Assembly: GCA_027492795.1 (NCBI GenBank)
Contig: JAPUEB010000006.1
Span: forward strand, 124,001 to 188,000
Source of the DNA: Chryseobacterium sp.
Lineage (GTDB): Bacteria; Bacteroidota; Bacteroidia; Flavobacteriales; Weeksellaceae
Length of the DNA stretch: 64,000 nucleotides
Reading direction: 5' to 3'
Made by a program: the position numbers and the translations under genes. The notes under the pieces were generated by a model. The model was not told the DNA's origin. It ran no database searches and was given only the letters and a program-made list of their open reading frames with translations. Shown here piece after piece: positions 1 through 64,000 of the stretch. Each line of letters starts with the position of its first letter. The stretch's first letter is position 1.

Positions 1-1
1 T

Positions 2-2152
2 TGGGAAGGCAACGCATCACAAGCTTATGAAAGAGGAAATTCTTATGTTGATTTTGCTCCAGATAGAGTTGCAATGCAGGATGCGACTGCACAAATGGCG
101 CTTTTGCAGTTTATGCAAGCCGGAAGAAAAAAAGTTGCCGTTCCTTCCACCGCTCATGCGGATCACTTAATTCAGGCGAGAGTTGGCGCAGAAGCCGATT
201 TGCAGGAAGGAATTAATAAAAACTCTGAAGTTTTCAATTTTTTAAGTTCAGTTTGCGATAAATACGGAATTGGATTTTGGAAACCAGGTGCAGGAATTAT
301 TCACCAAGTAGTTTTAGAAAATTATGCATTTCCAGGCGGAATGATGATTGGAACCGACTCTCATACCGTAAATGCAGGAGGCTTAGGAATGGTTGCGATT
401 GGCGTTGGAGGAGCAGATGCTGTTGATGTAATGGCAGGAATGGCGTGGGAATTGAAAATGCCAAAATTAATCGGTATCAAATTAACCGGAAAAATGAACG
501 GATGGACTTCTGCAAAAGACGTTATCCTAAAAGTTGCCGGAATTCTTACCGTGAAAGGTGGAACTGGTTGCATCGTAGAATATTTTGGTGAAGGAGCGCA
601 ATCGCTTTCTGCAACAGGAAAAGGAACGATTTGTAATATGGGAGCAGAAATTGGCGCAACCACCTCTACTTTCGGTTATGACGATTCTATGAGAAGATAT
701 TTGGCAGCAACAGGAAGACAGGAAGTTGTAGATGCAGCCGATAAAATTGCCGAACATTTAACAGGAGATGCTGAAGTTTACGCAAATCCAGAACAATATT
801 TCGACCAAGTAATTGAAATTAACTTATCTGAATTAACTCCACATTTAAACGGTCCTTTCACTCCAGATTTGGCGACGCCAGTTGCAGAATTTAGAGCAAA
901 AGCCGAAGCAAATGGATGGCCTTTAGATGTTGAATGGGCATTAATTGGTTCTTGCACCAACTCTTCTTATGAAGATTTATCAAGAGCAGCTTCCATCGTT
1001 GAAGATGCGGTTGCAAAAGGTGTAAAACCAAAAGCAATTCTAGGAATTAATCCGGGTTCTGAACAAGTGAAATTCACGGCGGAAAGAGACGGATTTTTAA
1101 ATTCTTTCAGAAAATTTGAGAACGCAAGAATTTTTACCAACGCTTGCGGACCTTGTATCGGACAATGGGACAGAGAAGGCGCTGATAAAGGCGAGAAAAA
1201 CTCCATTATCCATTCTTTTAACAGAAATTTTGCAAAAAGAGCTGACGGAAATCCAAATACTCACGCTTTCGTAGCGTCTCCGGAAATGGTTGCTGCGGTT
1301 GCGATTTCAGGAAGATTAGATTTTAATCCAATTACTGATACTTTAACAAATTCTTCTGGTGAACAAGTAAAATTAGACGAACCAAAAGGTTCTGAACTTC
1401 CAGAAAAAGGTTTCGCGGTTGACGACAACGGTTATCAAGCACCTTCTGAAGATGGTTCTGGTGTTCAAGTAAATGTGAGTCCAACTTCAGATAGACTGCA
1501 ACTTTTGGAATCTTTTCCAGCTTGGGACGGTTTAAATATTACTGGAGCATTCGTTTTAATAAAAGCTTTCGGAAAATGTACAACCGACCATATTTCTATG
1601 GCAGGTCCTTGGTTGAAATATCGTGGACATTTGGATAATATTTCCAATAATATGTTGATTGGCGCCGTAAACGCTTACAATATGGAAACCAACAAAGTGA
1701 AAAACGAATTAACTGGAGAATTTGGCGAAGTTCCTGCTGTAGCAAGAGCATATAAAGCAGCTGGAGTTCCGTCAATCGTTGTTGGAGACGAAAATTACGG
1801 TGAAGGTTCTTCCAGAGAACACGCCGCAATGGAACCAAGACATCTTGGTGTGAAAGCAGTTTTGGTAAAATCGTTCGCTCGTATCCACGAAACGAATTTG
1901 AAAAAACAAGGAATGCTTGGTTTGACTTTCGCAGACAAAGCCGACTACGACAAAATTCGTGAAGATGATGTGGTAAATTTCTTGGATTTAGACCAATTTG
2001 CGCCAGGAAAACAACTCACTTTGGAATTCGTTCACAACGACGGAACTAAAGATGTTGTAATGGCAAATCATACGTATAACGCTCAACAAATTGATTGGTT
2101 TAAAGCAGGTTCTGCTTTGAATTTGATTAAAGAAATGGAGCAGCAGGATTAA
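2..2152 (+). CDS. Aconitate hydratase (5' truncated by window edge)
   Basis: TCA-cycle aconitase, interconverting citrate and isocitrate in the cytoplasm through a [4Fe-4S] cluster. The reading frame is open from base 2, and the residues before the first Met (74) continue the family sequence, so the true start lies outside the window. The three cluster cysteines are visible: GSCTNSS (Cys codon at 953) and ACGPC (codons at 1145 and 1154). The C-terminal swivel domain shows [17 protein letters not shown], the substrate-binding SRE segment. About 717 residues are present, against roughly 750 for the mitochondrial-type enzyme of Bacteroidota, so only about 35 are missing. A hairpin with a T run follows at 2199. 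Family assignment is firm; which aconitase paralogue name applies is not decided here. Confidence 0.96.
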
Positions 2153-2198
2153 AAATAAATCCTCACCCTAAATACCTCTCCAAAGGAGAGGGACTTTT

Positions 2199-2227
2199 AA
2201 ACCGCTCAGTTTTGGGCGGTTTTTTTA
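2199..2227 (+). terminator. Rho-independent terminator of aconitase gene
   Basis: Seven-base stem AAACCGC / GCGGTTT followed directly by a T run, 47 bases after the aconitase stop codon. Confidence 0.8.
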
Positions 2228-2301
2228 TGCTAAAAAGTAACAAAAATCATATTTCGGTTACCAATTATTAAAACTAATTTCGCAAACCCAAAATTTGATA
2301 C

Positions 2302-4515
2302 ATGAAAAGGACCACAGTTGTCGTAATCGCCATATTTTCTTTAAAAACTTTCGCGCAGCAAAAACCTGCAACAGACAAAGAAACCAAAATTGAAGAAATT
2401 ACCATCACCAAAACCAAAAAAGCTGTTGAGCAAAAAGCCGACAGAACAATTTTTGATTTTTCGGAGCAACCTCATCTCAATACCGGAAATTTGATGGAAG
2501 GCATGAAAAAACTTCCAGGTCTTATCGTTTCCGACGTTGCGGGAATGATGTATCAGGGAAAGATGTTGGATGTTTATTTGGATGGACGACCTTTGGGAAT
2601 CGGCGGAAATCAGTTACAGTCTTTTTTGGAAGGAATGCCGGCAAATTCAGTGGAACGCGTGGAAGTAATTACACAACCTGGAGCAGAATTTCCGGCGACT
2701 TCGGGCGGTGCAATCATCAATATTATTACCAATAAAAATGCGCAAAAATATCTTTCTGCAACGTATTCCGGGAGATATTCCTTCAGCAGCTACGATAAAT
2801 TAAGACACCGAACTTCAAATTCCATCTTATTGAATGCGAAAAATAAATATTTCGGATGGCAATTGAATATTGGGCAAAATTATCGCGAAGGATTTAGAAA
2901 TTCTGTCATCGACAAAATTACCGGCGTAAATACTGAAAACGTAAACCGAGGATATTTTGTAAAATCCGGTTTTTCTTTTGATGTCGGAAAGGATAAATTA
3001 TTGTTGAATTACGACATCAATCACAATAATAACGATGCGTACAGCGACAGTTACGGTTTTATTCCACAAAGAAATACGGTTACAAATGCGTTCGATTCTT
3101 TGTTGGATTTCACTACGGATGATGCCGGAAAAAACAAAAACCTTCGCCAAGAAGCCAGCGCAACTTATCAGGTGAAATTTGATGACCGTGCAAAAAAGTT
3201 GGATTTCAATGTGACATACAATCAATTTGATACGGATTACAACCAAAAAAGTCGCCGCGTTTTTGAAAACGGTTTTTTTGATAATTCGCAGTATAAAACC
3301 ACTTCCAAACAGAATTTATATACCGCAAAAATAGATTTTTCGCATCCAGTGAAAATTTTGGATGAAGGAAAAGTTTCTGTAGGAGGCTTGTACGAAAAAC
3401 TACTTTTTGAAACCGATTACAATGCCTTCAAAAACCTCGATTATCAGCGACAAACCGCTTCTGCGTATGCCGAAATTCAAACAAAATTCAAAAAATTCGA
3501 TTTTGTAGCAGGAGTAAGAGCTGAAGATTATGATATTTCCGGTTATTCCAGCGCTGTGGTAAATAATGTGGTGAAAAATACCGATTTGATTCCTTTTAAG
3601 CAGTTTAAACTTTTTCCGAACGCAAGTTTGCAGTATAATTTTGTTCCAAGAGTGAGTTTTATCTTGAATTACAACAAAAAAATTCAGCTTCCTAATATTT
3701 CTTGGCTCAATCCGAACAACACCAATTATCAAGGTGGAAACATCAGTTTTGGCGGAAATACCAATCTTCAGCCTACGATTTTTGATAATTTTGAAGCAAA
3801 AATTTCTGCCTTCGATTATGCTTTTCTTGGATATAATCTCAGCATCGCAAAAAATCAAAGTTTTCAGGTGGCAGAAAAGGTTTATTTCGATCCACAAAAT
3901 CAAAGTATCGACGGAAGAGAAGCTTTTTTTGTGAAAAACACTTTCCTGAATGCTTCATCCATGAGAATTCACAACATCAATTTCGGTTTGCCGGTTCCTT
4001 TCATGCTTTTCACCAAAGGTTTAAAGGAATCTTTGAAGTTCAATTTCAATCCGGATAAAATCAACTTTATGTATCTGTACACAGGTTATCAATTACATGA
4101 ACTTGAAAACAATCAAAATAAAGGCTTCTGGATTTTCAATATTATGGGACAATTTATATTGCCGAAAGACATAAAATTGGTAGCCAATTACGGAACCATG
4201 ACGAAAGGAAACTGGTATTATTACACAATGGAAAAACCGTGGTACAACAGCTTCGACCTTACTGCAAGCAAGAAGTTTTTGGATAACCGTTTAACGATTT
4301 CTGTTTTTGCAAACGATATTTTTAGAATCAATGAAAACGCCGTGACTTCTATTTACAACAACTCCAATATTTTCCTTGGAAATAAGTTTGATTCTCAGAA
4401 CTTTGGAATTTCCATCAACTATAAAATTCCTACAAAAAATAAACTGGCTAAAGAAGAACCAAACCTCCTAAAACAGGACAAAAAAGAAGATACAGGAGTG
4501 CCGCAACAGCAGTAA
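2302..4515 (+). CDS. TonB-dependent receptor / outer membrane beta-barrel protein
   Basis: Outer-membrane receptor of 737 residues. A short signal peptide (to about residue 19, ending TFAQQ) is followed by a plug domain (about 55-150) with LMEGMKKLPGLIV, VERVEVITQPGAEF and GGAIINIIT. The rest is a long beta-barrel of alternating aromatic strands, like the OMP_b-brl_3 group of Bacteroidota. It lacks the N-terminal carboxypeptidase-like domain common in this group, and no SusD partner is adjacent, so it is not a SusC-type glycan importer. The extreme C-terminus is a charged Gln-rich tail rather than a classical terminal Phe strand. The gene stands alone between two terminators. The substrate cannot be told from the sequence; siderophore, peptide or metal are all possible. 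Confidence 0.88.
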   Translation: MKRTTVVVIAIFSLKTFAQQKPATDKETKIEEITITKTKKAVEQKADRTIFDFSEQPHLNTGNLMEGMKKLPGLIVSDVAGMMYQGKMLDVYLDGRPLGIGGNQLQSFLEGMPANSVERVEVITQPGAEFPATSGGAIINIITNKNAQKYLSATYSGRYSFSSYDKLRHRTSNSILLNAKNKYFGWQLNIGQNYREGFRNSVIDKITGVNTENVNRGYFVKSGFSFDVGKDKLLLNYDINHNNNDAYSDSYGFIPQRNTVTNAFDSLLDFTTDDAGKNKNLRQEASATYQVKFDDRAKKLDFNVTYNQFDTDYNQKSRRVFENGFFDNSQYKTTSKQNLYTAKIDFSHPVKILDEGKVSVGGLYEKLLFETDYNAFKNLDYQRQTASAYAEIQTKFKKFDFVAGVRAEDYDISGYSSAVVNNVVKNTDLIPFKQFKLFPNASLQYNFVPRVSFILNYNKKIQLPNISWLNPNNTNYQGGNISFGGNTNLQPTIFDNFEAKISAFDYAFLGYNLSIAKNQSFQVAEKVYFDPQNQSIDGREAFFVKNTFLNASSMRIHNINFGLPVPFMLFTKGLKESLKFNFNPDKINFMYLYTGYQLHELENNQNKGFWIFNIMGQFILPKDIKLVANYGTMTKGNWYYYTMEKPWYNSFDLTASKKFLDNRLTISVFANDIFRINENAVTSIYNNSNIFLGNKFDSQNFGISINYKIPTKNKLAKEEPNLLKQDKKEDTGVPQQQ

Positions 4516-4543
4516 AAAAACAAAATCTTCTTTTGAAAACCTA

Positions 4544-4579
4544 CCCTTTCAGCGTTTAAAATCGCTGAAAGGGTTTTTT
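4544..4579 (+). terminator. Terminator, copy 1 of a repeated hairpin
   Basis: Stem CCCTTTCAGCG / CGCTGAAAGGG followed by TTTTTT, 28 bases after the TonB receptor stop. The same hairpin, with one loop-base difference, recurs at 31136 behind an unrelated gene. Confidence 0.85.
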
Positions 4580-4665
4580 GATTTTATCTCAAAATGAAAT
4601 CCAATAATTTGATATATTCTACTAAAAACACTTTGCATTTCACCAAAAATTCGATAGAAATTTTT

Positions 4666-4707
4666 TGCCACGAATGCACGAATGAAAGTATTCGTGCATT
4701 CGTGGCA
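4666..4707. repeat. Perfect palindrome of the CACGAATGCACGAAT family
   Basis: 18-base arms TGCCACGAATGCACGAAT (4666-4683) and its exact complement (4690-4707) around a 6-base loop, followed by TTTTTT. It lies between convergent genes. Full, degenerate or half copies occur at 27906, 33467, 51444 and 62561. Confidence 0.85.
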
Positions 4708-4765
4708 TTTTTTGATACTGCAATTAGATATTACAATTTTTTTGGAGGTTTTTTACGCTAAGAAG

Positions 4766-5446
4766 CTAATCTTCACAAGCCTTCCAAACCGCATCATTCT
4801 GCGGAACTGGCGCAACAATTTCCAAATTTTCTTTGGTTACGGGATGAACAAACTCCAACTTTCTGGCGTGAAGATGAATGCCACCATCGGGATTGGAACG
4901 TGCCGAACCGTATTTTAAATCGCCTTTTATAGGAACACCAATTTTTGATAATTGAGCACGAATTTGGTGATGACGACCGGTTTCTAAATCAACTTCCAAC
5001 AATTGAAAATTATCTAAAACTTTAATAATTTGATAATTAAGGATAGATTCTTTCGCGCCTTGAGTTGCTCTCGGAAAAACAGTGGCTTTGTTGGTTTTCT
5101 CATTTTTTTGAAGAAAATGCACCAATCTTTGGCTTTGTGGAATCATTTCTTTCGGAACCACTGCCCAATATGTTTTTTTGATTTCCCGGTTTTTTACCAT
5201 TTGTGTCAAACGTGAAAGTGCTTTTGAAGTTTTGGCGTAAATCACCAATCCGGAAGTTGGTCTATCGATACGATGAACTAAGCCAAGGAAGACGTTTCCA
5301 GCTTTTTGGTCACGTTTTTTGATGAAATTTTTGATGAGCTCAATTAAAGAATCATCACCAGTTTTATCGCCTTGAACAAGCTGTCCAACTTTTTTGTTGA
5401 TGATGAGAAGATGGTTATCTTCGTAGATGATTTGTTCGGAAATCAT
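4766..5446 (-). CDS. RluA-family RNA pseudouridine synthase
   Basis: Isomerises a uridine in rRNA or tRNA to pseudouridine. 226 residues with the catalytic HRIDRPTSGL motif (catalytic Asp at about residue 61) and the downstream ETGRHHQIRAQL segment typical of the RluA/RluC/RluD fold. The N-terminal S4 domain of RluC/RluD is absent, so it is the short single-domain form (RluA/TruC-like); the exact target uridine is unknown. Its ATG overlaps the stop of the frameshifted gene upstream by four bases, suggesting translational coupling before that gene was damaged. Confidence 0.93.
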   Translation of the reverse strand: MISEQIIYEDNHLLIINKKVGQLVQGDKTGDDSLIELIKNFIKKRDQKAGNVFLGLVHRIDRPTSGLVIYAKTSKALSRLTQMVKNREIKKTYWAVVPKEMIPQSQRLVHFLQKNEKTNKATVFPRATQGAKESILNYQIIKVLDNFQLLEVDLETGRHHQIRAQLSKIGVPIKGDLKYGSARSNPDGGIHLHARKLEFVHPVTKENLEIVAPVPQNDAVWKACED

Positions 5447-5979
5447 TGAGTGAGTTTATACGTTTTAGTGAGCATCCATGTTCCACCGTCTGCATTGGCT
5501 GTTGAAGCCTGCAACTTTAAGGTATAATTATCGACAAATGCTTGTTGTTTGTTGAAAACAATTGCTTCGTCAAAGCTATTTTTATAATTTTTTTTAAAAT
5601 CTTCTAAAGATTTTGAACAGCAGGCTGCTAAAGATTTATATTCTTCATCCGATATTTTTTTCTTATTTACCTCATTAGATATTTTTAAGATGTAATTCTC
5701 ATCAAGTTCTTGTAAAGAAAAAGTAGAAGTAAAAGGCAAAGAAGGTGAACGCAAAAAAGGGAATCTCTCATAACGCATTTCAAAAGTATCAATACCTTTT
5801 TTTATTTTCAAACCAAAATAACGGAAATAGGTAATAATTTGGTGTTCTGCATTTGCAATAACCATCGTAGGATCGTCGCGCATGCTTCTGTAATTATCTT
5901 TAGCATAAGGATTTTTAATTGCTTTAGCGATACTGTCTATTTTTTTATCCGTAAAATTTCTTCGAATTTGAAATTTCAC
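5443..5979 (-). CDS. Hypothetical protein, C-terminal part of a frameshifted gene
   Basis: 178 codons from a GTG; product not recognised. It has mixed charged sequence with a central LAACCSK and no membrane segment. Restoring one A in the A7 run at 6042-6048 joins it in frame to the upstream reading frame through a bridge beginning IEIKFKTDEAGKYLALTNL, giving one secreted protein of about 305 residues. The GTG is therefore probably not a genuine start, and this is the 3' portion of a broken gene unless the missing base is a sequencing error. It overlaps the pseudouridine synthase start by four bases. Confidence 0.6.
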   Translation of the reverse strand: MKFQIRRNFTDKKIDSIAKAIKNPYAKDNYRSMRDDPTMVIANAEHQIITYFRYFGLKIKKGIDTFEMRYERFPFLRSPSLPFTSTFSLQELDENYILKISNEVNKKKISDEEYKSLAACCSKSLEDFKKNYKNSFDEAIVFNKQQAFVDNYTLKLQASTANADGGTWMLTKTYKLTQ

Positions 5980-5984
5980 AGATT

Positions 5985-6359
5985 CTAGATTGGTAAGAGC
6001 AAGATATTTTCCTGCTTCATCTGTTTTAAATTTGATTTCAATTTTTTTAAGGGATTATATTGAGATGTTATCTTACGATCACGAGTATGGTTGTGTTGCT
6101 TTTCCATAACTTCAAAAGTGTAGAAAATTTCTCCATTTATTACGTGATCTTTACGCATCTTTATTTTGTAAAAATCTATGCTAGGATGAATTTCTTTGCT
6201 TCTTTTAGTTATCTGGTGTTCATTAGTGAGAATCTCAAGAATATAATCTTTACCTGTAAGAAAATCGGGCTGAAAAATAATGTATTTATCCTTTTGAGCC
6301 TGAGCTAAAAGATTAGAAAAAATTGCAAAAAATAACAAAAACTTTCTGCCCATTATCAA
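5985..6359 (-). CDS. Hypothetical secreted protein, N-terminal part of a frameshifted gene
   Basis: Starts with a clear signal peptide (GRKFLLFFAIFSNLLAQAQ), so the ancestral product was exported. ATG codons at 6359 and 6353 are both possible; the second (MGRK) gives the more usual signal peptide. Sequence after about residue 106 (after YNPLKK) is out of frame and Lys/Asn/Leu-rich, ending LLLPI. One base lost from the homopolymer at 6042-6048 explains this, because the other frame continues smoothly into the next reading frame. The protein family is not recognised. Confidence 0.6.
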   Translation of the reverse strand: MIMGRKFLLFFAIFSNLLAQAQKDKYIIFQPDFLTGKDYILEILTNEHQITKRSKEIHPSIDFYKIKMRKDHVINGEIFYTFEVMEKQHNHTRDRKITSQYNPLKKLKSNLKQMKQENILLLPI

Positions 6360-6364
6360 CTAAT

Positions 6365-6685
6365 TTATCTTCTCGTGTAAGCCGGCCTCGCAAAAAAGGT
6401 AAGAATTACCCCTCCAAAAAGTCCAATAGTTTTTACTATTTGAAGATTTGCGGGCAAAAATGGACCTACAATACACAATAAAGCTGCAGCATAACCAATA
6501 TATTTATGATTTTGATTGGGATAAGTTTGTGCAGCAAAGAAAAAACTTAAACCTATTAAAATATAGAAAACGATATTATAAAGAATATGGTTTATTTCCG
6601 GTGAAAGCAGGTTGAACCAGCCTACAGCAAGGCAAATGAGCGCACCTATCGAGAGCATTCCCTGTAATGATGTATTGTTTTGCAT
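6365..6685 (-). CDS. Small integral membrane protein, unknown function
   Basis: 106 residues with four hydrophobic segments (about 8-24, 32-50, 58-75 and 84-100) and no catalytic motif, ending ARPAYTRR. The frame is open further upstream, but the extra residues look like random AT-rich translation, so the start is placed at the ATG at 6685 (MQNNTSLQG). It lies five bases upstream of the frameshifted gene on the same strand and may be co-transcribed with it and the pseudouridine synthase gene. Confidence 0.6.
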   Translation of the reverse strand: MQNNTSLQGMLSIGALICLAVGWFNLLSPEINHILYNIVFYILIGLSFFFAAQTYPNQNHKYIGYAAALLCIVGPFLPANLQIVKTIGLFGGVILTFFARPAYTRR

Positions 6686-6813
6686 AAAAATATTTTTAAA
6701 AGAATAGAAAATTAAACAAAAAAAGATGTTTTTTAAATTTCGGCTAAAGCCAATTGTATTTTTCAATTATAATAAACTGGCTAAAGCCTGTTTCTATTGA
6801 TTGTTGATGCTTA

Positions 6814-7629
6814 TTAATAACTTTCTTTTTCGTTCGGGAAACTTACCTCTTTCACGTCTTTCACGTATTGTGCGACGGCTCCTGTAATTTCGGTATATAA
6901 ATCAAGGTATCTCCTCAAAAATTTTGGCGAAAAATCTTTGTTCATTCCCACCATATCGTGGTAAACGAGAACTTGTCCGTCACAATCCGGTCCCGCTCCA
7001 ATTCCAATAGTTGGTATGGAAATGCTTTCGGAAACTTTTTTTGCCAAATCTGCCGGAATTTTTTCTAAAACCAAGGCAAAACAGCCCAATTCTTCCAACA
7101 ATTTCGCATCTTTTATCAGCTTTTCGGCTTCTTCCTCTTCTTTTGCACGAACTTTATAGGTTCCGAATTGGTAAATCGATTGCGGCGTTAAGCCCAAATG
7201 TCCCATCACAGGAATTCCTGCGTTTACAATTTTTTTGATGGATTTCGCAACTTCTTCACCGCCTTCCAGTTTTATGGCGTGAGCTTCAGATTCCTTCATA
7301 ATCCTTACGGCAGATTCCAAAGCTTTTTCCGGATTACTTTGGTATGTTCCGAAAGGCAAATCTACAACCACCAAAGCTCTATCTACACCGCGAATTACGC
7401 ATTGTGCATGATAAATCATTTGGTCGAGAGTTATTGGAAGTGTAGTTTCGTAACCTGCCATCACATTGGATGCGGAATCTCCCACCAAAATAGCATCTAC
7501 TCCACCTGCATCCACCATTTTTGCAGTAGTAAAATCATACGCAGTAAGCATGGTGATTTTTTCTTTGTCGAATTTCATTTTTCGCAAAGTCTCGGTGGTT
7601 ATTTTTTTGAGTTCAGAATGTACGGACAT
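6814..7629 (-). CDS. panB: 3-methyl-2-oxobutanoate hydroxymethyltransferase (ketopantoate hydroxymethyltransferase)
   Basis: First committed step of pantothenate and coenzyme A synthesis: transfers a hydroxymethyl group from methylene-tetrahydrofolate to 2-oxoisovalerate. 271 residues, full length. Diagnostic segments are [29 protein letters not shown] (metal-binding Asp), [23 protein letters not shown], and [24 protein letters not shown]. No panC or panD is adjacent. It follows the Crp/Fnr regulator gene by 107 bases on the same strand. The methylene-tetrahydrofolate donor is supplied in part by FolD, encoded elsewhere in this window. Confidence 0.97.
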
Positions 7630-7736
7630 TTTTTTTGAATTAATAATTAATAATGAAGATTGAACAATTCAATTCTTCGAGGAAAACAAGTGATAATCAA
7701 TTGTTAATTTTTAATTATTACTTATTCATTAAATAT

Positions 7737-8450
7737 TTACATGAATACATGACCAAGTTTAATCAACTTTTCGTGATTGAGGATTTTGATGTTTCGGCCT
7801 TCGGTTTCGATAAGGTTGTCTTGCTTAAACTCTGAAATTAAACGGATTGCGCTTTCTGTAGCGGTACCGATAATATTTGCAATCTCTTCCCGAGTAAGCG
7901 AAATTTTTATAAATCCTTCCGGATCAGTTCCTAATTTTTGTTCTAAAAGAAGTAAAATTTCTGCAAGTCTTTCGCGAACGGTCTTTTGTGCCAAAAAGGT
8001 AATGGTATTAGAACTTTCGCCCAATTCAAAAGCCACTTTTTTTAGCATTGCGAAAGAAAATTTACCGTCAATTTCCAAAAGATGCATAAATAAATCCGAA
8101 GGAATCATCCAAGCTTCAATATCGGTCATCGCTTCTGCACGAGCCTGAAAATTTTCGCCACAAAGAAGAGAGCGGTAGCCAATCATATCACCATCTTTAA
8201 TAAACCGGAGAATCTGCTCCTTACCGTAAGCTCCCATTTTTGCGAGTTTTGCGGTTCCGGACTGTATGTAGAAGACATTTCGCGGAGGTTCATGCTCATC
8301 AAACATCATTTCTCCTTTACTGAATTTCACCTTTTCGGTTTCATTAACGAACCTTTGAAAATCTTCTGCGGAAAGCCTTTCTTTAAAAGATTCTTCACTA
8401 AAAATTCTTCTGATATTTTCATCAATAATCATTTGTTGCTCCTGACCCAT
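7737..8450 (-). CDS. Crp/Fnr-family transcriptional regulator
   Basis: 237 residues: cyclic-nucleotide-binding-like beta-roll (about 30-150), long dimer helix, and a C-terminal winged helix-turn-helix (about 165-225) with LTREEIANIIGTATESAIRLISEF as recognition region. There is only one Cys (in LLCGENF), so it lacks the N-terminal cysteine set of oxygen-sensing [4Fe-4S] FNR. The cAMP-binding residues of E. coli CRP are not obvious either. It is divergent from ccoI and next to the whole cbb3 locus, so control of microaerobic respiration is the natural inference. A TGA-N6-TCA palindrome overlaps its own predicted transcription start, which would fit autorepression. Confidence 0.92.
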   Translation of the reverse strand: MGQEQQMIIDENIRRIFSEESFKERLSAEDFQRFVNETEKVKFSKGEMMFDEHEPPRNVFYIQSGTAKLAKMGAYGKEQILRFIKDGDMIGYRSLLCGENFQARAEAMTDIEAWMIPSDLFMHLLEIDGKFSFAMLKKVAFELGESSNTITFLAQKTVRERLAEILLLLEQKLGTDPEGFIKISLTREEIANIIGTATESAIRLISEFKQDNLIETEGRNIKILNHEKLIKLGHVFM

Positions 8451-8456
8451 TTTTTA

Positions 8457-8468
8457 TGACATTTATCA
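8457..8468. promoter_or_regulatory. Candidate Crp/Fnr-type operator TGACATTTATCA
   Basis: A TGA-N6-TCA core, the half-site arrangement shared by Crp and Fnr boxes, lies between the divergent regulator and ccoI genes. It covers the predicted start of the regulator transcript and sits about 62 bases upstream of the predicted ccoI start. Short motif in AT-rich DNA; chance occurrence is possible. Confidence 0.35.
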
Positions 8469-8469
8469 G

Positions 8470-8500
8470 CAAAAATAGGGTTTTTTAAACGGAAAGGCAA
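8470..8500 (-). promoter_or_regulatory. Promoter of the Crp/Fnr regulator gene
   Basis: On the minus strand, TTG (8498-8500) is followed after 20 bases by TATTTTTG (8470-8477), matching the Bacteroidota -33/-7 consensus (TTG, TAnnTTTG). The regulator ATG lies about 15 bases downstream of the predicted start point. Confidence 0.6.
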
Positions 8501-8512
8501 AGTTTTTTGTTC

Positions 8513-8520
8513 TATTTTTG
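8513..8520 (+). promoter_or_regulatory. -7 promoter element of ccoI
   Basis: TATTTTTG matches TAnnTTTG. No TTG is found at the right distance upstream, so the promoter may need an activator. The element includes the TTG at 8518 that could otherwise be read as a start codon, which favours the GTG at 8542 as the ccoI start. Confidence 0.5.
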
Positions 8521-8541
8521 CAAGTTAAGATTCCAGATAAA

Positions 8542-10923
8542 GTGTCAGAAAATTGTTTTCATTGCGGACAACCGATAGAAAAGGAGCGAATTAGCTTTAA
8601 TGAAAAGTTGTTTTGCTGCAACGGTTGCAAGTCGGTCTACGAGATTCTAAACATGAATAATCTTGGAAATTTTTATGAACTAAATAAAAATTCCGGAATA
8701 CGTCCCGATGAAAGCAACTCCCAATTCGACTATTTGGACACGCCCGAAATTTTTGAAAAAATAACAGATTTTTCGGAAGGAACTACTACTCTAGTAACTT
8801 TCAAAATTCCTGTAATTCACTGTTCATCATGCATTTGGTTGCTTGAGAGTTTGCAGAAACTCAATCCCCATATCAAATTTTCTCAGGTAAATTTTGCCAG
8901 AAAAACGCTTCAGGTTTCCTTCAACCAAAATGAGTTGAAATTGAGTGATTTGGCAAAATTCCTCACCAATTTGGGCTATAAACCAGTTATAACGCTGGAA
9001 ACTGCAGACAAAATAACGGAAGATTTAGATAAAAGCTTGGTTATAAAATTGGCTGTAGCAGGTTTTGCTTTCGGGAACGGAATGTTTTTTAGCTATCCGG
9101 AATATGCGGCAGAAATTTTGGGAACTACCGATTTTTGGATGGAAAAGTACAAACATCTCTTCCGGTTTTTGCTGTTTTTGCTTTCTACACCCGTGGTTTT
9201 TTACTCGGCTTCGGATTATTTTAAATCTGCCATTTATGGTTTAAAAAATAAAATCGTCAACATTGATGTTCCGATAGTTTTAGGAATTTTGGTGTTGTAC
9301 GGACGCAGTATTTATGAAGCAGCTACCGATTATGGCCCTGGATATTTCGATACACTTTGCGGACTGCTTTTCTTCATGCTTTTGGGCAAACTTTTTCAAA
9401 AAAGAACGTACAGCGCACTCTCTTATGACAGAGATTACAAATCTTTTTACCCAATTGCGGTAACCAAAGTGGATTTTAATGGAAAACAGGAAAACATTCT
9501 TCTTTCCGAACTGAAAATTGGCGACCGAATAATGGTGCGCAATCAGGAAATTATTCCTGTGGATGCAATATTGATCAATGGTGACGGAAACATCGACAAT
9601 AGCTTCATCACCGGTGAAAGCGCTCCTGTAACCAAAAAACCGGGCGATAAAATTTTTGCCGGCGGAAAACAATCAGGCTCTATTTTGGAACTTGAAGTGA
9701 TAAAAAACGTGAACCAAAGCTACCTTACGCAACTTTGGAACAAAGAAGCCTTCAAAAAACACGAAACCGGACTGGATACTTTAACCAACGAAATAAGCAA
9801 GTATTTTACATTCATCATCTTAGGAATCACGCTGGTTGCCGCAATTTATTGGGCGAGAATCGACAATGAAAAAATGTGGCAAGTAGTTTCGGCTATTCTT
9901 ATTGTAGCCTGTCCTTGTGCGCTTGCACTTTCTGCACCGTTCACTTTTGGGCATATCATGAGGATTTTGGGTAGGAATAAATTCTATGTAAAAGACACGA
10001 TAACTATAGAAAAACTATCAAAAGTTGGAACTTTGGTTTTCGATAAAACCGGAACGATAACGCACAGCAAAAAATCGAATATTTCTTTTGAAGGAAATGA
10101 AATTTCGGAATTTGATTTGAAAAATATCAAAACTTTGCTGAAAAACTCAAACCACCCGCTTTCCAAATCGCTTTATGAATTTATTGAAGTAGAAGAAGAG
10201 TATTTTCCCGTTGAAGAATACGAAGATATTTCAGGCAAAGGTTATTCTGCAAAAGTGAGAAATCATCAATATAAAATTGGTTCGGCGAGTTTTAACAAGC
10301 AGGTTTCAAAAAATTTGGAAACCGCTGTTTATATAAGCAAAAATGATATTTTGCTGGGGAAGTTTATTTTCAAAAATGAATACCGCGACCGTTTAAAAAC
10401 GCTTTTCTCTCATCTTAAAGATTACAAAATACATATTTTGAGCGGCGATAATGCTTCCGAGGAGATTCAATTAAAAGAAATTATGCCGAAAGCTTCAGGA
10501 ATGGCTTTCAACCAAGATCCGGAGAGCAAACTGAACTACATCAAAAAACTTCAGGACGGCGGCGAAAAAGTAGCAATGCTTGGAGACGGCTTGAACGACG
10601 CAGGCGCCTTGAAACAAAGTAATGTAGGAATTGCCGTGGTAGATGACACCCATTCTTTCACGCCATCTTCCGATATTATAATGAACGGTGAAAAAATAGC
10701 AGATTTGGATAAATATCTTCATCTTGCTAAAGATGCAATGACGATTGTGAAATCCACATTTGCCATTAGCTTTATGTATAATATTGTAGGGCTTACATTG
10801 GCTGTAATGGGACTAATGTCGCCTTTGGTTGCTGCTATTTTGATGCCGATAAGCTCCATAAGTGTTGTAGCGTTTACTTCTTTGGCAACTTGGCTTCGTT
10901 CCACCAAATATTTTAAGATTTAG
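8542..10923 (+). CDS. ccoI: Cu(+)-exporting P1B-type ATPase of the cbb3 assembly locus (CcoI/FixI)
   Basis: Moves copper across the inner membrane for maturation of cbb3 oxidase. About 793 residues from the GTG at 8542 (SENCFHCGQ); a TTG at 8518 would add eight residues but lies inside the promoter element. N-terminal Cys-rich region CFHCGQ and FCCNGCKSVYEIL, then an HMA metal-binding domain with HCSSC (about residue 92). Next come eight membrane helices with ITGESAP (actuator), ACPCALA (transmembrane metal site), FDKTGTIT (phosphorylated Asp), SNHPLS (nucleotide-binding HP) and GDGLNDA (hinge). The CPC motif and position next to ccoS/ccoNO support the CcoI role over general copper resistance. 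Confidence 0.95.
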   Translation: MSENCFHCGQPIEKERISFNEKLFCCNGCKSVYEILNMNNLGNFYELNKNSGIRPDESNSQFDYLDTPEIFEKITDFSEGTTTLVTFKIPVIHCSSCIWLLESLQKLNPHIKFSQVNFARKTLQVSFNQNELKLSDLAKFLTNLGYKPVITLETADKITEDLDKSLVIKLAVAGFAFGNGMFFSYPEYAAEILGTTDFWMEKYKHLFRFLLFLLSTPVVFYSASDYFKSAIYGLKNKIVNIDVPIVLGILVLYGRSIYEAATDYGPGYFDTLCGLLFFMLLGKLFQKRTYSALSYDRDYKSFYPIAVTKVDFNGKQENILLSELKIGDRIMVRNQEIIPVDAILINGDGNIDNSFITGESAPVTKKPGDKIFAGGKQSGSILELEVIKNVNQSYLTQLWNKEAFKKHETGLDTLTNEISKYFTFIILGITLVAAIYWARIDNEKMWQVVSAILIVACPCALALSAPFTFGHIMRILGRNKFYVKDTITIEKLSKVGTLVFDKTGTITHSKKSNISFEGNEISEFDLKNIKTLLKNSNHPLSKSLYEFIEVEEEYFPVEEYEDISGKGYSAKVRNHQYKIGSASFNKQVSKNLETAVYISKNDILLGKFIFKNEYRDRLKTLFSHLKDYKIHILSGDNASEEIQLKEIMPKASGMAFNQDPESKLNYIKKLQDGGEKVAMLGDGLNDAGALKQSNVGIAVVDDTHSFTPSSDIIMNGEKIADLDKYLHLAKDAMTIVKSTFAISFMYNIVGLTLAVMGLMSPLVAAILMPISSISVVAFTSLATWLRSTKYFKI

Positions 10924-11013
10924 AAACCAATTCATACCAAACACTTGGTTTTGAAGCTAAAAACAACAAGTGCTTATTTAGAAAAATTTTAAATTAACGT
11001 TTTTTAACATTTG

Positions 11014-11027
11014 CTGATTAATATCAT
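11014..11027. promoter_or_regulatory. Candidate Crp/Fnr-type operator upstream of ccoS-ccoNOQP
   Basis: CTGATTAATATCAT contains TGAT-N4-ATCA, close to the FNR consensus TTGAT-N4-ATCAA. It lies about 52 bases upstream of the predicted start from the TAAATTTG element at 11061, which is not a canonical activator spacing. Confidence 0.35.
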
Positions 11028-11060
11028 TAATTTTGATTAAATTTGACCACTTTAAAAAAT

Positions 11061-11068
11061 TAAATTTG
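11061..11068 (+). promoter_or_regulatory. -7 promoter element of ccoS-ccoNOQP
   Basis: TAAATTTG matches TAnnTTTG, ending 8 bases before the ccoS ATG. A TTG at 11043 is only 15 bases upstream, shorter than usual. A second TAAATTTG at 11038 is an alternative. Confidence 0.4.
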
Positions 11069-11076
11069 CTATTGCA

Positions 11077-11280
11077 ATGGACATCCTGTATTTAATGATC
11101 ATCTGCAGCGTTTCATTAGCAGTAGTGTTCTTGATTGTTTTTATTTATAATGCCAAAAAAGGGCAGTTCGAGGATGATGAGTCTCCGGCTGTCCGAATAC
11201 TGTTAGAAGAAGACAATCCCAACGATAATCATTCAGATGAACCAGCATCTGAAACAAAAACTGAAGAAAAAAGTAATTAG
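11077..11280 (+). CDS. ccoS: cbb3-type cytochrome oxidase assembly protein CcoS
   Basis: 67-residue protein with one N-terminal membrane helix (about 3-24, LYLMIICSVSLAVVFLIVFI), then NAKKGQFEDDESPAVRIL, the family signature that follows the helix. The acidic, hydrophilic tail (EEDNPNDNHSDEPAS) is longer than in proteobacterial CcoS. The family is needed for cofactor insertion into cbb3 oxidase. It is the first gene of the ccoS-ccoNO-ccoQ-ccoP operon, five bases before ccoNO. Confidence 0.9.
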   Translation: MDILYLMIICSVSLAVVFLIVFIYNAKKGQFEDDESPAVRILLEEDNPNDNHSDEPASETKTEEKSN

Positions 11281-11285
11281 TTAAT

Positions 11286-13544
11286 ATGGAAACACAAAAG
11301 TTTAGTTATGACAACAGTATTGTTCGGGCATTTCTATACGCCACCATTATTTTTGGTGTTGTAGGTTTTTTGCTTGGACTTACCGCGGCTTTAATGCTCT
11401 TTTATCCCGAACTTCCGGAATACTTTTTCGGTACGGACGATGATACCATTAAAAGTTTAGCAGCCGGAAACATTCAGGGCTTAATTAATTCGCATGGAGC
11501 TTTCGGATTCGGAAGAATCAGGATGTTGCACACCAGTGCGGTAATTTTTGCATTCGTAGGAAACTGTATTTTTGCAGGGATTTACTACTCTTTGCAAAGA
11601 TTATTGAAAGCGAGAATGTTCAGCGATACGCTTTCTTGGTTGCATTTCTGGACATGGCAAATCATGATCGTTGCAGTGGTAATCACATTCTTCATGGGTA
11701 TCAATACCTCCAAAGAATACGCAGAACACGAATGGCCAATTGATATTTTGATTACCGTTTCTTGGGTAATTTTCGGTATCAATATGTTCGGAACTATTGC
11801 AAAAAGAAGAGTTCGTCACCTTTATGTAGCGATTTGGTTCTACATCGGAACTTGGATTGCTGTGGCAATGCTTCATATTTTCAATAACTTGGAGGTTCCT
11901 CTTAATATGTGGAAATCTTATTCCGCTTACGCAGGTGTAAAAGATGCTTTGGTACAGTGGTGGTACGGACACAATGCGGTAGCATTCTTCCTTACAACAC
12001 CGGTACTTGGTTTGATGTATTATTTCTTACCAAAAGCTGCAGACAGACCTGTCTTTTCTTACAAACTTTCTATTATTCACTTCTGGTCGCTAATTTTCGT
12101 ATATATTTGGGCAGGTCCTCACCACTTGCAATATACTGCTCTTCCAGCATGGGCCCAAGCTTTAGGAACTGGTTTCTCTATCGCACTTATTGCTCCGTCT
12201 TGGGGAGGTATGTTGAACGGGCTTCTTACCTTAAGAGGAGCTTGGGATAAAGTAAGGGAAAACCCTGTTTTGAAATTCTTTGTAGTAGCTGTTACCTGTT
12301 ATGGTATGGCAACTTTTGAAGGGCCGCTTTTAGCAACAAAAACTTTAAACAAAATTGGTCACTTTACGGATTGGGTTATTGGCCACGTTCACATTGGTGC
12401 ATTAGGCTGGAACGGCTTCATCGCATTTGGTATGATTTATTATCTGCTTCCAATTATGTGGAGAACCAAACTTTGGTCTGTAAAATTGGCAAACTGGCAT
12501 TTCTGGCTTGGAACTTTAGGAATTATTTTCTATGCTGTTCCTCTATATATCGCAGGATTTACACAAGGTTTAATGTGGAAACAGTTTAATCCAGACGGAA
12601 CTTTATTGTACAAGCAATGGTTAGATACCGTTACCGCTATTATTCCTTACTATATTATGAGATTTGTAGGTGGATTACTTTACATCACCGGTGCAATTCT
12701 TATGTGTGTGAACGTGGTAGCGACAGTAAGATCAGGATCATTCCAGAAAGAAGTTCCTGCTGAAGCTCCTGCATTGGCAAACATTGGTTCTGCAAGAAAA
12801 GAAGGAGAAGGAACTCACCTTTGGTTAGAAAGAATGCCGCTTTATCTATCTGTTTTAGCATTTATTGCAGTAGCAATTGGTGGTGCAGTACAAATCATCC
12901 CAACATTAACTGTGAAAGACAACGTTCCTACTATTGCAGCAGTGAAACCATATTCTCCGTTGGAATTGGAAGGTAGAGATTTATACATCAGAGAAGGATG
13001 TAACGCTTGTCACTCTCAAATGATTCGTCCTTTCCGTGATGAAGTAGTAAGATTCAACGGTAAAAACGGTCAATATTCCAAAGCAGGTGAATTTGTATAT
13101 GACAGACCGTTCCTTTGGGGATCAAAAAGAACCGGGCCGGATTTACAAAGAGAAGGACAAATGAGACCATCACCTTCTTGGCACTACAAACACATGTACA
13201 ACCCAAGAAACACTTCTCCGGGATCCATAATGCCTCGTTATCCTTGGTTAATTGCCAACGATTTAGACCGTTCTGAAATGGTGAACAAACTGAACCTGAT
13301 GAAAAATGCGTTCAGCGTACCTTACACCAAAGCAGAAATAGATTCGGCAGGAAAATGGGCAGATAACCAAGCTGCAAAAATCGTAAAAGGTATTTTCGAT
13401 GAAGCTCCGGATTTGAAACAGGCTTATGCAAGCAGACCTGCAGGTGAACTGGAGAAAAAGGAAATTGTAGCGCTTATAGCCTATCTGCAAAGATTGGGTA
13501 CCGACATCAAAACTACAGAAATAAAAACTGCAAGTAATAATTAA
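11286..13544 (+). CDS. ccoN: cbb3-type cytochrome c oxidase, fused subunits I and II (CcoN-CcoO)
   Basis: Catalytic core of the high-affinity terminal oxidase, reducing O2 to water and pumping protons. 752 residues fusing CcoN (about 1-480, twelve or more helices) to membrane-anchored CcoO (about 515-752). Haem and CuB ligands are visible in RMLHTSAV, WWYGHNAVAFF, GPHHLQYTALP and IGHVHIGALGW. The CcoO part has one c-type haem site CNACH (Cys572-His576), followed by SQMIRPFRDE, the diagnostic CcoO stretch; TSPGSIMPRYPWL supplies the Met ligand. The fusion is the usual arrangement in Bacteroidota and not an assembly error: the linker is in frame with no stop. Confidence 0.97.
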   Translation: METQKFSYDNSIVRAFLYATIIFGVVGFLLGLTAALMLFYPELPEYFFGTDDDTIKSLAAGNIQGLINSHGAFGFGRIRMLHTSAVIFAFVGNCIFAGIYYSLQRLLKARMFSDTLSWLHFWTWQIMIVAVVITFFMGINTSKEYAEHEWPIDILITVSWVIFGINMFGTIAKRRVRHLYVAIWFYIGTWIAVAMLHIFNNLEVPLNMWKSYSAYAGVKDALVQWWYGHNAVAFFLTTPVLGLMYYFLPKAADRPVFSYKLSIIHFWSLIFVYIWAGPHHLQYTALPAWAQALGTGFSIALIAPSWGGMLNGLLTLRGAWDKVRENPVLKFFVVAVTCYGMATFEGPLLATKTLNKIGHFTDWVIGHVHIGALGWNGFIAFGMIYYLLPIMWRTKLWSVKLANWHFWLGTLGIIFYAVPLYIAGFTQGLMWKQFNPDGTLLYKQWLDTVTAIIPYYIMRFVGGLLYITGAILMCVNVVATVRSGSFQKEVPAEAPALANIGSARKEGEGTHLWLERMPLYLSVLAFIAVAIGGAVQIIPTLTVKDNVPTIAAVKPYSPLELEGRDLYIREGCNACHSQMIRPFRDEVVRFNGKNGQYSKAGEFVYDRPFLWGSKRTGPDLQREGQMRPSPSWHYKHMYNPRNTSPGSIMPRYPWLIANDLDRSEMVNKLNLMKNAFSVPYTKAEIDSAGKWADNQAAKIVKGIFDEAPDLKQAYASRPAGELEKKEIVALIAYLQRLGTDIKTTEIKTASNN

Positions 13545-13570
13545 CAAAATCAAAAATCTAAAGGAGCATT

Positions 13571-13759
13571 ATGATCCCTCAAAGTTTCAGAGATATTCTC
13601 AACAATAGTGAAAATACAGGTCTTTACCAGACGCTGGCTTTGATAATCTTCATGCTTTTCTTCCTCGGTCTTGTAATTTATGTTTTCAGCCGCCCGAAGA
13701 AACACTACAAAGAGCAAGAGCATGCTCCTTTAGATGATGATCAACCATTTAATTTATAA
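13571..13759 (+). CDS. ccoQ: cbb3-type oxidase subunit CcoQ-like
   Basis: 62 residues with one membrane helix (about 19-39) followed by FSRPKKHYKEQEHAPLDDD, the short basic-then-acidic tail typical of CcoQ/FixQ. It lies between ccoNO and ccoP. A rare strong Shine-Dalgarno sequence, AAGGAG at 13561-13566, precedes the ATG by four bases, unusual for this phylum and perhaps setting subunit stoichiometry. Confidence 0.85.
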   Translation: MIPQSFRDILNNSENTGLYQTLALIIFMLFFLGLVIYVFSRPKKHYKEQEHAPLDDDQPFNL

Positions 13760-13772
13760 AAAATTAAACGTC

Positions 13773-14651
13773 ATGAAACAAAGAACACCGGTTTACATCA
13801 ACATTCTTGTTATACTCATCATATTATTTGTAGTATACTATATGTTCGTTCAAAATGCATCATTCTTATCTTCACCATACTTTTGGGGTACTGTAATCAT
13901 CAGTGCAATTCTGGCGATGATTCACAGTGCAATTGGAGATTTGATTGAGAACGACAAATTCAAAAAACTTACTCCCGAAGAGCAAGCTGCATATTTAGAA
14001 GCTAAAAAAACTCCTTATTTTCAGAGACTTTACAATGATGCCTTCAAAAAACAGTCTGCAACGCAGGAAAAAGACATCCTTATCGACCATGGTTTCGATG
14101 GAATTATGGAGCTTGATAATCAGCTTCCAAAATGGTGGTTAGGACTTTTCTGGTTCGGAGCAGCTTATTTGGTAGTTTATATGATTTCTTTCTGGCTTAC
14201 AGATTTTGCGCATCCTGACAAAGAATATGACGTGGAACACAAAGAGCAAATCGCAAGTGTTGAGCAATGGATGAAAGATACTCCTCCACCAACCATTGAA
14301 ACTGCAAAATACAGTGCCGATAACGTTGCCGCAGGTGAAGAAGTTTTCAAAGCTAACTGTCTATCTTGCCACATGGAAGGCGGAAAAGGCGGTGTTGGCC
14401 CGAACCTTACAGATAATGTTTGGATCAATCAACCTGAAAAAACTTTATTCAAAAACGTATTCCACATGGTAGAAAACGGTTCGCCGAACAACCCTGCGAT
14501 GGTGGCTTTTGGTAAAAATGGTCAGCTAAGTGGATTCGATATCCAAAACGTGGCTGCTTACATTTACCACATCAATCAGGAAAAATCTCCTATCACTCCT
14601 GCACAGGGAGGCGCTGCACCGCAAGGAACACCGGCAAACTGGGAAAAATAA
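13773..14651 (+). CDS. ccoP: cbb3-type oxidase diheme-subunit homologue CcoP, monoheme form
   Basis: 292 residues from the ATG at 13773 (MKQRTPVYIN); the frame is open to 13734 but that extension overlaps ccoQ. Two N-terminal membrane helices (about 8-24 and 31-49), a cytoplasmic segment, and a third helix near 118-138, then a periplasmic cytochrome c domain. Only one haem-binding site is present, CLSCH (Cys196-His200), with GVGPNLTDNVW and an axial Met probably in the NPAMVAFG segment. Proteobacterial CcoP has two CxxCH sites, so this protein carries one haem fewer. It delivers electrons from cytochrome c to CcoO. Confidence 0.95.
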   Translation: MKQRTPVYINILVILIILFVVYYMFVQNASFLSSPYFWGTVIISAILAMIHSAIGDLIENDKFKKLTPEEQAAYLEAKKTPYFQRLYNDAFKKQSATQEKDILIDHGFDGIMELDNQLPKWWLGLFWFGAAYLVVYMISFWLTDFAHPDKEYDVEHKEQIASVEQWMKDTPPPTIETAKYSADNVAAGEEVFKANCLSCHMEGGKGGVGPNLTDNVWINQPEKTLFKNVFHMVENGSPNNPAMVAFGKNGQLSGFDIQNVAAYIYHINQEKSPITPAQGGAAPQGTPANWEK

Positions 14652-14676
14652 TTTTTTTTCATAAAAATTTTATAAT

Positions 14677-14703
14677 AAGCCATCTTTCTAAAAGATGGCT
14701 TTT
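14677..14703 (+). terminator. Terminator of the ccoS-ccoNOQP operon
   Basis: Stem AAGCCATCTT / AAGATGGCTT with a 5-base loop followed by TT, 25 bases after the ccoP stop. Confidence 0.8.
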
Positions 14704-14726
14704 ATCATGTTTTTTGTTCAGTTTTA

Positions 14727-14740
14727 GTAACCCTTGTTAC
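14727..14740. promoter_or_regulatory. Perfect inverted repeat GTAAC-CCTT-GTTAC upstream of ccoG
   Basis: A 14-base palindrome centred about 42 bases upstream of the start point predicted from the TAAATTTG element at 14764. That is the position from which Crp/Fnr-class dimers activate class II promoters, and no TTG -33 element is present at normal spacing. Its regulator is unknown. Confidence 0.5.
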
Positions 14741-14763
14741 ACTGATTAGTCAATATATTTTAC

Positions 14764-14771
14764 TAAATTTG
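14764..14771 (+). promoter_or_regulatory. -7 promoter element of ccoG-fixH operon
   Basis: TAAATTTG matches TAnnTTTG, 44 bases before the ccoG ATG at 14816. It overlaps the GTG at 14771 that could extend the ccoG frame, so the ATG is the better start. Confidence 0.6.
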
Positions 14772-14815
14772 TGTCGTTTTCATTCACTGAATTTTTTTTT
14801 CAAAAAAACAAAAAA

Positions 14816-16264
14816 ATGTCCGAAGATATAAATTATAGAGGTGGCCAAGGACAGGTAATGGATCCTGAAACTTTCCGAGATTCTGTAGGAACCATGGATC
14901 AATCGGGTAAAAGAAAATGGGTCTTCCCTAAAAAACCAAGCGGAAAATATACCAACTACCGCTATCTTGCAAGTATTTTTCTACTTATTGTTTACTTCGC
15001 CATACCTTTCATGAAGATTAATGGAAATCCCGTTTTATTAATCAACATCTTAGAAAGAGAATTCTTCATTTTTGGGCAGCCTTTTTACCCTCAAGATTTT
15101 TTCATTTTGGCTTTAGGCGCGATTGCATCTATAGTCTTCATTATTTTATTTACGGTGGTTTTTGGTAGAATTTTTTGTGGATGGATTTGTCCGCAAACTA
15201 TTTTCATGGAAATGATTTTCAGAAAAATAGAATATGCCATCGAAGGCGACCGTAACAAGCAAATGAGGCTCGACAACCAGCCATGGAACGGCGAAAAAAT
15301 ATGGAAAAGAGGACTGAAATGGTTCATTTTTGCCATTATTTCCCTAATCATCACTCACGTAATGTTCATGTACATTGTGGGTTACAAAGAAGTCTTCAAA
15401 ATAATGAGAGAAGGTCCGTTCGAGCATCCTACAAACTTTCTGGTGATGATACTCTTTACTGCAGCATTCTATTTTGTATTCGCTTGGTTCAGGGAGCAGG
15501 TTTGCACATTGGTTTGTCCGTACGGAAGACTTCAAGGAGTGCTTATCGACAAGCAAACCATCAACGTTTTTTATGACTTCAAAAGAGGTGAAAACCGCTC
15601 GAAATGGAGAAAAGGTGAAGACCGTAAAGCCGCAGGAAAAGGCGACTGTATCGATTGTAACCAGTGCGTTGTGGTTTGCCCTACAGGAATTGACATCCGA
15701 AACGGACAACAGCTGGAATGCGTAAACTGTACAGCATGTATCGACGCTTGCGACGAAGTAATGGTGAAAACCGGATTGCCAAAAGGCTTGATACGATACG
15801 CTACCGAGGACGAAATTGAAAGAGAAGTTCCTTTCAAATTTACCAACAGAATGAAGGCGTATTCTGTAGTATTGATGCTTTTAATAGGGTTTTTAGGATT
15901 TTTATTGTACAACAGAGGAGCAATGGAAGCCAAATTCCTTAAACCTCCGGGAACATCCTATATCGTAAGAGACGGAAAAATTCACAATACTTACAGCTAT
16001 ACGCTACTGAACAAAACCAACACAAAAAAGGTAGTTACCATAAAAATTTTGGAGCCAAAACATGGCGAAATCATGTTTAACGGCGATAGTAAAATCACCA
16101 TAGAAAAAGACAAAATTACACGCGGAACAATTTCCGTAAGTTTCCCTGAAAAAGAAATACAAAAAACCAAACAAAACATCACCATCGGTATTTACGACGA
16201 AAAAGGTAAGCTGATTGATGAGTATGCAACGTTCTTTGAAGGTCCGTTTAAACTTCAGTTTTAA
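14816..16264 (+). CDS. ccoG: cbb3 oxidase accessory iron-sulfur protein CcoG (RdxA/FixG)
   Basis: Membrane polyferredoxin that reduces Cu(II) to Cu(I) for cbb3 assembly in proteobacterial relatives. 482 residues from ATG 14816 (MSEDINYRGG). Order: N-terminal soluble part, helices near 50-70 and 95-120, a Cys-pair segment FCGWICPQ, a third helix, and CTLVCPYGR. Then two ferredoxin-type clusters, CIDCNQCVVVCPTGID and CVNCTACIDACDEVM, a fourth helix, and a C-terminal immunoglobulin-like FixG domain. It begins a second assembly operon with fixH nine bases downstream and the TauE/DsbD-like gene four bases after that. Confidence 0.96.
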   Translation: MSEDINYRGGQGQVMDPETFRDSVGTMDQSGKRKWVFPKKPSGKYTNYRYLASIFLLIVYFAIPFMKINGNPVLLINILEREFFIFGQPFYPQDFFILALGAIASIVFIILFTVVFGRIFCGWICPQTIFMEMIFRKIEYAIEGDRNKQMRLDNQPWNGEKIWKRGLKWFIFAIISLIITHVMFMYIVGYKEVFKIMREGPFEHPTNFLVMILFTAAFYFVFAWFREQVCTLVCPYGRLQGVLIDKQTINVFYDFKRGENRSKWRKGEDRKAAGKGDCIDCNQCVVVCPTGIDIRNGQQLECVNCTACIDACDEVMVKTGLPKGLIRYATEDEIEREVPFKFTNRMKAYSVVLMLLIGFLGFLLYNRGAMEAKFLKPPGTSYIVRDGKIHNTYSYTLLNKTNTKKVVTIKILEPKHGEIMFNGDSKITIEKDKITRGTISVSFPEKEIQKTKQNITIGIYDEKGKLIDEYATFFEGPFKLQF

Positions 16265-16272
16265 AAAAAATT

Positions 16273-16725
16273 ATGTTCAAAAATTTTACGTGGGGACACG
16301 GTGTAGCAGTAGCTTTGGGGGCGTTTATGATTTTCATTCTATCAATGATTTTCATTTTTTCGAGAGGATGGCAAAACTCCGAACTGATTACCGATAATTA
16401 TTATGAGGAAGAACTCGTTTATCAAAACGTTATCGATGCAAAAAACCTTGCCGATAAATTGCCCGAAAAACCAAAATATTTACAAGATGTTTCCGGTATA
16501 AAAGTAGTTTTTCCGAAAGATATCAATAACGGAAATTCTAAATTTAAGATAGATCTTCACCGTGCAGACGACCAAAAGCTCGACATTATAAGAGAGATGC
16601 CTTTGGATGGCTCCAACTCTATCTTCATCCCTGCAAAAGTTTTGCTGAAAGGAAATTACGTTTTAAGAATGCACTGGACGAAAGAAAACAAAAACTACCA
16701 GTTGGACTACGATTTGGTTTGGTAA
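16273..16725 (+). CDS. fixH: FixH/CcoH family protein
   Basis: 150 residues: an N-terminal membrane anchor (about 8-30, GVAVALGAFMIFILSMIFIF), then the conserved ITDNYYEEELVYQ motif of the family and a periplasmic beta-rich domain ending in MHWTKENKNYQLDYDLVW. FixH/CcoH stabilises cbb3 assembly intermediates. It lies between ccoG and the TauE/DsbD-like gene, all on one strand with gaps under 10 bases. Confidence 0.9.
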   Translation: MFKNFTWGHGVAVALGAFMIFILSMIFIFSRGWQNSELITDNYYEEELVYQNVIDAKNLADKLPEKPKYLQDVSGIKVVFPKDINNGNSKFKIDLHRADDQKLDIIREMPLDGSNSIFIPAKVLLKGNYVLRMHWTKENKNYQLDYDLVW

Positions 16726-16728
16726 AAA

Positions 16729-17472
16729 ATGGAAACAGCCCTTATTTTATCTGCATTAAGTATTGGCTTCGCTTCAGGGTTTCACTGCATCGGAATGTGC
16801 GGTCCTATTGCGCTTTCTATGGGATTAACCAAGCAACAGTCTATTAATTATCACCTTCAAAATCTTACTTATAACTTCGGCAGAATTGTAACTTACGCTG
16901 TACTTGGCGGAATTCTCGGTTTTGTAGGAAAAGGCTTTGAAATGGCGGGTTTTCAGCAGTATCTCACCATTTTTGTAGGAATTTTGCTGATTGTGATGGC
17001 GCTTTTTTCATTTGGGGGAAAAGATTTCGCTACGAAACTTCCATTCCTCTCCAAATTTCTATTTTTTGTTAAAAAAAATCTGGGAAATCTTCTTCAAAAA
17101 GCAGATTTAAAATCCCGATTTTTCACAGGAATTTTAAATGGTTTTCTACCTTGCGGAATGGTTTACATGGCACTCACCGCATCACTCGCAGCCGGAGGAA
17201 TTTGGCAGGGCGCCCTTTTCATGGCGTTATTTGGTTTGGGAACATTCCCGTTTATGTTTGCCGTAGTTTTTTTGGGAAATATGATGACTACAGCTTTCCG
17301 CATCAAAATTTTAAAAATCATTCCGGTATTGATGATTATTTTAGGCGGGTTATTCGTTCTTCGTGGTTTGGAGTTGGGAATTCCTTTGCTTTCGCCAAAA
17401 AAAGAAGCTATGAAGGTAATTCATAATGATTCTGAAATGCATGAACAGGGGGATCATTCAAGTTGTCATTAG
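16729..17472 (+). CDS. TauE/SafE- or DsbD-like membrane protein of the cbb3 assembly operon (often annotated CcoS-locus sulfite exporter)
   Basis: 247 residues with six or seven membrane helices. The first carries GFHCIGMCGPIALSMG, the His/Cys motif of the family, repeated weakly near 135 as GFLPCGMVYMAL. These paired Cys/Pro motifs place it in the DsbD_2/UreH-like group found beside ccoG and fixH in many genomes, where copper or reductant handling is suspected. The final 20 residues are His-rich (HNDSEMHEQGDHSSCH), a plausible metal-binding tail that supports a copper role. The sulfite-exporter label is only a family name. Last gene of the ccoG operon; no clear terminator follows. Confidence 0.85.
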   Translation: METALILSALSIGFASGFHCIGMCGPIALSMGLTKQQSINYHLQNLTYNFGRIVTYAVLGGILGFVGKGFEMAGFQQYLTIFVGILLIVMALFSFGGKDFATKLPFLSKFLFFVKKNLGNLLQKADLKSRFFTGILNGFLPCGMVYMALTASLAAGGIWQGALFMALFGLGTFPFMFAVVFLGNMMTTAFRIKILKIIPVLMIILGGLFVLRGLELGIPLLSPKKEAMKVIHNDSEMHEQGDHSSCH

Positions 17473-17580
17473 TGGTTGCTGATTGTTGTTAAAAAAATCA
17501 AAAAAATTTCTAAAAAGTGAATTTGCAAAACTTCCAGCACCCATCTTCCTACATCCAGCCAAAATTTTCAACATAACGTC

Positions 17581-17609
17581 TTGTATTTCAGAAAAAATTC
17601 TTATTTTTG
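17581..17609 (+). promoter_or_regulatory. Promoter of rplU-rpmA
   Basis: TTG at 17581-17583, 18-base spacer, TATTTTTG at 17602-17609: a full match to the Bacteroidota consensus, 42 bases before the rplU ATG. The GTG/TTG upstream of the ATG lies in this region and is not the start. Confidence 0.75.
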
Positions 17610-17651
17610 CACACTCAAAATAGAATATTAACAACCAAAAATTATAAACAA

Positions 17652-18284
17652 ATGTTTGCAATTGTAGAGATAGCAGGGCTTCAATACAAAGTTGAGCAAG
17701 ACCAAAAGTTGTTTGTAAACCGTTTGAAAGGAGATAAAGGAGCAAAAGTTTCTTTTGATAAAGTTCTTCTTACTGTAAACGGTACTACAACAATTGGCGC
17801 CCCGGCTGTAAGTGGCATCACAGTAGATGCTGAAATCCTTGATCATGTGAAAGCGGATAAAGTAATCGTTTTCAAAAAGAAAAGAAGAAAAGGATACGAA
17901 AAGAAAAACGGTCACCGTCAAGCGTTAACACAAATTCAGATCACTGGTATTACCGGATTTGATGGTGCTAAAAAAGCGGCTAAGAAAGAAACCGTAAAAT
18001 CAGAATCTACGGAAGCAAAAGCGGTAAAAGCTCCTAAAGCTGAAAAAGCAGAGGAGAAAAAAGCAGCTGCTAACCGCGATGCATTAACCGTAAACTTCAG
18101 CGAAGATCATGAATTGAACCATTTGTTGAAGAAAAACGGTCTTTCAGAATCCATCGACAACAGAAAAGTTTTGGTGGAATTGGGTAAAGAACTCAAAGAA
18201 AAATTAGAGAAAAGAGTATTGAGCTCTGAAGAATTCGATGCTTACATCAAAGAAAACATCGAAAAATTAACCGCAAAAAAATAA
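17652..18284 (+). CDS. rplU: 50S ribosomal protein L21 with long C-terminal extension
   Basis: Large-subunit protein binding 23S rRNA. 210 residues from ATG 17652 (MFAIVEIAGLQYKVEQDQ). The first 105 or so are normal L21, including KVIVFKKKRRKGYEKKNGHRQ and the terminal TQIQITGI motif. A Lys/Ala/Glu-rich linker (about 113-150) follows, and then a charged, probably helical domain of about 60 residues (EDHELNHLLKKNGLSES, ELGKELKEKLEKRV). E. coli L21 is 103 residues, so the protein is doubled in length; long L21 forms are known to me from flavobacteria, but the function of the tail is unknown. Followed 12 bases later by rpmA. Confidence 0.96.
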   Translation: MFAIVEIAGLQYKVEQDQKLFVNRLKGDKGAKVSFDKVLLTVNGTTTIGAPAVSGITVDAEILDHVKADKVIVFKKKRRKGYEKKNGHRQALTQIQITGITGFDGAKKAAKKETVKSESTEAKAVKAPKAEKAEEKKAAANRDALTVNFSEDHELNHLLKKNGLSESIDNRKVLVELGKELKEKLEKRVLSSEEFDAYIKENIEKLTAKK

Positions 18285-18296
18285 TCCAGAAATAGA

Positions 18297-18554
18297 ATGG
18301 CACACAAGAAGGGAGTTGGTAGCTCCAAAAACGGTAGAGAATCTCACTCTAAAAGATTGGGTGTAAAGATTTTCGGAGGACAAGAAGCAATAGCCGGTAA
18401 CATTATCGTGAGACAAAGAGGAACTCAACACCACCCAGGTGAAAACGTGGGAATGGGTAAAGACCACACTTTGCACGCGCTTGTTGACGGTAAAGTAGTT
18501 TTCCGTAAGAAAGCAAACAACAGATCTTTTGTATCTGTAGAGCCAAACGCATAA
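18297..18554 (+). CDS. rpmA: 50S ribosomal protein L27
   Basis: 85 residues beginning [20 protein letters not shown] with GVKIFGGQ and [21 protein letters not shown], the conserved L27 core. The N-terminus reaches the peptidyl-transferase centre. There is no Firmicutes-type cleavable leader. Standard rplU-rpmA pair, ending in a strong terminator. Confidence 0.98.
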
Positions 18555-18575
18555 TTAGAAGCGTTTTATAAAATA

Positions 18576-18610
18576 AAATCCCGAGCTTTTAGAAGTTCGG
18601 GATTTTTTTT
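18576..18610 (+). terminator. Terminator of rplU-rpmA
   Basis: Stem AAATCCCGA / TCGGGATTT (extended by CTT/AAG inside) followed by eight Ts, 22 bases after the rpmA stop. Confidence 0.9.
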
Positions 18611-18665
18611 CGTAGAAATATATTTTTCAACCAAATATTCCCCTAATTAAAAAACATAAAAACAA

Positions 18666-18690
18666 AAAACACGGATTTTTCCGTGTTTTA
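18666..18690. terminator. Bidirectional terminator between convergent genes
   Basis: AAAACACGG / CCGTGTTTT with a 6-base loop, flanked by an A run on one side and Ts on the other. It lies 26 bases past the stop of the minus-strand DUF5686 gene, so it can serve both directions. Confidence 0.7.
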
Positions 18691-18715
18691 TAACTTTTAC
18701 TCTTATCAATATTTT

Positions 18716-21019
18716 CTAATAAAAAAACTGTATTCCCGCCTTTATTCCAAATTTCGAAGCATCAGGTTTATCCAAATAATTTCCTCGCCAGTTGAAATCT
18801 ATTCTGAAAAATCTCATATTTCCAAAACCTATGTTTTCTATCCCAAAACCGTATTCATAATAAACGTTTTTATCTGGTGCAGAATATTTGAAACCTTGCG
18901 TATTGATGGCTTTCGATTCATCGCTTAATGTTCCGTAAGCTGCTCTTATAAAAGCAACCTCGCGAAGTTTCAATTTTTTAATTAAAGGAATATAAGAAAG
19001 TATTTTGCCGTTAAAATGATGCTCCAAATGTGCCGTTGCGTATTGATCTGCCACAAATTCGTAATAATTCAACTGGGCAAAAGTATTTGGAACCAAGCTG
19101 TATGATTGATTTCCAGGAATTACGTTCTGCAAAGCCAAAGGAAGCGGCTCAAAGTTTTTTCCGGCTTCAAAACTGATGAATGATTTCCCCCAAACCCCAA
19201 TCAACATTGGCTTGTAAAACATAAACTGCAATTTGTTGTAGCCATAATCTGAATTGAAAAGATTTTCCAATCCACGAGTGTATTTCAAAACAATTGTTGG
19301 CGCAAGAGTACTGTGTTCGTAGCGATCTACGCCGGTTTGCGAAAATTTCGCTCCCGGTCTCGAAATCAAACTTAAAGTTACGTGGGAATCGTTTACAGTT
19401 TTTCGCAACATACCGTCGTTATCGTGATAATAAAGATTGAATTTGGATTCATCGGCAGATTTTATGCTTTGCAAAGTTCCATCCAAACGAACGGTGAAGT
19501 TTTTCCAAGGATCAATGGACGAAAATATATTGGTTTGGTTTACAGAGCTTAAGGATGCGTTTTCACCACGCCCAAAAACTGAAGATGAGGCAAAGGTTCG
19601 GGACATAATACCGTCATCTGTTGTAAGTTGCACTCCAAGTTGAAGGATATCTCGGCGAGTTCCGGCTCCAATCGTAAAACGATTGATTTTATTGAACATA
19701 TATTTTGCTTCCGCGCCGTATTTAAACTGTTCATCTTTAAATCCATAAGCTCCATAAGCCTGAATTCTCCAGTCGTCGTTTTGGGTGAAATAGGTTCTTC
19801 CTCCCAATCTTATTCTATTTCCTTCCACAGCGTTTCTTCCGTAAATAGAGTAAATACTTCCGATATCAATCGCTTTTCCTACATTATAATAGCCAGAAGC
19901 GAAAGTTTCGTAAGCTTTTACAATTCTTTGGAAACGTGGCGTTTTTTCCAGCCTGTCGAGCATTTCATAAACTCCTTTTTCGGTTTGGCTTAATGAATCT
20001 GTACGTGCAGCTTGCCAAAAAGCGTCATCTTTTTTCACAAATTCGGCAGTCATTTCAGATTCGCGAAGCTCAAAATCTTTTTCGGTTAAAGGAGGATTAA
20101 ACTGATAATCTGAAAAATCTACGGTTCGTATTGCTGCAAGGCTTTTTGCAGTTTTATTTTTAGAAAAAGGCGAAAGATCAATCGCTGTTTTTATTTTTGT
20201 TGGCAGAAATGTTTCTTCGTCGGGATTATCAAATTCCAATTGGGTGAAAATTCCGTTTACGAAATTTACATTCATTTTTTTTGTAGAGCGCAATGTTGCC
20301 TGAACTACAGCGTAATGATCCGTTGAAATATAAAGATAACCCTGAAAAGCAAGTACGTCTTTTCTTTTCGGTTCATACCTTATCTGGAAAGATTGGGTTC
20401 CGTTTACCATAATGGTGTCCGTCAACTCATAATTGTAGGTGCTAAAACCGTCTCGCGAAACAGGACTTTGAAAACCGATGTCAAAATAGTTGATAATATT
20501 GTCGTAAATATCAATTTCCTTGTATAAATTTTTTGCTGTAAGTGTAACGATTTGATTGTCCTGAAAACCCGAAGTTTTTTGGGCAATCATTAGTCTTTTA
20601 GATTTTTTTACTGGCTCATTTTGCCCGAAATTATCGTAAATAGCCTCGTTTAGAAACACGGGGAGAGCAAGCCTTCCGTTATCGGCAGAATCGGCATAAT
20701 CAAAAATAAAATCGAGTTTTTTAAAGATTTTTTTATCCATGAAGGCGCTGTCGATATTGGCAACGTCAAACTCTATTTTTTCGTACTCTTTATAAGTGTA
20801 TGTTTTGAATTTTTTCAGTCCGTTATTTCGTTTGCGCTTCCAAACTTCCTGCATAATGGCGTAAGCTGGATTTTCTTTTTTATTCTTAAAATCAGGTTTT
20901 CCTTTTTTTATTACTACTTCATCAATTTTTTGTTCTTTTTCAACTTGTGCAAAAGCAATATTGAAGAAAAAAGCGAAAATGAAAGTAAAGAAAAATGGCG
21001 TTGTATATTTTTTATTCAC
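18716..21019 (-). CDS. DUF5686 family outer-membrane protein
   Basis: 767 residues with a signal peptide (to about residue 24, NIAFAQVEK). The N-terminal region has AYAIMQEVWKRKRNNGLKKFKTYTYKEYEKIEFD, here cited only as a landmark of DUF5686. The C-terminal half is a predicted beta-barrel rich in aromatic strands and ending in FGIKAGIQFFY, with the terminal aromatic pattern of outer-membrane proteins. The carboxypeptidase-regulatory-like domain that often precedes DUF5686 is missing, leaving only a short VVIKKGKP remnant. Function is unknown; the family is widespread in Bacteroidota and sits in the outer membrane. Monocistronic. Confidence 0.85.
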   Translation of the reverse strand: MNKKYTTPFFFTFIFAFFFNIAFAQVEKEQKIDEVVIKKGKPDFKNKKENPAYAIMQEVWKRKRNNGLKKFKTYTYKEYEKIEFDVANIDSAFMDKKIFKKLDFIFDYADSADNGRLALPVFLNEAIYDNFGQNEPVKKSKRLMIAQKTSGFQDNQIVTLTAKNLYKEIDIYDNIINYFDIGFQSPVSRDGFSTYNYELTDTIMVNGTQSFQIRYEPKRKDVLAFQGYLYISTDHYAVVQATLRSTKKMNVNFVNGIFTQLEFDNPDEETFLPTKIKTAIDLSPFSKNKTAKSLAAIRTVDFSDYQFNPPLTEKDFELRESEMTAEFVKKDDAFWQAARTDSLSQTEKGVYEMLDRLEKTPRFQRIVKAYETFASGYYNVGKAIDIGSIYSIYGRNAVEGNRIRLGGRTYFTQNDDWRIQAYGAYGFKDEQFKYGAEAKYMFNKINRFTIGAGTRRDILQLGVQLTTDDGIMSRTFASSSVFGRGENASLSSVNQTNIFSSIDPWKNFTVRLDGTLQSIKSADESKFNLYYHDNDGMLRKTVNDSHVTLSLISRPGAKFSQTGVDRYEHSTLAPTIVLKYTRGLENLFNSDYGYNKLQFMFYKPMLIGVWGKSFISFEAGKNFEPLPLALQNVIPGNQSYSLVPNTFAQLNYYEFVADQYATAHLEHHFNGKILSYIPLIKKLKLREVAFIRAAYGTLSDESKAINTQGFKYSAPDKNVYYEYGFGIENIGFGNMRFFRIDFNWRGNYLDKPDASKFGIKAGIQFFY

Positions 21020-21083
21020 AATTAAGTTTTATAGATAATGAACTTTTACAAAAATTATGCTAATTTGATTTAAATTCAGAGAT

Positions 21084-21115
21084 AAAAAAAACCACCAACT
21101 TCAGTTGATGGTTTT
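21084..21115 (-). terminator. Terminator of tRNA-Asn
   Basis: On the minus strand, AACCATCAACT / AGTTGGTGGTT (one G-T pair) is followed by a run of eight Ts, starting two bases after the tRNA. Confidence 0.85.
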
Positions 21116-21116
21116 G

Positions 21117-21190
21117 CTCCTCCTCTTGGGCTCGAACCAAGGACCCTCTGATTAACAGTCAGATGCTCTAACCGACTGAGCTAAGGAGGA
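21117..21190 (-). tRNA. tRNA-Asn (GTT)
   Basis: 74 bases folding as a cloverleaf: acceptor TCCTCCT / AGGAGGA, D-arm with AGCTCAGTCGGTTAGAGC, anticodon stem CTGAC / GTCAG-like pairing with loop containing GTT (complement of 21154-21156), T-arm CTTGG-TTCGAGC-CCAAG, and discriminator G. CCA is not encoded. It reads codons AAC and AAU. It has its own promoter and terminator. Confidence 0.97.
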
Positions 21191-21216
21191 ATGCTTTATT
21201 TTTCGTTTAGCGTGTG

Positions 21217-21248
21217 CAAATATAAAAAGTTTTTTATTTCTGTACAAA
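21217..21248 (-). promoter_or_regulatory. Promoter of tRNA-Asn
   Basis: Minus strand: TTTG ending at 21245, 20-base spacer, then TATATTTG (21217-21224), a full consensus promoter. The predicted start lies about 20 bases before the tRNA. It fills the gap between the rseP stop and the tRNA. Confidence 0.75.
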
Positions 21249-21266
21249 TATTTTTTCAAATTTTCA

Positions 21267-22619
21267 TCAAAGTTTTCCAGTGATAATCTTAAAGATGTCA
21301 TTACCAAAGATTAACAACATTAAACCTAAAAGAAAAATTACGCCAATCATTTGCGCATGTTCCAAAATTTTCTGAGGAACAGGTTTTCCAGTAATAATTT
21401 CCCACAACGTAAACATTACGTGACCACCATCAAGTCCCGGAATTGGGATAAGATTTAAAAATGCAAGCCAAACCGAAAACATTGCCGTGAAACTCCAGAA
21501 AGAAGGCCAATCAATACTCAATCCGCCGTCTTTGGATTTATCTACAGGCATCATTTTTACAATCGCAATTGGACCTCCTACGCTTTTATAGCCTTGTATT
21601 TTTGAATTGAAAATTATTCGGAACTGCTTTATTTGTGTGGTTAAAGCGCCAATTGTTCTTTCAAAACCTCTTGGAATTGCTTCAAAAAACGAGTATTCTT
21701 TCTTTGTTGAAATTCCCTTTAGTCCAGATAGATTCAAGCCAACTCCCAGTTTTCCGTTTCCATCAACAGACACGTTCTGAACTTCCGTGGATTGTCCGTT
21801 TCTATCAACGGTTAAGCTGATTTGCTTGTTTTTCGATTCGTCTAAAACTTTGGTTACTTCATCAAAAAATTGAACTGGCTTTCCGTTTATTCCAATAACT
21901 TTATCGCCCTTCAATAAGCCGGATTTTTGTGAAATCGGAGTTGTAAGGCTGTCGATAATCATAGGATATCTCGGCATCAGATAAAGTTTCACTTCTCTTT
22001 GTTTTATCACATCAGCTACCCCATCTTCGTTTACAGGAAAAGAAACTTGCTTCCCTCCTCTTTCCACGGTTGCCTCTTTACTGAAAAGGATGTCTAATGA
22101 TGCGTTTTCCAATCTTTCTGCAGGTTTTCCGTCGATACTTACTAATTTATCGCCGTTTTCAAATCCCATTTTTCTTCCGGCTTCAGAAACTCCTATTCCG
22201 TTTTGAAATTTGTTTAAATCGGTATATACTTCACCGTTGAAAAATGAAAGTCCAGAGTAGATTAGCCAAGCCAAAAAGAAATTTACGGTTACTCCTCCCA
22301 ACATGATGATGAGCCTTTGCCAAGCTGGTTTGCTGCGAAATTCCCAAGGTTGCGGTGGGGTTTTCAGCTGTTCGGTGTCCATACTTTCGTCCACCATTCC
22401 GGCAATTTTTACATAGCCGCCGAAAGGAAGCCAACCAATTCCGTATTCTGTTTCGCCAATTTTCTTTTTTACAACGGAAAACCAAGGATCAAAAAAGAGG
22501 TAAAATTTTTCTACTTTGGTTTTGAACCATTTTGCAGGTAAAAAGTGCCCCAATTCGTGCAGTACAACCAAAATAGAGATACTTAAGATGAATTGAAATA
22601 TCTGTAATGCTAATTCCAT
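21267..22619 (-). CDS. rseP: RIP metalloprotease RseP (site-2 protease)
   Basis: Inner-membrane zinc protease cutting transmembrane segments in envelope stress signalling. 450 residues: HELGHF (His21, Glu22, His25) in the first membrane helix, two PDZ-like regions (about 130-200 and 215-290, the second with KSGLLKGDKVIGINGKPV), and NLIPIPGLDGGH near the C-terminus supplying the third zinc ligand Asp. Length matches the family. No rpoE or anti-sigma gene is next to it, so the substrate is not evident. Promoter not clearly visible. Confidence 0.96.
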   Translation of the reverse strand: MELALQIFQFILSISILVVLHELGHFLPAKWFKTKVEKFYLFFDPWFSVVKKKIGETEYGIGWLPFGGYVKIAGMVDESMDTEQLKTPPQPWEFRSKPAWQRLIIMLGGVTVNFFLAWLIYSGLSFFNGEVYTDLNKFQNGIGVSEAGRKMGFENGDKLVSIDGKPAERLENASLDILFSKEATVERGGKQVSFPVNEDGVADVIKQREVKLYLMPRYPMIIDSLTTPISQKSGLLKGDKVIGINGKPVQFFDEVTKVLDESKNKQISLTVDRNGQSTEVQNVSVDGNGKLGVGLNLSGLKGISTKKEYSFFEAIPRGFERTIGALTTQIKQFRIIFNSKIQGYKSVGGPIAIVKMMPVDKSKDGGLSIDWPSFWSFTAMFSVWLAFLNLIPIPGLDGGHVMFTLWEIITGKPVPQKILEHAQMIGVIFLLGLMLLIFGNDIFKIITGKL

Positions 22620-22757
22620 TAATTTTTTTTAAAGTTTTGCAAATGTAGTAATTATCAAAAGGATGCCAAATATAAATTGCCCTATTTACAGCCTTTTTGT
22701 CATAATTTAGAGGAAACATTGGTCAAATTTTGCTATTTTTAACCAAAATCATTTTGT

Positions 22758-23510
22758 ATGAAAATCACCGGATTGAATTTGGATATTGTTTGGAAAAATA
22801 AAAATCAAAATTTTGAAAACATAGAAAAAGCTTTTGAAAATGAACAAGCCGATTTGTTTCTGCTTCCCGAAATGTTTTCTACGGGATTCTGCATGGAACC
22901 GGAAGAAATTGCAGACCGAAATTTGGAAACTTTAAACTGGATGAAAGAATTTGCGAAGAAGAAAAATAGTTCGGTTTGCGGAAGTGCCTCTATTGAAGAA
23001 AACGGAAAGTTTTTCAACCGGATGTATTTTGTAAATCCCGATGGAACTTTTAAGTTTTACGACAAAAGACACCTTTTTTCCTATTCTGGCGAAGACAAAG
23101 CGTATTCCAAAGGTTCTGACAGAATTATTGTTGAATTGAAAGGCGTTCGTATTCTTTTACAAGTGTGTTATGACCTTCGCTTTCCTGTTTTTTCTAGAAA
23201 TCAAGGAGATTATGATGCAATTATTTATGTTGCAAACTGGCCCGAAAGCCGCGTGAAAGCTTGGGAACACCTTCTGAAAGCTCGTGCAATAGAAAATCAG
23301 GCTTATGTTTTTGGTTTAAATAGAATCGGAACGGATGGCAATAATTTGTTGTACATAGAAAGCTCGCACTGCTTTTTTGCAGATGGTTCGGAAGTTTCAA
23401 AAAAAGAGGAAAATTTCGTTTTTTCAGAAATAAATTTGGAAAAACTTCTGGATTTCCGTAATAAATTTCGCTTTTTGGATGACCGAGATGATTTTTTAAT
23501 AAAAATATAA
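22758..23510 (+). CDS. Nitrilase-superfamily amidohydrolase, probable omega-amidase (YafV-like)
   Basis: 250 residues with the complete Glu-Lys-Cys catalytic triad of the nitrilase fold: LPEMF (Glu at about 41), YDKRHLF (Lys at about 113) and LQVCYDLRFP (Cys at about 146). The MFSTGF and NWPESRVKAWEHLLKARAIENQ segments resemble omega-amidase (YafV/Nit2), which hydrolyses 2-oxoglutaramate or 2-oxosuccinamate in methionine salvage or transamination repair. Substrate is inferred from resemblance only. Convergent with the AI-2E-type gene, with only 11 bases between the stops and no terminator. Confidence 0.88.
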   Translation: MKITGLNLDIVWKNKNQNFENIEKAFENEQADLFLLPEMFSTGFCMEPEEIADRNLETLNWMKEFAKKKNSSVCGSASIEENGKFFNRMYFVNPDGTFKFYDKRHLFSYSGEDKAYSKGSDRIIVELKGVRILLQVCYDLRFPVFSRNQGDYDAIIYVANWPESRVKAWEHLLKARAIENQAYVFGLNRIGTDGNNLLYIESSHCFFADGSEVSKKEENFVFSEINLEKLLDFRNKFRFLDDRDDFLIKI

Positions 23511-23521
23511 ACAACAGATTT

Positions 23522-24604
23522 TTAGATAGTTAAATCTATTTTCTTTTCAATCTCCTTCGGTTCGGGTAAAATAATTTCTCTTTCGTCGGTGCTGAATTCA
23601 TCGCGATAAACCTGTAGCAGCAAAACGGTCATCGAAACCAGAATTGGTCCAAATATTAATCCCATAAAACCAAAAAGATTCATTCCCATAATAATTCCGA
23701 AAACGGTGTTTAAAGGATGAATATTTTCTAATCTTTTCAAAAGTGTAAAACGAAGTATGTTGTCGGTAAGTCCTACTGCAATTAAGCTGTAAACCAACAC
23801 ACCAATACCTCCATTGGTATCACCTTCCGCAATCATAAAAATCCCCACAGGAACATATACAATTCCCGCTCCTACAATAGGAATCATGGATGCAACCGCC
23901 GTTAATGCAAACAAAAGAACCGGACTTGGCGCACCGAAAATAAGGTAGCCAATTAAAGCCACAATTCCTTGTCCGAGAGCAACAACGGGAATTCCCACCG
24001 CATTTGCCATAACTAGTTTTCTGAATTTTTCACCTATCAAAGAGATGTTTGCTTTTTTCAAAGGTATTGCTGTAGTTACGACTCTTTCAAAAAGACGGGG
24101 TTTTTCCAACATAAAATAAAGCATAAAAAACATGGATAAAACCACAGAAAGGGTATTGAAAGTACTGCTAACAAAGGATGTAGAAGTTTTTGCGGCAAAA
24201 TCCTGCACCTTCTTCATATTGTCTTTACTCAATACATCAATATTGATTTTAGAATAAACATATTGCTGAATTTTATCTAAAAAAACATTAAATTTCACTA
24301 AATATTCTTTGGAATCACCAAGTTTTGCAATAATTACATCGGCAAGAAGATAAACGGGTATTATTAAAACAATCAAACAAAGTAAAATGATTAGAAGTGA
24401 CGACCAAATTGGCTTCCAATTTTTGGTTTCCTGTAGGTGAAAATTCAGGCTTCGGCAAACTACGTAAAGCGTTAACGCTCCCAAAAGTGACGGGATAAAC
24501 ATCGACAAATTGGTAACGATAAGTGCTACAAGTGCGGTAATAATTAAAATCAGGAAAACCTGCTTTATTTTCACCCCGCTAATTTGATATTTTCTGTTGG
24601 GCAT
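23522..24604 (-). CDS. AI-2E family transporter (PerM-like permease)
   Basis: 360 residues with about eight membrane helices, a soluble insert near 85-150, and the C-terminal family pattern PIVGAGIVYVPVGIF and NPLNTVFGIIMGMNLFGFMGLIFGPILVS. The reading frame is open to 24631, but that ATG lies inside the terminator hairpin of the gene upstream, so the start is placed at 24604 (MPNRKYQISGVK). Members are putative exporters; the autoinducer-2 label is a family name and no AI-2 synthesis gene is nearby. Confidence 0.9.
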   Translation of the reverse strand: MPNRKYQISGVKIKQVFLILIITALVALIVTNLSMFIPSLLGALTLYVVCRSLNFHLQETKNWKPIWSSLLIILLCLIVLIIPVYLLADVIIAKLGDSKEYLVKFNVFLDKIQQYVYSKINIDVLSKDNMKKVQDFAAKTSTSFVSSTFNTLSVVLSMFFMLYFMLEKPRLFERVVTTAIPLKKANISLIGEKFRKLVMANAVGIPVVALGQGIVALIGYLIFGAPSPVLLFALTAVASMIPIVGAGIVYVPVGIFMIAEGDTNGGIGVLVYSLIAVGLTDNILRFTLLKRLENIHPLNTVFGIIMGMNLFGFMGLIFGPILVSMTVLLLQVYRDEFSTDEREIILPEPKEIEKKIDLTI

Positions 24605-24609
24605 TGTTT

Positions 24610-24644
24610 TTAAAATAAAAGGCAACAGCATTTTTACTGTTGCC
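24610..24644 (-). terminator. Terminator between two minus-strand genes
   Basis: Minus strand: GGCAACAG / CTGTTGCC with an 8-base loop followed by TTTTATTTTA, 53 bases after the stop of the 24698 gene. Confidence 0.8.
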
Positions 24645-24697
24645 CAAATTTACAAATTAAAGTAATGGTGAATTTATACTTTAATGGAAATCTTTTA

Positions 24698-25450
24698 TTA
24701 ATTTATCTGTCTCGGTGTTCCGCAAAAAGCGCAGTATGCAGAATACATTGCCGCAAACATAAATGGGAATGATGCAAGCAAGCCAATTCCACAAAAAAAT
24801 ACACCTGCAATAGCGATGATAAACGATACAAGTGAAACGCCCAATAAGGTTCCGTAGTTTTTAGTTGCAATATTTATACTTTTTTTAATTCCTTCAACCG
24901 CTGTGGTGTTTTCAAAAAACACAATGGGAAGACCAAGTGCAAATAATGGCGCCACAAAAAATACTGGGAAAAAACATAACATCATCGAAATTCCCATCGC
25001 AATTCCTGAAAGGAGTCCGAAAAGTATGATTTGAAGCGTATTTTGCCTAAAACCAATAAATAAATCTGAAAAATTGACAGTTTTTTGTAAATTTCCCTTC
25101 TGCAAAATATACAGAAAACCAACAAAAACAGGATATAATAGTAAACTTACAATATAAGATATCGCATTGCTTGCGCTGTAGCCCCTTACTTCAAACATTT
25201 TTGCCGGCAAGCTTCCGAAATCCTTACTTTCAATTGCATCTTTCATCACTTCCTGCATTTCAGCTTGGTCGTATCCTATCACCGATGTTGCAATTGCGGA
25301 GATAACGGAAGAAATGATTATGAAAATCAAACACAAAAGTATAGCCCACCAAATTACTTTGAAATAATTATTAAAACCATGGCTTAAGATATCGCTGAAA
25401 TTTCTTTGAGGCGCAGTTCCCTGTTGGTCAAATTCACTAAAAGTTTCCAT
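24698..25450 (-). CDS. Multipass membrane protein, unknown function
   Basis: 250 residues: a soluble N-terminus (METFSEFDQQGTAPQRNFSDI) and six hydrophobic segments, two of them in glycerophosphoryl-diester-like membrane repeats (FGLLSGIAMGISMMLCFFPVFFVAPLFALGLPIVFFE is the longest landmark, split here only as a position near 155-190). The ENTTAVEGIKKSINIATKNYG segment resembles the loop of YciC/DUF975-type membrane proteins. No catalytic residues are recognisable. It follows the 25516 membrane protein gene on the same strand (65-base gap); the two share general architecture and may be distant paralogues. Confidence 0.75.
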   Translation of the reverse strand: METFSEFDQQGTAPQRNFSDILSHGFNNYFKVIWWAILLCLIFIIISSVISAIATSVIGYDQAEMQEVMKDAIESKDFGSLPAKMFEVRGYSASNAISYIVSLLLYPVFVGFLYILQKGNLQKTVNFSDLFIGFRQNTLQIILFGLLSGIAMGISMMLCFFPVFFVAPLFALGLPIVFFENTTAVEGIKKSINIATKNYGTLLGVSLVSFIIAIAGVFFCGIGLLASFPFMFAAMYSAYCAFCGTPRQIN

Positions 25451-25515
25451 AAAAAGTCTATTTTTTTTTCAAATATAAAAATTACAAGCTTATGCAGGAG
25501 AAATATCGACAAAAT

Positions 25516-26241
25516 TTAACCTTTTTCAGAAAAAATCTTCCTATACAAAGCGTAAATCATTGCATTCATAAAAGGAAAAGTGAAAAGAAAACCTACCAGA
25601 AACACCATCAATCCTGCATATTTGAACAAAAAAGCAATGAATACACAAATAATGATTTCTAATGGATAAAGTTTAATCGCCTTGACATTAAAACTAAAGC
25701 TTTCAATAATTCTGATATCCATAAAAAACATCAGAGGAGCCGTAAAAAGCGTCAAAAAAATCCATGGAATCACCAAAATAATTGTAGCAGAAGCATATGA
25801 ATAAGCAATTGACCAAAAGAGAAAATAACTTGCATAAATGAAAAAATTCACACCGTAATATCCTGCGAAAAAATCTTCCATTTCTATCTTTTCTTTCAGA
25901 TCAATTTTTCTAAACATTTTGTAAAGACCCATATTCAGGGGAAAAAGAAAAGACAACATTCCCAAGATTGCCAATTTGAAACTCCCGAAATTTATATTCG
26001 CGTTGAGTTGTGTTGCAGCAGCCATATCATCTTGCATTCCCGGTTTTGAAGCGGCTTGAATATAATTGGCAAAATCATCTGAAAGTTCATAATAATCAAT
26101 CGCGAAAAAAAAGAATGTAATAAGAAGTGAAATATACATCAAACTAAAGAGCAGTTGATAGGGTAAAGTTTTATTCCAATAATAAAAAGCAGTTTTCAGT
26201 ATGGTGTCAATCCCTTCTTTTTGAGGATAATTTTGTTCCAT
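25516..26241 (-). CDS. Multipass membrane protein, unknown function
   Basis: 241 residues from the ATG at 26241 (MEQNYPQKEG); upstream in-frame codons overlap the divergent pabB promoter and are not used. Five or six membrane helices, a central ANINFGSFKLAILGML region and a motif KIDLKEKIEMEDFFAGYYG that parallels the loop in the neighbouring 24698 gene. It looks like a substrate-free membrane scaffold family of Bacteroidota, which I cannot name. Probably co-transcribed with the 24698 gene. A minus-strand TATTTTTG at 26256-26263 would serve as its -7 element. Confidence 0.72.
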   Translation of the reverse strand: MEQNYPQKEGIDTILKTAFYYWNKTLPYQLLFSLMYISLLITFFFFAIDYYELSDDFANYIQAASKPGMQDDMAAATQLNANINFGSFKLAILGMLSFLFPLNMGLYKMFRKIDLKEKIEMEDFFAGYYGVNFFIYASYFLFWSIAYSYASATIILVIPWIFLTLFTAPLMFFMDIRIIESFSFNVKAIKLYPLEIIICVFIAFLFKYAGLMVFLVGFLFTFPFMNAMIYALYRKIFSEKG

Positions 26242-26276
26242 TTTAATTCTTTGTGCAAAAATAAACTTTAAAAAAT

Positions 26277-26284
26277 TACTTTTG
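26277..26284 (+). promoter_or_regulatory. -7 promoter element of pabB-pabC
   Basis: TACTTTTG matches TAnnTTTG, with TTG at 26251 (23-base spacer, slightly long). The predicted start point falls on or next to the ATG at 26289, so the mRNA may be leaderless, or translation may begin at ATG 26325 (MDELSQQK). Confidence 0.5.
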
Positions 26285-26288
26285 CGGT

Positions 26289-27290
26289 ATGAATCAAAAA
26301 GATTTTCACCCAAATTTCAGCAGAATGGACGAGCTTTCGCAACAGAAAGTTCCCTTCTTTTTTATGGTAGATTTTCTGATGCAGAATGTAGAGATTTATC
26401 TTGAAAACGAAATTTTAAAATCAGGTTTGTTAATTGATTTTCAGAATGTTAAAATATCATCTAATAATGATGCCATCAATTTGAAAGGCAGTGAAAAATC
26501 TCAAAACTTTGAGTGGAATTTCTTCCCCGAAACCAAAGAAAATTACCAAAAAGGCTTTGAAAATGTTCAAAAACACCTGAAATTAGGAAATTCTTACCTC
26601 GTTAATTATACAAGAAAGACGAAAATAGAAACCAATCTTTGCCTCGAAGAAATTTTTAACCTTTCAAAAGCAAAATACAAAGTAAAATACAAAGACGATT
26701 TTGTGTTTTTTTCTCCGGAAACTTTTGTTGAAATTATTGGTAATCAAATTTATACGCATCCAATGAAGGGAACCATTGATGCTTCCAAAGAAAACGCCGC
26801 CGAACTTTTGAAAAACGATATGAAAGAAAAAGCAGAACATTATACCGTAGTCGATTTGCTGCGAAACGACTTAAGTATGGTTGCCGATGATGTGAAAGTG
26901 GAAGAATTTCAAAGAATTGATTTCATTAAAACCCAACAAAAAAATCTTTATGCGATGAGTTCGGAGATTTCTGGGAAGTTGAAGCCCGAATTTGAAGGAA
27001 AAATAGGCAGCATTATGAAAACGCTTTTACCGGCAGGTTCTATTTTGGGTGCGCCAAAGCCAAAAACTTTGGAAATTATTTTAGAATCTGAAAATTACGA
27101 AAGAGGCTTTTACACTGGAGTTTGCGGATATTTTGACGGTAAAAATCTAGATTCCTGCGTAATGATTCGCTTTATTGAGAGAGACGGCGAAAATTTTTAC
27201 TTTAAAAGTGGCGGCGGAATCACACATTTGAGTAAATTAGCAGATGAATATCAAGAGATGAAAAACAAAATCTATGTCCCGATTCATTGA
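26289..27290 (+). CDS. pabB: Aminodeoxychorismate synthase component I
   Basis: Chorismate-binding enzyme making 4-amino-4-deoxychorismate for folate. 333 residues, only the chorismate-binding domain of the family (no N-terminal TrpE-like half), normal for this group. Landmarks: GNSYLVNYTRKTKIE, HPMKGTIDAS, DLLRNDLSMV, LLPAGSILGAPKPKTLEII, ERGFYTGVCGYFDG and SGGGIT near the end. The last 17 bases overlap pabC, so the two are coupled. A glutamine amidotransferase partner (PabA) is not in the window. PabB and TrpE share the fold; the pabC overlap decides for PabB. Confidence 0.92.
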   Translation: MNQKDFHPNFSRMDELSQQKVPFFFMVDFLMQNVEIYLENEILKSGLLIDFQNVKISSNNDAINLKGSEKSQNFEWNFFPETKENYQKGFENVQKHLKLGNSYLVNYTRKTKIETNLCLEEIFNLSKAKYKVKYKDDFVFFSPETFVEIIGNQIYTHPMKGTIDASKENAAELLKNDMKEKAEHYTVVDLLRNDLSMVADDVKVEEFQRIDFIKTQQKNLYAMSSEISGKLKPEFEGKIGSIMKTLLPAGSILGAPKPKTLEIILESENYERGFYTGVCGYFDGKNLDSCVMIRFIERDGENFYFKSGGGITHLSKLADEYQEMKNKIYVPIH

Positions 27291-27900
27291 AAGCATCAAA
27301 GTAGAAGATCAAAAAATTTTCCTTTTAGAATACCACCAGAAGCGCGTTAACGAAACTTTCGCCCATTTTGGGAGGGAAGGTTCGTTGGATTTGGCAAAAA
27401 TTTTCAAAAATCTAGAACACGATGAAGACGGACTTTACAAACTGCGCATTGTTTACGATCTTGATAAGAATTTCAAAACGCAACTCATTCCTTACGCTAT
27501 TCCGGAAATTGATGATTTTCAGTTGGTTGAAAACAATTGTTTTGATTATCCCTTCAAATTTGAAGACCGAAAAGAGTTTGAAAAAATGAAAAACAAAGCA
27601 AAAGCGGAGGAAATCATCATCGTGAAAAACAACCACATTACCGATACTTCTTACACCAATTTGCTTTTTCTGAAAGGAAAAGAATGGTTTACGCCCACAA
27701 CTTACCTTTTAAACGGCGTTCAGCGACAGTTTCTTTTGAAAAACAAAAAAATAAAGGAAACTGAAATTACTTTGCAAAACTTAAAGCAATTCTCACATTT
27801 TCAGCTGATTAATGCGCTGAATGATTTCGATGATATGTTTGTTTATCCCATCGAAAAAATCACCAATTTACCTGAAAGTTCGGAGTATTTGGAAGTTTGA
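27274..27900 (+). CDS. pabC: Aminotransferase class IV, probable 4-amino-4-deoxychorismate lyase
   Basis: Pyridoxal-phosphate enzyme releasing p-aminobenzoate and pyruvate. 208 residues, shorter than the 270 of E. coli PabC. Visible are YHQKRVNETFAHFG, the YKLRIVYD strand, the PLP lysine candidate in the KNKAKAEEIIIVKNN region, and ITDTSYTNLLFLKGKEWFTPTTYLLNGVQR, the substrate loop of class IV enzymes. The shortness is shared with other flavobacterial copies as far as I recall. Overlaps pabB by 17 bases, giving a two-gene folate operon. Confidence 0.85.
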   Translation: MSRFIESIKVEDQKIFLLEYHQKRVNETFAHFGREGSLDLAKIFKNLEHDEDGLYKLRIVYDLDKNFKTQLIPYAIPEIDDFQLVENNCFDYPFKFEDRKEFEKMKNKAKAEEIIIVKNNHITDTSYTNLLFLKGKEWFTPTTYLLNGVQRQFLLKNKKIKETEITLQNLKQFSHFQLINALNDFDDMFVYPIEKITNLPESSEYLEV

Positions 27901-27905
27901 TTTCT

Positions 27906-27923
27906 TGCCACGAATGCACGAAT
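27906..27923 (+). repeat. Half copy of the CACGAATGCACGAAT repeat
   Basis: TGCCACGAATGCACGAAT is identical to the left arm of the palindrome at 4666, but the second arm is missing. It lies five bases after pabC and 20 bases before another repeat element. Confidence 0.75.
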
Positions 27924-27942
27924 TTCTATATTAAAGTTTAAT

Positions 27943-28081
27943 AACCATAAAAGTCACAAAAGTTGTAAGATTCTTCAGTAGTGTACTAAAGATCAAATAA
28001 GATTTGCGCATTGCTTATTTCAACTTTAAATAAAGATAACCGCATCTTTAACATCCAGTTTCTTTTGTGACTTTCGTGGTT
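27943..28081. repeat. MITE-like element with 20-base imperfect inverted ends
   Basis: AACCATAAAAGTCACAAAAG (27943-27962) faces CTTTTGTGACTTTCGTGGTT (28062-28081), about 17 of 20 pairs. The interior has a small hairpin TAAAGAT / ATCTTTA near 28031-28050 and no reading frame. A further copy of one end is at 33579. Confidence 0.6.
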
Positions 28082-28107
28082 AAAAATATTTTTTTAAAAA
28101 CTAAAAA

Positions 28108-28142
28108 AGATTCTTCATTCCGCAAGCTTCATTCAGAATGAC
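28108..28142 (-). repeat. GTCATTC...GAATCT repeat element
   Basis: Minus strand begins GTCATTCTGAATGAAG and ends GGAATGAAGAATCT, with internal complementarity. It shares its start and end with the palindrome at 29969. It lies downstream of menD. Confidence 0.6.
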
Positions 28143-28184
28143 AAATTAGATTTTATCAATTCGATAAAATTCGAGGATTTCGTA

Positions 28185-29852
28185 TTACTTAAGGAATTCA
28201 AAATACCCCGACAAAATCGCCGCATTTTCAATTTCCTGTGTGCAAACTTCCATAATTTTTGGTTTTGCATCCGGTTTGAAAAAATTCTCCAAAACACGGT
28301 CGAGTGTTGCATCATCATCCACTTTCACATAAGAAAATCCGAAATGTTTAGCTAAAAGTTCTATGTTTTTGGTGTGTTTTGTTGCGATAAATTCATCCAA
28401 AGCATTTTCTGCTTTCGATGGACCTGGGATAAATTTGAAAATATCGCCGCCGCCATTATTGAAAACGATAATTCTTGTGTAAGGCGGAATATATTGGTTC
28501 CAAAGTCCGTTAATATCATAGAAAAATCCGAGTTCGCCTGTCACCAAAAGCGTCGGGTTTTTGTCTGCTATTGCAAATCCCATCGCTGTGGAAGTAGAAC
28601 CGTCGATTCCCGAAGTTCCACGATTGCAATACACTTTATATTTTTCAAAATCAAAGAGTTGCGCATAACGAATTGCTGTAGAATTGCTGAAATGCACATT
28701 GTAATTTTGTGGAATATTCTGCGAAAGTGAATTAAAAAGATAAAAATCAGAGTAACCAGTTTGGTTTACGTATTGACGGTGTTTTGCATCTTTTTTATCG
28801 CGCAAAACATCCCAAAGATTGTAGTAAGGTTGCGGCTCAAGCTTCACGAAATTTAGCAGTTTTCCAAAGAAATTTATAGGATTGGTTTCTATTTTTTGGG
28901 TAAGCGAAAAATAGGTGTCCGGTTGCCAAACCTCGTCAATATGCCAATGTTTTTGTGGTTTTGCCTTGCGAAGAAATTGTTTTACACGTTTTGAAACCAC
29001 ATTTTGTCCCACTGTAATCAGCAAATCGGGAGCGTAAGTGCGATAATCTTCTTCAGAAAAATTAAAAACATAGCGGTCGATATGCGCAAAAAACTTCTCG
29101 TTTTTCAAATTGGAATTCACCTCCGTCATCACAACAACACTGTGGTTTTTAACCAATTGAGAAAGCTGCATTTGCAATTCTTCATTGGGTTCTTGAGTTC
29201 CAACGAGAATTAATATTCGTTTGGAAGTATTCCAATCCGAAATTAAATCGGAAGGAATTTCATAATTTTTTTTCTGGATGGTTTTTTCCACTTTCGGCAT
29301 CATCGGAAGTTCCGAAACCAAGTCGTAAAGCGGCTCTGAAAGAGGAATATTGATGTGAACCGGACCTTGTTTTTCGATGCAAAGTTCAATCGCTTTTTTT
29401 ACGGTTTCAAAATTATGGTCATCTGCGCCTTCCTTTTCATCCTCCAAAAGTTCAAAATCGCCGTAAGAATGCTGATGAAACAGATTTTTTTGACGAATGG
29501 TTTGTCCGTCAAATAAATCAACAAAATCTGTCGGTCTGTCCGCAGTGAGCATCAACAATGGAATATTTTGATAAAATGTCTCTGTAACCGCCGGATAATA
29601 ATTTGCCGCTGCAGAACCGCTTGTGCAGGAAATTCCGACCGGTTTTTTCAAACTTTGCGCCATTCCCATTCCTACAAAAGCTGCACTTCGCTCGTCTACA
29701 ATGCTGTAGCAATTAAATTCGTCGGTTTCAGAAAAATGGATTGCCAAAGGTGCGTTTCGGGAGCCGGGAGAAATTACAAAATTGAAAATTCCGTATTCTT
29801 TCAGAAGATGTGCGAGGATTTGTATGCTGCGTTTCGAGGAGTATTGTTTCAT
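28185..29852 (-). CDS. menD: 2-succinyl-5-enolpyruvyl-6-hydroxy-3-cyclohexene-1-carboxylate synthase
   Basis: Thiamine-diphosphate enzyme of menaquinone synthesis, joining 2-oxoglutarate to isochorismate. 555 residues, full length. Landmarks: VISPGSRNAPLAIHF, VDERSAAFVGMGMAQ (catalytic Glu region), GISCTSGSAAANYYPAV, LMLTADRP, and the C-terminal cofactor region NRGTSGIDGSTSTAMGFA and LLVTGELGFFYDINGLWN. Menaquinone is the expected quinone feeding the respiratory chain with the cbb3 oxidase. Other men genes are not adjacent. Flanked on both sides by palindromic repeats. Confidence 0.97.
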   Translation of the reverse strand: MKQYSSKRSIQILAHLLKEYGIFNFVISPGSRNAPLAIHFSETDEFNCYSIVDERSAAFVGMGMAQSLKKPVGISCTSGSAAANYYPAVTETFYQNIPLLMLTADRPTDFVDLFDGQTIRQKNLFHQHSYGDFELLEDEKEGADDHNFETVKKAIELCIEKQGPVHINIPLSEPLYDLVSELPMMPKVEKTIQKKNYEIPSDLISDWNTSKRILILVGTQEPNEELQMQLSQLVKNHSVVVMTEVNSNLKNEKFFAHIDRYVFNFSEEDYRTYAPDLLITVGQNVVSKRVKQFLRKAKPQKHWHIDEVWQPDTYFSLTQKIETNPINFFGKLLNFVKLEPQPYYNLWDVLRDKKDAKHRQYVNQTGYSDFYLFNSLSQNIPQNYNVHFSNSTAIRYAQLFDFEKYKVYCNRGTSGIDGSTSTAMGFAIADKNPTLLVTGELGFFYDINGLWNQYIPPYTRIIVFNNGGGDIFKFIPGPSKAENALDEFIATKHTKNIELLAKHFGFSYVKVDDDATLDRVLENFFKPDAKPKIMEVCTQEIENAAILSGYFEFLK

Positions 29853-29968
29853 CTTAGATTTTGAATGACAAATTTACTGATAATTAAGTTTACTCTAAAA
29901 ATTGAGAGTGTGAGATTCGACAAACTTTTAATTGTCATAAATTCTTTTTTTTCAATAAATTGAACGTT

Positions 29969-30038
29969 ATTTTGTCATTCCGTAGGAATCTCGACTTCGT
30001 GTAATGTGATAGTTTAGATTCCTACGGAATGACAAAAT
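29969..30038. repeat. Palindromic repeat with perfect 23-base arms
   Basis: The left arm (29969-29991) contains TTTTGTCATTCCGTAGGAAT; the right arm (30016-30038) is its exact complement, around a 24-base loop. The long arms and GTCATTC...GAATCT ends mark it as one of the intergenic elements of this genome. Confidence 0.8.
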
Positions 30039-30120
30039 CCTGTCTTTTTTCCAAGATTTTTTTTGGAAAAATTTGGCAATCTCATTTTCTCACAGAAAAT
30101 TTGTCTAAGAATTAGAGTTT

Positions 30121-30148
30121 TTGCACCAGTAAATTTTCCCTATTTTTG
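30121..30148 (+). promoter_or_regulatory. Promoter of the oxygenase gene
   Basis: TTG (30121-30123), 17-base spacer, TATTTTTG (30141-30148), ending 19 bases before the ATG at 30168. Confidence 0.7.
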
Positions 30149-30167
30149 TAGTTGAAAAATTCATAAA

Positions 30168-31115
30168 ATGAAATTAGTTCCTAGTGTTGACCTGCGTGAT
30201 TTCCTGTCGGACGATCCGGCACGCAAACAGAAATTTGTAAATGAAATCGGAAAAGCATACGAAGAAATTGGTTTTGTAGCCTTGAAAGGACACTTTCTGG
30301 ACGACCAATTGGTGGATGAACTCTACGGAGAAGTGAAAAACTTCTTCAGCCTGCCATTAGAAACCAAGAAGAAATACGAAATCGAGGGAATCGGCGGACA
30401 ACGCGGTTACGTTGGCTTCGGAAAAGAAACGGCAAAAGGCTTTAAAAAAGGTGATTTGAAAGAGTTTTGGCATTTTGGGCAATATCTTCCTGAAGGCTCA
30501 AAATATGCGGAAACCTATCCCAATAATGTTCAGGTTGATGAGCTTCCAAAATTCAATGAAACCGGCAAAAACGCATTCCAAATGTTGGAAAAAACCGGAA
30601 AATATGTATTGAGAGCTTTGGCGCTTCATCTTGGTTTGAACGAATTTTATTTTGATCAATACATTTCCGAAGGAAACTCGATTTTAAGACCAATTCATTA
30701 TCCGCCGATTACGGAAGAACCGGATGACGCTGTTCGTGCAGCAGCTCACGGCGACATTAATTTGATTACGCTTTTAATGGGCGCTCAAGGAAAAGGTTTG
30801 CAGGTTCAAAACCACGATGGAGAATGGATTGACGCCATCGCAGAACCCGATGAACTGATGATTAACGTTGGAGATATGCTTTCCAGACACACCAATAATA
30901 AACTGAAATCTACAATTCATCGCGTGGTAAATCCGCCGAGAGAAACGTGGCATACTTCGAGATATTCCATTCCGTTTTTTATGCATCCTGTAAGCGAAAT
31001 GCCGCTGAATGCGTTGGAAGGAACTTTCGATGAAAATAATCCAAAATTATATCCGGATACCACTGCAGGAGAATTTCTGCACGAAAGATTGGTAGAACTT
31101 GGTTTGATTAAGTAA
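30168..31115 (+). CDS. Isopenicillin-N-synthase-like 2-oxoglutarate/Fe(II) oxygenase
   Basis: 315 residues with an N-terminal DIOX_N region (about 1-120, EEIGFVALKGHFLDD and RGYVGFGKE) and a C-terminal jelly-roll. The iron facial triad is visible as HGDINLITLL (His-x-Asp) and STIHRVV (distal His), followed by RYSIPFF, whose Arg-x-Ser binds 2-oxoglutarate. The family includes isopenicillin N synthase, plant gibberellin and flavonoid oxidases and ethylene-forming enzymes; the bacterial substrate is unknown. There is no beta-lactam synthetase or other biosynthetic gene nearby, so antibiotic synthesis is not implied. Monocistronic. Confidence 0.9.
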   Translation: MKLVPSVDLRDFLSDDPARKQKFVNEIGKAYEEIGFVALKGHFLDDQLVDELYGEVKNFFSLPLETKKKYEIEGIGGQRGYVGFGKETAKGFKKGDLKEFWHFGQYLPEGSKYAETYPNNVQVDELPKFNETGKNAFQMLEKTGKYVLRALALHLGLNEFYFDQYISEGNSILRPIHYPPITEEPDDAVRAAAHGDINLITLLMGAQGKGLQVQNHDGEWIDAIAEPDELMINVGDMLSRHTNNKLKSTIHRVVNPPRETWHTSRYSIPFFMHPVSEMPLNALEGTFDENNPKLYPDTTAGEFLHERLVELGLIK

Positions 31116-31135
31116 AAACTTTTGTAAAAATGACG

Positions 31136-31173
31136 AACCCTTTCAGCGTTTCAAATCGCTGAAAGGGTTTTTT
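31136..31173 (+). terminator. Terminator, copy 2 of a repeated hairpin
   Basis: Same stem CCCTTTCAGCG / CGCTGAAAGGG and T run as at 4544, differing by one loop base. It follows the oxygenase stop by 20 bases. Confidence 0.88.
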
Positions 31174-31187
31174 GTTTTAAAACCAAA

Positions 31188-31826
31188 TTATCCAAGACTT
31201 TTCTTCTTCACAAACATAATATCATAAGGCACCGTCAAAGCCAAATGGATCATTATCGCAGGAAACGGCGACTGAAACCAGATACTCATCGCACAAAGAA
31301 TCAGCCCAAAAGGAATACAGGAAAGTGCTTCACGTTTTCCGTTTACGAAATGCAGAACGACATAAAGAATTACGTTAATAACTACAGCGATAATTTCTCC
31401 ATATTCCAAAATGCAAAAATCCAAAAAATAACCACGAAACCAAATTTCGTAGCCAATAATAAATAGAATCCGAACAATGAAATATTGAGCAAGAAATTTT
31501 GCGGATAAAATTCGCGAATCTACTTTAAACGTAGTTTTTTGGAGATCTTTATTGGCAACAGTAAAAGCAACAAAAGACGTTAGCAAAACAAGTCCGAGCA
31601 AAACCAACCATTGCGTTGTTGAAAAATCAGCAAAATTGAAATTGGGAAAAGGCAGAAAAAACGCCGGTAAAATTCCTAAAAAAAGAACTCCGCTAAAATT
31701 TAAGAGAAGAAGAAGATTCGGATATTTTACCGCAGAATCTTCATTTAGAAGTCGCAGCGATTTTTTTTGATAAGCGATGATTAAAACAATCGAAAAAGCA
31801 AGAATGGTAAGAAATAAAACAAACAT
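31188..31826 (-). CDS. CPBP-like (CAAX protease-like) membrane protein with atypical motif
   Basis: 212 residues with about six membrane helices. The region IGYEIWFRGYFLD corresponds to motif 1 of CPBP intramembrane proteases (EExxxR), but the first, catalytic Glu is replaced by Tyr. LYVVLHFVNG matches motif 2 (FxxxH) and MIHLALTV supplies another His. The substitution suggests a degenerate or non-proteolytic member. It is convergent with the oxygenase gene, 72 bases apart, with the repeated terminator between. Family placement is moderate. Confidence 0.65.
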   Translation of the reverse strand: MFVLFLTILAFSIVLIIAYQKKSLRLLNEDSAVKYPNLLLLLNFSGVLFLGILPAFFLPFPNFNFADFSTTQWLVLLGLVLLTSFVAFTVANKDLQKTTFKVDSRILSAKFLAQYFIVRILFIIGYEIWFRGYFLDFCILEYGEIIAVVINVILYVVLHFVNGKREALSCIPFGLILCAMSIWFQSPFPAIMIHLALTVPYDIMFVKKKSLG

Positions 31827-31935
31827 TGGTCTTCAAGGTTGAGAAAGCAAAGATAATGAAGAAATCCCTGCAAACCACAAACAAAAAAAGCCCAGATTTT
31901 AGAAATCTAGACATAAAAAAGTGAAAATTCTTTTT

Positions 31936-32220
31936 TTACTTTTTGTTTACCGAAATCAAATAATCGTACACCATTTGATGTTGGTCGTCGGTCAGTTTGG
32001 CTCTTGGTGCCATTCTGCTTAATGTGTTCATCCAACCTTTATCGTCGTGTTTAGTCACCTCAGGTAAAGCATGACATTTGTTGCATGAGTTTTCAAAAAC
32101 GGTTTTTCCTTGTGTAAGCTTTTCTGCTGATGTATATTTAGGACCGGTTACAGCGTTGCTTCTCGCACAGGAAACCATAAAAATGGATGCTACTGCGGCG
32201 CTAAATAGTATTTTTTTCAT
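31936..32220 (-). CDS. Small c-type cytochrome lipoprotein
   Basis: 94 residues: lipoprotein signal (MKKILFSAAVASIFMVSC; Cys18 lipidated), short linker, then a single haem site CNKCH (about residue 46) and axial Met in SRMAPRAKL, ending QMVYDYLISVNKK. It is a monoheme, periplasm-facing electron carrier attached to a membrane. It is clearly related to the 33646 gene: both share QGKT(V/I)F(E/D)N, C-x-KCHxLP, MAPxAKL and VYDY. The two flank the epimerase gene. No assembly gene is nearby. Role is inferred; it may serve the redox locus downstream. Confidence 0.85.
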   Translation of the reverse strand: MKKILFSAAVASIFMVSCARSNAVTGPKYTSAEKLTQGKTVFENSCNKCHALPEVTKHDDKGWMNTLSRMAPRAKLTDDQHQMVYDYLISVNKK

Positions 32221-32345
32221 ATCAAGATTTTTTAATGTTTTATTAATGTGATGTGCAATCGCTTTTCGTTCTTAAAATTTAGAATCAAAAAGAAGCGATT
32301 TCAAAATATTGAGATTTGATGTAAACAAAATTAAATAAATAAAGC

Positions 32346-32353
32346 TACTTTTG
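32346..32353 (+). promoter_or_regulatory. -7 promoter element of the epimerase gene
   Basis: TACTTTTG matches TAnnTTTG and ends 26 bases before the ATG. The nearest TTG (32316) is 27 bases away, so the -33 element is poor. Confidence 0.4.
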
Positions 32354-32379
32354 ATTATACAATTTAAGGCAAATTATTC

Positions 32380-33372
32380 ATGAATCTCACGTGGAAAAAA
32401 TACCGTTTACTGTTAAAAGAAACTTTTTCAATTGCTTATGGGAATTACGATTACAGGGATTCGCTTACCATTATTCTTTCGAAAAACGGCGAGAAAGGTT
32501 ACGGAGAATGCGTCGCAATCAATTATTACCAAATAGATTTAGACGATTTTGAAAAAACGTTGAGTTTCATACAAAGTAAATTTTCCAACCAAAAAATTGT
32601 TCATCCTAACGAGTTTTACCAAACACTTTTATCCTTTAATTTACACCCGTTTTTGCTTTCTGCGATAGATTGCGCTTATTGGGATTTATATGGAAAGCTG
32701 GAGCAAAAAAGTTTTGCTGAACTAAACAAAATTGAAACCTCAAAACTTCCAGAATCTTCCTACACCATCAGTATTGCGACAATTGATGAACAAATCAAAA
32801 AAATAAACGACAGCAGTTGGGAAAAATTCAAAGTGAAATGCAATTCTCTCGATAAGGATAATGTTTTCCGTCTTTTCAGCACAGGAAAAACCATTTCTTT
32901 AGATTCCAATGCCAGTTTTTCCGATGATGAATGTGCGTTTTTGCAAAACAATCCACTTTCTGAGCAATTTTTATACATCGAACAACCGAGACCGATTGGT
33001 GAGTTTCAAATTTTAGATAAAAATCTCCACGCAAATTGGATGGCGGATGAAGATTTTCAGAATGTGAGCTATCTGCCAAAACTCCAAAATCATTATTCCT
33101 CTGTCAATATAAAACTAATGAAATGTGGGGGATTAACACCTGCTTTAGAATTGATATCGGAAGCCCGAAAATTTGGCTATAAAATTATGATTGGCTGTAT
33201 GACGGAAAGTTCCATCGGGATTTCTGCGGGAATTGCCATTGCTCCACTTTGCGATTTTGCAGATTTAGACAGTGCTAATCTTATTTCTAACGACCATGCA
33301 AGTGGAAGTTTTGTAGAAAACGGCAAATTAGTTCCTTCAGAAAAAGCTGGATTGGGAATTTCTTTAAAATAA
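32380..33372 (+). CDS. Enolase-superfamily dipeptide (L-Ala-D/L-Glu type) epimerase
   Basis: 330 residues with the muconate-lactonizing/dipeptide-epimerase layout: lid domain (1-120), then the barrel with KFKVKC (general base Lys), SLDSNASF (metal Asp), YIEQP (metal Glu), ADED (metal Asp), NIKLMKCGG (second Lys) and GCMTESSIGISAG. The last motif is characteristic of L-Ala-D/L-Glu epimerases that recycle murein peptides. Substrate specificity within this group varies, so dipeptide epimerase is the safest name; O-succinylbenzoate synthase is an alternative, less likely given GCMTESS. It is flanked by two paralogous cytochrome genes on the opposite strand. Confidence 0.85.
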   Translation: MNLTWKKYRLLLKETFSIAYGNYDYRDSLTIILSKNGEKGYGECVAINYYQIDLDDFEKTLSFIQSKFSNQKIVHPNEFYQTLLSFNLHPFLLSAIDCAYWDLYGKLEQKSFAELNKIETSKLPESSYTISIATIDEQIKKINDSSWEKFKVKCNSLDKDNVFRLFSTGKTISLDSNASFSDDECAFLQNNPLSEQFLYIEQPRPIGEFQILDKNLHANWMADEDFQNVSYLPKLQNHYSSVNIKLMKCGGLTPALELISEARKFGYKIMIGCMTESSIGISAGIAIAPLCDFADLDSANLISNDHASGSFVENGKLVPSEKAGLGISLK

Positions 33373-33466
33373 GAGAATAAATCTTTTATATAAAAACGAA
33401 CCTTTTTTCTCTTTATAATGCCGAAAACCTATATAATATAGTCCAATTGGATGTAGATTGTTTTTT

Positions 33467-33508
33467 TGCCAAGAATGCACGAATAAATTCATTAGTGCAT
33501 TCGTGGCA
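33467..33508. repeat. Degenerate palindrome of the CACGAATGCACGAAT family
   Basis: Arms TGCCAAGAATGCACGAAT (33467-33484) and ATTAGTGCATTCGTGGCA (33491-33508) pair except at two positions and are followed by TTTTTTT. Confidence 0.75.
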
Positions 33509-33578
33509 TTTTTTTATAACTTTTTTTGGCGTGCTTTATATTTGTGTTCCGTATAACTTTGCATTGAAGCTCTTAAAA

Positions 33579-33598
33579 CTTTTGTGACTATTGTGGTT
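33579..33598 (+). repeat. End copy of the AAGTCACAAAAG inverted-repeat element
   Basis: CTTTTGTGACTATTGTGGTT differs at three positions from the right end of the element at 27943-28081. As there, it lies within about 150 bases of a CACGAATGCACGAAT repeat. Confidence 0.6.
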
Positions 33599-33614
33599 TT
33601 GAACAGGCTATAAC

Positions 33615-33640
33615 AAAAAACTCCCGAAATTCTCGGGAGC
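33615..33640 (-). terminator. Terminator of the 33646 cytochrome gene
   Basis: Minus strand: CTCCCGA / TCGGGAG stem followed by TTTTTT, six bases beyond the stop codon. Confidence 0.85.
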
Positions 33641-33645
33641 TTATT

Positions 33646-33966
33646 CTAATTATTAAAAGTAACGTAATCGTACACCAATTCGCTTTGTTTCGCGTCCAGT
33701 TTGGCTTTTGGAGCCATCGCGTTCATAATTCCCACCCATTTTTCATCGCTGAAACTTTTTGGGTTGGGTAAATCGTGGCATTTTCCGCAACGGTTGTCGA
33801 AAATGGTTTTTCCCTGCGCAATCATGCCTTCTGTAAGTTGTTTTTTGCCGGTAAAAGATGGCGAAACACCAACAACTTTATTAGAAACGGGTTCGGTGGT
33901 AGTTTTACTTTTACACGAAACCAAAAGTGCAACTGCCGCAATTGGAAGAATAAATAGTTTTTTCAT
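33646..33966 (-). CDS. Small c-type cytochrome lipoprotein
   Basis: 106 residues with a lipoprotein signal peptide (LPIAAVALLVSC; Cys18), a Ser/Thr-rich linker, haem site CGKCH (about residue 61) and axial Met in MNAMAPKAKL, ending LVYDYVTFNN. It is paralogous to the 31936 gene, with a longer linker. Likely a membrane-anchored, periplasmic monoheme carrier. It lies 209 bases from apbE, divergent, so it could share regulation with the flavin locus, but no common promoter motif is clear. Confidence 0.85.
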   Translation of the reverse strand: MKKLFILPIAAVALLVSCKSKTTTEPVSNKVVGVSPSFTGKKQLTEGMIAQGKTIFDNRCGKCHDLPNPKSFSDEKWVGIMNAMAPKAKLDAKQSELVYDYVTFNN

Positions 33967-34174
33967 AGCTTAAAATTTTGTTCATTTCCCAAATTTATCA
34001 TTTTTTTTGGTTAGATATTATAATTATTTTTTGAGGAGGTTATTATTAGAAATTTTTATGCAATATGGATTTTGATAATAAATGACGAAAATTTGAAATT
34101 TCAAATATTTCTCATACCGCAGAAATGTTTTTAAGATTTAATTTTTCCTAATTTTATTGAATAATTTTCAGAAA

Positions 34175-35170
34175 ATGAAAACAAAAATTCTTTTCCAAGT
34201 CGTTTTTTTACTTTCAGCCTTTCTTTTCGGGCAAGAAATGATAAAAATAGACGGCAAAGCACAGGGAACAACGTATCATATCTCTTACTACGACAAGCAA
34301 AATCGGAATTTGAAGCCGGAAATTGAACAGATTTTACAGGATTTTGATTTAAGTGTTTCCACGTATAAACCCAATTCCATCATTTCAAAAATCAATAGAA
34401 ATGAACCGGTGAAAGTGGATAAATATTTTAAAGCTTGCTTCAAAAAAGCCAAAGAAGTTTGGAAAAACACAAATGGAGCATTCGACCCGACCGTTTTTTC
34501 TTTGGTTAACGCTTATGGTTTCGGACCCGGAAAAAAGATGAAAATTGAACAGAAAAAAATAGACAGCATATTGCAATTTACCGGTTTTGAAAAAATTTCG
34601 TTGAAAGGAAATAAAATTGTAAAAAAAGATCCGCGGGTTGGGTTGGATTTTAATGCTTTTGCGCAGGGTTATTCGGTGGATGTGGTTTCAGATTTTTTAA
34701 AATCGAAAGGTATAAAATCATTTATCGTGGAAGTTGGCGGCGAAGTTTATGCAAACGGTAAAAAAGCCGACGGAACTAATTGGACCGCTGGAATAGAAAA
34801 ACCCATCGACAACCAAACGAGTACAAATCCTTTGGAAGCCCTTGTTAAACTTGAAAATTTTGCCATCGCAACCTCTGGAAATTATAGAAGATTCTCCATA
34901 GAAAACGGAGTGAAAATTGCACACCACATCGATCCCAAAACAGGACATCCTACCAAAAATAATTTGCTGAGTGCGTCTATTTTTGCAAAAGAATGCATCA
35001 GCGCAGATGCGAATGCGACCGGTGTTCTAGTTCTTGGTTTGGAAAAGGCTAAAACTTTTTTGAAAAACCATCCAGAACTTCAGGCTTTTTTAATTTATTC
35101 GGATGAAAAGGGGAATTACCAGTTTTACGAAACTACTGGTGTAAAAGATATTGTGAAGCAATTGAAATAA
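34175..35170 (+). CDS. apbE: FAD:protein FMN transferase (exported ApbE)
   Basis: Transfers FMN from FAD onto a Thr/Ser of target proteins in the periplasm. 331 residues from ATG 34175 (MKTKILFQVV); a TTG at 34157 would only lengthen the signal peptide. Signal peptide ends near LFGQE. Family landmarks: KAQGTTYHISYYD, LSTYKPNSIISKIN-like region (about 55), FDPTVFSLVNAYGFGP, LDFNAFAQGYSVD, VEVGGEVYANGK, ATSGNYRRF and HHIDPKTGHPT, the Mg/FAD site. No Cys lipobox, so soluble periplasmic. Convergent with the DUF2271 gene, whose product has a candidate acceptor motif. No nqrC or rnfG is nearby. Confidence 0.95.
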   Translation: MKTKILFQVVFLLSAFLFGQEMIKIDGKAQGTTYHISYYDKQNRNLKPEIEQILQDFDLSVSTYKPNSIISKINRNEPVKVDKYFKACFKKAKEVWKNTNGAFDPTVFSLVNAYGFGPGKKMKIEQKKIDSILQFTGFEKISLKGNKIVKKDPRVGLDFNAFAQGYSVDVVSDFLKSKGIKSFIVEVGGEVYANGKKADGTNWTAGIEKPIDNQTSTNPLEALVKLENFAIATSGNYRRFSIENGVKIAHHIDPKTGHPTKNNLLSASIFAKECISADANATGVLVLGLEKAKTFLKNHPELQAFLIYSDEKGNYQFYETTGVKDIVKQLK

Positions 35171-35189
35171 CCTATTTATTATTTCTTTA

Positions 35190-35223
35190 AAAAAAAACCA
35201 CGCAAAAAACGTGGTTTTTCTTT
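35190..35223. terminator. Bidirectional terminator between apbE and the DUF2271 gene
   Basis: AAAACCACG / CGTGGTTTT hairpin flanked by an A run and a T run, between convergent genes. Confidence 0.75.
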
Positions 35224-35236
35224 GTTAATATGAAGG

Positions 35237-36118
35237 TTATTTTTTTAGAAGTTCGTCGTAGTAGGATTTTCCTTTGGTGATGACTTCCACGAAATATAAG
35301 CCCGTTGGTAATTCTTCAATATTGTAAAGTTCAGCTTTCGGCAAATAACGAAGCAGTTTACCGGAAACGTCATAAATTCTCACACCTGTTACATTATCAA
35401 TTCCCTGAATTCTAAAATAATCTGTTACCGGATTTGGATAGAATTTTGGAGAATTTTTTCCATTTACTTCTGTAGTTCCCATTGTAGAAGGCGACCATAA
35501 TAAGGAAACGTTTGTGAAATAGGTTGTATCACCTGTTCCTGTAGGCGGTGTAGTAGTGTTATCTACAGTTGTGGTTCCTTTGGCGAATGTGTAACTTACA
35601 ATAGCATTATGGGCTCCATCTGCAAGCGCTCCTTGCCAAGAACTTTCTATAAAAATAGTGTAATTGCCATCCGGAACCACTGTTCCTGCGTTGTCTTTTC
35701 CATCCCAAGTTACGGAAACCGTTTGTCCAAAAGCGGGCGGAATATTTGTTCCGACAGTGGTTGTTGATCTTGTAGCGCCTGTTACAGCATCCGTAGAAAC
35801 TGCACAAGAAGGATCTGTAGCGTCTAAAAATCCTCCTGCATTCGCTGTTGTAATACATCCTGCTTTAGTTGCCCAAGAAGGAAGGTGGTCTGAAGTTCCC
35901 ATTCCTGCGCCCACATATTTTATTTTGGTTTTTATAAGTGTTCCTGCGGAATTTTCAATCCATACTGCGAATGCATTTTTTGCATTTGTGGCAGAAGGCG
36001 CTGGTGTTGTCGGCTTTGGCTGCAAGTAGGAAAAAGTAAGTGTTCCTGCCGTGGTTTGGGCAAAAACGCAAACTGAAAATCCTATAATTGCCAATAAATT
36101 AAGTAGTTTCGTTTTCAT
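35237..36118 (-). CDS. DUF2271-type secreted protein with predicted flavinylation motif and T9SS sorting domain
   Basis: 293 residues from ATG 36118 (MKTKLLNLLA). Signal peptide to about residue 20 (VCVFAQ). A DUF2271-like domain follows (about 24-215; FAVWIENSAGTLIKT, VTWDGKDNAGTVVPDGNYTIF). Inside it lies DAVTGATRS (Asp110-Thr116), matching the DxxSGAT-type site where ApbE attaches FMN to NqrC/RnfG-like proteins; Thr116 would be the acceptor. A Thr/Pro/Gly linker leads to a type A T9SS sorting domain (FYPNPVTDYFRI, GLYFVEVITKGK). It is the last gene of the five-gene operon and convergent with apbE. The family call is moderate; motif and sorting domain are clear. Confidence 0.82.
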   Translation of the reverse strand: MKTKLLNLLAIIGFSVCVFAQTTAGTLTFSYLQPKPTTPAPSATNAKNAFAVWIENSAGTLIKTKIKYVGAGMGTSDHLPSWATKAGCITTANAGGFLDATDPSCAVSTDAVTGATRSTTTVGTNIPPAFGQTVSVTWDGKDNAGTVVPDGNYTIFIESSWQGALADGAHNAIVSYTFAKGTTTVDNTTTPPTGTGDTTYFTNVSLLWSPSTMGTTEVNGKNSPKFYPNPVTDYFRIQGIDNVTGVRIYDVSGKLLRYLPKAELYNIEELPTGLYFVEVITKGKSYYDELLKK

Positions 36119-36203
36119 TTTAAAATTTATTTTTTTGATTTGGTTAAAAGAGAAAATTGTGGCAAAAACTCTGGTTTGCAATGCTTTTACCACAATCATT
36201 AGG

Positions 36204-36752
36204 TTATAAAGTGAAATTTGCCCAGATTTTTACGTCTTTTGCCACTTTTTGTTTTACCAAAGAAGGAATTTTAATGTTGTAATCTTCCGCTTTTATTGAA
36301 AAAACTGCAGATACTACAATTTTTCCGTTGTCTTTGGACATAGTTGCAGGGATTTTAATTTTCTGTGTAACTCCGTGCAAAGTAAAATCGCCTTCCACAT
36401 AATAGGTCGTTTTTGCAGAAGTAAGTTTTGATGCATCAAAATTCAACACTTTTCCGGTAAAGGTAGATTTCGGATACTTGTCGGACTCCAAATAATTTTC
36501 ATTAAAATGTTCTTCCATCAAGGGAACTTTGAATTTAAAACTTTTGATTAGCGCCTGAACCGCAACTGCATTCGTTTTGGTATCCAAAACCGCAGAAACG
36601 GTGCTGTTGGTGGCGGCAACTTCTTCAAGTGCCGTAGGAACAGATGCCAAAAACTTCACCTGTCCGCTTTTCGTAATCAATTTTTGTCCGAATGTTAAAT
36701 TTCCTAATAGAAATAAGAAACTTAATATCACTACATTTTTTAGTATTTTCAT
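36204..36752 (-). CDS. YceI family periplasmic protein
   Basis: 182 residues with signal peptide (to about 22, GNLTFGQ) and the YceI lipocalin-like fold: VKFLASVPTALEEVAATNSTVSAVLD, FKFKVPLMEEHFNENYLESDKYP cited as landmarks in parts, FTLHGVTQKIKIPATM, and a C-terminal VAKDVKIWANFTL. YceI proteins bind isoprenoid chains such as quinones in a hydrophobic barrel. In this operon a quinone or lipid role next to a cytochrome is plausible but inferred. Its start is 26 bases after the cytochrome gene stop. Confidence 0.9.
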   Translation of the reverse strand: MKILKNVVILSFLFLLGNLTFGQKLITKSGQVKFLASVPTALEEVAATNSTVSAVLDTKTNAVAVQALIKSFKFKVPLMEEHFNENYLESDKYPKSTFTGKVLNFDASKLTSAKTTYYVEGDFTLHGVTQKIKIPATMSKDNGKIVVSAVFSIKAEDYNIKIPSLVKQKVAKDVKIWANFTL

Positions 36753-36778
36753 TTTTTTAAATTTTGTTTAATTAATAA

Positions 36779-37102
36779 TTATTCCGGCATTCCGGCGTTT
36801 TTCCAGTTTTGTATCACTTGAATGGTGGTGGATGGCAATGCTCCTGCAGGAGGCATCGTTCCGTTGTTCATAGTAGATAATACGGTTGTGATATTGTTTT
36901 TTACCTGAGTGTAGTTTTCTAAAAAAGGCATTTCTCCTCCCGCTGTAGAGTGGCAACTGGTGCAACTTGCCGTCATAATTGGTTTTACGTTATTGTTGTA
37001 AGTTACGGTGGTGGGAACTGCTGGTGAAATGTCTTCGTAAGTCCTTGTGTCGCATGAGGTTATCAATGAAAGCCCCAAAATCGATATGAATATTTTTTTC
37101 AT
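36779..37102 (-). CDS. c-type cytochrome lipoprotein
   Basis: 107 residues: lipoprotein signal peptide ending LITSC (Cys17), then TYNNNVKPIMTASCTSCH with one haem site (CTSCH, about residue 47-51), a middle helix region, and MNNGTMPPAGALP carrying the axial Met. The NNNVKPIM...CxxCH layout is that of the planctomycete-type/PSCyt-like cytochromes, different from the two small cytochromes upstream. Operon neighbours on both sides are within 26 bases. It probably shuttles electrons at the outer or inner membrane surface. Confidence 0.85.
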   Translation of the reverse strand: MKKIFISILGLSLITSCDTRTYEDISPAVPTTVTYNNNVKPIMTASCTSCHSTAGGEMPFLENYTQVKNNITTVLSTMNNGTMPPAGALPSTTIQVIQNWKNAGMPE

Positions 37103-37123
37103 TTTATTAAAAGGTGATTAAAA

Positions 37124-37999
37124 TTAAAATACACGATACATGTTAAACCCTAAATAAATTCCGCCTTCGCCTATATTTCCTGCCGTATTGCTGAAGTAGC
37201 CAACTTCGCTCATTCTTTGGCTGTTGGAAAGTAGAAGTTGGAAAACGTGTCCTCCCGTATCAATATCAACGCCCAAAGAAACAGGATTGTAGTAGGATTT
37301 GGTATTTGCAGGGTTTATTCTCAAGCCATATTCAGCGTTGACACTTACTCGGTTTGAAAGCTTGAATCTTCCTCCTGCTGCAACTATTTGGTCGTTTTTA
37401 TTTTCTGTATTGGGATCAATCAAATTTTTGTGAATCCAAACTCCAGCGAGTTCCAACGATATTTTATCGTTTATCATTCTGGAAATCAACAGTTGCGTGG
37501 AGTAGGACAATTTATCATTAAATTGGATGTTAGGATAAGTTGCCTGCTTCAGATTGGTGTTGATGTTCACAGAATTGTATCCTACCATTGTTACGGGCAT
37601 ATTTTCAGATTGCAGTGCGAAACGGTATTTTGCGGTAAGCTCATAAAGTTTCGGGTTTTGTCTGGTAACGCCCAAAGAAAGCCAATCGTTAATACCGTAG
37701 ATGAAACCAAGCTTTGTGGTGGCTTTATCCATTCCTAAAAAATTGTCGAGGAAATTAACGTCTTCACCGCCTATTGCGCCAAAACGGTGGGTAACAATCA
37801 TATAAAGTTCCTTTTTTGCAGGTGTTTTAGTAGATTGCATATTTACGATTTGCAAAGCCTTAAAGGCAGTTGCCGTGCTCATTTCGAGTTTTTGCTCCAC
37901 ATTTCCGCTGTCCAGTGATTTTAGCAAATCATCCTGTCCAAACATCACGGATGCAAAGGAAATTAAGAAAATCAAACTTATAAATCTTGCTAGTTTCAT
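37124..37999 (-). CDS. DUF5777 family beta-barrel protein
   Basis: 291 residues with a signal peptide (to about 21, ASVMFGQDD) followed by an outer-membrane beta-barrel of roughly a dozen strands (HRFGAIGGEDVNFLDNFLGMDKATT, YGINDWLSLGVTRQNPK, GGIYLGFNMYRVF at the end, with terminal aromatic). DUF5777 members are found in Bacteroidota beside YceI and cytochrome genes. Their substrate is unknown. The barrel is too small for a multihaem conduit of the MtrB kind (26-28 strands). Second gene of the operon, 19 bases after the OB-fold gene. Confidence 0.82.
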   Translation of the reverse strand: MKLARFISLIFLISFASVMFGQDDLLKSLDSGNVEQKLEMSTATAFKALQIVNMQSTKTPAKKELYMIVTHRFGAIGGEDVNFLDNFLGMDKATTKLGFIYGINDWLSLGVTRQNPKLYELTAKYRFALQSENMPVTMVGYNSVNINTNLKQATYPNIQFNDKLSYSTQLLISRMINDKISLELAGVWIHKNLIDPNTENKNDQIVAAGGRFKLSNRVSVNAEYGLRINPANTKSYYNPVSLGVDIDTGGHVFQLLLSNSQRMSEVGYFSNTAGNIGEGGIYLGFNMYRVF

Positions 38000-38018
38000 T
38001 TTAAATTATTTTAAGTTT

Positions 38019-38402
38019 TTATTTAACAATAGTGCATTGGTCCAGCTGAACGGATTCTACCAAGCTGTCATAACCTACCAATCTTCCTTTTATAGAAAGT
38101 TTATCGCCTGCTTTTATGTTCGCTACAGGTGCTGCAAATTTGAAATCTACCCCGTCGAAAGAAACCGTATCTCCAGCCGCGCTCGTAACAACGCCGGAAA
38201 CCTCAATTGCTTTATCTTGGTATTTTTTTGTTGCGGCGGTTTCATTTGATACAAATTCACCCTTCAAAGCTGCCGAATTGATTTTAAAATCCGCAGAAGA
38301 TGTGGTGTAATCCTTCACTCCGTAGTAATAGGACATATAATAATATGCGCCGTAGCCAATGATTGCTAGGAGTGCAAGTCCAATTAGTATTTTCTTAAGC
38401 AT
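38019..38402 (-). CDS. OB-fold (tRNA_anti-like) membrane-anchored protein
   Basis: 127 residues: one N-terminal membrane anchor (about 4-24, LIGLALLAIIGYGAYYYMSYYY), a stretch with DYTTSSADFKINSAALKGEF, and an OB-fold core (YQDKAIEVSGVV, GDKLSIKGRLVGYD, VQLDQCTIVK). Bacteroidota proteins of this tRNA_anti-like family are periplasmic and of unknown function. It is the first gene of the five-gene operon and probably sets its promoter boundary. Confidence 0.8.
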   Translation of the reverse strand: MLKKILIGLALLAIIGYGAYYYMSYYYGVKDYTTSSADFKINSAALKGEFVSNETAATKKYQDKAIEVSGVVTSAAGDTVSFDGVDFKFAAPVANIKAGDKLSIKGRLVGYDSLVESVQLDQCTIVK

Positions 38403-38418
38403 TGTGTGAAATTTTAAT

Positions 38419-38445
38419 CAAAATTATATCTATTGCAAAAAACAA
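38419..38445 (-). promoter_or_regulatory. Candidate promoter of the OB-fold to DUF2271 operon
   Basis: Minus strand: TTG (38443-38445), 16-base spacer, TAATTTTG (38419-38426), 16 bases before the ATG at 38402. Spacing is a little short. Confidence 0.45.
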
Positions 38446-38565
38446 TTATGAAAAATAATATGATATTGCTCATAAAATAAAAAAATCATAAAACATTATA
38501 GTCAGGTTGTATATTTTTTTTAAATACTATTTATACAATCAATATTTAGAGTGATGCGAACTTGT

Positions 38566-38573
38566 TATATTTG
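38566..38573 (+). promoter_or_regulatory. -7 promoter element of meaB
   Basis: TATATTTG matches TAnnTTTG, ending 16 bases before the ATG at 38590. It overlaps the upstream in-frame codons from 38551, so 38590 is the preferred meaB start. No TTG at the usual distance. Confidence 0.5.
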
Positions 38574-38589
38574 TAATGAAATAGATTTT

Positions 38590-39576
38590 ATGATTTCTGT
38601 AAAAAATATAATTGAGGGAATAAAAAACGCAGACAAAAGACTTCTCGGAAAGGCCATTACTTTGATTGAAAGTAAAAAACCCGAACACAGAAAGCTTGCA
38701 GAGGAACTATTAAAGGCAATCATGCCTTTCACTGGAAATTCCGTTCGTGTTGGAATTACTGGAGTTCCAGGCGCCGGAAAATCTACATTTATTGAAAATT
38801 TTGGGAGATTGGCGATAAAAAAAGGCAAAAAAGTAGCGGTTTTAGCCATCGATCCAAGTTCTTCGCTCAATAAAGGCTCAATTTTGGGGGATAAAACCAG
38901 AATGGAAGAATTGTCGAAAGAAGAAAACGCCTTTATCCGTCCTTCGCCAAGTTCCGGATTTTTGGGCGGTGTTGCGAATACTACTTTTGAAACCATGTTG
39001 CTCTGTGAAGCCGCAGGTTACGACTATATTTTGATAGAAACTGTTGGAGTAGGGCAAAGCGAAGTTTTGGTTGCTGATATTACCGATGTTTTTCTTTTTC
39101 TAAAAATTATTGGCGGCGGTGATGAACTTCAAGGGATAAAACGCGGCATTATGGAAATGGTGGATCTTATTTTCATCAATAAAGTGGACGAAGAAAATCT
39201 GCAAAAAGCGAAAATGACCAAACAAGAACTTCTGCGAGCTTTATTTTTCATGCCAGAAAAAGAAAAAGATTGGAAAACGCCCGTTTTGCTTGGTTCTGCG
39301 CTGAATAATGAAGGACTGGAAAGGGTTTTCGAGAAAATAGATGATTTTATCAACCTGAAAAAGAAATCAGGGAGTTTTGAGAAAATCAGGAAAAACCAAT
39401 CGGAAAAACGTTTTGAATATTGGGTTCAAGAATATATCCTCCAAATGACCAAAAAAGAAAATTCCGAAGAAAATTCATTTGAAAAACATAAAAAAAATGC
39501 CTCCGAACTGAAGGGAAATCCAAGCTCGGAAGCAAAACTCTTCGTTGAAAAACTTTTAGGCAAACTTATTTCTTAA
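38590..39576 (+). CDS. meaB: Methylmalonyl-CoA mutase-associated GTPase MeaB
   Basis: G3E-family GTPase protecting and loading methylmalonyl-CoA mutase with cobalamin. 328 residues from ATG 38590 (MISVKNIIEG). Landmarks: VGITGVPGAGKSTFIE (Walker A), LAIDPSSSLNKGSILGDKTRM, RPSPSSGFLGG, IETVGVGQSE, INKVDEEN (NKxD) and a helical dimerisation tail. No mutase genes are in the window, so it acts in trans. ArgK, the related name, is the same family. Convergent 3' overlap of 11 bases with the DUF4251 gene. Confidence 0.93.
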   Translation: MISVKNIIEGIKNADKRLLGKAITLIESKKPEHRKLAEELLKAIMPFTGNSVRVGITGVPGAGKSTFIENFGRLAIKKGKKVAVLAIDPSSSLNKGSILGDKTRMEELSKEENAFIRPSPSSGFLGGVANTTFETMLLCEAAGYDYILIETVGVGQSEVLVADITDVFLFLKIIGGGDELQGIKRGIMEMVDLIFINKVDEENLQKAKMTKQELLRALFFMPEKEKDWKTPVLLGSALNNEGLERVFEKIDDFINLKKKSGSFEKIRKNQSEKRFEYWVQEYILQMTKKENSEENSFEKHKKNASELKGNPSSEAKLFVEKLLGKLIS

Positions 39577-40099
39577 GCTCCTCGTTTTTCATGATAAAAC
39601 CATCATAAGAAATCGGCGACCTGTCGTTCGCGTCTACCGATACAAAGGCTTTTCCGTTTTTGTAGATTTCTATAATGATTAATCTTATGTGCGAAACATC
39701 ATTCGGAATAATCCTAAAAACATAGTTTCCTTTTTTGCTTAAAGATTTTTGGATTTGGTAATCTTTTGAGGTAAATCTTAAACTTTGTTTATCGGTATTG
39801 TACGTATTTCCACCGTAAGACCTCCCAAAATAAGGCAGTGTCGCAATTAATTCTTTGTTTTTCATTTCCAAAGTGTAGCCATAATCCAAATCTAACATTC
39901 GGGAAGAACTGTAATTGGGAATAGAGTTGGCGATGTTCATCACATCTTGATTTACAGGGTTTGCTTTTTGTGCCATGAAGGTGAATTGTTCTTCAGCAAT
40001 TACTTTTTCCAAAGCAGTTTTTTCCATGTAAATTTGTGAGGAACAGCTCTGAAATGCAAGTAAGAACATTCCTAAAAATATAAAAATTGTTTTTTTCAT
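39566..40099 (-). CDS. DUF4251 family lipoprotein
   Basis: 177 residues with a lipoprotein signal (MFLLAFQSCSS; Cys19), then a domain with EKVIAEEQFTFMAQKANP, LDLDYGYTLEMKNKELIATLPYFGRSYGG, and GKAFVSVDANDRSPISYDG, the pattern of DUF4251. The DUF4251 fold is a periplasmic or outer-membrane-anchored beta domain of unknown function in Bacteroidota. Its 3' end overlaps meaB by 11 bases. Confidence 0.8.
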   Translation of the reverse strand: MKKTIFIFLGMFLLAFQSCSSQIYMEKTALEKVIAEEQFTFMAQKANPVNQDVMNIANSIPNYSSSRMLDLDYGYTLEMKNKELIATLPYFGRSYGGNTYNTDKQSLRFTSKDYQIQKSLSKKGNYVFRIIPNDVSHIRLIIIEIYKNGKAFVSVDANDRSPISYDGFIMKNEELKK

Positions 40100-40231
40100 T
40101 GGGAATTTTGATATTATTTTAAAACAGTTTTAAAGTAAAACTATTATTTCAATATTTGAAAAATTATTTATATAATCTATACAAATTTAGTGCAAAAGTT
40201 CTTTAATGATTCATTTGGAACAAAAATTGTG

Positions 40232-40239
40232 TAATTTTG
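40232..40239 (+). promoter_or_regulatory. -7 promoter element of the M48 peptidase gene
   Basis: TAATTTTG matches TAnnTTTG, 22 bases before the ATG at 40262. The TTG at 40215 is only 14 bases upstream, so the -33 element is unclear. Confidence 0.4.
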
Positions 40240-40261
40240 AATAATCAAATAACAATTCACT

Positions 40262-41068
40262 ATGAAATTATACAAAATTTTAGGAATCGGCGCACTTACT
40301 GCTTCAATGGTAGCTTGCAGCACGAACCCTGTAACTGGTAGAAGGTCTTTGCAGATTGCAAATGATGCTGAAATTGCATCAATGGCTGCAACAGAATATC
40401 AAAAAGCACTTACACAGGCGAAAGTAATTTCGGGAACTACACAGGCAAAAGCCGTATCTAATGTTGGTTTAAGAATAAAAAACGCAGCCAATAATTATTA
40501 TAGAAACTTGGGAAGAGAGGGCGACCTTGCCAATTATAATTGGGAATTTAATCTTTTGGAAAGTCCACAACTGAACGCTTGGTGTATGCCTGGTGGAAAA
40601 GTGGCGGTTTATACAGGAATTTTGCCGGTAACAAAAGATGAAACCGGACTTGCCGTAGTAATGGGTCACGAAATTTCCCACGCTCTTGCAGGACACGGAA
40701 ATGAAAGAATTTCACAAGCAATGGTAGCTCAACTTGGTGGTGCAGTTTTGGGTACTGCAATTTCCAATGCACAGTGGGCGCAAATTTTTTCACAAGTTTA
40801 TCCTATAGGTGCACAAGTTGGACTATTGGCTTATGGTAGAAAACAGGAATTGGAAGCCGACCAAATGGGACTTTACTTAATGGGAATGGCTGGTTACGAC
40901 CCAAGACAGGCAATTCCTTTCTGGAACAGGATGGAAGCTGCTTCATCCGGAAACCAAAGACCACCGGAATTTCTTTCTACCCACCCTGGTCCGGAAAACC
41001 GCATCGCTGGCTTGAACAGCTATATGGATAAGGCGATGGAATATTACAGAGCAGCCGGAGGAAAATAA
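40262..41068 (+). CDS. M48 family metallopeptidase lipoprotein (BepA/LoiP-like)
   Basis: Zinc protease of the envelope. 268 residues: lipobox ASMVAC (Cys19), then STNPVTGRRSLQ, MGHEISHALAGHG (HExxH zinc site at about 140-144) and ELEADQMGLYLMGMAGYDP, whose Glu is the third ligand. STHPGPENRI near the end matches the M48 C-terminal motif. Relatives remove misfolded outer-membrane proteins. Monocistronic; a hairpin (AAAAAACCTTTC / GAAAGGTTTTTT, 41095-41138) ends it. Confidence 0.93.
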   Translation: MKLYKILGIGALTASMVACSTNPVTGRRSLQIANDAEIASMAATEYQKALTQAKVISGTTQAKAVSNVGLRIKNAANNYYRNLGREGDLANYNWEFNLLESPQLNAWCMPGGKVAVYTGILPVTKDETGLAVVMGHEISHALAGHGNERISQAMVAQLGGAVLGTAISNAQWAQIFSQVYPIGAQVGLLAYGRKQELEADQMGLYLMGMAGYDPRQAIPFWNRMEAASSGNQRPPEFLSTHPGPENRIAGLNSYMDKAMEYYRAAGGK

Positions 41069-41094
41069 TAGAAACTTTAAAATAAATCTTAATA

Positions 41095-41138
41095 AAAAAA
41101 CCTTTCTGAATTTTTAGTAAATTTGGAAAGGTTTTTTT
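41095..41138 (+). terminator. Terminator of the M48 peptidase gene
   Basis: AAAAAACCTTTC / GAAAGGTTTTTT with an AT-rich loop of about 18 bases and a T run. Confidence 0.7.
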
Positions 41139-41151
41139 ATAAAACATCATT

Positions 41152-41481
41152 ATGAAAAATTTGACTTTTATAGGTATTATTCTTTTGGCATTGGCTTTCT
41201 TGCTTTACTATATGCTTCCGGAATTTTCAATTGTAAGGCTTTTTGAGCCTATAAATTTGATGGGAATTCTTGCAGGAATCGGAATTGGGCTCATTATTGG
41301 CGGAATTGTAGGCTACGTAAGCAAAGGTTCTGCAATAAAACAGGAGCAAAAGCGTAAAGAATTCAAACAATTGCAGAAAGAAAAAGCCGAATTGGAAAAG
41401 CAAGCTGCCGAATTAGCGAAACAGCAGGAAAAAACGGTAAATCAAACAAATATTTCACCTAATAATCCACCGAATTATTGA
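41152..41481 (+). CDS. Small membrane protein with coiled-coil tail
   Basis: 109 residues: two membrane helices (about 3-21 and 38-57, MGILAGIGIGLIIGGIVGYVS) and a charged, heptad-rich C-terminus (KRKEFKQLQKEKAELEKQAAELAKQQ) likely forming a cytoplasmic coiled coil, ending in an Asn/Pro tail. Not recognised as a named family. The ATG is preceded by the M48 terminator, so it has its own transcript or reads through. Confidence 0.65.
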   Translation: MKNLTFIGIILLALAFLLYYMLPEFSIVRLFEPINLMGILAGIGIGLIIGGIVGYVSKGSAIKQEQKRKEFKQLQKEKAELEKQAAELAKQQEKTVNQTNISPNNPPNY

Positions 41482-41490
41482 TTGATTTTT

Positions 41491-42111
41491 TTAGAATTGA
41501 TAACCAACACCCGCAACTAAAAAGCTTGGACGATTATCGTATCTTATCGTTTGTGTGGTGTTTTTATTAATAAATTCGCGCTGATCTTCAGTAATTGCGC
41601 CTTCATATCTTCCTGTAAAAATCAGGTTTTTTACTTTGAATTGCGCTCCGAATTGATACCCAATTGTAAATTGATTTTTAGCATTTTCCACAAAATCATT
41701 GTATTGGTTTTCTTTGCTTAAATGATAACTTGCAACAGGTCCCGCAAAAACGCCTAAATTATTTCCTATAAGATTTAATCCTAAAAGAACAGGCAAATCT
41801 GCTCTTTCACTTTTGGCTTCAAACGTAGTGTTGCTCACAGAATCTGTATGTTTGTCTTTAAAAGTTGTATAATACAGTTCGGGCATCACAAAAAATGTGT
41901 TTACAAGATTTATTTTCAAAGAAAAACCTGCATTGAAGCCCACATTTGTTTTCCCTTTAGCTTCATAAGCTTGTGAGGCATTAGTAGAAATATTTTTCCA
42001 AGTGGGAGTGTCCATTGGGAAAAGCAAATTGGTTTTTGCAGCAAATTTCACTTGAGAAAATGAAAGTATAAAGGAGAAAATAAAAACTATTTGTAAGACT
42101 TTACTCGTCAT
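41491..42111 (-). CDS. Outer-membrane beta-barrel protein (PorT-like fold)
   Basis: 206 residues from ATG 42111 (MTSKVLQIVF); signal peptide ends near ILSFSQVK. The rest is an eight-strand-type barrel with FAAKTNLLFPM, GFNAGFSLKINLVNTFFVMPELYY, DLPVLLGLNLIG, FAGPVASYHLSK and a terminal FLVAGVGYQF. The start overlaps the 3' end of the MlaF-like gene, so it is probably translated with the ABC transporter genes, and may be the outer-membrane partner. Family name PorT is by fold only. Confidence 0.75.
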   Translation of the reverse strand: MTSKVLQIVFIFSFILSFSQVKFAAKTNLLFPMDTPTWKNISTNASQAYEAKGKTNVGFNAGFSLKINLVNTFFVMPELYYTTFKDKHTDSVSNTTFEAKSERADLPVLLGLNLIGNNLGVFAGPVASYHLSKENQYNDFVENAKNQFTIGYQFGAQFKVKNLIFTGRYEGAITEDQREFINKNTTQTIRYDNRPSFLVAGVGYQF

Positions 42112-42913
42112 TTTTTTGCGGTTTTGTAATAATATTTTCAATGGATGTTTTATCGGTTTTCAAAAAATAATCCCGAAGTTCCTTGAAAAGCTCTGATGAA
42201 TAAACGAAATCAATTAGGTTTTTATTGCGAGCCTGTATTACATTGTCTTTATCGCCTTCCCATTCCAAAATTCCTTGTCGAAGATAAACAATTTTTTCAC
42301 CAATCGTCATTACAGAGTTCATATCGTGCGTATTGATGATTGTAGTAGTTTTGTATTCTTTGGTAATTTCTACCAGCAAATCATCAATAACGTTGGATGT
42401 ATAGGGATCCAACCCAGAATTTGGCTCATCGCAGAATAGGTATTTTGGGTTGTTTACAATGGCTCTTGCAATGGCAACTCTTTTTTGCATACCTCCGGAA
42501 ATTTCTGAAGGAAATTTTTTACCAGCTTTATCCAAATGTACACTGTCCATTACTTCCATCGCACGTCTTTTCTTTTCCCGAAAAGTGAGATTGGTAAACA
42601 TATCGAGCGGAAAAGTGATGTTTTCTTCCACCGTTAATGAGTCGAAAAGTGCGCTTCCTTGAAAAACGGTACCAATTTCGGAACGCAGTGTTTGTTTTTG
42701 CTCTCTGGTCATCTTCATTATGTCCCTTCCATCAAATAAAATTGTTCCAGATGTAGGTTCGTAAACATTCAACAGCGATTTTAGAAAAACCGTTTTTCCC
42801 GAACCACTTTGTCCTATGATGAGGTTTACTTTTCCGGTTTCGAAAGTGGTTGTGATGCCTTTCAGAACTTCTGCTTCGCCAAATTGCTTTCTTAAATCTT
42901 TTACCTCAATCAT
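42101..42913 (-). CDS. ABC transporter ATP-binding protein, MlaF/MkL-like
   Basis: 270 residues from ATG 42913 (MIEVKDLRKQFG), whose ATG overlaps the permease stop (TAATG). Walker A GQSGSGKTVFLK, Q-loop, signature SEISGGMQKRVAIARA, Walker B KYLFCDEPNSGLDP and the switch TIINTHDMNSV, all typical of MlaF/Ttg2A. With the MlaE-like permease next to it, the likely role is phospholipid traffic between membranes. MlaD/MCE, MlaC and MlaB are absent from the window, so the complex is split or reduced. Confidence 0.92.
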   Translation of the reverse strand: MIEVKDLRKQFGEAEVLKGITTTFETGKVNLIIGQSGSGKTVFLKSLLNVYEPTSGTILFDGRDIMKMTREQKQTLRSEIGTVFQGSALFDSLTVEENITFPLDMFTNLTFREKKRRAMEVMDSVHLDKAGKKFPSEISGGMQKRVAIARAIVNNPKYLFCDEPNSGLDPYTSNVIDDLLVEITKEYKTTTIINTHDMNSVMTIGEKIVYLRQGILEWEGDKDNVIQARNKNLIDFVYSSELFKELRDYFLKTDKTSIENIITKPQKNDE

Positions 42914-43662
42914 TAGCTTAAAATCATTTGGGTTAAAAATAATTCTGAAATGATGATGAAAACCATCGTCCAAACCACAGCTTGTGTACTAGCGCGACCT
43001 ACCTCCAAAGAACCGCCTTTCACATGATATCCGAAATATGCGGGAACAGTTGCGATAATGAAAGCAAAAACCGCAGTTTTTATAAATGCATAGGTGTAAA
43101 ATAAATTGGGCATATACATTTGGATTCCGGTTGTATAGTCTGCAGAAGTCCAATTGTCGGTAACCTCTCCTGCAATATAACCGCCTACAATTCCCACAGC
43201 AATACTTAAAGCTATAAGCAAAGGATTGAAAATAACGCAGGCTAAAATTTTTGGAAAAACTAAAAAATTCTGGGAATTTACGCCCATAATATCCAAAGCG
43301 TCAATTTGCTCGGAAACCCTCATCGTACCAATACTTGAAGCAATATAAGAACCAACTTTTCCGGCTAAAATTAAACTGATAATTGTAGGCGCAAACTCCA
43401 AAACCAACACGGCTTTCGTAGCATAGCCAACATATGAAGTTGGAATCGGAAAAGCGGACGCACTGAAGTTATTATACATTTGTATCGCTACAACGGCCCC
43501 CACAAATAAAGAGGTAAAAACCACCAGTCCGAAAGAGTTTACTCCCAAATCATTCACTTCTCTCATAAAGAGCTTCCAGAAGACTGATGCCTTTTGCGGA
43601 CGGCGTATGCTTTTTCCCAAAAACAGGAAATACTCTCCAAAAGCGTTCAGGAACTTTCTCAT
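42913..43662 (-). CDS. MlaE-family lipid ABC transporter permease
   Basis: 249 residues with five or six membrane helices and the MlaE motifs: GVNSFGLVVFTSLFVGAVVAIQ, VLEFAPTIISLILAGKVGSYIASSIGTMRVSEQIDALDIMGVNS (given as two landmarks near 88-130), and the C-terminal GSLEVGRASTQAVVWT. Inner-membrane half of a Mla-type phospholipid transporter. Coupled by TAATG overlap to the ATPase gene downstream. A 37-base gap separates it from the sugar transferase gene. Confidence 0.93.
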   Translation of the reverse strand: MRKFLNAFGEYFLFLGKSIRRPQKASVFWKLFMREVNDLGVNSFGLVVFTSLFVGAVVAIQMYNNFSASAFPIPTSYVGYATKAVLVLEFAPTIISLILAGKVGSYIASSIGTMRVSEQIDALDIMGVNSQNFLVFPKILACVIFNPLLIALSIAVGIVGGYIAGEVTDNWTSADYTTGIQMYMPNLFYTYAFIKTAVFAFIIATVPAYFGYHVKGGSLEVGRASTQAVVWTMVFIIISELFLTQMILS

Positions 43663-43699
43663 GCGGCTAAATTAATGTTTTTTTGTTTTGTAGCTGTAT

Positions 43700-45076
43700 T
43701 TATCTTGCTTTTTTGTCGCCAGAAATTATCAGCAATATTGTTTTCAAAATAATTACGATATCCAGTGTCAAACTCCAGTTTTTTACATAGAAGGTGTCTG
43801 CAAGTACGCGTTTTTTCATTTCTATATTCATGTCTCCATTGTCTCCGCGAAGCCCGTTTACCTGGGCAAGTCCGCTAATTCCGGGCTTTACAGTACTGCG
43901 AACTGCGTATCTTCCAATTTTCGTCTTGTAGTAATCATCAATCAGCAGCATGTGAGGTCTTGGTCCCACTACAGACATATCTCCTATCAGCACGTTTATA
44001 AATTGCGGCATTTCGTCTATACTTGTTTTTCGTAAAAACTTTCCAACTGCCGTAATCCTTTCATCATTTTCTTGGGTGGTTTTTGTGGAAGATTCATTGT
44101 TTACTATCATCGTCCGGAATTTAATGCATCTAAAAACCTCATCGTGGAAGCCGTATCTTTTTTGTTTAAAAAAAACGGGACCTTTGCTGTCTATTTTTAT
44201 CAATACAGCAATAACGGGGAAAAGCCAACTACAAACGAAAAGAAGGATGAGGATTGAAAATAAAATATCGAAAGATCTTTTTACCGTAAAGTTGGTAAAA
44301 TAATCCAGTGGAAACTTTACGGGAGTGAGAACTGGTTGCGTTTCCACATAGTTCAGCTCGTATTTGAAGAAATCGTTGTTGTCTATCTCGGGTATAAGGG
44401 CTATCCTCACTTTACAATTTTCGGCTTCACGAAATATTTCTTCACGAAGGCTTTTTTTAACCATTGTATCGTTGTTGGAAAGATAGGTAGTGTAGATGCC
44501 CTTTTTTTTCCAAAAATCCTTCAGTTCATCTATTTTGATTTCGGAATTGGGATAATCAAATATTTTGTATCCATAGTCTGTTCGCTCTTTTAATACGTTT
44601 TCCAAAATTTCTCTTGAGTCTGTTTTGGCACCCAAAAACATGATGTTTCTGTAGTTGATACCCATACTTCTCACATACTTCAGCAAGAAGAAAATGATTG
44701 ATTTTAGAAGAAAAAAGAGGAAAGAAAGTAAAATAGCCAGCGTAAATCGCTCATTTTTCAAAAATACATTATTACTTACCTTTCCTAGGAGTATGATTCC
44801 GAAAAGGAAAATAATCATGTGTGCAAAAATTCTTTCCAGATAGAGGGTGTAGGTTAAGTTCCTTGGGATGTCGTAGAGTTTTGTCCTACCGCTGAGCAAA
44901 ATCCAAAAAAGGGTCAAAAGCAAAATGGAAAGGCTGTTTTGTTCCCAATCCATATCTTTTAGCTGCAGGTCTCGGTTTCTTTGGATAAAAAAGATGACAA
45001 AAACTGCTGCTAAAACAATGATGTCCAGCAAAATAATAATTCCCTTAAAATATCGTGAGAATCGAAGTCTTTGCAT
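43700..45076 (-). CDS. Polyprenyl glycosylphosphotransferase (WcaJ/WbaP-type sugar transferase)
   Basis: Starts surface polysaccharide repeat synthesis by loading a sugar-1-phosphate onto undecaprenyl phosphate. 458 residues: four N-terminal helices (about 12-130), a Rossmann-like central part, and the catalytic sugar transferase domain from about 255 (KRSFDILFS, FFKQKRYG, FRCIKFRTM, FLRKTSIDEMPQFINVLIGDMSVVGPRP, KPGISGLAQVNG). The sugar (glucose, galactose or GlcNAc) is not known. No glycosyltransferase cluster is adjacent, so the rest of the pathway is elsewhere. Confidence 0.92.
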   Translation of the reverse strand: MQRLRFSRYFKGIIILLDIIVLAAVFVIFFIQRNRDLQLKDMDWEQNSLSILLLTLFWILLSGRTKLYDIPRNLTYTLYLERIFAHMIIFLFGIILLGKVSNNVFLKNERFTLAILLSFLFFLLKSIIFFLLKYVRSMGINYRNIMFLGAKTDSREILENVLKERTDYGYKIFDYPNSEIKIDELKDFWKKKGIYTTYLSNNDTMVKKSLREEIFREAENCKVRIALIPEIDNNDFFKYELNYVETQPVLTPVKFPLDYFTNFTVKRSFDILFSILILLFVCSWLFPVIAVLIKIDSKGPVFFKQKRYGFHDEVFRCIKFRTMIVNNESSTKTTQENDERITAVGKFLRKTSIDEMPQFINVLIGDMSVVGPRPHMLLIDDYYKTKIGRYAVRSTVKPGISGLAQVNGLRGDNGDMNIEMKKRVLADTFYVKNWSLTLDIVIILKTILLIISGDKKAR

Positions 45077-45110
45077 TCAGGAAAACTTTAGCCGCTAAAT
45101 TTACTTAATT

Positions 45111-45743
45111 TTAAGGAATATTCAAATATTTATGTGTTTGAACAGACACTTGCCATTTCGGATTTTCCAGAATAAAATCCGTAATTTTCGGATACATCTC
45201 ATTTCTTTTGCTCCACTCGCTTTGCAGATAAAGTTTACAGTTTTCATTAACTTTTTCTGCTTGTTCTTCAGCAAATTTAAAATCGTTATTATTGAAAACA
45301 ATGACTTTCAATTCGTTAGCAACTTCATAAATATCCTGCAAAGGAAGTCCGGTTTTCTTTGGCGAAAGCGTAATCCAGTCCAAATGTCCGCTCATTTGAT
45401 AGGCTCCCGAAGTTTCAATGTGAATTTGGCAACCCAATTCCTTCAATTTTTTGGTTAAAATCTCCAAATTCCACATCAAAGGTTCTCCACCGGTTAAAAC
45501 GATGGTTTTGCAATATTTTGCGGCTGTTTCGGCAATTTCTTCCGTATCCATCAAAGGATGAAGGTCGGGATTCCAACTTTCCTTCACGTCGCACCAATGG
45601 CAACCTACATCGCAACCTCCCAAACGTATAAAATAAGCCGCTTTTCCTGTATGGGCGCCTTCTCCCTGCAAAGTGTAAAAATGCTCCATTACTGGGAGCA
45701 TTTTGCCTTGTTGTAATAAAATATTTTCTTGTTCTTTATTCAT
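45111..45743 (-). CDS. queE: 7-carboxy-7-deazaguanine synthase
   Basis: Radical SAM enzyme of queuosine synthesis, converting 6-carboxytetrahydropterin to 7-carboxy-7-deazaguanine. 210 residues. The [4Fe-4S] motif is CDVGCHWC (CxxxCxxC) in GGCDVGCHWCDVKESW, preceded by EHFYTLQGEGAHTGKAAYFIRL and followed by VLTGGEPLMWNLEILTK. It lacks the extra insert of long clostridial forms. No queC or queD is next to it. Confidence 0.94.
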   Translation of the reverse strand: MNKEQENILLQQGKMLPVMEHFYTLQGEGAHTGKAAYFIRLGGCDVGCHWCDVKESWNPDLHPLMDTEEIAETAAKYCKTIVLTGGEPLMWNLEILTKKLKELGCQIHIETSGAYQMSGHLDWITLSPKKTGLPLQDIYEVANELKVIVFNNNDFKFAEEQAEKVNENCKLYLQSEWSKRNEMYPKITDFILENPKWQVSVQTHKYLNIP

Positions 45744-45811
45744 TGCTATCTGCTTTCTGCAATCAGCAATCTGCCGTTTGCGATTTTTTTTAATTCTTGC
45801 ACAATGTATTA

Positions 45812-45945
45812 TTTGGTCGGAAATTAATTTTCTTCGTTTTCCCCGCCCCTAAAGGGAGCGAAAAAAATCAATTTCCTCCCATGTCATCCTGAGGCTCTCG
45901 AAGGGATGGTTGGGGAAAAGAAATTGATTTTCAATATATTATATT
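45812..45945. repeat. Intergenic repeat with inverted ends and GTCATCCTGAGG core
   Basis: GAAATTAATTTTCTTCGTTTTCCCC on the left and GGGGAAAAGAAATTGATTTTC on the right (described by position) form imperfect inverted ends around ATGTCATCCTGAGGCTCTCG (45884 on). GTCATCCTGA links it to the GTCATTC elements at 28108 and 29969. No reading frame inside. Confidence 0.5.
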
Positions 45946-45967
45946 TATATTAGGTAAAAAAAGTTTT

Positions 45968-45995
45968 CTGAAAGCCGACTGCTGAAAGCCGACTG
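45968..45995. repeat. Tandem 14-base direct repeat
   Basis: CTGAAAGCCGACTG occurs twice in a row without spacer, just upstream (on the minus strand, downstream) of folD. Confidence 0.6.
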
Positions 45996-46003
45996 CAAAA
46001 ATT

Positions 46004-46888
46004 TTAATCCTTATAAATTACGTGTTTGTAAGACAAAAGCGTGTTTTTCATCAGCATCGCTCTCGTCATTGGCCCTACTCCTCCCGGAACCGGAGTAATC
46101 CAACTTGCAATTGGTTCGCAAGTTTCATATTCTACGTCTCCTTCCAAGTGGTAGCCTTTTTCACCATCGTCTTCTACTCTTGTTATTCCTACATCTACTA
46201 TTACAGCGCCTTTTTTTATCATATCGCCTTTTAAATATTTTGGTGCGCCAAGAGCTACGATTACAATGTCGGCTTTTCTTGTAAATTCTTCAATATTTTG
46301 GGTGTGGCTGTGAACCAAAGTTACCGTTGAGTCGCCCGGATTTCCTTTGCTGCTCATCAAAATGCTCATCGGTCGTCCTACAATTCGGCTTCTGCCAATT
46401 ACGACGCAATTTTTTCCTCTCGTATCGATATTGTAGCGTTCTAAAAGAGTCATAATTCCATAAGGAGTTGCCGGTAGAAAAGATTCCATTTCCAAAGCCA
46501 TTCTTCCAAAATTTTCTGGATGAAAACCATCAACATCTTTTTTTGCATCTATCGCGTTGATGATTTTTTCCTGATCCATACCTTTTGGCAGAGGAAGTTG
46601 CACGATAAATCCGTCGAGTTCTGTGTTGTCGTTCAGTTTTTTTATTTCAGCCAAAAGTTCTTCTTCTGAAATTGTATCTGGAAACCTTAAAAGAGACGAA
46701 GTGAAACCTACTTCCTTACAGTCTTTTACCTTGCTGTTTACATAAGCTTTGCTTGCACCGTTTTCGCCAACCAAAATTGCTGCGAGATGTGGCGCTCTTT
46801 TGCCAGAAGCTACAATTTTATCTACTTCTTCCTTTATTTCTTTCTTAATGTCTTTGGAAACCTTTAGTCCGTCGAGAATTTGAGCCAT
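46004..46888 (-). CDS. folD: Bifunctional methylenetetrahydrofolate dehydrogenase / methenyltetrahydrofolate cyclohydrolase
   Basis: One-carbon folate metabolism. 294 residues: AILVGENGASKAYVNSKVKDCKEVG (catalytic Lys), DGFIVQLPLPKGMD, KDVDGFHPENFGRM, VIGRSRIVGRPMS (NADP site) and TPVPGGVGPMTRAMLMKNTL at the end. Full length. It supplies methylene- and formyl-tetrahydrofolate, including the donor for PanB. Alone between repeats and pgi. Confidence 0.97.
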   Translation of the reverse strand: MAQILDGLKVSKDIKKEIKEEVDKIVASGKRAPHLAAILVGENGASKAYVNSKVKDCKEVGFTSSLLRFPDTISEEELLAEIKKLNDNTELDGFIVQLPLPKGMDQEKIINAIDAKKDVDGFHPENFGRMALEMESFLPATPYGIMTLLERYNIDTRGKNCVVIGRSRIVGRPMSILMSSKGNPGDSTVTLVHSHTQNIEEFTRKADIVIVALGAPKYLKGDMIKKGAVIVDVGITRVEDDGEKGYHLEGDVEYETCEPIASWITPVPGGVGPMTRAMLMKNTLLSYKHVIYKD

Positions 46889-46921
46889 TATTTTTACTTT
46901 TTAGATTTATTTCCTTCAAAT

Positions 46922-48562
46922 TTACTTATTCTCCTTGAAATAATTAATCAAACCATTGGTAGAAGAATCGTGGTCAATAATTTTATCCGAATTTTCCAAT
47001 TCCTTCAAAATTTTTCCTGCCAAAACTTTTCCGAGCTCCACCCCAAACTGGTCGAAACTGAAAACATTCCAAATTACACCCTGAACAAAAATTTTATGCT
47101 CATACATCGCAATTAATTGTCCTAATGAAAATGGAGTTAGTTGGTTGAATAACAATGAGTTTGTCGGCGTATTTCCGTGGAAGACTTTGTAGTTTAAGAT
47201 TTTAGAAATTTCTTCGTCAGATTTTCCTGCTGCTTTCAATTCGGCTTCTACTTCCACTTCATCTTTTCCAAAAGCGAGCGCTTCGGTTTGTGCAAAAAAG
47301 TTCGCCAATAATTTTTCCTGATGGTCGGAAACTTGGTTGCAAGATTTAACATAAGCGATAAAATCCGCAGGAATCAGTTCCGTTCCTTGATGAATTAATT
47401 GATAGAAAGCGTGTTGTCCGTTCGTTCCAGGTTCTCCCCAAATAATCGGGCCTGTTTCGTATTGCACAAATTCGCCGTTTCTATCCACACATTTTCCGTT
47501 GCTTTCCATATCTCCTTGCTGAAGATATGCCGCAAATCTGTCTAAATATTGCGAATACGGCAAAATGGCATACGTTGAAGAACCACAAAAATTACGGTAC
47601 CAAATCCCCAAAAGCCCCATCAAAACAGGAATATTTTCAGAGAAATCCGCATTTTGAAAATGTTGGTCGGTATCAAAAGCCCCTTTTAACAAATTTTCAA
47701 AATTTTCGTAGCCAACAGCAAGAACAATGCTCAAACCAATTGCGCTCCAAAGCGAATATCTTCCTCCAACCCAATCCCAAAATTCCAAAATATTTTCTTC
47801 CGCAATTCCGAACGCTTTAACTGACTGAATGTTAGTAGATAAAGCCACAAAATGTTTCGCAACATCTTCCTGTTTTCCAGCTTTCAAAAACCAAGATTTT
47901 GCAGATTCTGCGTTCGTCATGGTTTCCTGCGTCGTAAATGTTTTAGAAGCAATGATGAAAAGCGTGGTTTCGGGATTTAGATTTTTTAAAACTTCAGCAA
48001 TATGGTTTCCATCAACATTGGATACGAAATGAACATTCAGTCTTGTTTTAAAATGTTTCAAAGCAGAACAAACCATTACTGGTCCCAAATCTGAACCGCC
48101 AATTCCGATATTCACAACATCGGTAATTTCTTTGCCAGAAAAACCTTTATGTTCACCAGAAATTACTTTTTCTGAAAAAGATTTCATCTGGTCTAAAACC
48201 TTTTTGATTTGCGGTTTGATGTTTTCGCCATCCACCAAAATTGGTTTTTCCGAAAAATCTCTCAACGCTGTATGAAGAACGGCTCTTCCTTCAGTTTCAT
48301 TGATTTTTTCGCCCGAAAACATTGCAGAAATCGCTTCTTTCAGTTGGCATTCTTCCGCCAAATTCAGCAGAAGCTCTTTCGTTTTGGCGTCGATTAAGTT
48401 TTTAGAATAATCAAAGAGAAAATTTTCTCTTTTTATGGAATATTCGTCAAAACGGTTTGGATTGTATTGAAAAAGCGTGCGCAATTCAAAATCATTTTTT
48501 TCAAAATGGGCTTGTAAGTCAGTCCACGCTTGGGTTTCTTCGGGGTTTATTTTTGGGAACAT
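46922..48562 (-). CDS. pgi: Glucose-6-phosphate isomerase
   Basis: Interconverts glucose-6-phosphate and fructose-6-phosphate. 546 residues, typical of the long bacterial/eukaryal form. Landmarks: [57 protein letters not shown] (split by function around the PGI signature), [24 protein letters not shown], catalytic Glu and His region. Thirty-three bases upstream of folD, no terminator between, so they may be co-transcribed. Confidence 0.97.
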
Positions 48563-48672
48563 AAGGAATTCAAGATTTAAAATTCAAGATTCAAAATTAT
48601 CGTATTCCGCAATATTGAATTTTGAATAGGCTGCAAATTTACGGAAAAAACCTGTCTTTAAAATAAATTAAC

Positions 48673-49557
48673 CTAATCTGTTAACTCAACCTCCATTGCA
48701 ATTTGTGCGTGTTCGCGATACTTATTGAAAGTAAAATTCCCCCAATATTTCCATTGATTTGCAACTGTAACCCAAAGATTAGACTCAGATTTTATCGGCT
48801 GTGTATGGATTATGGGATTTGTACTCCAAACTAGTTTGCGTTTGGCTTTGCTATTTTCGCTTTCTTTTACAAAAGCTGCATGTTGATAAGTATTCACGGA
48901 GTTGATAATCCACTCAAAACCTATAAAAATCCCTTCTTCTGGCATTGGTACAGCATTTTTAGAAAGATCCAACTCCGCAATGTTGTTTTTGCTGGTGCAG
49001 TTTGCAATGTAGCTTTTCCACGGTTCATCGGATGGCTTTCCATTTTCTATTTGATATAAAGAAAGTCGGATTGTTGCATTTTTTTTATTCTTTACTTCCT
49101 GCGAAAATCTAATTTTTTTAATAAATAGATTTTTAGGAAAATGAGTTTCAGATTTTACAAAATCTGCAACCGTCCAAGTCGTGTTACTACTTCCAAAGCC
49201 AACGGAACGTTTTTTTTCGATTTTTCCTAGGACAAAAGTGTGAATGTTTTTTGGACGAAGAAGTACTACTTCTTCAATGCTGATTGGTTTGGGAACGAGC
49301 AAATAAATGGTTTTAGCCTTTTCTATTATTGGTTTTTCGTAACCGAAAGCTTCAATTTCTTTTATCAAATCATTTGCTGTGAGCGTAATTTCGCCATTTT
49401 CTTCTGTATTTCTATATGAATTTTCGAAAATAATTTTTGCAAACGGAATAGGCAACTTGGTTTCAGCATCCAGAATTGTAATCTTCTGCTGTGCAAACAA
49501 CAAGTTTATAAGGAAAATTGCGAAGAAAAGAAGCGTTTTTTTTACAAGAAAATTCAT
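48673..49557 (-). CDS. Secreted carboxypeptidase-like regulatory domain protein
   Basis: 294 residues with a signal peptide (to about 22, LLFAQQ), then a CarboxypepD_reg-like beta-sandwich (KITILDAETKLPIPFAKIIFENSY, NGEITLTANDL), an EEVVLLRPK turn typical of TonB-box-like edges in this family, and an unrecognised C-terminal domain of about 180 residues (KNLFIKKIRFSQEVKNKK, EEGIFIGFEWI, TEVELTD-like end). Such proteins sit at the outer membrane; function unknown. Its ATG directly abuts the methyltransferase stop, so the two are one transcript. Confidence 0.75.
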   Translation of the reverse strand: MNFLVKKTLLFFAIFLINLLFAQQKITILDAETKLPIPFAKIIFENSYRNTEENGEITLTANDLIKEIEAFGYEKPIIEKAKTIYLLVPKPISIEEVVLLRPKNIHTFVLGKIEKKRSVGFGSSNTTWTVADFVKSETHFPKNLFIKKIRFSQEVKNKKNATIRLSLYQIENGKPSDEPWKSYIANCTSKNNIAELDLSKNAVPMPEEGIFIGFEWIINSVNTYQHAAFVKESENSKAKRKLVWSTNPIIHTQPIKSESNLWVTVANQWKYWGNFTFNKYREHAQIAMEVELTD

Positions 49558-50274
49558 TTAGGTGTATTTCAATTTGTCCGTTTCAATTTGTATTCTTTTC
49601 ACAATTTTTTCGGGAAGATTTCGCTGTTCAGAAAGTACCTTCATTTGGAAGTCTCGTTTTTTTCTGATTATAAAAAATTCATAATCTTCCTGAATCCAAA
49701 TACTGTATTTTTCATAAAAAACCATTTCAAGACCTGCATTTTCAATGTTTTTTGCCAATTCTAAAAACTCTACGGGCTGATCCAAAAGCTGAAGTGTTTC
49801 AGGGTGGTGTTTATGCATGAACTCCAGAAATCGAGGATTGGGAATATTGATCAAAATTTGTGTGTTTTTTCCTGCAATCTCCGATAAGTTTGCAAAAAGA
49901 AGTGCGTGATTTTCAAGTGGAATATGTTCAATAACGTCCATCAAAGTAATGAAATCGAAGTCGGTATTTTGAGGGCGATAGTTTACAACGTCTCCCGTTT
50001 TTAGGGTTATATTTTTGTTTTTAATGAATTTTGAGGCCAATTCAATACTTTTCGGGCTTAAATCCACAGCTTCTATTTCCCCTTTTTTTACAGATTTTGA
50101 TAGTAATCTGGTAAAAACTCCTACTCCACAGCCAAGTTCCAAAACATTGGAGGTGTTTATCAAACCTACCTTCACCATTCTTTTATGCAGAGAAATAAGC
50201 CGTTCATTCGCGCCTGTTTTTAATTGTTTTTCTGAAAACTGATCGTAGAACTCTGAAATTTCACTGTTATCCAT
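49558..50274 (-). CDS. Class I SAM-dependent methyltransferase
   Basis: 238 residues from ATG 50274 (MDNSEISEFYDQF); an upstream TTG (50292) is unlikely. SAM-binding fold: VLELGCGVGVFTRLL (motif I), IEAVDLSPKSIELA (motif II), DFITLMDVIEHIP (motif III/post I) and NIPNPRFLEFM. It resembles UbiE/Methyltransf_11-type small-molecule methylases. Substrate unknown. Coupled to the 48673 gene by adjacent stop and start codons. Confidence 0.88.
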   Translation of the reverse strand: MDNSEISEFYDQFSEKQLKTGANERLISLHKRMVKVGLINTSNVLELGCGVGVFTRLLSKSVKKGEIEAVDLSPKSIELASKFIKNKNITLKTGDVVNYRPQNTDFDFITLMDVIEHIPLENHALLFANLSEIAGKNTQILINIPNPRFLEFMHKHHPETLQLLDQPVEFLELAKNIENAGLEMVFYEKYSIWIQEDYEFFIIRKKRDFQMKVLSEQRNLPEKIVKRIQIETDKLKYT

Positions 50275-50320
50275 ATCGCTAATTTTTTTCAAAGATATTT
50301 ATTTCGTTAAAAAATGAATC

Positions 50321-50347
50321 AAAAAAAACCTCCAGAATTTCTGAAGG
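50321..50347 (-). terminator. Terminator of the DUF4349 gene
   Basis: Minus strand: GCCTTCAGAA / TTCTGGAGGT (one mismatch) followed by a T run of eight, 20 bases after the stop. Confidence 0.75.
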
Positions 50348-50367
50348 CAAAATAAGTTTTACTTTGG

Positions 50368-51267
50368 CTATTCATTTCCAGTTTTTTGAAAGAGCATTTT
50401 TCTTTTTTTCAAAAAGTAATAAACAGCTCCTCCTATCAATAAAAACGGCCATAGATTCAACAAAAACACAAACATTTTCTGAACCATATAAAATCCGGAT
50501 AGAATTGCAGTTTTGGCTTCGTAAGCGAAATTAATCTGATATTTATTGTCAAAATATTTCGTGTTCGTCACAGGAATTTCGGCAACACGAATTTTTGGTT
50601 CTTTTAGGTAAATCGCAACTGCGCTGTATTTCAAATCATCAGCAAGTGTGATGTTTGCGATTTGTTGCGCATTGTTTTCAGGGAGGTTTTCGTTGGTGAG
50701 TTCCACTTTTTTCTCGTTGTTTTTCATTTTTTCAATCACTTCTCCGGTCTTTTGCGCTTTGCTGATTTCGAGTTGGGCAATTTTGGAATTGTTCGTTACA
50801 TCTTCTGCGTGGATAATTCTGGTGTTGAGAAACAATTTTTTGTCATTTACAAAAGTGAGAAATTCGCCCAGTCTTTCGCTTGGAACACGAACCGTCATCG
50901 AATTATCAGTTTGGTATTTTCGCAAAAGAATTGCCTTGTCATCGGATGTGTTGTAGGTTTCATCGGAAATGATGTTGCTTTTTATTTCGCTGTGAGTTAC
51001 GAATCCGCCGAGATTTTTCAGTTGATTTTCTATGAAAATGGTGGCGTCGTAAACATCTTTTACTTCCATGTTTACATCTGCGGTTTTTACAAATTTTCGG
51101 TCGGGAATTTTTTGCGAAGCAGCGTATGAAATACTGTCGGAAACCGCAGCTGCATCTTTGGAAACAGCAATTTCGGATTGATTTTCTGCAATTTCACCTT
51201 TTTTGCAGGAAAATACGGTCACTAAAATTAAAGAGCCGAGAACGATTTTTGAAGGAACATTTTTCAT
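50368..51267 (-). CDS. DUF4349 family lipoprotein with C-terminal membrane helix
   Basis: 299 residues from ATG 51267 (MKNVPSKIVLGSLILV); lipobox LVTVFSC (Cys21). ATG 51297, ten codons upstream and preceded by GGAG, is a real alternative. A DUF4349 domain follows: FVKTADVNMEVKDVYDATIFIE, GGFVTHSEIKS, SMTVRVPSERLGEFL and a coiled-coil stretch (KIAQLEISKAQKTGEVIEKMKNNEKKVEL cited by position near 165-195). A C-terminal helix (FVFLLNLWPFLLIGGAVYYFL) is followed by basic residues. Such proteins are predicted envelope-anchored; function unknown. Confidence 0.82.
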   Translation of the reverse strand: MKNVPSKIVLGSLILVTVFSCKKGEIAENQSEIAVSKDAAAVSDSISYAASQKIPDRKFVKTADVNMEVKDVYDATIFIENQLKNLGGFVTHSEIKSNIISDETYNTSDDKAILLRKYQTDNSMTVRVPSERLGEFLTFVNDKKLFLNTRIIHAEDVTNNSKIAQLEISKAQKTGEVIEKMKNNEKKVELTNENLPENNAQQIANITLADDLKYSAVAIYLKEPKIRVAEIPVTNTKYFDNKYQINFAYEAKTAILSGFYMVQKMFVFLLNLWPFLLIGGAVYYFLKKRKMLFQKTGNE

Positions 51268-51300
51268 GACGGAAATATTTTTGGGGTTTAACTCCATCAA

Positions 51301-51526
51301 AGCTCCGAGGGAAAATTTTGTAAAGCTTGTAAATAGATTTTATTGTTTTTGTAAAGTTGGTTTTGCAATACAAGCTATTGAAAAACAATGAATTGTAAAA
51401 ACAGTTTGAATAAAATCGTCTCGAAATCGAAGATTCGGCGTAGTGAATGCACGAATGTTTATTGATACATTAAGTTCGTTGAATCTGCAGGTTTTTAATA
51501 AAAATTGAAATGCGGAAAAATTCTTA
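51301..51526. other. Intergenic region without gene
   Basis: 226 bases between the DUF4349 start and the sensor kinase stop. It holds a partial GAATGCACGAAT repeat (51444-51455) and no reading frame or clear promoter. Confidence 0.5.
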
Positions 51527-54436
51527 TTACAAAATTTCTTCAAATGGAATTTCAATACAAACTTTGTGTCCTTTTCTTTCAGAATCCGGAAACGCAACGC
51601 TTTCGGAAATCTTGTAATTTTCTACCGTAGAATTTTTATTGAGGATTTCAAAACGCTCACGGATCATTTTTATTCCCTTGGAAGCGTGTTTGCTTTGGGT
51701 TCGGTTCATGTCTTTTCCTACGCCGTTATCAATGATTTGGATGAAAAGGTTTTCGTCGTTTTTAGAAAAGGTCAATTGTATTTTCCCGTCGTTGGTTCGC
51801 AATGGTGAAACGCCGTGTAGAATTGCATTTTCGATGAACGGCTGTATCATCATATTCGGAATTTTTATTGATTCTTTAGAAATTTCGGGTTCTACTTCTA
51901 TTTCGAATGCAAAATTTTGGAAACGCAACTGCTCCAGTTCCACATACATTTTCAGACGGTTGATTTCGGAATCTATGGTGAGAAAGGATTTGTCGGCGTG
52001 GTTCAGAACTTCGCGGGTTAGTTTTGCAAATTTTGCCAAATATTCGCTGCCCTTTTCCTTTTGATTGGAGTTGATGAAATACTGTATCGCATTCAAAGCG
52101 TTGAATACAAAATGCGGATTCATCATCGCAAAAAGTGCTTGTTGGCGGAGTTCTAGGATTTTGTTTTCGGTTTCGAGCCTGTTTTTCTGCTGTTTTTCAT
52201 TTTTTTGAAAATAGTAGAGCAGAAATGCAAATATCACAAAAAGAGGAATAAAACTCGCTATCAAAACGAACCACCAAGTTGCATAAAAAGGAGCCTGTTT
52301 TTTGATGTTGATTTGATACAGATTCCAGCCGGAATTGATGTTGCGGATTTGTATTTCGAGGAGGTGATTTCCGGAGGAAAGCGATGGAAAATCAAGATAG
52401 GAGTTGGATGTATTGTTCCATGCAGAACCATCAATTCGATATTGTATAATCATGTTTTTTGGTGAAACATAATTCTGAATATTCATATAAACCTTTAGGA
52501 AATCTTCATCGTGCTTCATTTCGATGGAATTTTTCAGCACCGGTTCATCTTCTCTGGACGTTTTGTAGGAAAAATTCAGGATTTTCGGTTTTTCTGCCAT
52601 TTTATCGGTTTCTTCAAGAGGAATTTTCGTGATACCGTTTTTGGTGGCAACGTAAAGGTAATCTTCCAGAAAAAGAACGTCATTCACTTCATTGTCTGTA
52701 AGTAGATTGTGCTGATTGAAGACGCGGCTTCCGTTTTCTTTATCAATTTTAAACAAGCCATTTTGTGCGCACAGCCAAATTTGATTTCCACGCGGAATTA
52801 TTTTGTTTACATAGCCGAAATATTTTGTGTTTACGGATTTTATGGAGTCGGTAACTTTTTCGTTCACCATTGTATAAAGCGTATTGCCAGTAGTGAGAAG
52901 CAGCGTTTTTTCGTCTTTTTTGGCAACTGCGGAAATGAAGTCTTTTGTTTTAAAATCTAAAGTTTTTAAGAGATGAATATCGAAAAGCGTGTCTTTTTCT
53001 TTCACAAAATCCAAAATCCGGATTTTTTTACCGTTGTTGTAAAGAACGCCATTTTTGTAGGGTAATAAATTTTGAACCCTGTCAATATAATTAGTTAAGG
53101 CATAATTAATTCCATTTACAATTACCTTTTCTTTGAAGTGAAATCTTTGTTTCTTATTGGTAACCAAAATGGTATTTTTGCTGTGGGAGATCGTGAAGTT
53201 TTTATAGCTGAAAGGATTATAGCCCCAAATTGCAGGAATATTTTTATAAAAATTTTTATAATATCCTGCTTTTGAAATTCCCGTTTTTACGCTGATAATA
53301 GGTTCGGAATCCAATGTTGAAAGCAGCATTTCATTCTGTTCTATTACGCTTTCGTGGGTTAAGGAATCGTTTTTTATTTTGTAAATATTAAAACGAGATG
53401 CGGTAAGCAACCCAAGTTTTGGGTGCTGCATAAAAGAGTTGAAATTTTGCTCTGTTTTTCCCGAGAACATGAGTTTTACTTTCGGATTGTTGATTAGGAA
53501 AAGACCTTTGTCGAAAGTAGAAATCCAAATTCTCCCTTTGGAATCGGAGAACATATTGTCCACATTTTGGTTGGGCGAAAGACTGAGAAGCGGGGAATAA
53601 TTTACCAGTTTATCGTTTTCCAGTTTGTATAAGCCGCTGCGTTGGAAATTGATCCACAAATCATCGTTTGCGTCCAACATTAGGTGGTATTTTTTTGTTT
53701 CGGTTATTTCGTAGGGGATCTTGATGTTTTGAAGGAGTTTACTCTGAAAATCTGCCCTAATGATTTTATTTTTCACCAAATAAATCATGTCATTTTTTCT
53801 GAAAATTACATTGTAAAAATAGTCTTCAGTTTTTGGGAAAACTGCGCTTCTATTTCCAAAATAGGCATTTCCGTTTTTTGTGGTAATGAGTTGATTATTT
53901 TGAAAATAGAAGGGTAAAATCTTGGGATATTCTTTTTTGTAGTTGGAAAGTAAGTTATAGGTGTTTTTGTAATTTTTAAGATTATATTGATGTATCGAAA
54001 CCGTCGGAAATCCTTTATAATCTAATAAGGCACCTCCGAAAGGTCTTCTTACGAAAAGAGTTTTTTCGTCGGCAAAAAGCTCCAAATCATTTCCAAAGAA
54101 AACACCAGTATCGGTGAATTTTCTTCCATCGAATTTTTGAATCATTCCGTTGTAGCAGTTTAGATAAACATCGCCGTTTTTCGCCACGTGTAGCGAGGTA
54201 ACATAAGGATTGAAAAGTCCGTCTTTTACCGTGTAATTTCTAAAATTTGTTCCGTTGAAAACCGAAAGTCCGTTATCTGTCCCGATGAGGATATTGCCGT
54301 TTTTGTCTTCTTTTACATCGTAAATGGTGTTGTTTGGAAGACCGTCTTCCATGGTGAACTGGCGGTAAAATAGTTGTTGCTGCGCATTCCCAAAAACACA
54401 CAGCAACAAAAAAATAGTATGGATGAAATTTTTCAA
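51527..54436 (-). CDS. Sensor histidine kinase with beta-propeller ligand domain (LytS/YehU-type)
   Basis: 969 residues: signal peptide (to about 18, GNAQQQ), then a two-component regulator propeller (about 20-610) of repeated blade motifs such as NGNILIGTDNGLSVFNG, KNGDVYLNCYNGMI and SDSKGRIWISTFDKGLFLIN. Next come a Y_Y_Y-like immunoglobulin domain (about 640-715), one membrane helix (about 727-750) and a His_kinase domain with NPHFVFNALNAIQYF (phospho-His) and a GHKL ATPase part (DNGVGKD, GIKMIRERFEIL). It lacks its own receiver or HTH domain, so signals pass to a separate regulator. The response regulator 54855 lies upstream on the same strand. Confidence 0.92.
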   Translation of the reverse strand: MKNFIHTIFLLLCVFGNAQQQLFYRQFTMEDGLPNNTIYDVKEDKNGNILIGTDNGLSVFNGTNFRNYTVKDGLFNPYVTSLHVAKNGDVYLNCYNGMIQKFDGRKFTDTGVFFGNDLELFADEKTLFVRRPFGGALLDYKGFPTVSIHQYNLKNYKNTYNLLSNYKKEYPKILPFYFQNNQLITTKNGNAYFGNRSAVFPKTEDYFYNVIFRKNDMIYLVKNKIIRADFQSKLLQNIKIPYEITETKKYHLMLDANDDLWINFQRSGLYKLENDKLVNYSPLLSLSPNQNVDNMFSDSKGRIWISTFDKGLFLINNPKVKLMFSGKTEQNFNSFMQHPKLGLLTASRFNIYKIKNDSLTHESVIEQNEMLLSTLDSEPIISVKTGISKAGYYKNFYKNIPAIWGYNPFSYKNFTISHSKNTILVTNKKQRFHFKEKVIVNGINYALTNYIDRVQNLLPYKNGVLYNNGKKIRILDFVKEKDTLFDIHLLKTLDFKTKDFISAVAKKDEKTLLLTTGNTLYTMVNEKVTDSIKSVNTKYFGYVNKIIPRGNQIWLCAQNGLFKIDKENGSRVFNQHNLLTDNEVNDVLFLEDYLYVATKNGITKIPLEETDKMAEKPKILNFSYKTSREDEPVLKNSIEMKHDEDFLKVYMNIQNYVSPKNMIIQYRIDGSAWNNTSNSYLDFPSLSSGNHLLEIQIRNINSGWNLYQINIKKQAPFYATWWFVLIASFIPLFVIFAFLLYYFQKNEKQQKNRLETENKILELRQQALFAMMNPHFVFNALNAIQYFINSNQKEKGSEYLAKFAKLTREVLNHADKSFLTIDSEINRLKMYVELEQLRFQNFAFEIEVEPEISKESIKIPNMMIQPFIENAILHGVSPLRTNDGKIQLTFSKNDENLFIQIIDNGVGKDMNRTQSKHASKGIKMIRERFEILNKNSTVENYKISESVAFPDSERKGHKVCIEIPFEEIL

Positions 54437-54854
54437 ATTTTCTTATGATGATTAGCCTCCATAAAACTTCGCCAAAGTTATGCTTTCATGCAGATTAATA
54501 CGGTAAATATTAATAAAATAGTCTATTTTGGTTTTATCGTTTGATGTTTTCGGTATCGTTCTTCTTTTTTTCTTGTTTTTTAAATTTGTAACACCGAAGG
54601 TGTGGCATTATTGTAGAATTAGCATTCAGAAACCGTTTAGAACTCCGAAGGAGTGACATTGTTGTCAAAACACGATTAATTTCACCACTTCGTGGTTTTA
54701 TTTTCATTAATTGCTCATATTTTATAATAGTGCCACCTCTTCGAGGTTGGTTTTAGTTAATTGGTAAGGGTTTGATACGGGCATTATTTGTTTTTTTTAC
54801 CAATTGAGAAGAGTTCAATTTGCCAACTTTACAATTTGGGCAAGGTTGATTATT
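54437..54854. other. 418-base gap with four GAA-loop mini-hairpins
   Basis: Between the response regulator and the sensor kinase gene. It contains four 13-base hairpins with a common pattern (54591, 54642, 54684, 54735) and, near 54473-54480, a minus-strand TAACTTTG that could be the kinase -7 element. No gene is visible. Confidence 0.6.
54591..54747. repeat. Array of four mini-hairpins ACnnC-GAA-GnnGT
   Basis: ACACCGAAGGTGT (54591-54603), ACTCCGAAGGAGT (54642-54654), ACCACTTCGTGGT (54684-54696) and ACCTCTTCGAGGT (54735-54747). Read on the appropriate strand, all have five-base stems closing a GAA loop, the stem bases changing in compensating pairs. The first two and last two face each other. 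Flanks also share a (G)rCATTrTTGT-like stretch. Confidence 0.7.
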
Positions 54855-55553
54855 TCAATTCATTTTGTCTTTCAGTTCTTTCAGATTTCTCCTAGAAACT
54901 GGGATTTTTGTTCGGTTACTCATTTCTATTGAGTTGATTTCCATTGACGAAAATTTCTGCACGTGCGAAAGATTTACCAAAAAAGACTTGTGGGCGCGGT
55001 AAAACTTGTCCTGCAAAGTGTCTTCAAAATGTTTTAAGGTTTTTGAAAGTACCACTGTTCTTCCGTCCGACAAATATACTTTGCAAATATTGTCGATTCC
55101 TTGGATGTAGATTATTTCATCGGGAAGCACGAAAATTTTTCCTCCGCTGAAGCTTAACGTGATTTTTTGGTTCAGGAACTTCTGTTTTTCCTCCATCCTT
55201 GCGATGGTTTTTTCCACGGCGGCTTTCAGTTCGTCAAGCAAAATGGGCTTCAAAATGTAGTCTATTGCCGATTCTTTGATGGCTTTTATGGCGAAATTGT
55301 CGTAAGCCGTAACGAAAATGACTTCAAATTTTCTTTCAGGGAATTCTTCTAAAAACTGAAAACCGTCTTTTCCGGGCATCATGATATCGAGGAACACCAA
55401 ATCCACCTTGTTTTTTTCCATAAAGTAAATGGCGTCATCGGCATTGGAAAAAAGTGAAACCACCTCCACTTCAGGAATGTTTTCACGAACGATCAAATCC
55501 AGATTCCGCAGGTTGAAGTGTTCATCATCAATAATAATGGATTTGAGTTTCAT
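54855..55553 (-). CDS. LytTR-family response regulator
   Basis: 232 residues: receiver domain (1-120) with acidic pocket IIIDDEHFN, phospho-acceptor in VDLVFLDIMMPG (Asp54 or so), FVTAYDN and ILKPI (Lys), then a LytTR DNA-binding domain (about 130-232) with FVLPDEIIYIQGIDNICKVYLSDGR, LQDKFYRAHKSFLVNLSHV and IPVSRRNLKELKD. Same strand as the propeller kinase, 418 bases apart, so they form a likely two-component pair. The target is unknown; the tandem lipoproteins just upstream are candidates by position only. Confidence 0.93.
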   Translation of the reverse strand: MKLKSIIIDDEHFNLRNLDLIVRENIPEVEVVSLFSNADDAIYFMEKNKVDLVFLDIMMPGKDGFQFLEEFPERKFEVIFVTAYDNFAIKAIKESAIDYILKPILLDELKAAVEKTIARMEEKQKFLNQKITLSFSGGKIFVLPDEIIYIQGIDNICKVYLSDGRTVVLSKTLKHFEDTLQDKFYRAHKSFLVNLSHVQKFSSMEINSIEMSNRTKIPVSRRNLKELKDKMN

Positions 55554-55604
55554 GGTTAAAAATTTTTATTAAAATTACTAATTATTTTGAAAAAAGTTGT
55601 GTTT

Positions 55605-56357
55605 TTAAGGGCAGGTAAAAGTAAATCTGTAAATATCTGTTCCGTTTGATCCCGTTACTTTGTCCATAAGATTTTGTGCAGTATAAGTGTACGTAAAATT
55701 CTCTACGGTTCCGTTGCAATGTGTGGTTTGGGATAGCATATTTTTGCTCATAAACCGCACATCAAGATAATCGTCCTCAAACACATTTTGATATTCAAAA
55801 AATGGAAAATAATTGTTGAAATTATTTACCTTATTCAAATCGTAGGTGTAATTGATGGTGCAATCCAGTGTATTGTCAGAAAGGTAAGTCTTAAGTTGGG
55901 TAATATTTTCACCAGTCCAAGTGTAAACTCCTTTTTCGCCTGCAACCCCGTTTTGATCAATATATTGAGATTGCTGAAGTTTTCCGGATGAATAGGTGTT
56001 TACATGCTTTCCATTATAATTGTAGGTGCCTCCATAATATTCATAATAAAGCATTTGTGAAACTAATCCTCCACTAATTGTATATTCTTCTTTGAAATAT
56101 GGAAGATTGTTTTGAAAATATTCTTTTTGTGTAAGGTAGCCATCACTGTTGTAGGTGTAATATACCGTGCTTACTGCGTTGGTCATTTGAGCCATTCGTC
56201 CTTGAGTATCGTAAACTACGGTGTATTGTGGGATTCCAGAAAGGTCGAATGTTGCTGTGGTCATTCTACAACTTATCGGAATTGGCTCTGGTGCAGGTTC
56301 TTGTCTACATGCTAATAAACTGAATGCAGCCATTGTAGCAATAATAATTTTTTTCAT
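55605..56357 (-). CDS. YD-like repeat lipoprotein, tandem copy 1
   Basis: 250 residues with lipoprotein signal (MAAFSLLACRQEPAPEP; Cys17). The body is a run of YD-like beta-hairpin repeats: YTVVYDTQGRMAQM, VYYTYNSDGYLTQKEYF, EYTISGGLVSQMLYY, VNTYSSGKLQQSQYID, YTWTGENITQLKTY, ending YRFTFTCP. It is related along its whole length to the 56402 gene, 44 bases away on the same strand, by tandem duplication. Function not known; such repeats are common in secreted and surface proteins. Confidence 0.8.
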   Translation of the reverse strand: MKKIIIATMAAFSLLACRQEPAPEPIPISCRMTTATFDLSGIPQYTVVYDTQGRMAQMTNAVSTVYYTYNSDGYLTQKEYFQNNLPYFKEEYTISGGLVSQMLYYEYYGGTYNYNGKHVNTYSSGKLQQSQYIDQNGVAGEKGVYTWTGENITQLKTYLSDNTLDCTINYTYDLNKVNNFNNYFPFFEYQNVFEDDYLDVRFMSKNMLSQTTHCNGTVENFTYTYTAQNLMDKVTGSNGTDIYRFTFTCP

Positions 56358-56401
56358 TTTTTGTGATTTTTGTTGATTTTATTTTAAAACATAGTGGTTT
56401 T

Positions 56402-57154
56402 TTATTGGCAATTGTAAGTAAAACGATAGTAATCTTGACCGTTTCCGGTTCCTGTTGCTTTATTCATAAGATCTGTAGATGTGAAGGTATTGCTGAAGTT
56501 CTCAATACTGTTGTCGCAGTATTTTGTTTGTGTTAAAACATTTTTGCTCAAAAATCTTACATCTAGCCATTTTGCGCGGTGTACGTTCTGAAACTCGAAA
56601 TCTGGATAAACATTGTTGAAAGTGTTAACTCTAGATAAATCATAGGTATAGAAAATAGAACAATTATAAACGCCAGTTCCATGATATGTCTTTATTTCTG
56701 TAATATTGTCGCCAGTCCAGATGTATTCTGCATATTCTTCTGGCTCACCATTAACACCGAAATAACTCATTTTTTGTATTCTACCTCCACTATAGGTAAA
56801 AGTTTGTTTTCCGTGATAAACGTAGGTTGTACCATCGTATTTGTATAGTTTTTGTTCGGTAATTTGCCCGTTGTTTTCGGTATAAATGTATTTGTCATCT
56901 GGCAAACCGTAACATAAATACTCCTTCTCGGACGGTAACCCAGAATTAGAATAAATATATTTCACAGATCTGATGGTGCCGTTCATGCTTGAAATCTTAT
57001 TATTGGAATATCCAACGTTAAATGTTTCGTTTCCGTTGTAATCAAAATACGCGGTCGCAAGTTTGCAATCTGTTGCTTGTGGATCTGGAGCTGGATCTTG
57101 TCTGCAGGAAACTATTGATAAAAATGTGATTCCTGCCATTATAAAATTTTTCAT
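56402..57154 (-). CDS. YD-like repeat lipoprotein, tandem copy 2
   Basis: 250 residues, same length and plan as the 55605 protein: lipoprotein signal (FLSIVSCRQDPAPDP; Cys17), FNVGYSNNKISSMNG, KYIYSNSGLPSEKEYLCYG, KYIYTENNGQITEQKLYKYDG, KQTFTYSGGRIQKMSYFGVNG, AEYIWTGDNITEIKTYHG, and the C-terminal YRFTYNCQ. Conserved Cys pairs occur in the N-terminal strand, CxSIxYTYDL-like region and the end. It follows the lipocalin-like gene by 18 bases. Confidence 0.8.
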   Translation of the reverse strand: MKNFIMAGITFLSIVSCRQDPAPDPQATDCKLATAYFDYNGNETFNVGYSNNKISSMNGTIRSVKYIYSNSGLPSEKEYLCYGLPDDKYIYTENNGQITEQKLYKYDGTTYVYHGKQTFTYSGGRIQKMSYFGVNGEPEEYAEYIWTGDNITEIKTYHGTGVYNCSIFYTYDLSRVNTFNNVYPDFEFQNVHRAKWLDVRFLSKNVLTQTKYCDNSIENFSNTFTSTDLMNKATGTGNGQDYYRFTYNCQ

Positions 57155-57172
57155 TTTTTTATATTCTTAAAA

Positions 57173-57637
57173 TTAATGTATAGCTTTTACTGTCATTTTT
57201 GTATAAGTTCCCCCTGTCGAAGTGAAATCCATCACCATTGAGTATCTAAAGGTAGTTTCTGTAAGTTCCAAGATTTCATACTGCCATATAATGCCGTTTC
57301 CCTGTTGGTAATTGATGGCATTTTGGGAAGAATTCGTCCAAGACCATGTGGTGGAAGTGCTTTGTTCGCCACCACAAATTTGCGGGCCAAAATTAATGTA
57401 GCCGGTTCCGTTGGTGTTGAAGGTTTCGCAATTATCCAAATCGCAGTTGGCAATTTGTTCTGTACCGTTATCTACCCCGTCTTTTGTAGTATCAACAATT
57501 CTGGAAACCGGTCTCCAACATTGCGATGAGCAAAGAAGTTCTTCTTTGGTTTTCTTTTTTTCATCATCCTCTTCTCTACAAGATTGAATGATGGTGGCAG
57601 TTGCCATTGCTGCAAGTATTAAAAATTTTGTTTTCAT
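57173..57637 (-). CDS. Lipocalin-like lipoprotein
   Basis: 154 residues with lipobox IIQSC (Cys20), then an acidic-basic linker (REEDDEKKKTKEELL), the Cys-rich part LCSSQCWRPVSRIVDTTKDG and a beta-rich domain ending TFRYSMVMDFTSTGGTYTKMTVKAI. Resembles lipocalin-like DUF proteins with the W-x-P-V start of a short barrel. Six or more Cys suggest disulfides. First gene of the probable three-lipoprotein unit with the tandem YD proteins. Confidence 0.72.
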   Translation of the reverse strand: MKTKFLILAAMATATIIQSCREEDDEKKKTKEELLCSSQCWRPVSRIVDTTKDGVDNGTEQIANCDLDNCETFNTNGTGYINFGPQICGGEQSTSTTWSWTNSSQNAINYQQGNGIIWQYEILELTETTFRYSMVMDFTSTGGTYTKMTVKAIH

Positions 57638-57724
57638 CTTTTGTATTTTTTAAAATTCTTACTCAAAGTTGCGAAACAGGTTTTTGAATAAAGAAAAAAT
57701 CAAGATTTCGGTGCAGTTTTGCAA

Positions 57725-57761
57725 GGAAAAGGGAAACGCACGATTATTTGATGCGTTTCCC
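57725..57761 (-). terminator. Terminator of the 57774 T9SS gene
   Basis: Minus strand: GGGAAACGCA / TGCGTTTCCC stem with an 11-base loop followed by TTTTCCTT, 13 bases after the stop. Confidence 0.8.
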
Positions 57762-57773
57762 AAGGGTTTTCAA

Positions 57774-60332
57774 TTATTTTTTGATGATTTTGTGGGCTGT
57801 TGCTCCTTTGTTGGTGGTAATTTTCAAAATATAGTTCCCCGATTTCAGATTGCTGATATTCAGTTGGTTTACAGATGAAATGTTAATCAGCAAAACTCTT
57901 CCGGAAAGATCAAAGATTTCAGTTTTTTGGATTTTTTCCTGTGTTTTGATGTTAAGAATGTCTGTAACAGGGTTTGGATAAATCTGCAAATCGGTTTTTG
58001 AAACTTCGGAAACTCCCATTGAACTGTTTTGAACTACAGTGGTAGAAGTGGTATTGGTAACAATCGGTTCATTGTAATCAAAGAAAATATTGGCTGTATT
58101 GGTCATGATATCGCCTACTGCAATTCCGGTTTTTGGTTTTATTTGATAAACGATGTAGCCCATACTTGCAGGTTCGCTGTGAGCTTTGTAATCCAAATTG
58201 ATGTTGGCAAAAAGGAATCTTACTTTATTTCCAATAATCTCTGTGTTCATCGGATGGCTGGTTTCTAAAATTCGCAAACTGTTCAGGTCTAAGTCTGCAT
58301 CAATATCATCTTCTACTACAACATTTATTGCTGCAGCAGTTCCTTCATTTTGAAAACGGATTTTGTAGGTAAGATAATCCGAAGCCTGTGATAGATAGAT
58401 TTGCGAACCTTCTTCTACTGCTTTATCATTGGGGTCAAAAGAATTTACGGCAGTTATAGTTCTGCTGGTAGAATTATTAGGATTGTGTGCATCTGTATAA
58501 TTATTTCCCAAATTTGCGGTGAAAGTAACCTGATTTCCTGCCAATAAACTTGTTGCTGTAGAGTTGAACGTGATGGAATAGGTTTTTGTTTCCAAGGGAT
58601 CCAAAGTAATTCCTGCCGGAAAAGTAATTGCTCCATTTGCTGCGCTAATTCCGCTGTAACCTGATGAAACGTAATCCAATTTTGCGTCGTCGTAAGTAAA
58701 ATTCGGATAAACAGTTTTTGAAACGGTAGAAAAGTTTCTTACGGTAATGTTTTGAACGTGATTCAACACAGGTCTTATTGGATAACAGTTCCAAGTCCAA
58801 ATTCCTACATCATCAATCGTAGTTCCCGTTAAACAGAAATTTACGGTTTTCGTATTGTTAAAACTCATCGGATTCCACGTGTCAGAAGTTGGCGAAACCG
58901 AAAGTCCGGAAGGAAGATTAACAATATTTGTAGTAATTCCTTGGTCGTGAGGAACCAAAACCCCATAATTCACATTTTTATGAGAAAAAGTTCCTCGTGA
59001 TGTGGATAAATACGAAGATTTTACAAACATATCCGCAACTCCAACAGACGAAGACGTACAAGTTCCGGAAGCATCATAACGCACCCTACCTGTAATGGTG
59101 TTCGGATTTGGCGGCATTGTGTTGCAGTTGGCTGTGTAATACGTCATTGGTTTCGGAAAATTGGCGTTATAGGCAGCCAAATCGTTGTAGGCAACACACA
59201 CATAAAGCATGAGTGAGTTTGGATATTGATCTACGGTGAAACTTTGGAGCAGCCTTCCGTTTTTTAGGTTGATTTTCTTTAGATAATTTTGATTGGTGCT
59301 GATGTTCAGAACATCCAAAGCATTCAACATCGATAAGTCCAAAACATTTGTTAAAACGTATTTCTGCAAATCCAGTAACTTCAAATTCATTAAGTTAGCG
59401 AAAAAGAATGGATTTGAAACCGTCACTTTTTCGTGATTTATTTTGCAATACTGAATGTTATTTGGCCCAATTGGGAAAATCACTTGGGTATCCAAAGTAA
59501 AAAGTGGGTTCGGAACCTGCGGAAAAGACATACTCTGAATTCCAAAATACGTTAATTGTGGTGATGCATTTATACCAACCTCAGCTGTATTTACATTGTT
59601 TAAATTGATGTATTGTGTCAATGTAGAGCCATAAATTTTATTTACTTCAACCGGATAAGAAAAGTCCAGATTTACAATTTTCAAGGCAGGTCCACTCATT
59701 GCATAAGGTTGGGTTCCAACTCCTACAAAAGACAAAGGCAATTTTCCACGTAAATCCACGATTTCTAAAGAAGGCAGATAATTCCAGTTTAAAATAATAT
59801 TTTGTCCCAGTGTTTGCGAGCTGCTGTTTTCCATAAAAATTCTTTTCAACTGATTGGGTGCCGTCATCGGAAAAGCCAGTAAATTTAGTTTCAATGGGCT
59901 GTTTGCGTTTTTATTAAAATATCCAAAAACTTCCAAATTGGTAAGCGCAGAAATATTGATGGATTGAACATTGTTGATTTGCGTCACAGAATTTCCCGTT
60001 ACAAAAAGTTGCTTTATTCCAGTAAAATATTGTATTCCGTCTAAGTTGGTAATCATATCGCTGTTGATGACCATTGCGTTGCTGTACGTTTGAGGAGCTA
60101 AAACCGTCGTGTTATTCGACAAAATTGAAAAACCCAAAGATTGATTATTCGTGTAACTCGTTCCCTGATAAGCCGCCGCTTCCATATCCGAAATTTCCCC
60201 ATCTCCGTTGGTGTTGATTGCAGGATTTGTTACAAGAAAACTCTTGAAATTAGCATCAGTAAAAGGAATATTAATGGCGGAAAGATTGCAGAATGCGAAC
60301 ATCAATGCAATCATAAATAGTATCTTTTTCAT
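57774..60332 (-). CDS. Large T9SS-secreted surface protein with leucine-rich-like and DUF11-like regions
   Basis: 852 residues: signal peptide (to about 18, NLSAINIPF), then an EF-hand-like calcium loop NTNGDGEISDMEA near residue 41, a leucine/isoleucine-rich repeat region (about 60-380: TNLDGIQYFTGIKQLFVTGN, LTNLEVFGYF, LKIVNLDFS, LKLLDLQKY, LDVLNISTN), then beta-sandwich domains including a DUF11/DUF7619-like one (SFDPNDKAVEEGS, YLTYKIRFQNEGTAAAINVVVEDDID, GDIMTNTANIFFDYNEPIVTNT). Ends in a type A sorting domain (QIYPNPVTDILNIKTQEKI, GNYILKITTNKG). Expected at the cell surface or released; role unknown (adhesion is one guess). Confidence 0.85.
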   Translation of the reverse strand: MKKILFMIALMFAFCNLSAINIPFTDANFKSFLVTNPAINTNGDGEISDMEAAAYQGTSYTNNQSLGFSILSNNTTVLAPQTYSNAMVINSDMITNLDGIQYFTGIKQLFVTGNSVTQINNVQSINISALTNLEVFGYFNKNANSPLKLNLLAFPMTAPNQLKRIFMENSSSQTLGQNIILNWNYLPSLEIVDLRGKLPLSFVGVGTQPYAMSGPALKIVNLDFSYPVEVNKIYGSTLTQYINLNNVNTAEVGINASPQLTYFGIQSMSFPQVPNPLFTLDTQVIFPIGPNNIQYCKINHEKVTVSNPFFFANLMNLKLLDLQKYVLTNVLDLSMLNALDVLNISTNQNYLKKINLKNGRLLQSFTVDQYPNSLMLYVCVAYNDLAAYNANFPKPMTYYTANCNTMPPNPNTITGRVRYDASGTCTSSSVGVADMFVKSSYLSTSRGTFSHKNVNYGVLVPHDQGITTNIVNLPSGLSVSPTSDTWNPMSFNNTKTVNFCLTGTTIDDVGIWTWNCYPIRPVLNHVQNITVRNFSTVSKTVYPNFTYDDAKLDYVSSGYSGISAANGAITFPAGITLDPLETKTYSITFNSTATSLLAGNQVTFTANLGNNYTDAHNPNNSTSRTITAVNSFDPNDKAVEEGSQIYLSQASDYLTYKIRFQNEGTAAAINVVVEDDIDADLDLNSLRILETSHPMNTEIIGNKVRFLFANINLDYKAHSEPASMGYIVYQIKPKTGIAVGDIMTNTANIFFDYNEPIVTNTTSTTVVQNSSMGVSEVSKTDLQIYPNPVTDILNIKTQEKIQKTEIFDLSGRVLLINISSVNQLNISNLKSGNYILKITTNKGATAHKIIKK

Positions 60333-60346
60333 TTTTTTAAAAATTT

Positions 60347-60382
60347 AGAAAAAACCAGAGGGAAAGCCGAAACTTTCCCCTG
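60347..60382 (-). terminator. Terminator of the OmpA-family gene
   Basis: Minus strand: CAGGGGAAAG / CTTTCCCTCTG stem with a TTTCGG loop, followed by GGTTTTTTC. It follows the OmpA-like stop by 24 bases. Confidence 0.7.
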
Positions 60383-60405
60383 ATTTCATGGTTTCTATTG
60401 AAAAA

Positions 60406-62298
60406 TTAATTAGGACATATCACTTTGAACTCGGTTCTTCTGTTCAGTTGGTGTGCTTCTTCGGAACATTTCACGTTATCTGCACATTCGTTCAACAGTT
60501 TGGATTCTCCGTAGCCAACACCTACCAATCTCGCTCTTTCTACACCTTGCGTTACGATGTAATCTACCGCTGCATTTGCTCTGTTTTGCGAAAGTGTTCT
60601 GTTGTAAGCTGCACTTGCACGAGAGTCCGTGTGCGATGAAAGCTCAACTTTTACAGAAGGATTGTCTTTCATAAATTGTACGAGTCTGTTCAATTCTGGT
60701 TTCGCGTCAGGACGGATGAAATATTTATCCAAATCGTAAAGAATGTTTTCTAATCTGATGGCTTTTCCACAATCTACCTGCTCCATACACATTTCCAGTT
60801 TTATGAAAAGCGTTTTATTTCTGTCGTAATCTTTGGTAAGTAAAGTTTCAGTTTCAGAGAAATAGTTGCCTTTTTTACCATAAATAGAGTAGTTGGTGTT
60901 TTGAACTGCGTGGAAAATAAATTCACCTGCCGCATTGGAATTGGTGGTTTTTTGAATTCCCGCCATGTTGTTTTTTAAGGTTACATTCACGTCGTCCAAT
61001 GGAGTATTGGTGTTACAAACAACTACTTTTCCTTTGATGATGAAGTTTTCGTCGGTGTAAAGAATTTCTTTTTGAATTGGGCTTCCACCTTTCAAACACT
61101 GGTCGAATTCGCCTTTTGCGATAGAAGCTTTTTCAAGTTCAACATCATACAGTTTACCTTTCACCATATAGTTATCCTGCTTCACGTTATCGAAAGTTAC
61201 TACACCAAAACTGTTGGTTACGCCGGATTCTACAACGTTTCCGCTCATATCAGTTAAAACTACACTGGTATTGTCCAAAACTTCTCTGGTAAATTTATCT
61301 CTTGCTGTAACCGTAATTTTGCATCCGCAAGTTGCGCAACACTGTGGTTTGTGATCTTTTCCGCAAACTGGGCAAACTTCTACTGTTGGTTTTGGTTTTT
61401 CTCCGGATTTTCCGAAACGGTACGTTAGTCCTGCGAAAACGCCGATGGAGCTGATGTTCATTTTTCTGTTTTCATCTACACCTTGTTCCCAAATCCTGTC
61501 TTTTCCGGAGTTTGGTAGAAATCCTTCCGTTGGAGTAGCTGTTCCTGTTGCATACGATACATCTTTGGTACCACGATCCACTTCATAATAGTAAGTTCCC
61601 CAAGCTGGTGTTCCTGTAACGTAACCTAAATCTCTTAAAATTTGCTGTTTTTGAGATTCTTTCGCTCCAAAATGATTCATATAATAGGCTCCAAGATGGA
61701 ATCCAAAGTTTGGAGTAAAGAAATAATTCATTCTAACCTGAGCTTTCAACGTTGGCGTTTTAGCATTGTCGAATCCGGAATGGTATGCAAGAATGTCTTT
61801 TTTTCCTAATTTTTTCACTCCCAAAGAAAGGATTTCTCCACCGTCAATAATCCCAAGTCCGCCCATTAACGCTGCGTCTACAGTCATTTTATTACTTGCA
61901 GAACGCCATTTGTAAGCCGGTCCTGCTCCAAAAAACATTCTCGTGATGTTTTTCTTGTGAACTTCTTCACTTGCGTAGGTGTCAACAGACCACATTCCTG
62001 TGGTGACATTATAAGTTAGAAATTTTAAATCAGGCAATTGTGTATAAACGTCATTTTTCATGTAATCGCCATCGATTTGGAAACCCCAGTTGTTCCAAAA
62101 TTTGTTGATGGAAAGTCCACCCATCATTCCGCCTTTGTATTTTATGTACTTGAAGTCGTGCTTGTAGGTTGGGAAATCGTAACCTACTCTTCCTGAAATT
62201 TGCCAGTAGCTATTCAGGTTGTCTGTCGTTTGTGCTTTTAGAACCTGTGCAAAACTGATGATCATCATCAGTAAAATGCATAAAAGATTTTTTTTCAT
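60406..62298 (-). CDS. OmpA-family outer-membrane protein with internal Cys-rich segment
   Basis: 630 residues: signal peptide (to about 22, QVLKAQT), an N-terminal eight-strand beta-barrel (to about 295, from GRVGYDFPTYK to SSIGVFAGLTYRFGK), then VCPVCGKDHKPQCCATCGC (about 305-325; DNA near 61318-61385), two carboxypeptidase-regulatory or SdrD-like beta-sandwich repeats (about 327-500), and a C-terminal OmpA peptidoglycan-binding domain (VELSSHTDSRASAAYNRTLSQ, RANAAVDYIV, VGVGYGESK). Ends RRTEFKVICPN. The CxxC clusters look like a zinc or disulfide knot, unusual in an OmpA protein. Links outer membrane to peptidoglycan. Confidence 0.88.
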   Translation of the reverse strand: MKKNLLCILLMMIISFAQVLKAQTTDNLNSYWQISGRVGYDFPTYKHDFKYIKYKGGMMGGLSINKFWNNWGFQIDGDYMKNDVYTQLPDLKFLTYNVTTGMWSVDTYASEEVHKKNITRMFFGAGPAYKWRSASNKMTVDAALMGGLGIIDGGEILSLGVKKLGKKDILAYHSGFDNAKTPTLKAQVRMNYFFTPNFGFHLGAYYMNHFGAKESQKQQILRDLGYVTGTPAWGTYYYEVDRGTKDVSYATGTATPTEGFLPNSGKDRIWEQGVDENRKMNISSIGVFAGLTYRFGKSGEKPKPTVEVCPVCGKDHKPQCCATCGCKITVTARDKFTREVLDNTSVVLTDMSGNVVESGVTNSFGVVTFDNVKQDNYMVKGKLYDVELEKASIAKGEFDQCLKGGSPIQKEILYTDENFIIKGKVVVCNTNTPLDDVNVTLKNNMAGIQKTTNSNAAGEFIFHAVQNTNYSIYGKKGNYFSETETLLTKDYDRNKTLFIKLEMCMEQVDCGKAIRLENILYDLDKYFIRPDAKPELNRLVQFMKDNPSVKVELSSHTDSRASAAYNRTLSQNRANAAVDYIVTQGVERARLVGVGYGESKLLNECADNVKCSEEAHQLNRRTEFKVICPN

Positions 62299-62607
62299 TG
62301 TTCGATTTTTTAAAATTCTTTACCAAAGGTGGGGACTCTAAAAATCAAAAAAGAAAAAATCAAGGGAACGGACAGTTTTAGAAAGAATTCGTTAAAATCT
62401 CTTAAAAAAAGTTAATTTTTTACGATATTTTTAATGATTATGTTAAATTCAATAATCTGATGCCGAAATGAAATTCGATAGAGTACGATTTGCTGCTGAA
62501 TATTTTTCAGCAAGTTGCACTTTGATTTATGCAACGAAATCAAAGATTACACGAAGTCAATGCACGAATCAATTCATTCGTGCAAAAAATAGTTGAAAAT
62601 TTGAAGT
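62299..62607. other. 309-base intergenic region between OmpA and DoxX genes
   Basis: Contains the small palindrome at 62561-62584. Otherwise AT-rich without reading frame, RNA or clear promoter. Confidence 0.6.
62561..62584. repeat. Short palindrome of the CACGAATGCACGAAT family
   Basis: TGCACGAAT (62561-62569) and ATTCGTGCA (62576-62584) with a 6-base loop, preceded by a degenerate ACACGAAGTCAA. It is the minimal version of the palindrome at 4666. Confidence 0.7.
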
Positions 62608-62979
62608 TTAGTTGAAAATTCCTTTCAACTTCTCCCGATTATCCCAAAGCATCCAAAGGTTTATTAAAAATAAGACGCCTGCAATGGGCAATCCTGTAGG
62701 ATCGTGAGTGAAAAGATGCGCCAAAATCCCAATCATTATAGGGAAAATAATGAGAGCGCCCAAAGTTCTGGTTTTTGGGAAAATAAATAAAAGACCACCA
62801 AGAAATTCAGCAATTCCAACCAATGGCATTAACCAACCAATTTTTCCAAATGCTGAAAAAATTTCCTGTTGTTCTGGCGTTAGTTTTGGCATCGGCATAT
62901 AATGCAGAAATTTGTCTAAACCTGCGTTAATAAACATTAATCCGAAAAGAGCGGCGACGATTTGTTTAACGATTTTCAT
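62608..62979 (-). CDS. DoxX family membrane protein
   Basis: 123 residues with four membrane helices (about 5-24, 50-70, 73-91, 98-116). GLMFINAGLDKFLHYMPMP is the DoxX start and GIAEFLGGLLFIFPKTRTLGAL the second conserved part. DoxX was named from Acidianus terminal oxidase, but most bacterial members are small membrane proteins of unknown role, perhaps redox. Monocistronic; a terminator of lon lies ahead of it. Confidence 0.85.
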   Translation of the reverse strand: MKIVKQIVAALFGLMFINAGLDKFLHYMPMPKLTPEQQEIFSAFGKIGWLMPLVGIAEFLGGLLFIFPKTRTLGALIIFPIMIGILAHLFTHDPTGLPIAGVLFLINLWMLWDNREKLKGIFN

Positions 62980-63025
62980 AGTTTTTTAATTTAATATTAA
63001 TCAAAAATAGAAAATAGTTACCGAA

Positions 63026-63060
63026 ATAAAAACCCTTTCCAAATTTACTTGAAAAGGGTC
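63026..63060 (-). terminator. Terminator of lon
   Basis: Minus strand: ACCCTTTTC / GGAAAGGGT stem (one mismatch) followed by TTTTATTT, about 26 bases after the lon stop. Confidence 0.75.
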
Positions 63061-63085
63061 ATTATATTTTAAAAAGAAAATTTAA

Positions 63086-64000
63086 TTAATCTAAAGCCAA
63101 ACCAATCACCTCGCTCATTCGATTGACGTAACTGATTTTCAGATTTTTAAGATAATCTTTTTTTATTTCCTCAACATCTTTTCGGTTGGCTTCGCAAAGA
63201 ATCACTTCTTTAATTCCGGCTCTGGTTGCGGCAAGAAGTTTTTCTTTAATTCCGCCTACAGGAAGCACTTTTCCGCGAAGTGTAATTTCGCCAGTCATTG
63301 CGATATGAGATTTTACCTTTTTATTTTTAAAACTTGAAACCATAGAAGTCAGCATCGCAATTCCCGCAGAAGGTCCGTCTTTCGGTGTCGCACCTTCCGG
63401 AACGTGAACGTGGATGTTTTTCTTTTCGATGTCTTCTTCGCTGATTCCGAGTTCTTTATGCTTCGCTTTGATGTATTCTAAAGCAATCGTTGCGGATTCT
63501 TTCATCACCGTTCCAAGATTTCCCGTCATCGTGAGATTTCCTTTTCCGTTGCTCAAAATACTTTCAATAAAAAGTATATCGCCACCAACAGAAGTCCACG
63601 CCAAACCTGTCACAACTCCCGGAACTCCTGTGATTTCCGAAAGACTTTTCGGTCTTGGAACGCCGAGAATTTCATCAATTTTTTGGATAGAAATTTTGGG
63701 GTCGTATTCTTTTTCCATCGCCGTTTGCAGAGCAACCCAACGTGAAATTGCAGCCAATCTTTTTTCCAAACTTCTTACGCCGCTTTCCGAAGTATGAGCG
63801 TCGATAATATGTTTCAGTTCAGGATTTCCGAGTTTAAAAGATGTTGAATCCAAACCGTTTTCGTCCTGTTGTTTTTTAATGAGATGGCGTTTTGCGATTT
63901 CAATTTTTTCCTCTAAAGTATAACCAGCGATTTCAATGATTTCCATTCTATCCAAAAGCGGCGTTTGAATGGTAGAAAGCGTGTTTGCAGTCGCAATAAA
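63086..64000 (-). CDS. lon: Lon protease, C-terminal part (cut by window edge)
   Basis: ATP-dependent cytoplasmic serine protease removing misfolded and regulatory proteins. The frame stays open to base 64000, reading [22 protein letters not shown] at the start of the visible part (sensor-1 region), so the N-terminal domain and Walker motifs lie outside. About 305 residues are visible: the end of the AAA domain, then the protease domain with [15 protein letters not shown] (catalytic Ser) and [18 protein letters not shown] (catalytic Lys). No sign of truncation at the C-terminus ([10 protein letters not shown]). Confidence 0.96.

Follow-up and report, generated by a model that had tools for sequence, protein, structure and literature searches.

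A DUF5777-cytochrome-YceI operon with a T9SS-tailed DUF2271 protein in Chryseobacterium sp.: a candidate outer-membrane redox module

Gene content and layout of the locus

The window analysed here is a stretch of 64,000 nucleotides from Chryseobacterium sp. (contig JAPUEB010000006.1, positions 124,001 to 188,000). All genes named in an earlier sequence-only reading of the region 31936-38402 were found at these coordinates. A single operon on the minus strand comprises the genes of an OB-fold protein, a DUF5777 barrel, a monohaem lipoprotein, a YceI protein and a DUF2271 protein with a T9SS tail. The intergenic gaps of 19, 21, 26 and 85 bp agree with the range of 19 to 85 bases given before, and the apbE gene converges on the operon end as described, with 66 bp between the stops of the ApbE and DUF2271 genes. 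The following features were recognised:

38419..38426, minus strand: TAATTTTG, possible -7 box of the operon (weak evidence)
38019..38402, minus strand: OB-fold (tRNA_anti-like) protein, operon gene 1 (PF12869, E 1.2e-9; one N-terminal membrane segment by eye)
37124..37999, minus strand: DUF5777 outer-membrane beta-barrel (PF19089, E 8e-78)
36779..37102, minus strand: monohaem c lipoprotein (CTSCH), core component (CXXCH and lipobox-like Cys by eye)
36204..36752, minus strand: YceI lipocalin, core component, exported by eye (PF04264, E 3.6e-18)
35237..36118, minus strand: DUF2271-like protein with T9SS type A tail, proposed flavinylated surface carrier
35771..35791, minus strand: DAVTGAT flavinylation motif, target Thr116
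35237..35440, minus strand: T9SS C-terminal sorting domain (PF18962, E 5e-10; TIGR04183, E 6e-10)
35193..35219: terminator-like hairpin between the convergent apbE and DUF2271 genes
34175..35170, plus strand: ApbE (FAD:protein FMN transferase), convergent, signal peptide by eye (PF02424, E 5e-78)

Signal peptides were assigned by visual inspection alone. Terminator-like hairpins were found at 10 sites of the region (5.6 +/- 2.3 expected). The sequence TAATTTTG follows what we take to be the Bacteroidota -7 box consensus; it has 110 matches in the window against 90 +/- 9 expected, a number equalled in 1/100 shuffles. Sigma-70 promoter scans of the region remained at chance level.

Three small cytochromes (31936, 33646 and 36779) had been assigned to one module. 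Each has one CXXCH and, by eye, a lipobox-like Cys, and all three score below the Pfam cut-offs. At 31936 and 33646 each lipoprotein gene comes with a separate hairpin (31890-31912 and 33618-33642), and the two proteins gave only self-matches in the gene set of 59 other DUF5777 stretches, L122 and the window. Since no homologue occurs at the other DUF5777 loci read, these two were rejected as module parts and are probably bystanders.

The DUF2271-T9SS protein and the adjoining ApbE

The DUF2271 match of the window protein (E 1.2e-5, 25.5 bits) lies just below the Pfam cut-off of 27.3 bits; a scan with the neighbours in frame gave 27.8 bits. Full-length queries matched 49/59 genomes, among the matches listed mostly via the T9SS tail, and domain-only queries were therefore used. 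Relatives were matched at 33 loci, of which 21 weaker ones (20 with fewer than 60 residues) were excluded, leaving 12 outside the window. Loci found in Flavobacterium alvei and Kaistella gelatinilytica are candidate carriers of the operon. The sorting domain is present in 15/15 members of this family, and DUF2271 is matched by 8/15 at 0.01 (window included; best 2.9e-8). The five-gene order of the window recurs at 5 of the 12 related loci, more than by chance. The sequence-only reading had staked its proposal on conservation of the neighbourhood in related genomes; more distant relatives do show it, although most close ones lack the flavin form. This form is rare: among 119 relatives it was found in the genome itself and as one weak match, and in the order it occurs in at least 2/296 genomes, a count that may miss members because the first 11 candidates per genome were scored.

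Export by the T9SS, as proposed before, is supported by the sorting tail and by SprA in the genome (SprA_N, E 1e-150), the latter indicating that the translocon is present. In Foldseek searches the tail matched the T9SS C-terminal domains 8glk, 8qb1 and 8glj (E 0.002-0.015, target TM 0.63-0.77). The only hit below 0.001 for the whole model, the glycosidase 9x1i, ranked ahead of these tail matches and was discarded as unrelated (query TM 0.23). The AF2 model is of moderate confidence (pLDDT 72) and falls below 60 around the flavin site, so that no geometry is claimed.

Counting from the ATG at 36118 leads to the same flavin target, Thr116, as given before. The motif [S/T]GAT is conserved in 15/16 family members, i.e. 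in 14/15 aligned ones (window included) and in L248; the exception, L184, has TGTT in place of TGAT, with apbE adjoining. For comparison with classical DUF2271 proteins, 21 loci (L143-L163) yielded 9 ORFs, and 7 rows were kept after exclusion of the motif-less L155 and L160. The window motif is in register with their TGAS (hhalign E 0.0005, at a probability of only 33%).

An apbE gene is present at 10/14 loci of the family. Outside the window, 9/12 related loci have it, and at 7 of these the gene runs convergently at a distance of no more than 66 bp. No apbE was found on the 18.7 kb of L176, and the 19 kb of L248 contain neither this gene nor DUF5777. The window ApbE is 58-75% identical to 9 ApbE proteins at other T9SS-DUF2271 loci and 28.5% identical to the other ApbE of its own genome. 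The genome was searched for four known substrate families, FMN_bind, NqrB/RnfD, DUF3570 and DUF2271; further ApbE substrates are of the flavodoxin_4 and FMN-reductase types (PMC11334425). The single DUF2271 match was the window protein; the other three families gave no match, while positive controls were matched. Service of this apbE to Nqr/Rnf (PF04205, PF03116) or to DUF3570 was accordingly rejected. On the basis of the conserved motif, the conserved convergent apbE and the absence of matches to the three other substrate families, the exported DUF2271-T9SS protein is very likely flavin-loaded by the adjoining ApbE, as the sequence-only reading had suggested.

The protein could also be a structural or adhesive one of the FlgD-Ig-like type, with the nearby apbE serving another target. 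FlgD_ig outscores DUF2271 in the window protein (E 3e-8 vs 1e-5) and matches 13/15 members, a profile search of the PDB matched FlgD (E 6e-4), and substrates of the flavodoxin_4 and FMN-reductase types, outside the four families searched, would be possible other targets. This explanation is nevertheless considered very improbable in view of the strong conservation of [ST]GAT in register with DUF2271, of the presence of apbE at 9/12 related loci, and of the lack of any FMN_bind, NqrB/RnfD or DUF3570 match in the window genome.

The DUF5777 core and its proposed exchangeable carriers

DUF5777 is present in 181/296 genomes sampled from the order. Its neighbourhood was read at 99 loci (window included), hand-picked from match lists and not random; the counts exclude L136, in which no DUF5777 was called, and L248, which had been retrieved on account of its DUF2271. 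YceI, the most constant partner, lies within 4 genes of DUF5777 at 88/99 loci, compared with 3/357 genes further away. A homologue of the small cytochrome lies within the same distance at 87/99 loci (window included), a lower bound because the ORF caller misses some small genes. All 91 small cytochrome homologues carry a haem motif (CX2CH, CX4CH or CX5CH), found with a profile trained on haem proteins and thus biased to such motifs. OB-fold homologues were found within 4 genes at 20/59 and 24/40 loci. By gene neighbourhood, DUF5777, a small haem-c lipoprotein and YceI constitute a conserved core.

The AF2 model of DUF5777, which is of low confidence (pLDDT 53), shows 12 strands. Foldseek returned 32 hits with E<=0.001, outer-membrane barrels by title, with low TM-scores; as the model is poor, this list is used as evidence for the barrel type only. 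The C-terminal residue is F in 6/6 aligned sequences. The core cytochrome has acidic residues at +2, +7 and +8, not at +4/+5 as in the known surface-lipoprotein signal (PMC5080379, in the excerpt consulted), and this signal was not clearly recognised. Hydrophobic-compound barrels (FadL, TodX) and a COG4313 channel are among the many porin matches of the low-confidence model, and YceI binds isoprenoids (excerpt of PMC9113575). DUF5777 might therefore export or import an isoprenoid or quinone-like molecule handed over by YceI, with the redox proteins recycling this soluble electron shuttle outside. At this model confidence no type of transport can be assigned, and we regard this role as unlikely.

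Somewhat better placed, though still doubtful, is an envelope antioxidant system like BcnA/LcoA of Burkholderia, in which quinone bound to YceI would quench lipid peroxyl radicals of the outer membrane and be reduced again by the cytochrome, with the T9SS carrier acting as a scavenger of external oxidants. According to the same excerpt, a YceI protein and the cytochrome b561 LcoA reduce membrane lipid peroxidation (PMC9113575). The constancy of YceI beside DUF5777 suits this function, and the occurrence of one protein cluster, of Crp-type regulators, at 17/59 loci (Pfam on one member) is compatible with a stress-responsive locus. However, no cytochrome b561 was found among 10 window proteins scanned with Pfam, the BcnA/LcoA account is, as far as excerpted, without T9SS carrier, ApbE or DUF5777, and in our judgement electron transfer accounts better than scavenging for a dedicated loader of flavin and for carriers of three kinds.

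These carriers were compared on a DUF5777 tree of 102 rows; rows shorter than 230 aa were dropped, and L094 was omitted as the same organism as L179 (same protein). DOMON proteins were labelled by script for the first 59 loci, and other loci were read by their T9SS tails. In one DUF5777 clade, a T9SS-tailed protein of the flavin, DOMON or plastocyanin-like copper kind occurs at 29/50 loci. The FMN and DOMON forms are interspersed on the tree, with 3 changes for FMN. None of the three kinds is nearby in 73/102 rows, so the carrier would be dispensable for the core function. The DOMON-like T9SS proteins have invariant Met and His in 20/20 and probably bind haem b; their DOMON Pfam scores are below the cut-off in both matching proteins, with no match in the third scanned. 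Plastocyanin-like carriers, predicted to bind copper, were called by scan in L110 (Copper-bind, E 8e-7) and by eye in L112 and L217. The L216 operon encodes a T9SS-tailed protein of 249 aa in which no redox domain was recognised, so the slot is not always of the redox type.

DOMON-like and plastocyanin-like T9SS proteins in these clusters also fit a carrier that hands electrons to a secreted enzyme of the copper or flavin type, a role that DOMON haem domains and Cbp2D-type YceI/cytochrome proteins have been proposed to play for LPMOs. Cbp2D combines a YceI-like ubiquinone domain with a c-type cytochrome, and the cytochrome domain can reduce LPMO (excerpt of PMC12542752). No oxidative enzyme was recognised among the recurrent neighbour clusters of the first loci (40 later loci being unannotated), and such a function appears improbable.

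Proposed module and relation to known systems

The reading that we slightly favour is that of an outer-membrane redox module with a T9SS-delivered carrier, FMN-bearing in this organism. Its core would consist of the DUF5777 barrel in the outer membrane, the monohaem c lipoprotein and the YceI lipocalin, the last probably carrying an isoprenoid quinone; the OB-fold protein would be accessory. A T9SS-exported carrier with one cofactor would join this core; here it would be the DUF2271 domain, flavinylated by ApbE on Thr116 in the periplasm, either ahead of export or in its course. Electrons could move from the quinone/cytochrome pool of the envelope to the flavin at the surface or in the opposite direction, and so to or from a presumed external partner. 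In relatives, the carrier would be of the DOMON kind, probably with haem b, or of the plastocyanin-like copper kind. The case for surface electron transfer is strengthened by these alternatives in the same gene cluster.

MtrCAB-type conduits consist of a large outer-membrane barrel that holds a cytochrome, and of multihaem c proteins and surface carriers. The window operon likewise pairs an outer-membrane barrel with a haem c protein and a proposed surface carrier. Unlike in MtrCAB, each window cytochrome has one CXXCH. The low-confidence DUF5777 model (pLDDT 53) has about 12 strands. With a single haem and a barrel of this predicted size a long haem wire would be impossible, and no obvious electron conduit would result.

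ApbE and DUF2271 with an [S/T]GA[S/T] motif were described by Meheust et al. 2021 (PMC8238504), who proposed extracytosolic electron transfer and noted flavin/cytochrome interchange between clusters. Differing from such DUF2271/ApbE/PepSY-like systems, the window protein has a T9SS tail and is set in a DUF5777-cytochrome-YceI operon, and a Pfam scan of 10 window proteins gave no PepSY-like one. As excerpted, BcnA/LcoA (PMC9113575) resembles the operon in a YceI lipocalin and a cytochrome that cooperate in the envelope; here a c-type monohaem lipoprotein replaces b561, and barrel, ApbE and T9SS carrier are additional. Cbp2D/Cbp2E of Cellvibrio (PMC12542752) share a YceI-like quinone domain and a c-type cytochrome, with extracellular electron delivery proposed, but Cbp2D is one multidomain CBM2 protein in place of a T9SS operon, and no flavin is mentioned in the excerpt.

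The sequence-only reading knew of no description of such a locus. DUF2271 as an ApbE substrate had in fact been published, with flavinylation shown by experiment (eLife 2021, PMC8238504); the T9SS/DUF5777/YceI setting is new. The main text of that paper has 0 occurrences of T9SS, type IX, YceI, DUF5777, DOMON or plastocyanin, and nothing in the literature searched joins T9SS, cytochrome and extracellular electron transfer or names DUF5777. New are thus the T9SS-tailed DUF2271 family, the DUF5777-cytochrome-YceI core and the three alternative T9SS carriers.

More tentatively, and with somewhat less confidence than for the module itself, Bacteroidota may have a T9SS-based system of extracellular electron transfer in which the core is a general redox port of the outer membrane; this port would be kept in evolution, with the surface carrier alternating between covalent FMN, haem b and copper. 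A gene cluster whose exported protein is replaced in relatives by a haem-type or copper-type one points to electron transfer at the cell surface of a kind not yet described. The electron-transfer hypothesis can be tested directly, since one and the same sorting tail bears carriers of three kinds. If the hypothesis is true, the T9SS would, to our knowledge, newly join the export routes of ApbE-flavinylated proteins.

The operon, its neighbours and candidate flavin acceptors in the window genome

The sequence-only reading had described a five-gene operon with a convergent apbE, and both were found in the window. On the minus strand the genes encode an OB-fold protein, the DUF5777 barrel, a monohaem c lipoprotein (the small cytochrome), YceI and a T9SS-tailed DUF2271-like protein (the proposed flavin carrier), with gaps of 19, 21, 26 and 85 bp. 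A terminator-like hairpin separates the converging plus-strand apbE and the DUF2271 gene. The position of the proposed flavinylation target, Thr116, was confirmed by counting residues from the ATG at 36118.

35237-36118, minus strand, flavin carrier
35771-35791, minus strand, DAVTGAT motif of the flavin carrier
31936-32220, small monohaem lipoprotein
33646-33966, small monohaem lipoprotein

The two lipoproteins had also been counted as parts of the module and were withdrawn from it: they possess terminator-like hairpins of their own, gave self-matches only among the genes of other DUF5777 loci, and seem to have no link to DUF5777. They are alike by eye, and both weakly resemble the C-terminal part of TorC (NCBIfam).

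The window genome encodes SprA and two ApbE proteins, the second on another contig and 28.5% identical to the first. FMN_bind, DUF3570 and NqrB/RnfD were not matched in this genome and were matched in control genomes; since the genome is 97% complete, their absence is strong, not absolute. The single DUF2271 match was the window protein, which is the sole candidate ApbE substrate among the four families searched. PMC11334425 treats further ApbE substrates, of flavodoxin_4 and FMN-reductase type.

Contig C9 of the same genome (L122:1838-2356 and L122:9201-10121) carries the second apbE, a cytochrome b561-like gene and a gene for a small DUF2231-like membrane protein (both by eye), the latter with HTEIRSGATVQNG and then an acidic tail at its end. 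This SGAT may be an ApbE target that has not been listed. In Kaistella gelatinilytica, apbE has a DUF2231 gene, confirmed by Pfam, as its neighbour (L094:3236-3694).

The proposed flavin carrier family

Of 33 loci obtained by scanning the species-genome collection, 12 count as full relatives (four Flavobacterium, Kaistella gelatinilytica, one Flavobacteriaceae metagenome genome and six Bacteroidetes metagenome genomes). By its sequence features, the T9SS-tailed DUF2271 flavin carrier is a real family. With the window included, [ST]GAT was present in 14 of 15 aligned proteins (L184 has TGTT) and the T9SS tail in all 15, and DUF2271 was matched at 0.01 by eight; a sixteenth member (L248) has TGAT.

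apbE occurred at nine of the 12 related loci, or 10/14 with the window and L248 added. It converged within 66 bp at seven of the nine; in Kaistella it follows in the same direction 130 bp downstream, and in L177 it lies 1.4 kb away. It was found neither at L176 nor in the 19 kb of L248; L180 and L183, where none was seen, are short contigs. The order OB-DUF5777-cytochrome-YceI-DUF2271 was observed in the window and at five of the 12 relatives (L173, L174, L175, L176, L179). The carrier stands apart from DUF5777 in L177, L181, L182, L184 and L248, and L178, L180 and L183 are contigs below 4 kb, too short to judge. The flavin form is rare, with 2/296 genomes of the order and, among 119 relatives, only the own genome and one weak match.

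Flavinylation of DUF2271 has been published with a Thr-to-Ala control (PMC8238504), and PMC11334425 contributed structural models. In the open-licence literature, no paper was found that names DUF5777 or that combines T9SS, cytochrome and extracellular electron transfer; DUF2271 and Bacteroidota; or Flavobacterium, ApbE and YceI. The cluster supplements of PMC8238504 may list such loci without remark. For type IX secretion with flavinylat-, only PMC9331221 was found, with the latter word once, in the reference list. YceI, cytochrome, electron transfer and Bacteroidetes occur together in two papers, one of which is PMC12542752.

The DUF5777 core and alternative carriers

The core of DUF5777, small cytochrome and YceI is more widespread than the flavin carrier. 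DUF5777 was present in 115/296 genomes of the phylum sample, 181/296 of the order and 71/197 of the family. At 99 loci (window included) chosen by hand from these match lists, YceI lay within four genes of DUF5777 at 88, as compared with three YceI in 357 genes further out, and a small-cytochrome homologue at 87. A haem c motif was present in each of the 91 homologues no longer than 160 aa (71 CX2CH, 19 CX4CH, 1 CX5CH).

Composition, conservation and motifs of the loci are shown here, and FMN, location and electron flow are predictions of a proposed redox module: the carrier would be flavinylated by ApbE in the periplasm and then placed outside by T9SS, and the haem lipoprotein and YceI would link it to the envelope quinone pool. 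One haem and a barrel of about 12 strands (low-confidence model) would not form a haem wire. The main rival is an antioxidant function by analogy with BcnA/LcoA (PMC9113575).

A Rieske-type cluster lies within the operons of L094 (Pfam check), L131 and L134 (by cluster). Lipoprotein-like cytochromes of 225-247 aa occur in the operons of L126, L127, L128, L129, L130 and L134; they may be dihaem, because the part read of each has CX4CH (L127: CX6CH) in addition to the counted CX2CH. Eight loci (L094, L103, L104, L174, L175, L176, L233, L245) have a trio of ECF sigma, FecR and TonB-type barrel (by eye) next to the operon, which suggests regulation by a surface signal. A Crp-type regulator cluster was near DUF5777 at 17/59 loci.

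At 17 of 20 loci from the window's family, YceI is followed by an ankyrin protein and by a T9SS protein about 250 residues long. The domain of the latter is DOMON-like: two of three such proteins scanned matched Pfam DOMON (E 0.003 and 6e-5, both below the cut-off), and the third had no match. A tail-free profile united L103, L105 and L120 with the remaining DOMON-like proteins (E <= 9e-23) and matched neither flavin nor copper proteins. A single Met and a single His were conserved in all 20 proteins and resemble the haem-b ligands of cellobiose dehydrogenase. Another rival to the redox-module reading is that electrons are fed to an oxidative enzyme, a role put forward for Cbp2D (PMC12542752). 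The T9SS protein of L110 is plastocyanin-like (Copper-bind E 8e-7), and those of L112 and L217 resemble it by eye; that of L216 stands in the operon without a recognisable redox domain.

Two further proteins were observed. The product of L232:4734-5954 combines Lipoprotein_15-like repeats and a plastocyanin-like C-terminus (both by eye); it is flanked by two YceI/DUF5777 gene sets and is possibly a further carrier type. L212:4137-4934, four genes away from DUF5777, encodes a protein that bears a T9SS tail and a single CXXCH haem motif.

Carrier kinds on the DUF5777 tree

A tree of 102 DUF5777 proteins was calculated (short search, SH-aLRT support only, midpoint root). Flavin, DOMON and copper kinds all fell within one group of 50 rows (support 100), 29 of which carry one. 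All six flavin loci fell, together with two DOMON loci, into a subgroup of eight rows, with L176 (flavin) and L103 (DOMON) as sisters (support 96). Three changes were required for the flavin label, each imposed by well-supported branches. Among near relatives, therefore, the core is retained and the carrier varies. The window DUF5777 paired with that of Kaistella gelatinilytica (support 100), close to Flavobacterium. It stood apart from the group of 19 rows formed by family relatives, and this placement suggests that the window organism gained it horizontally.
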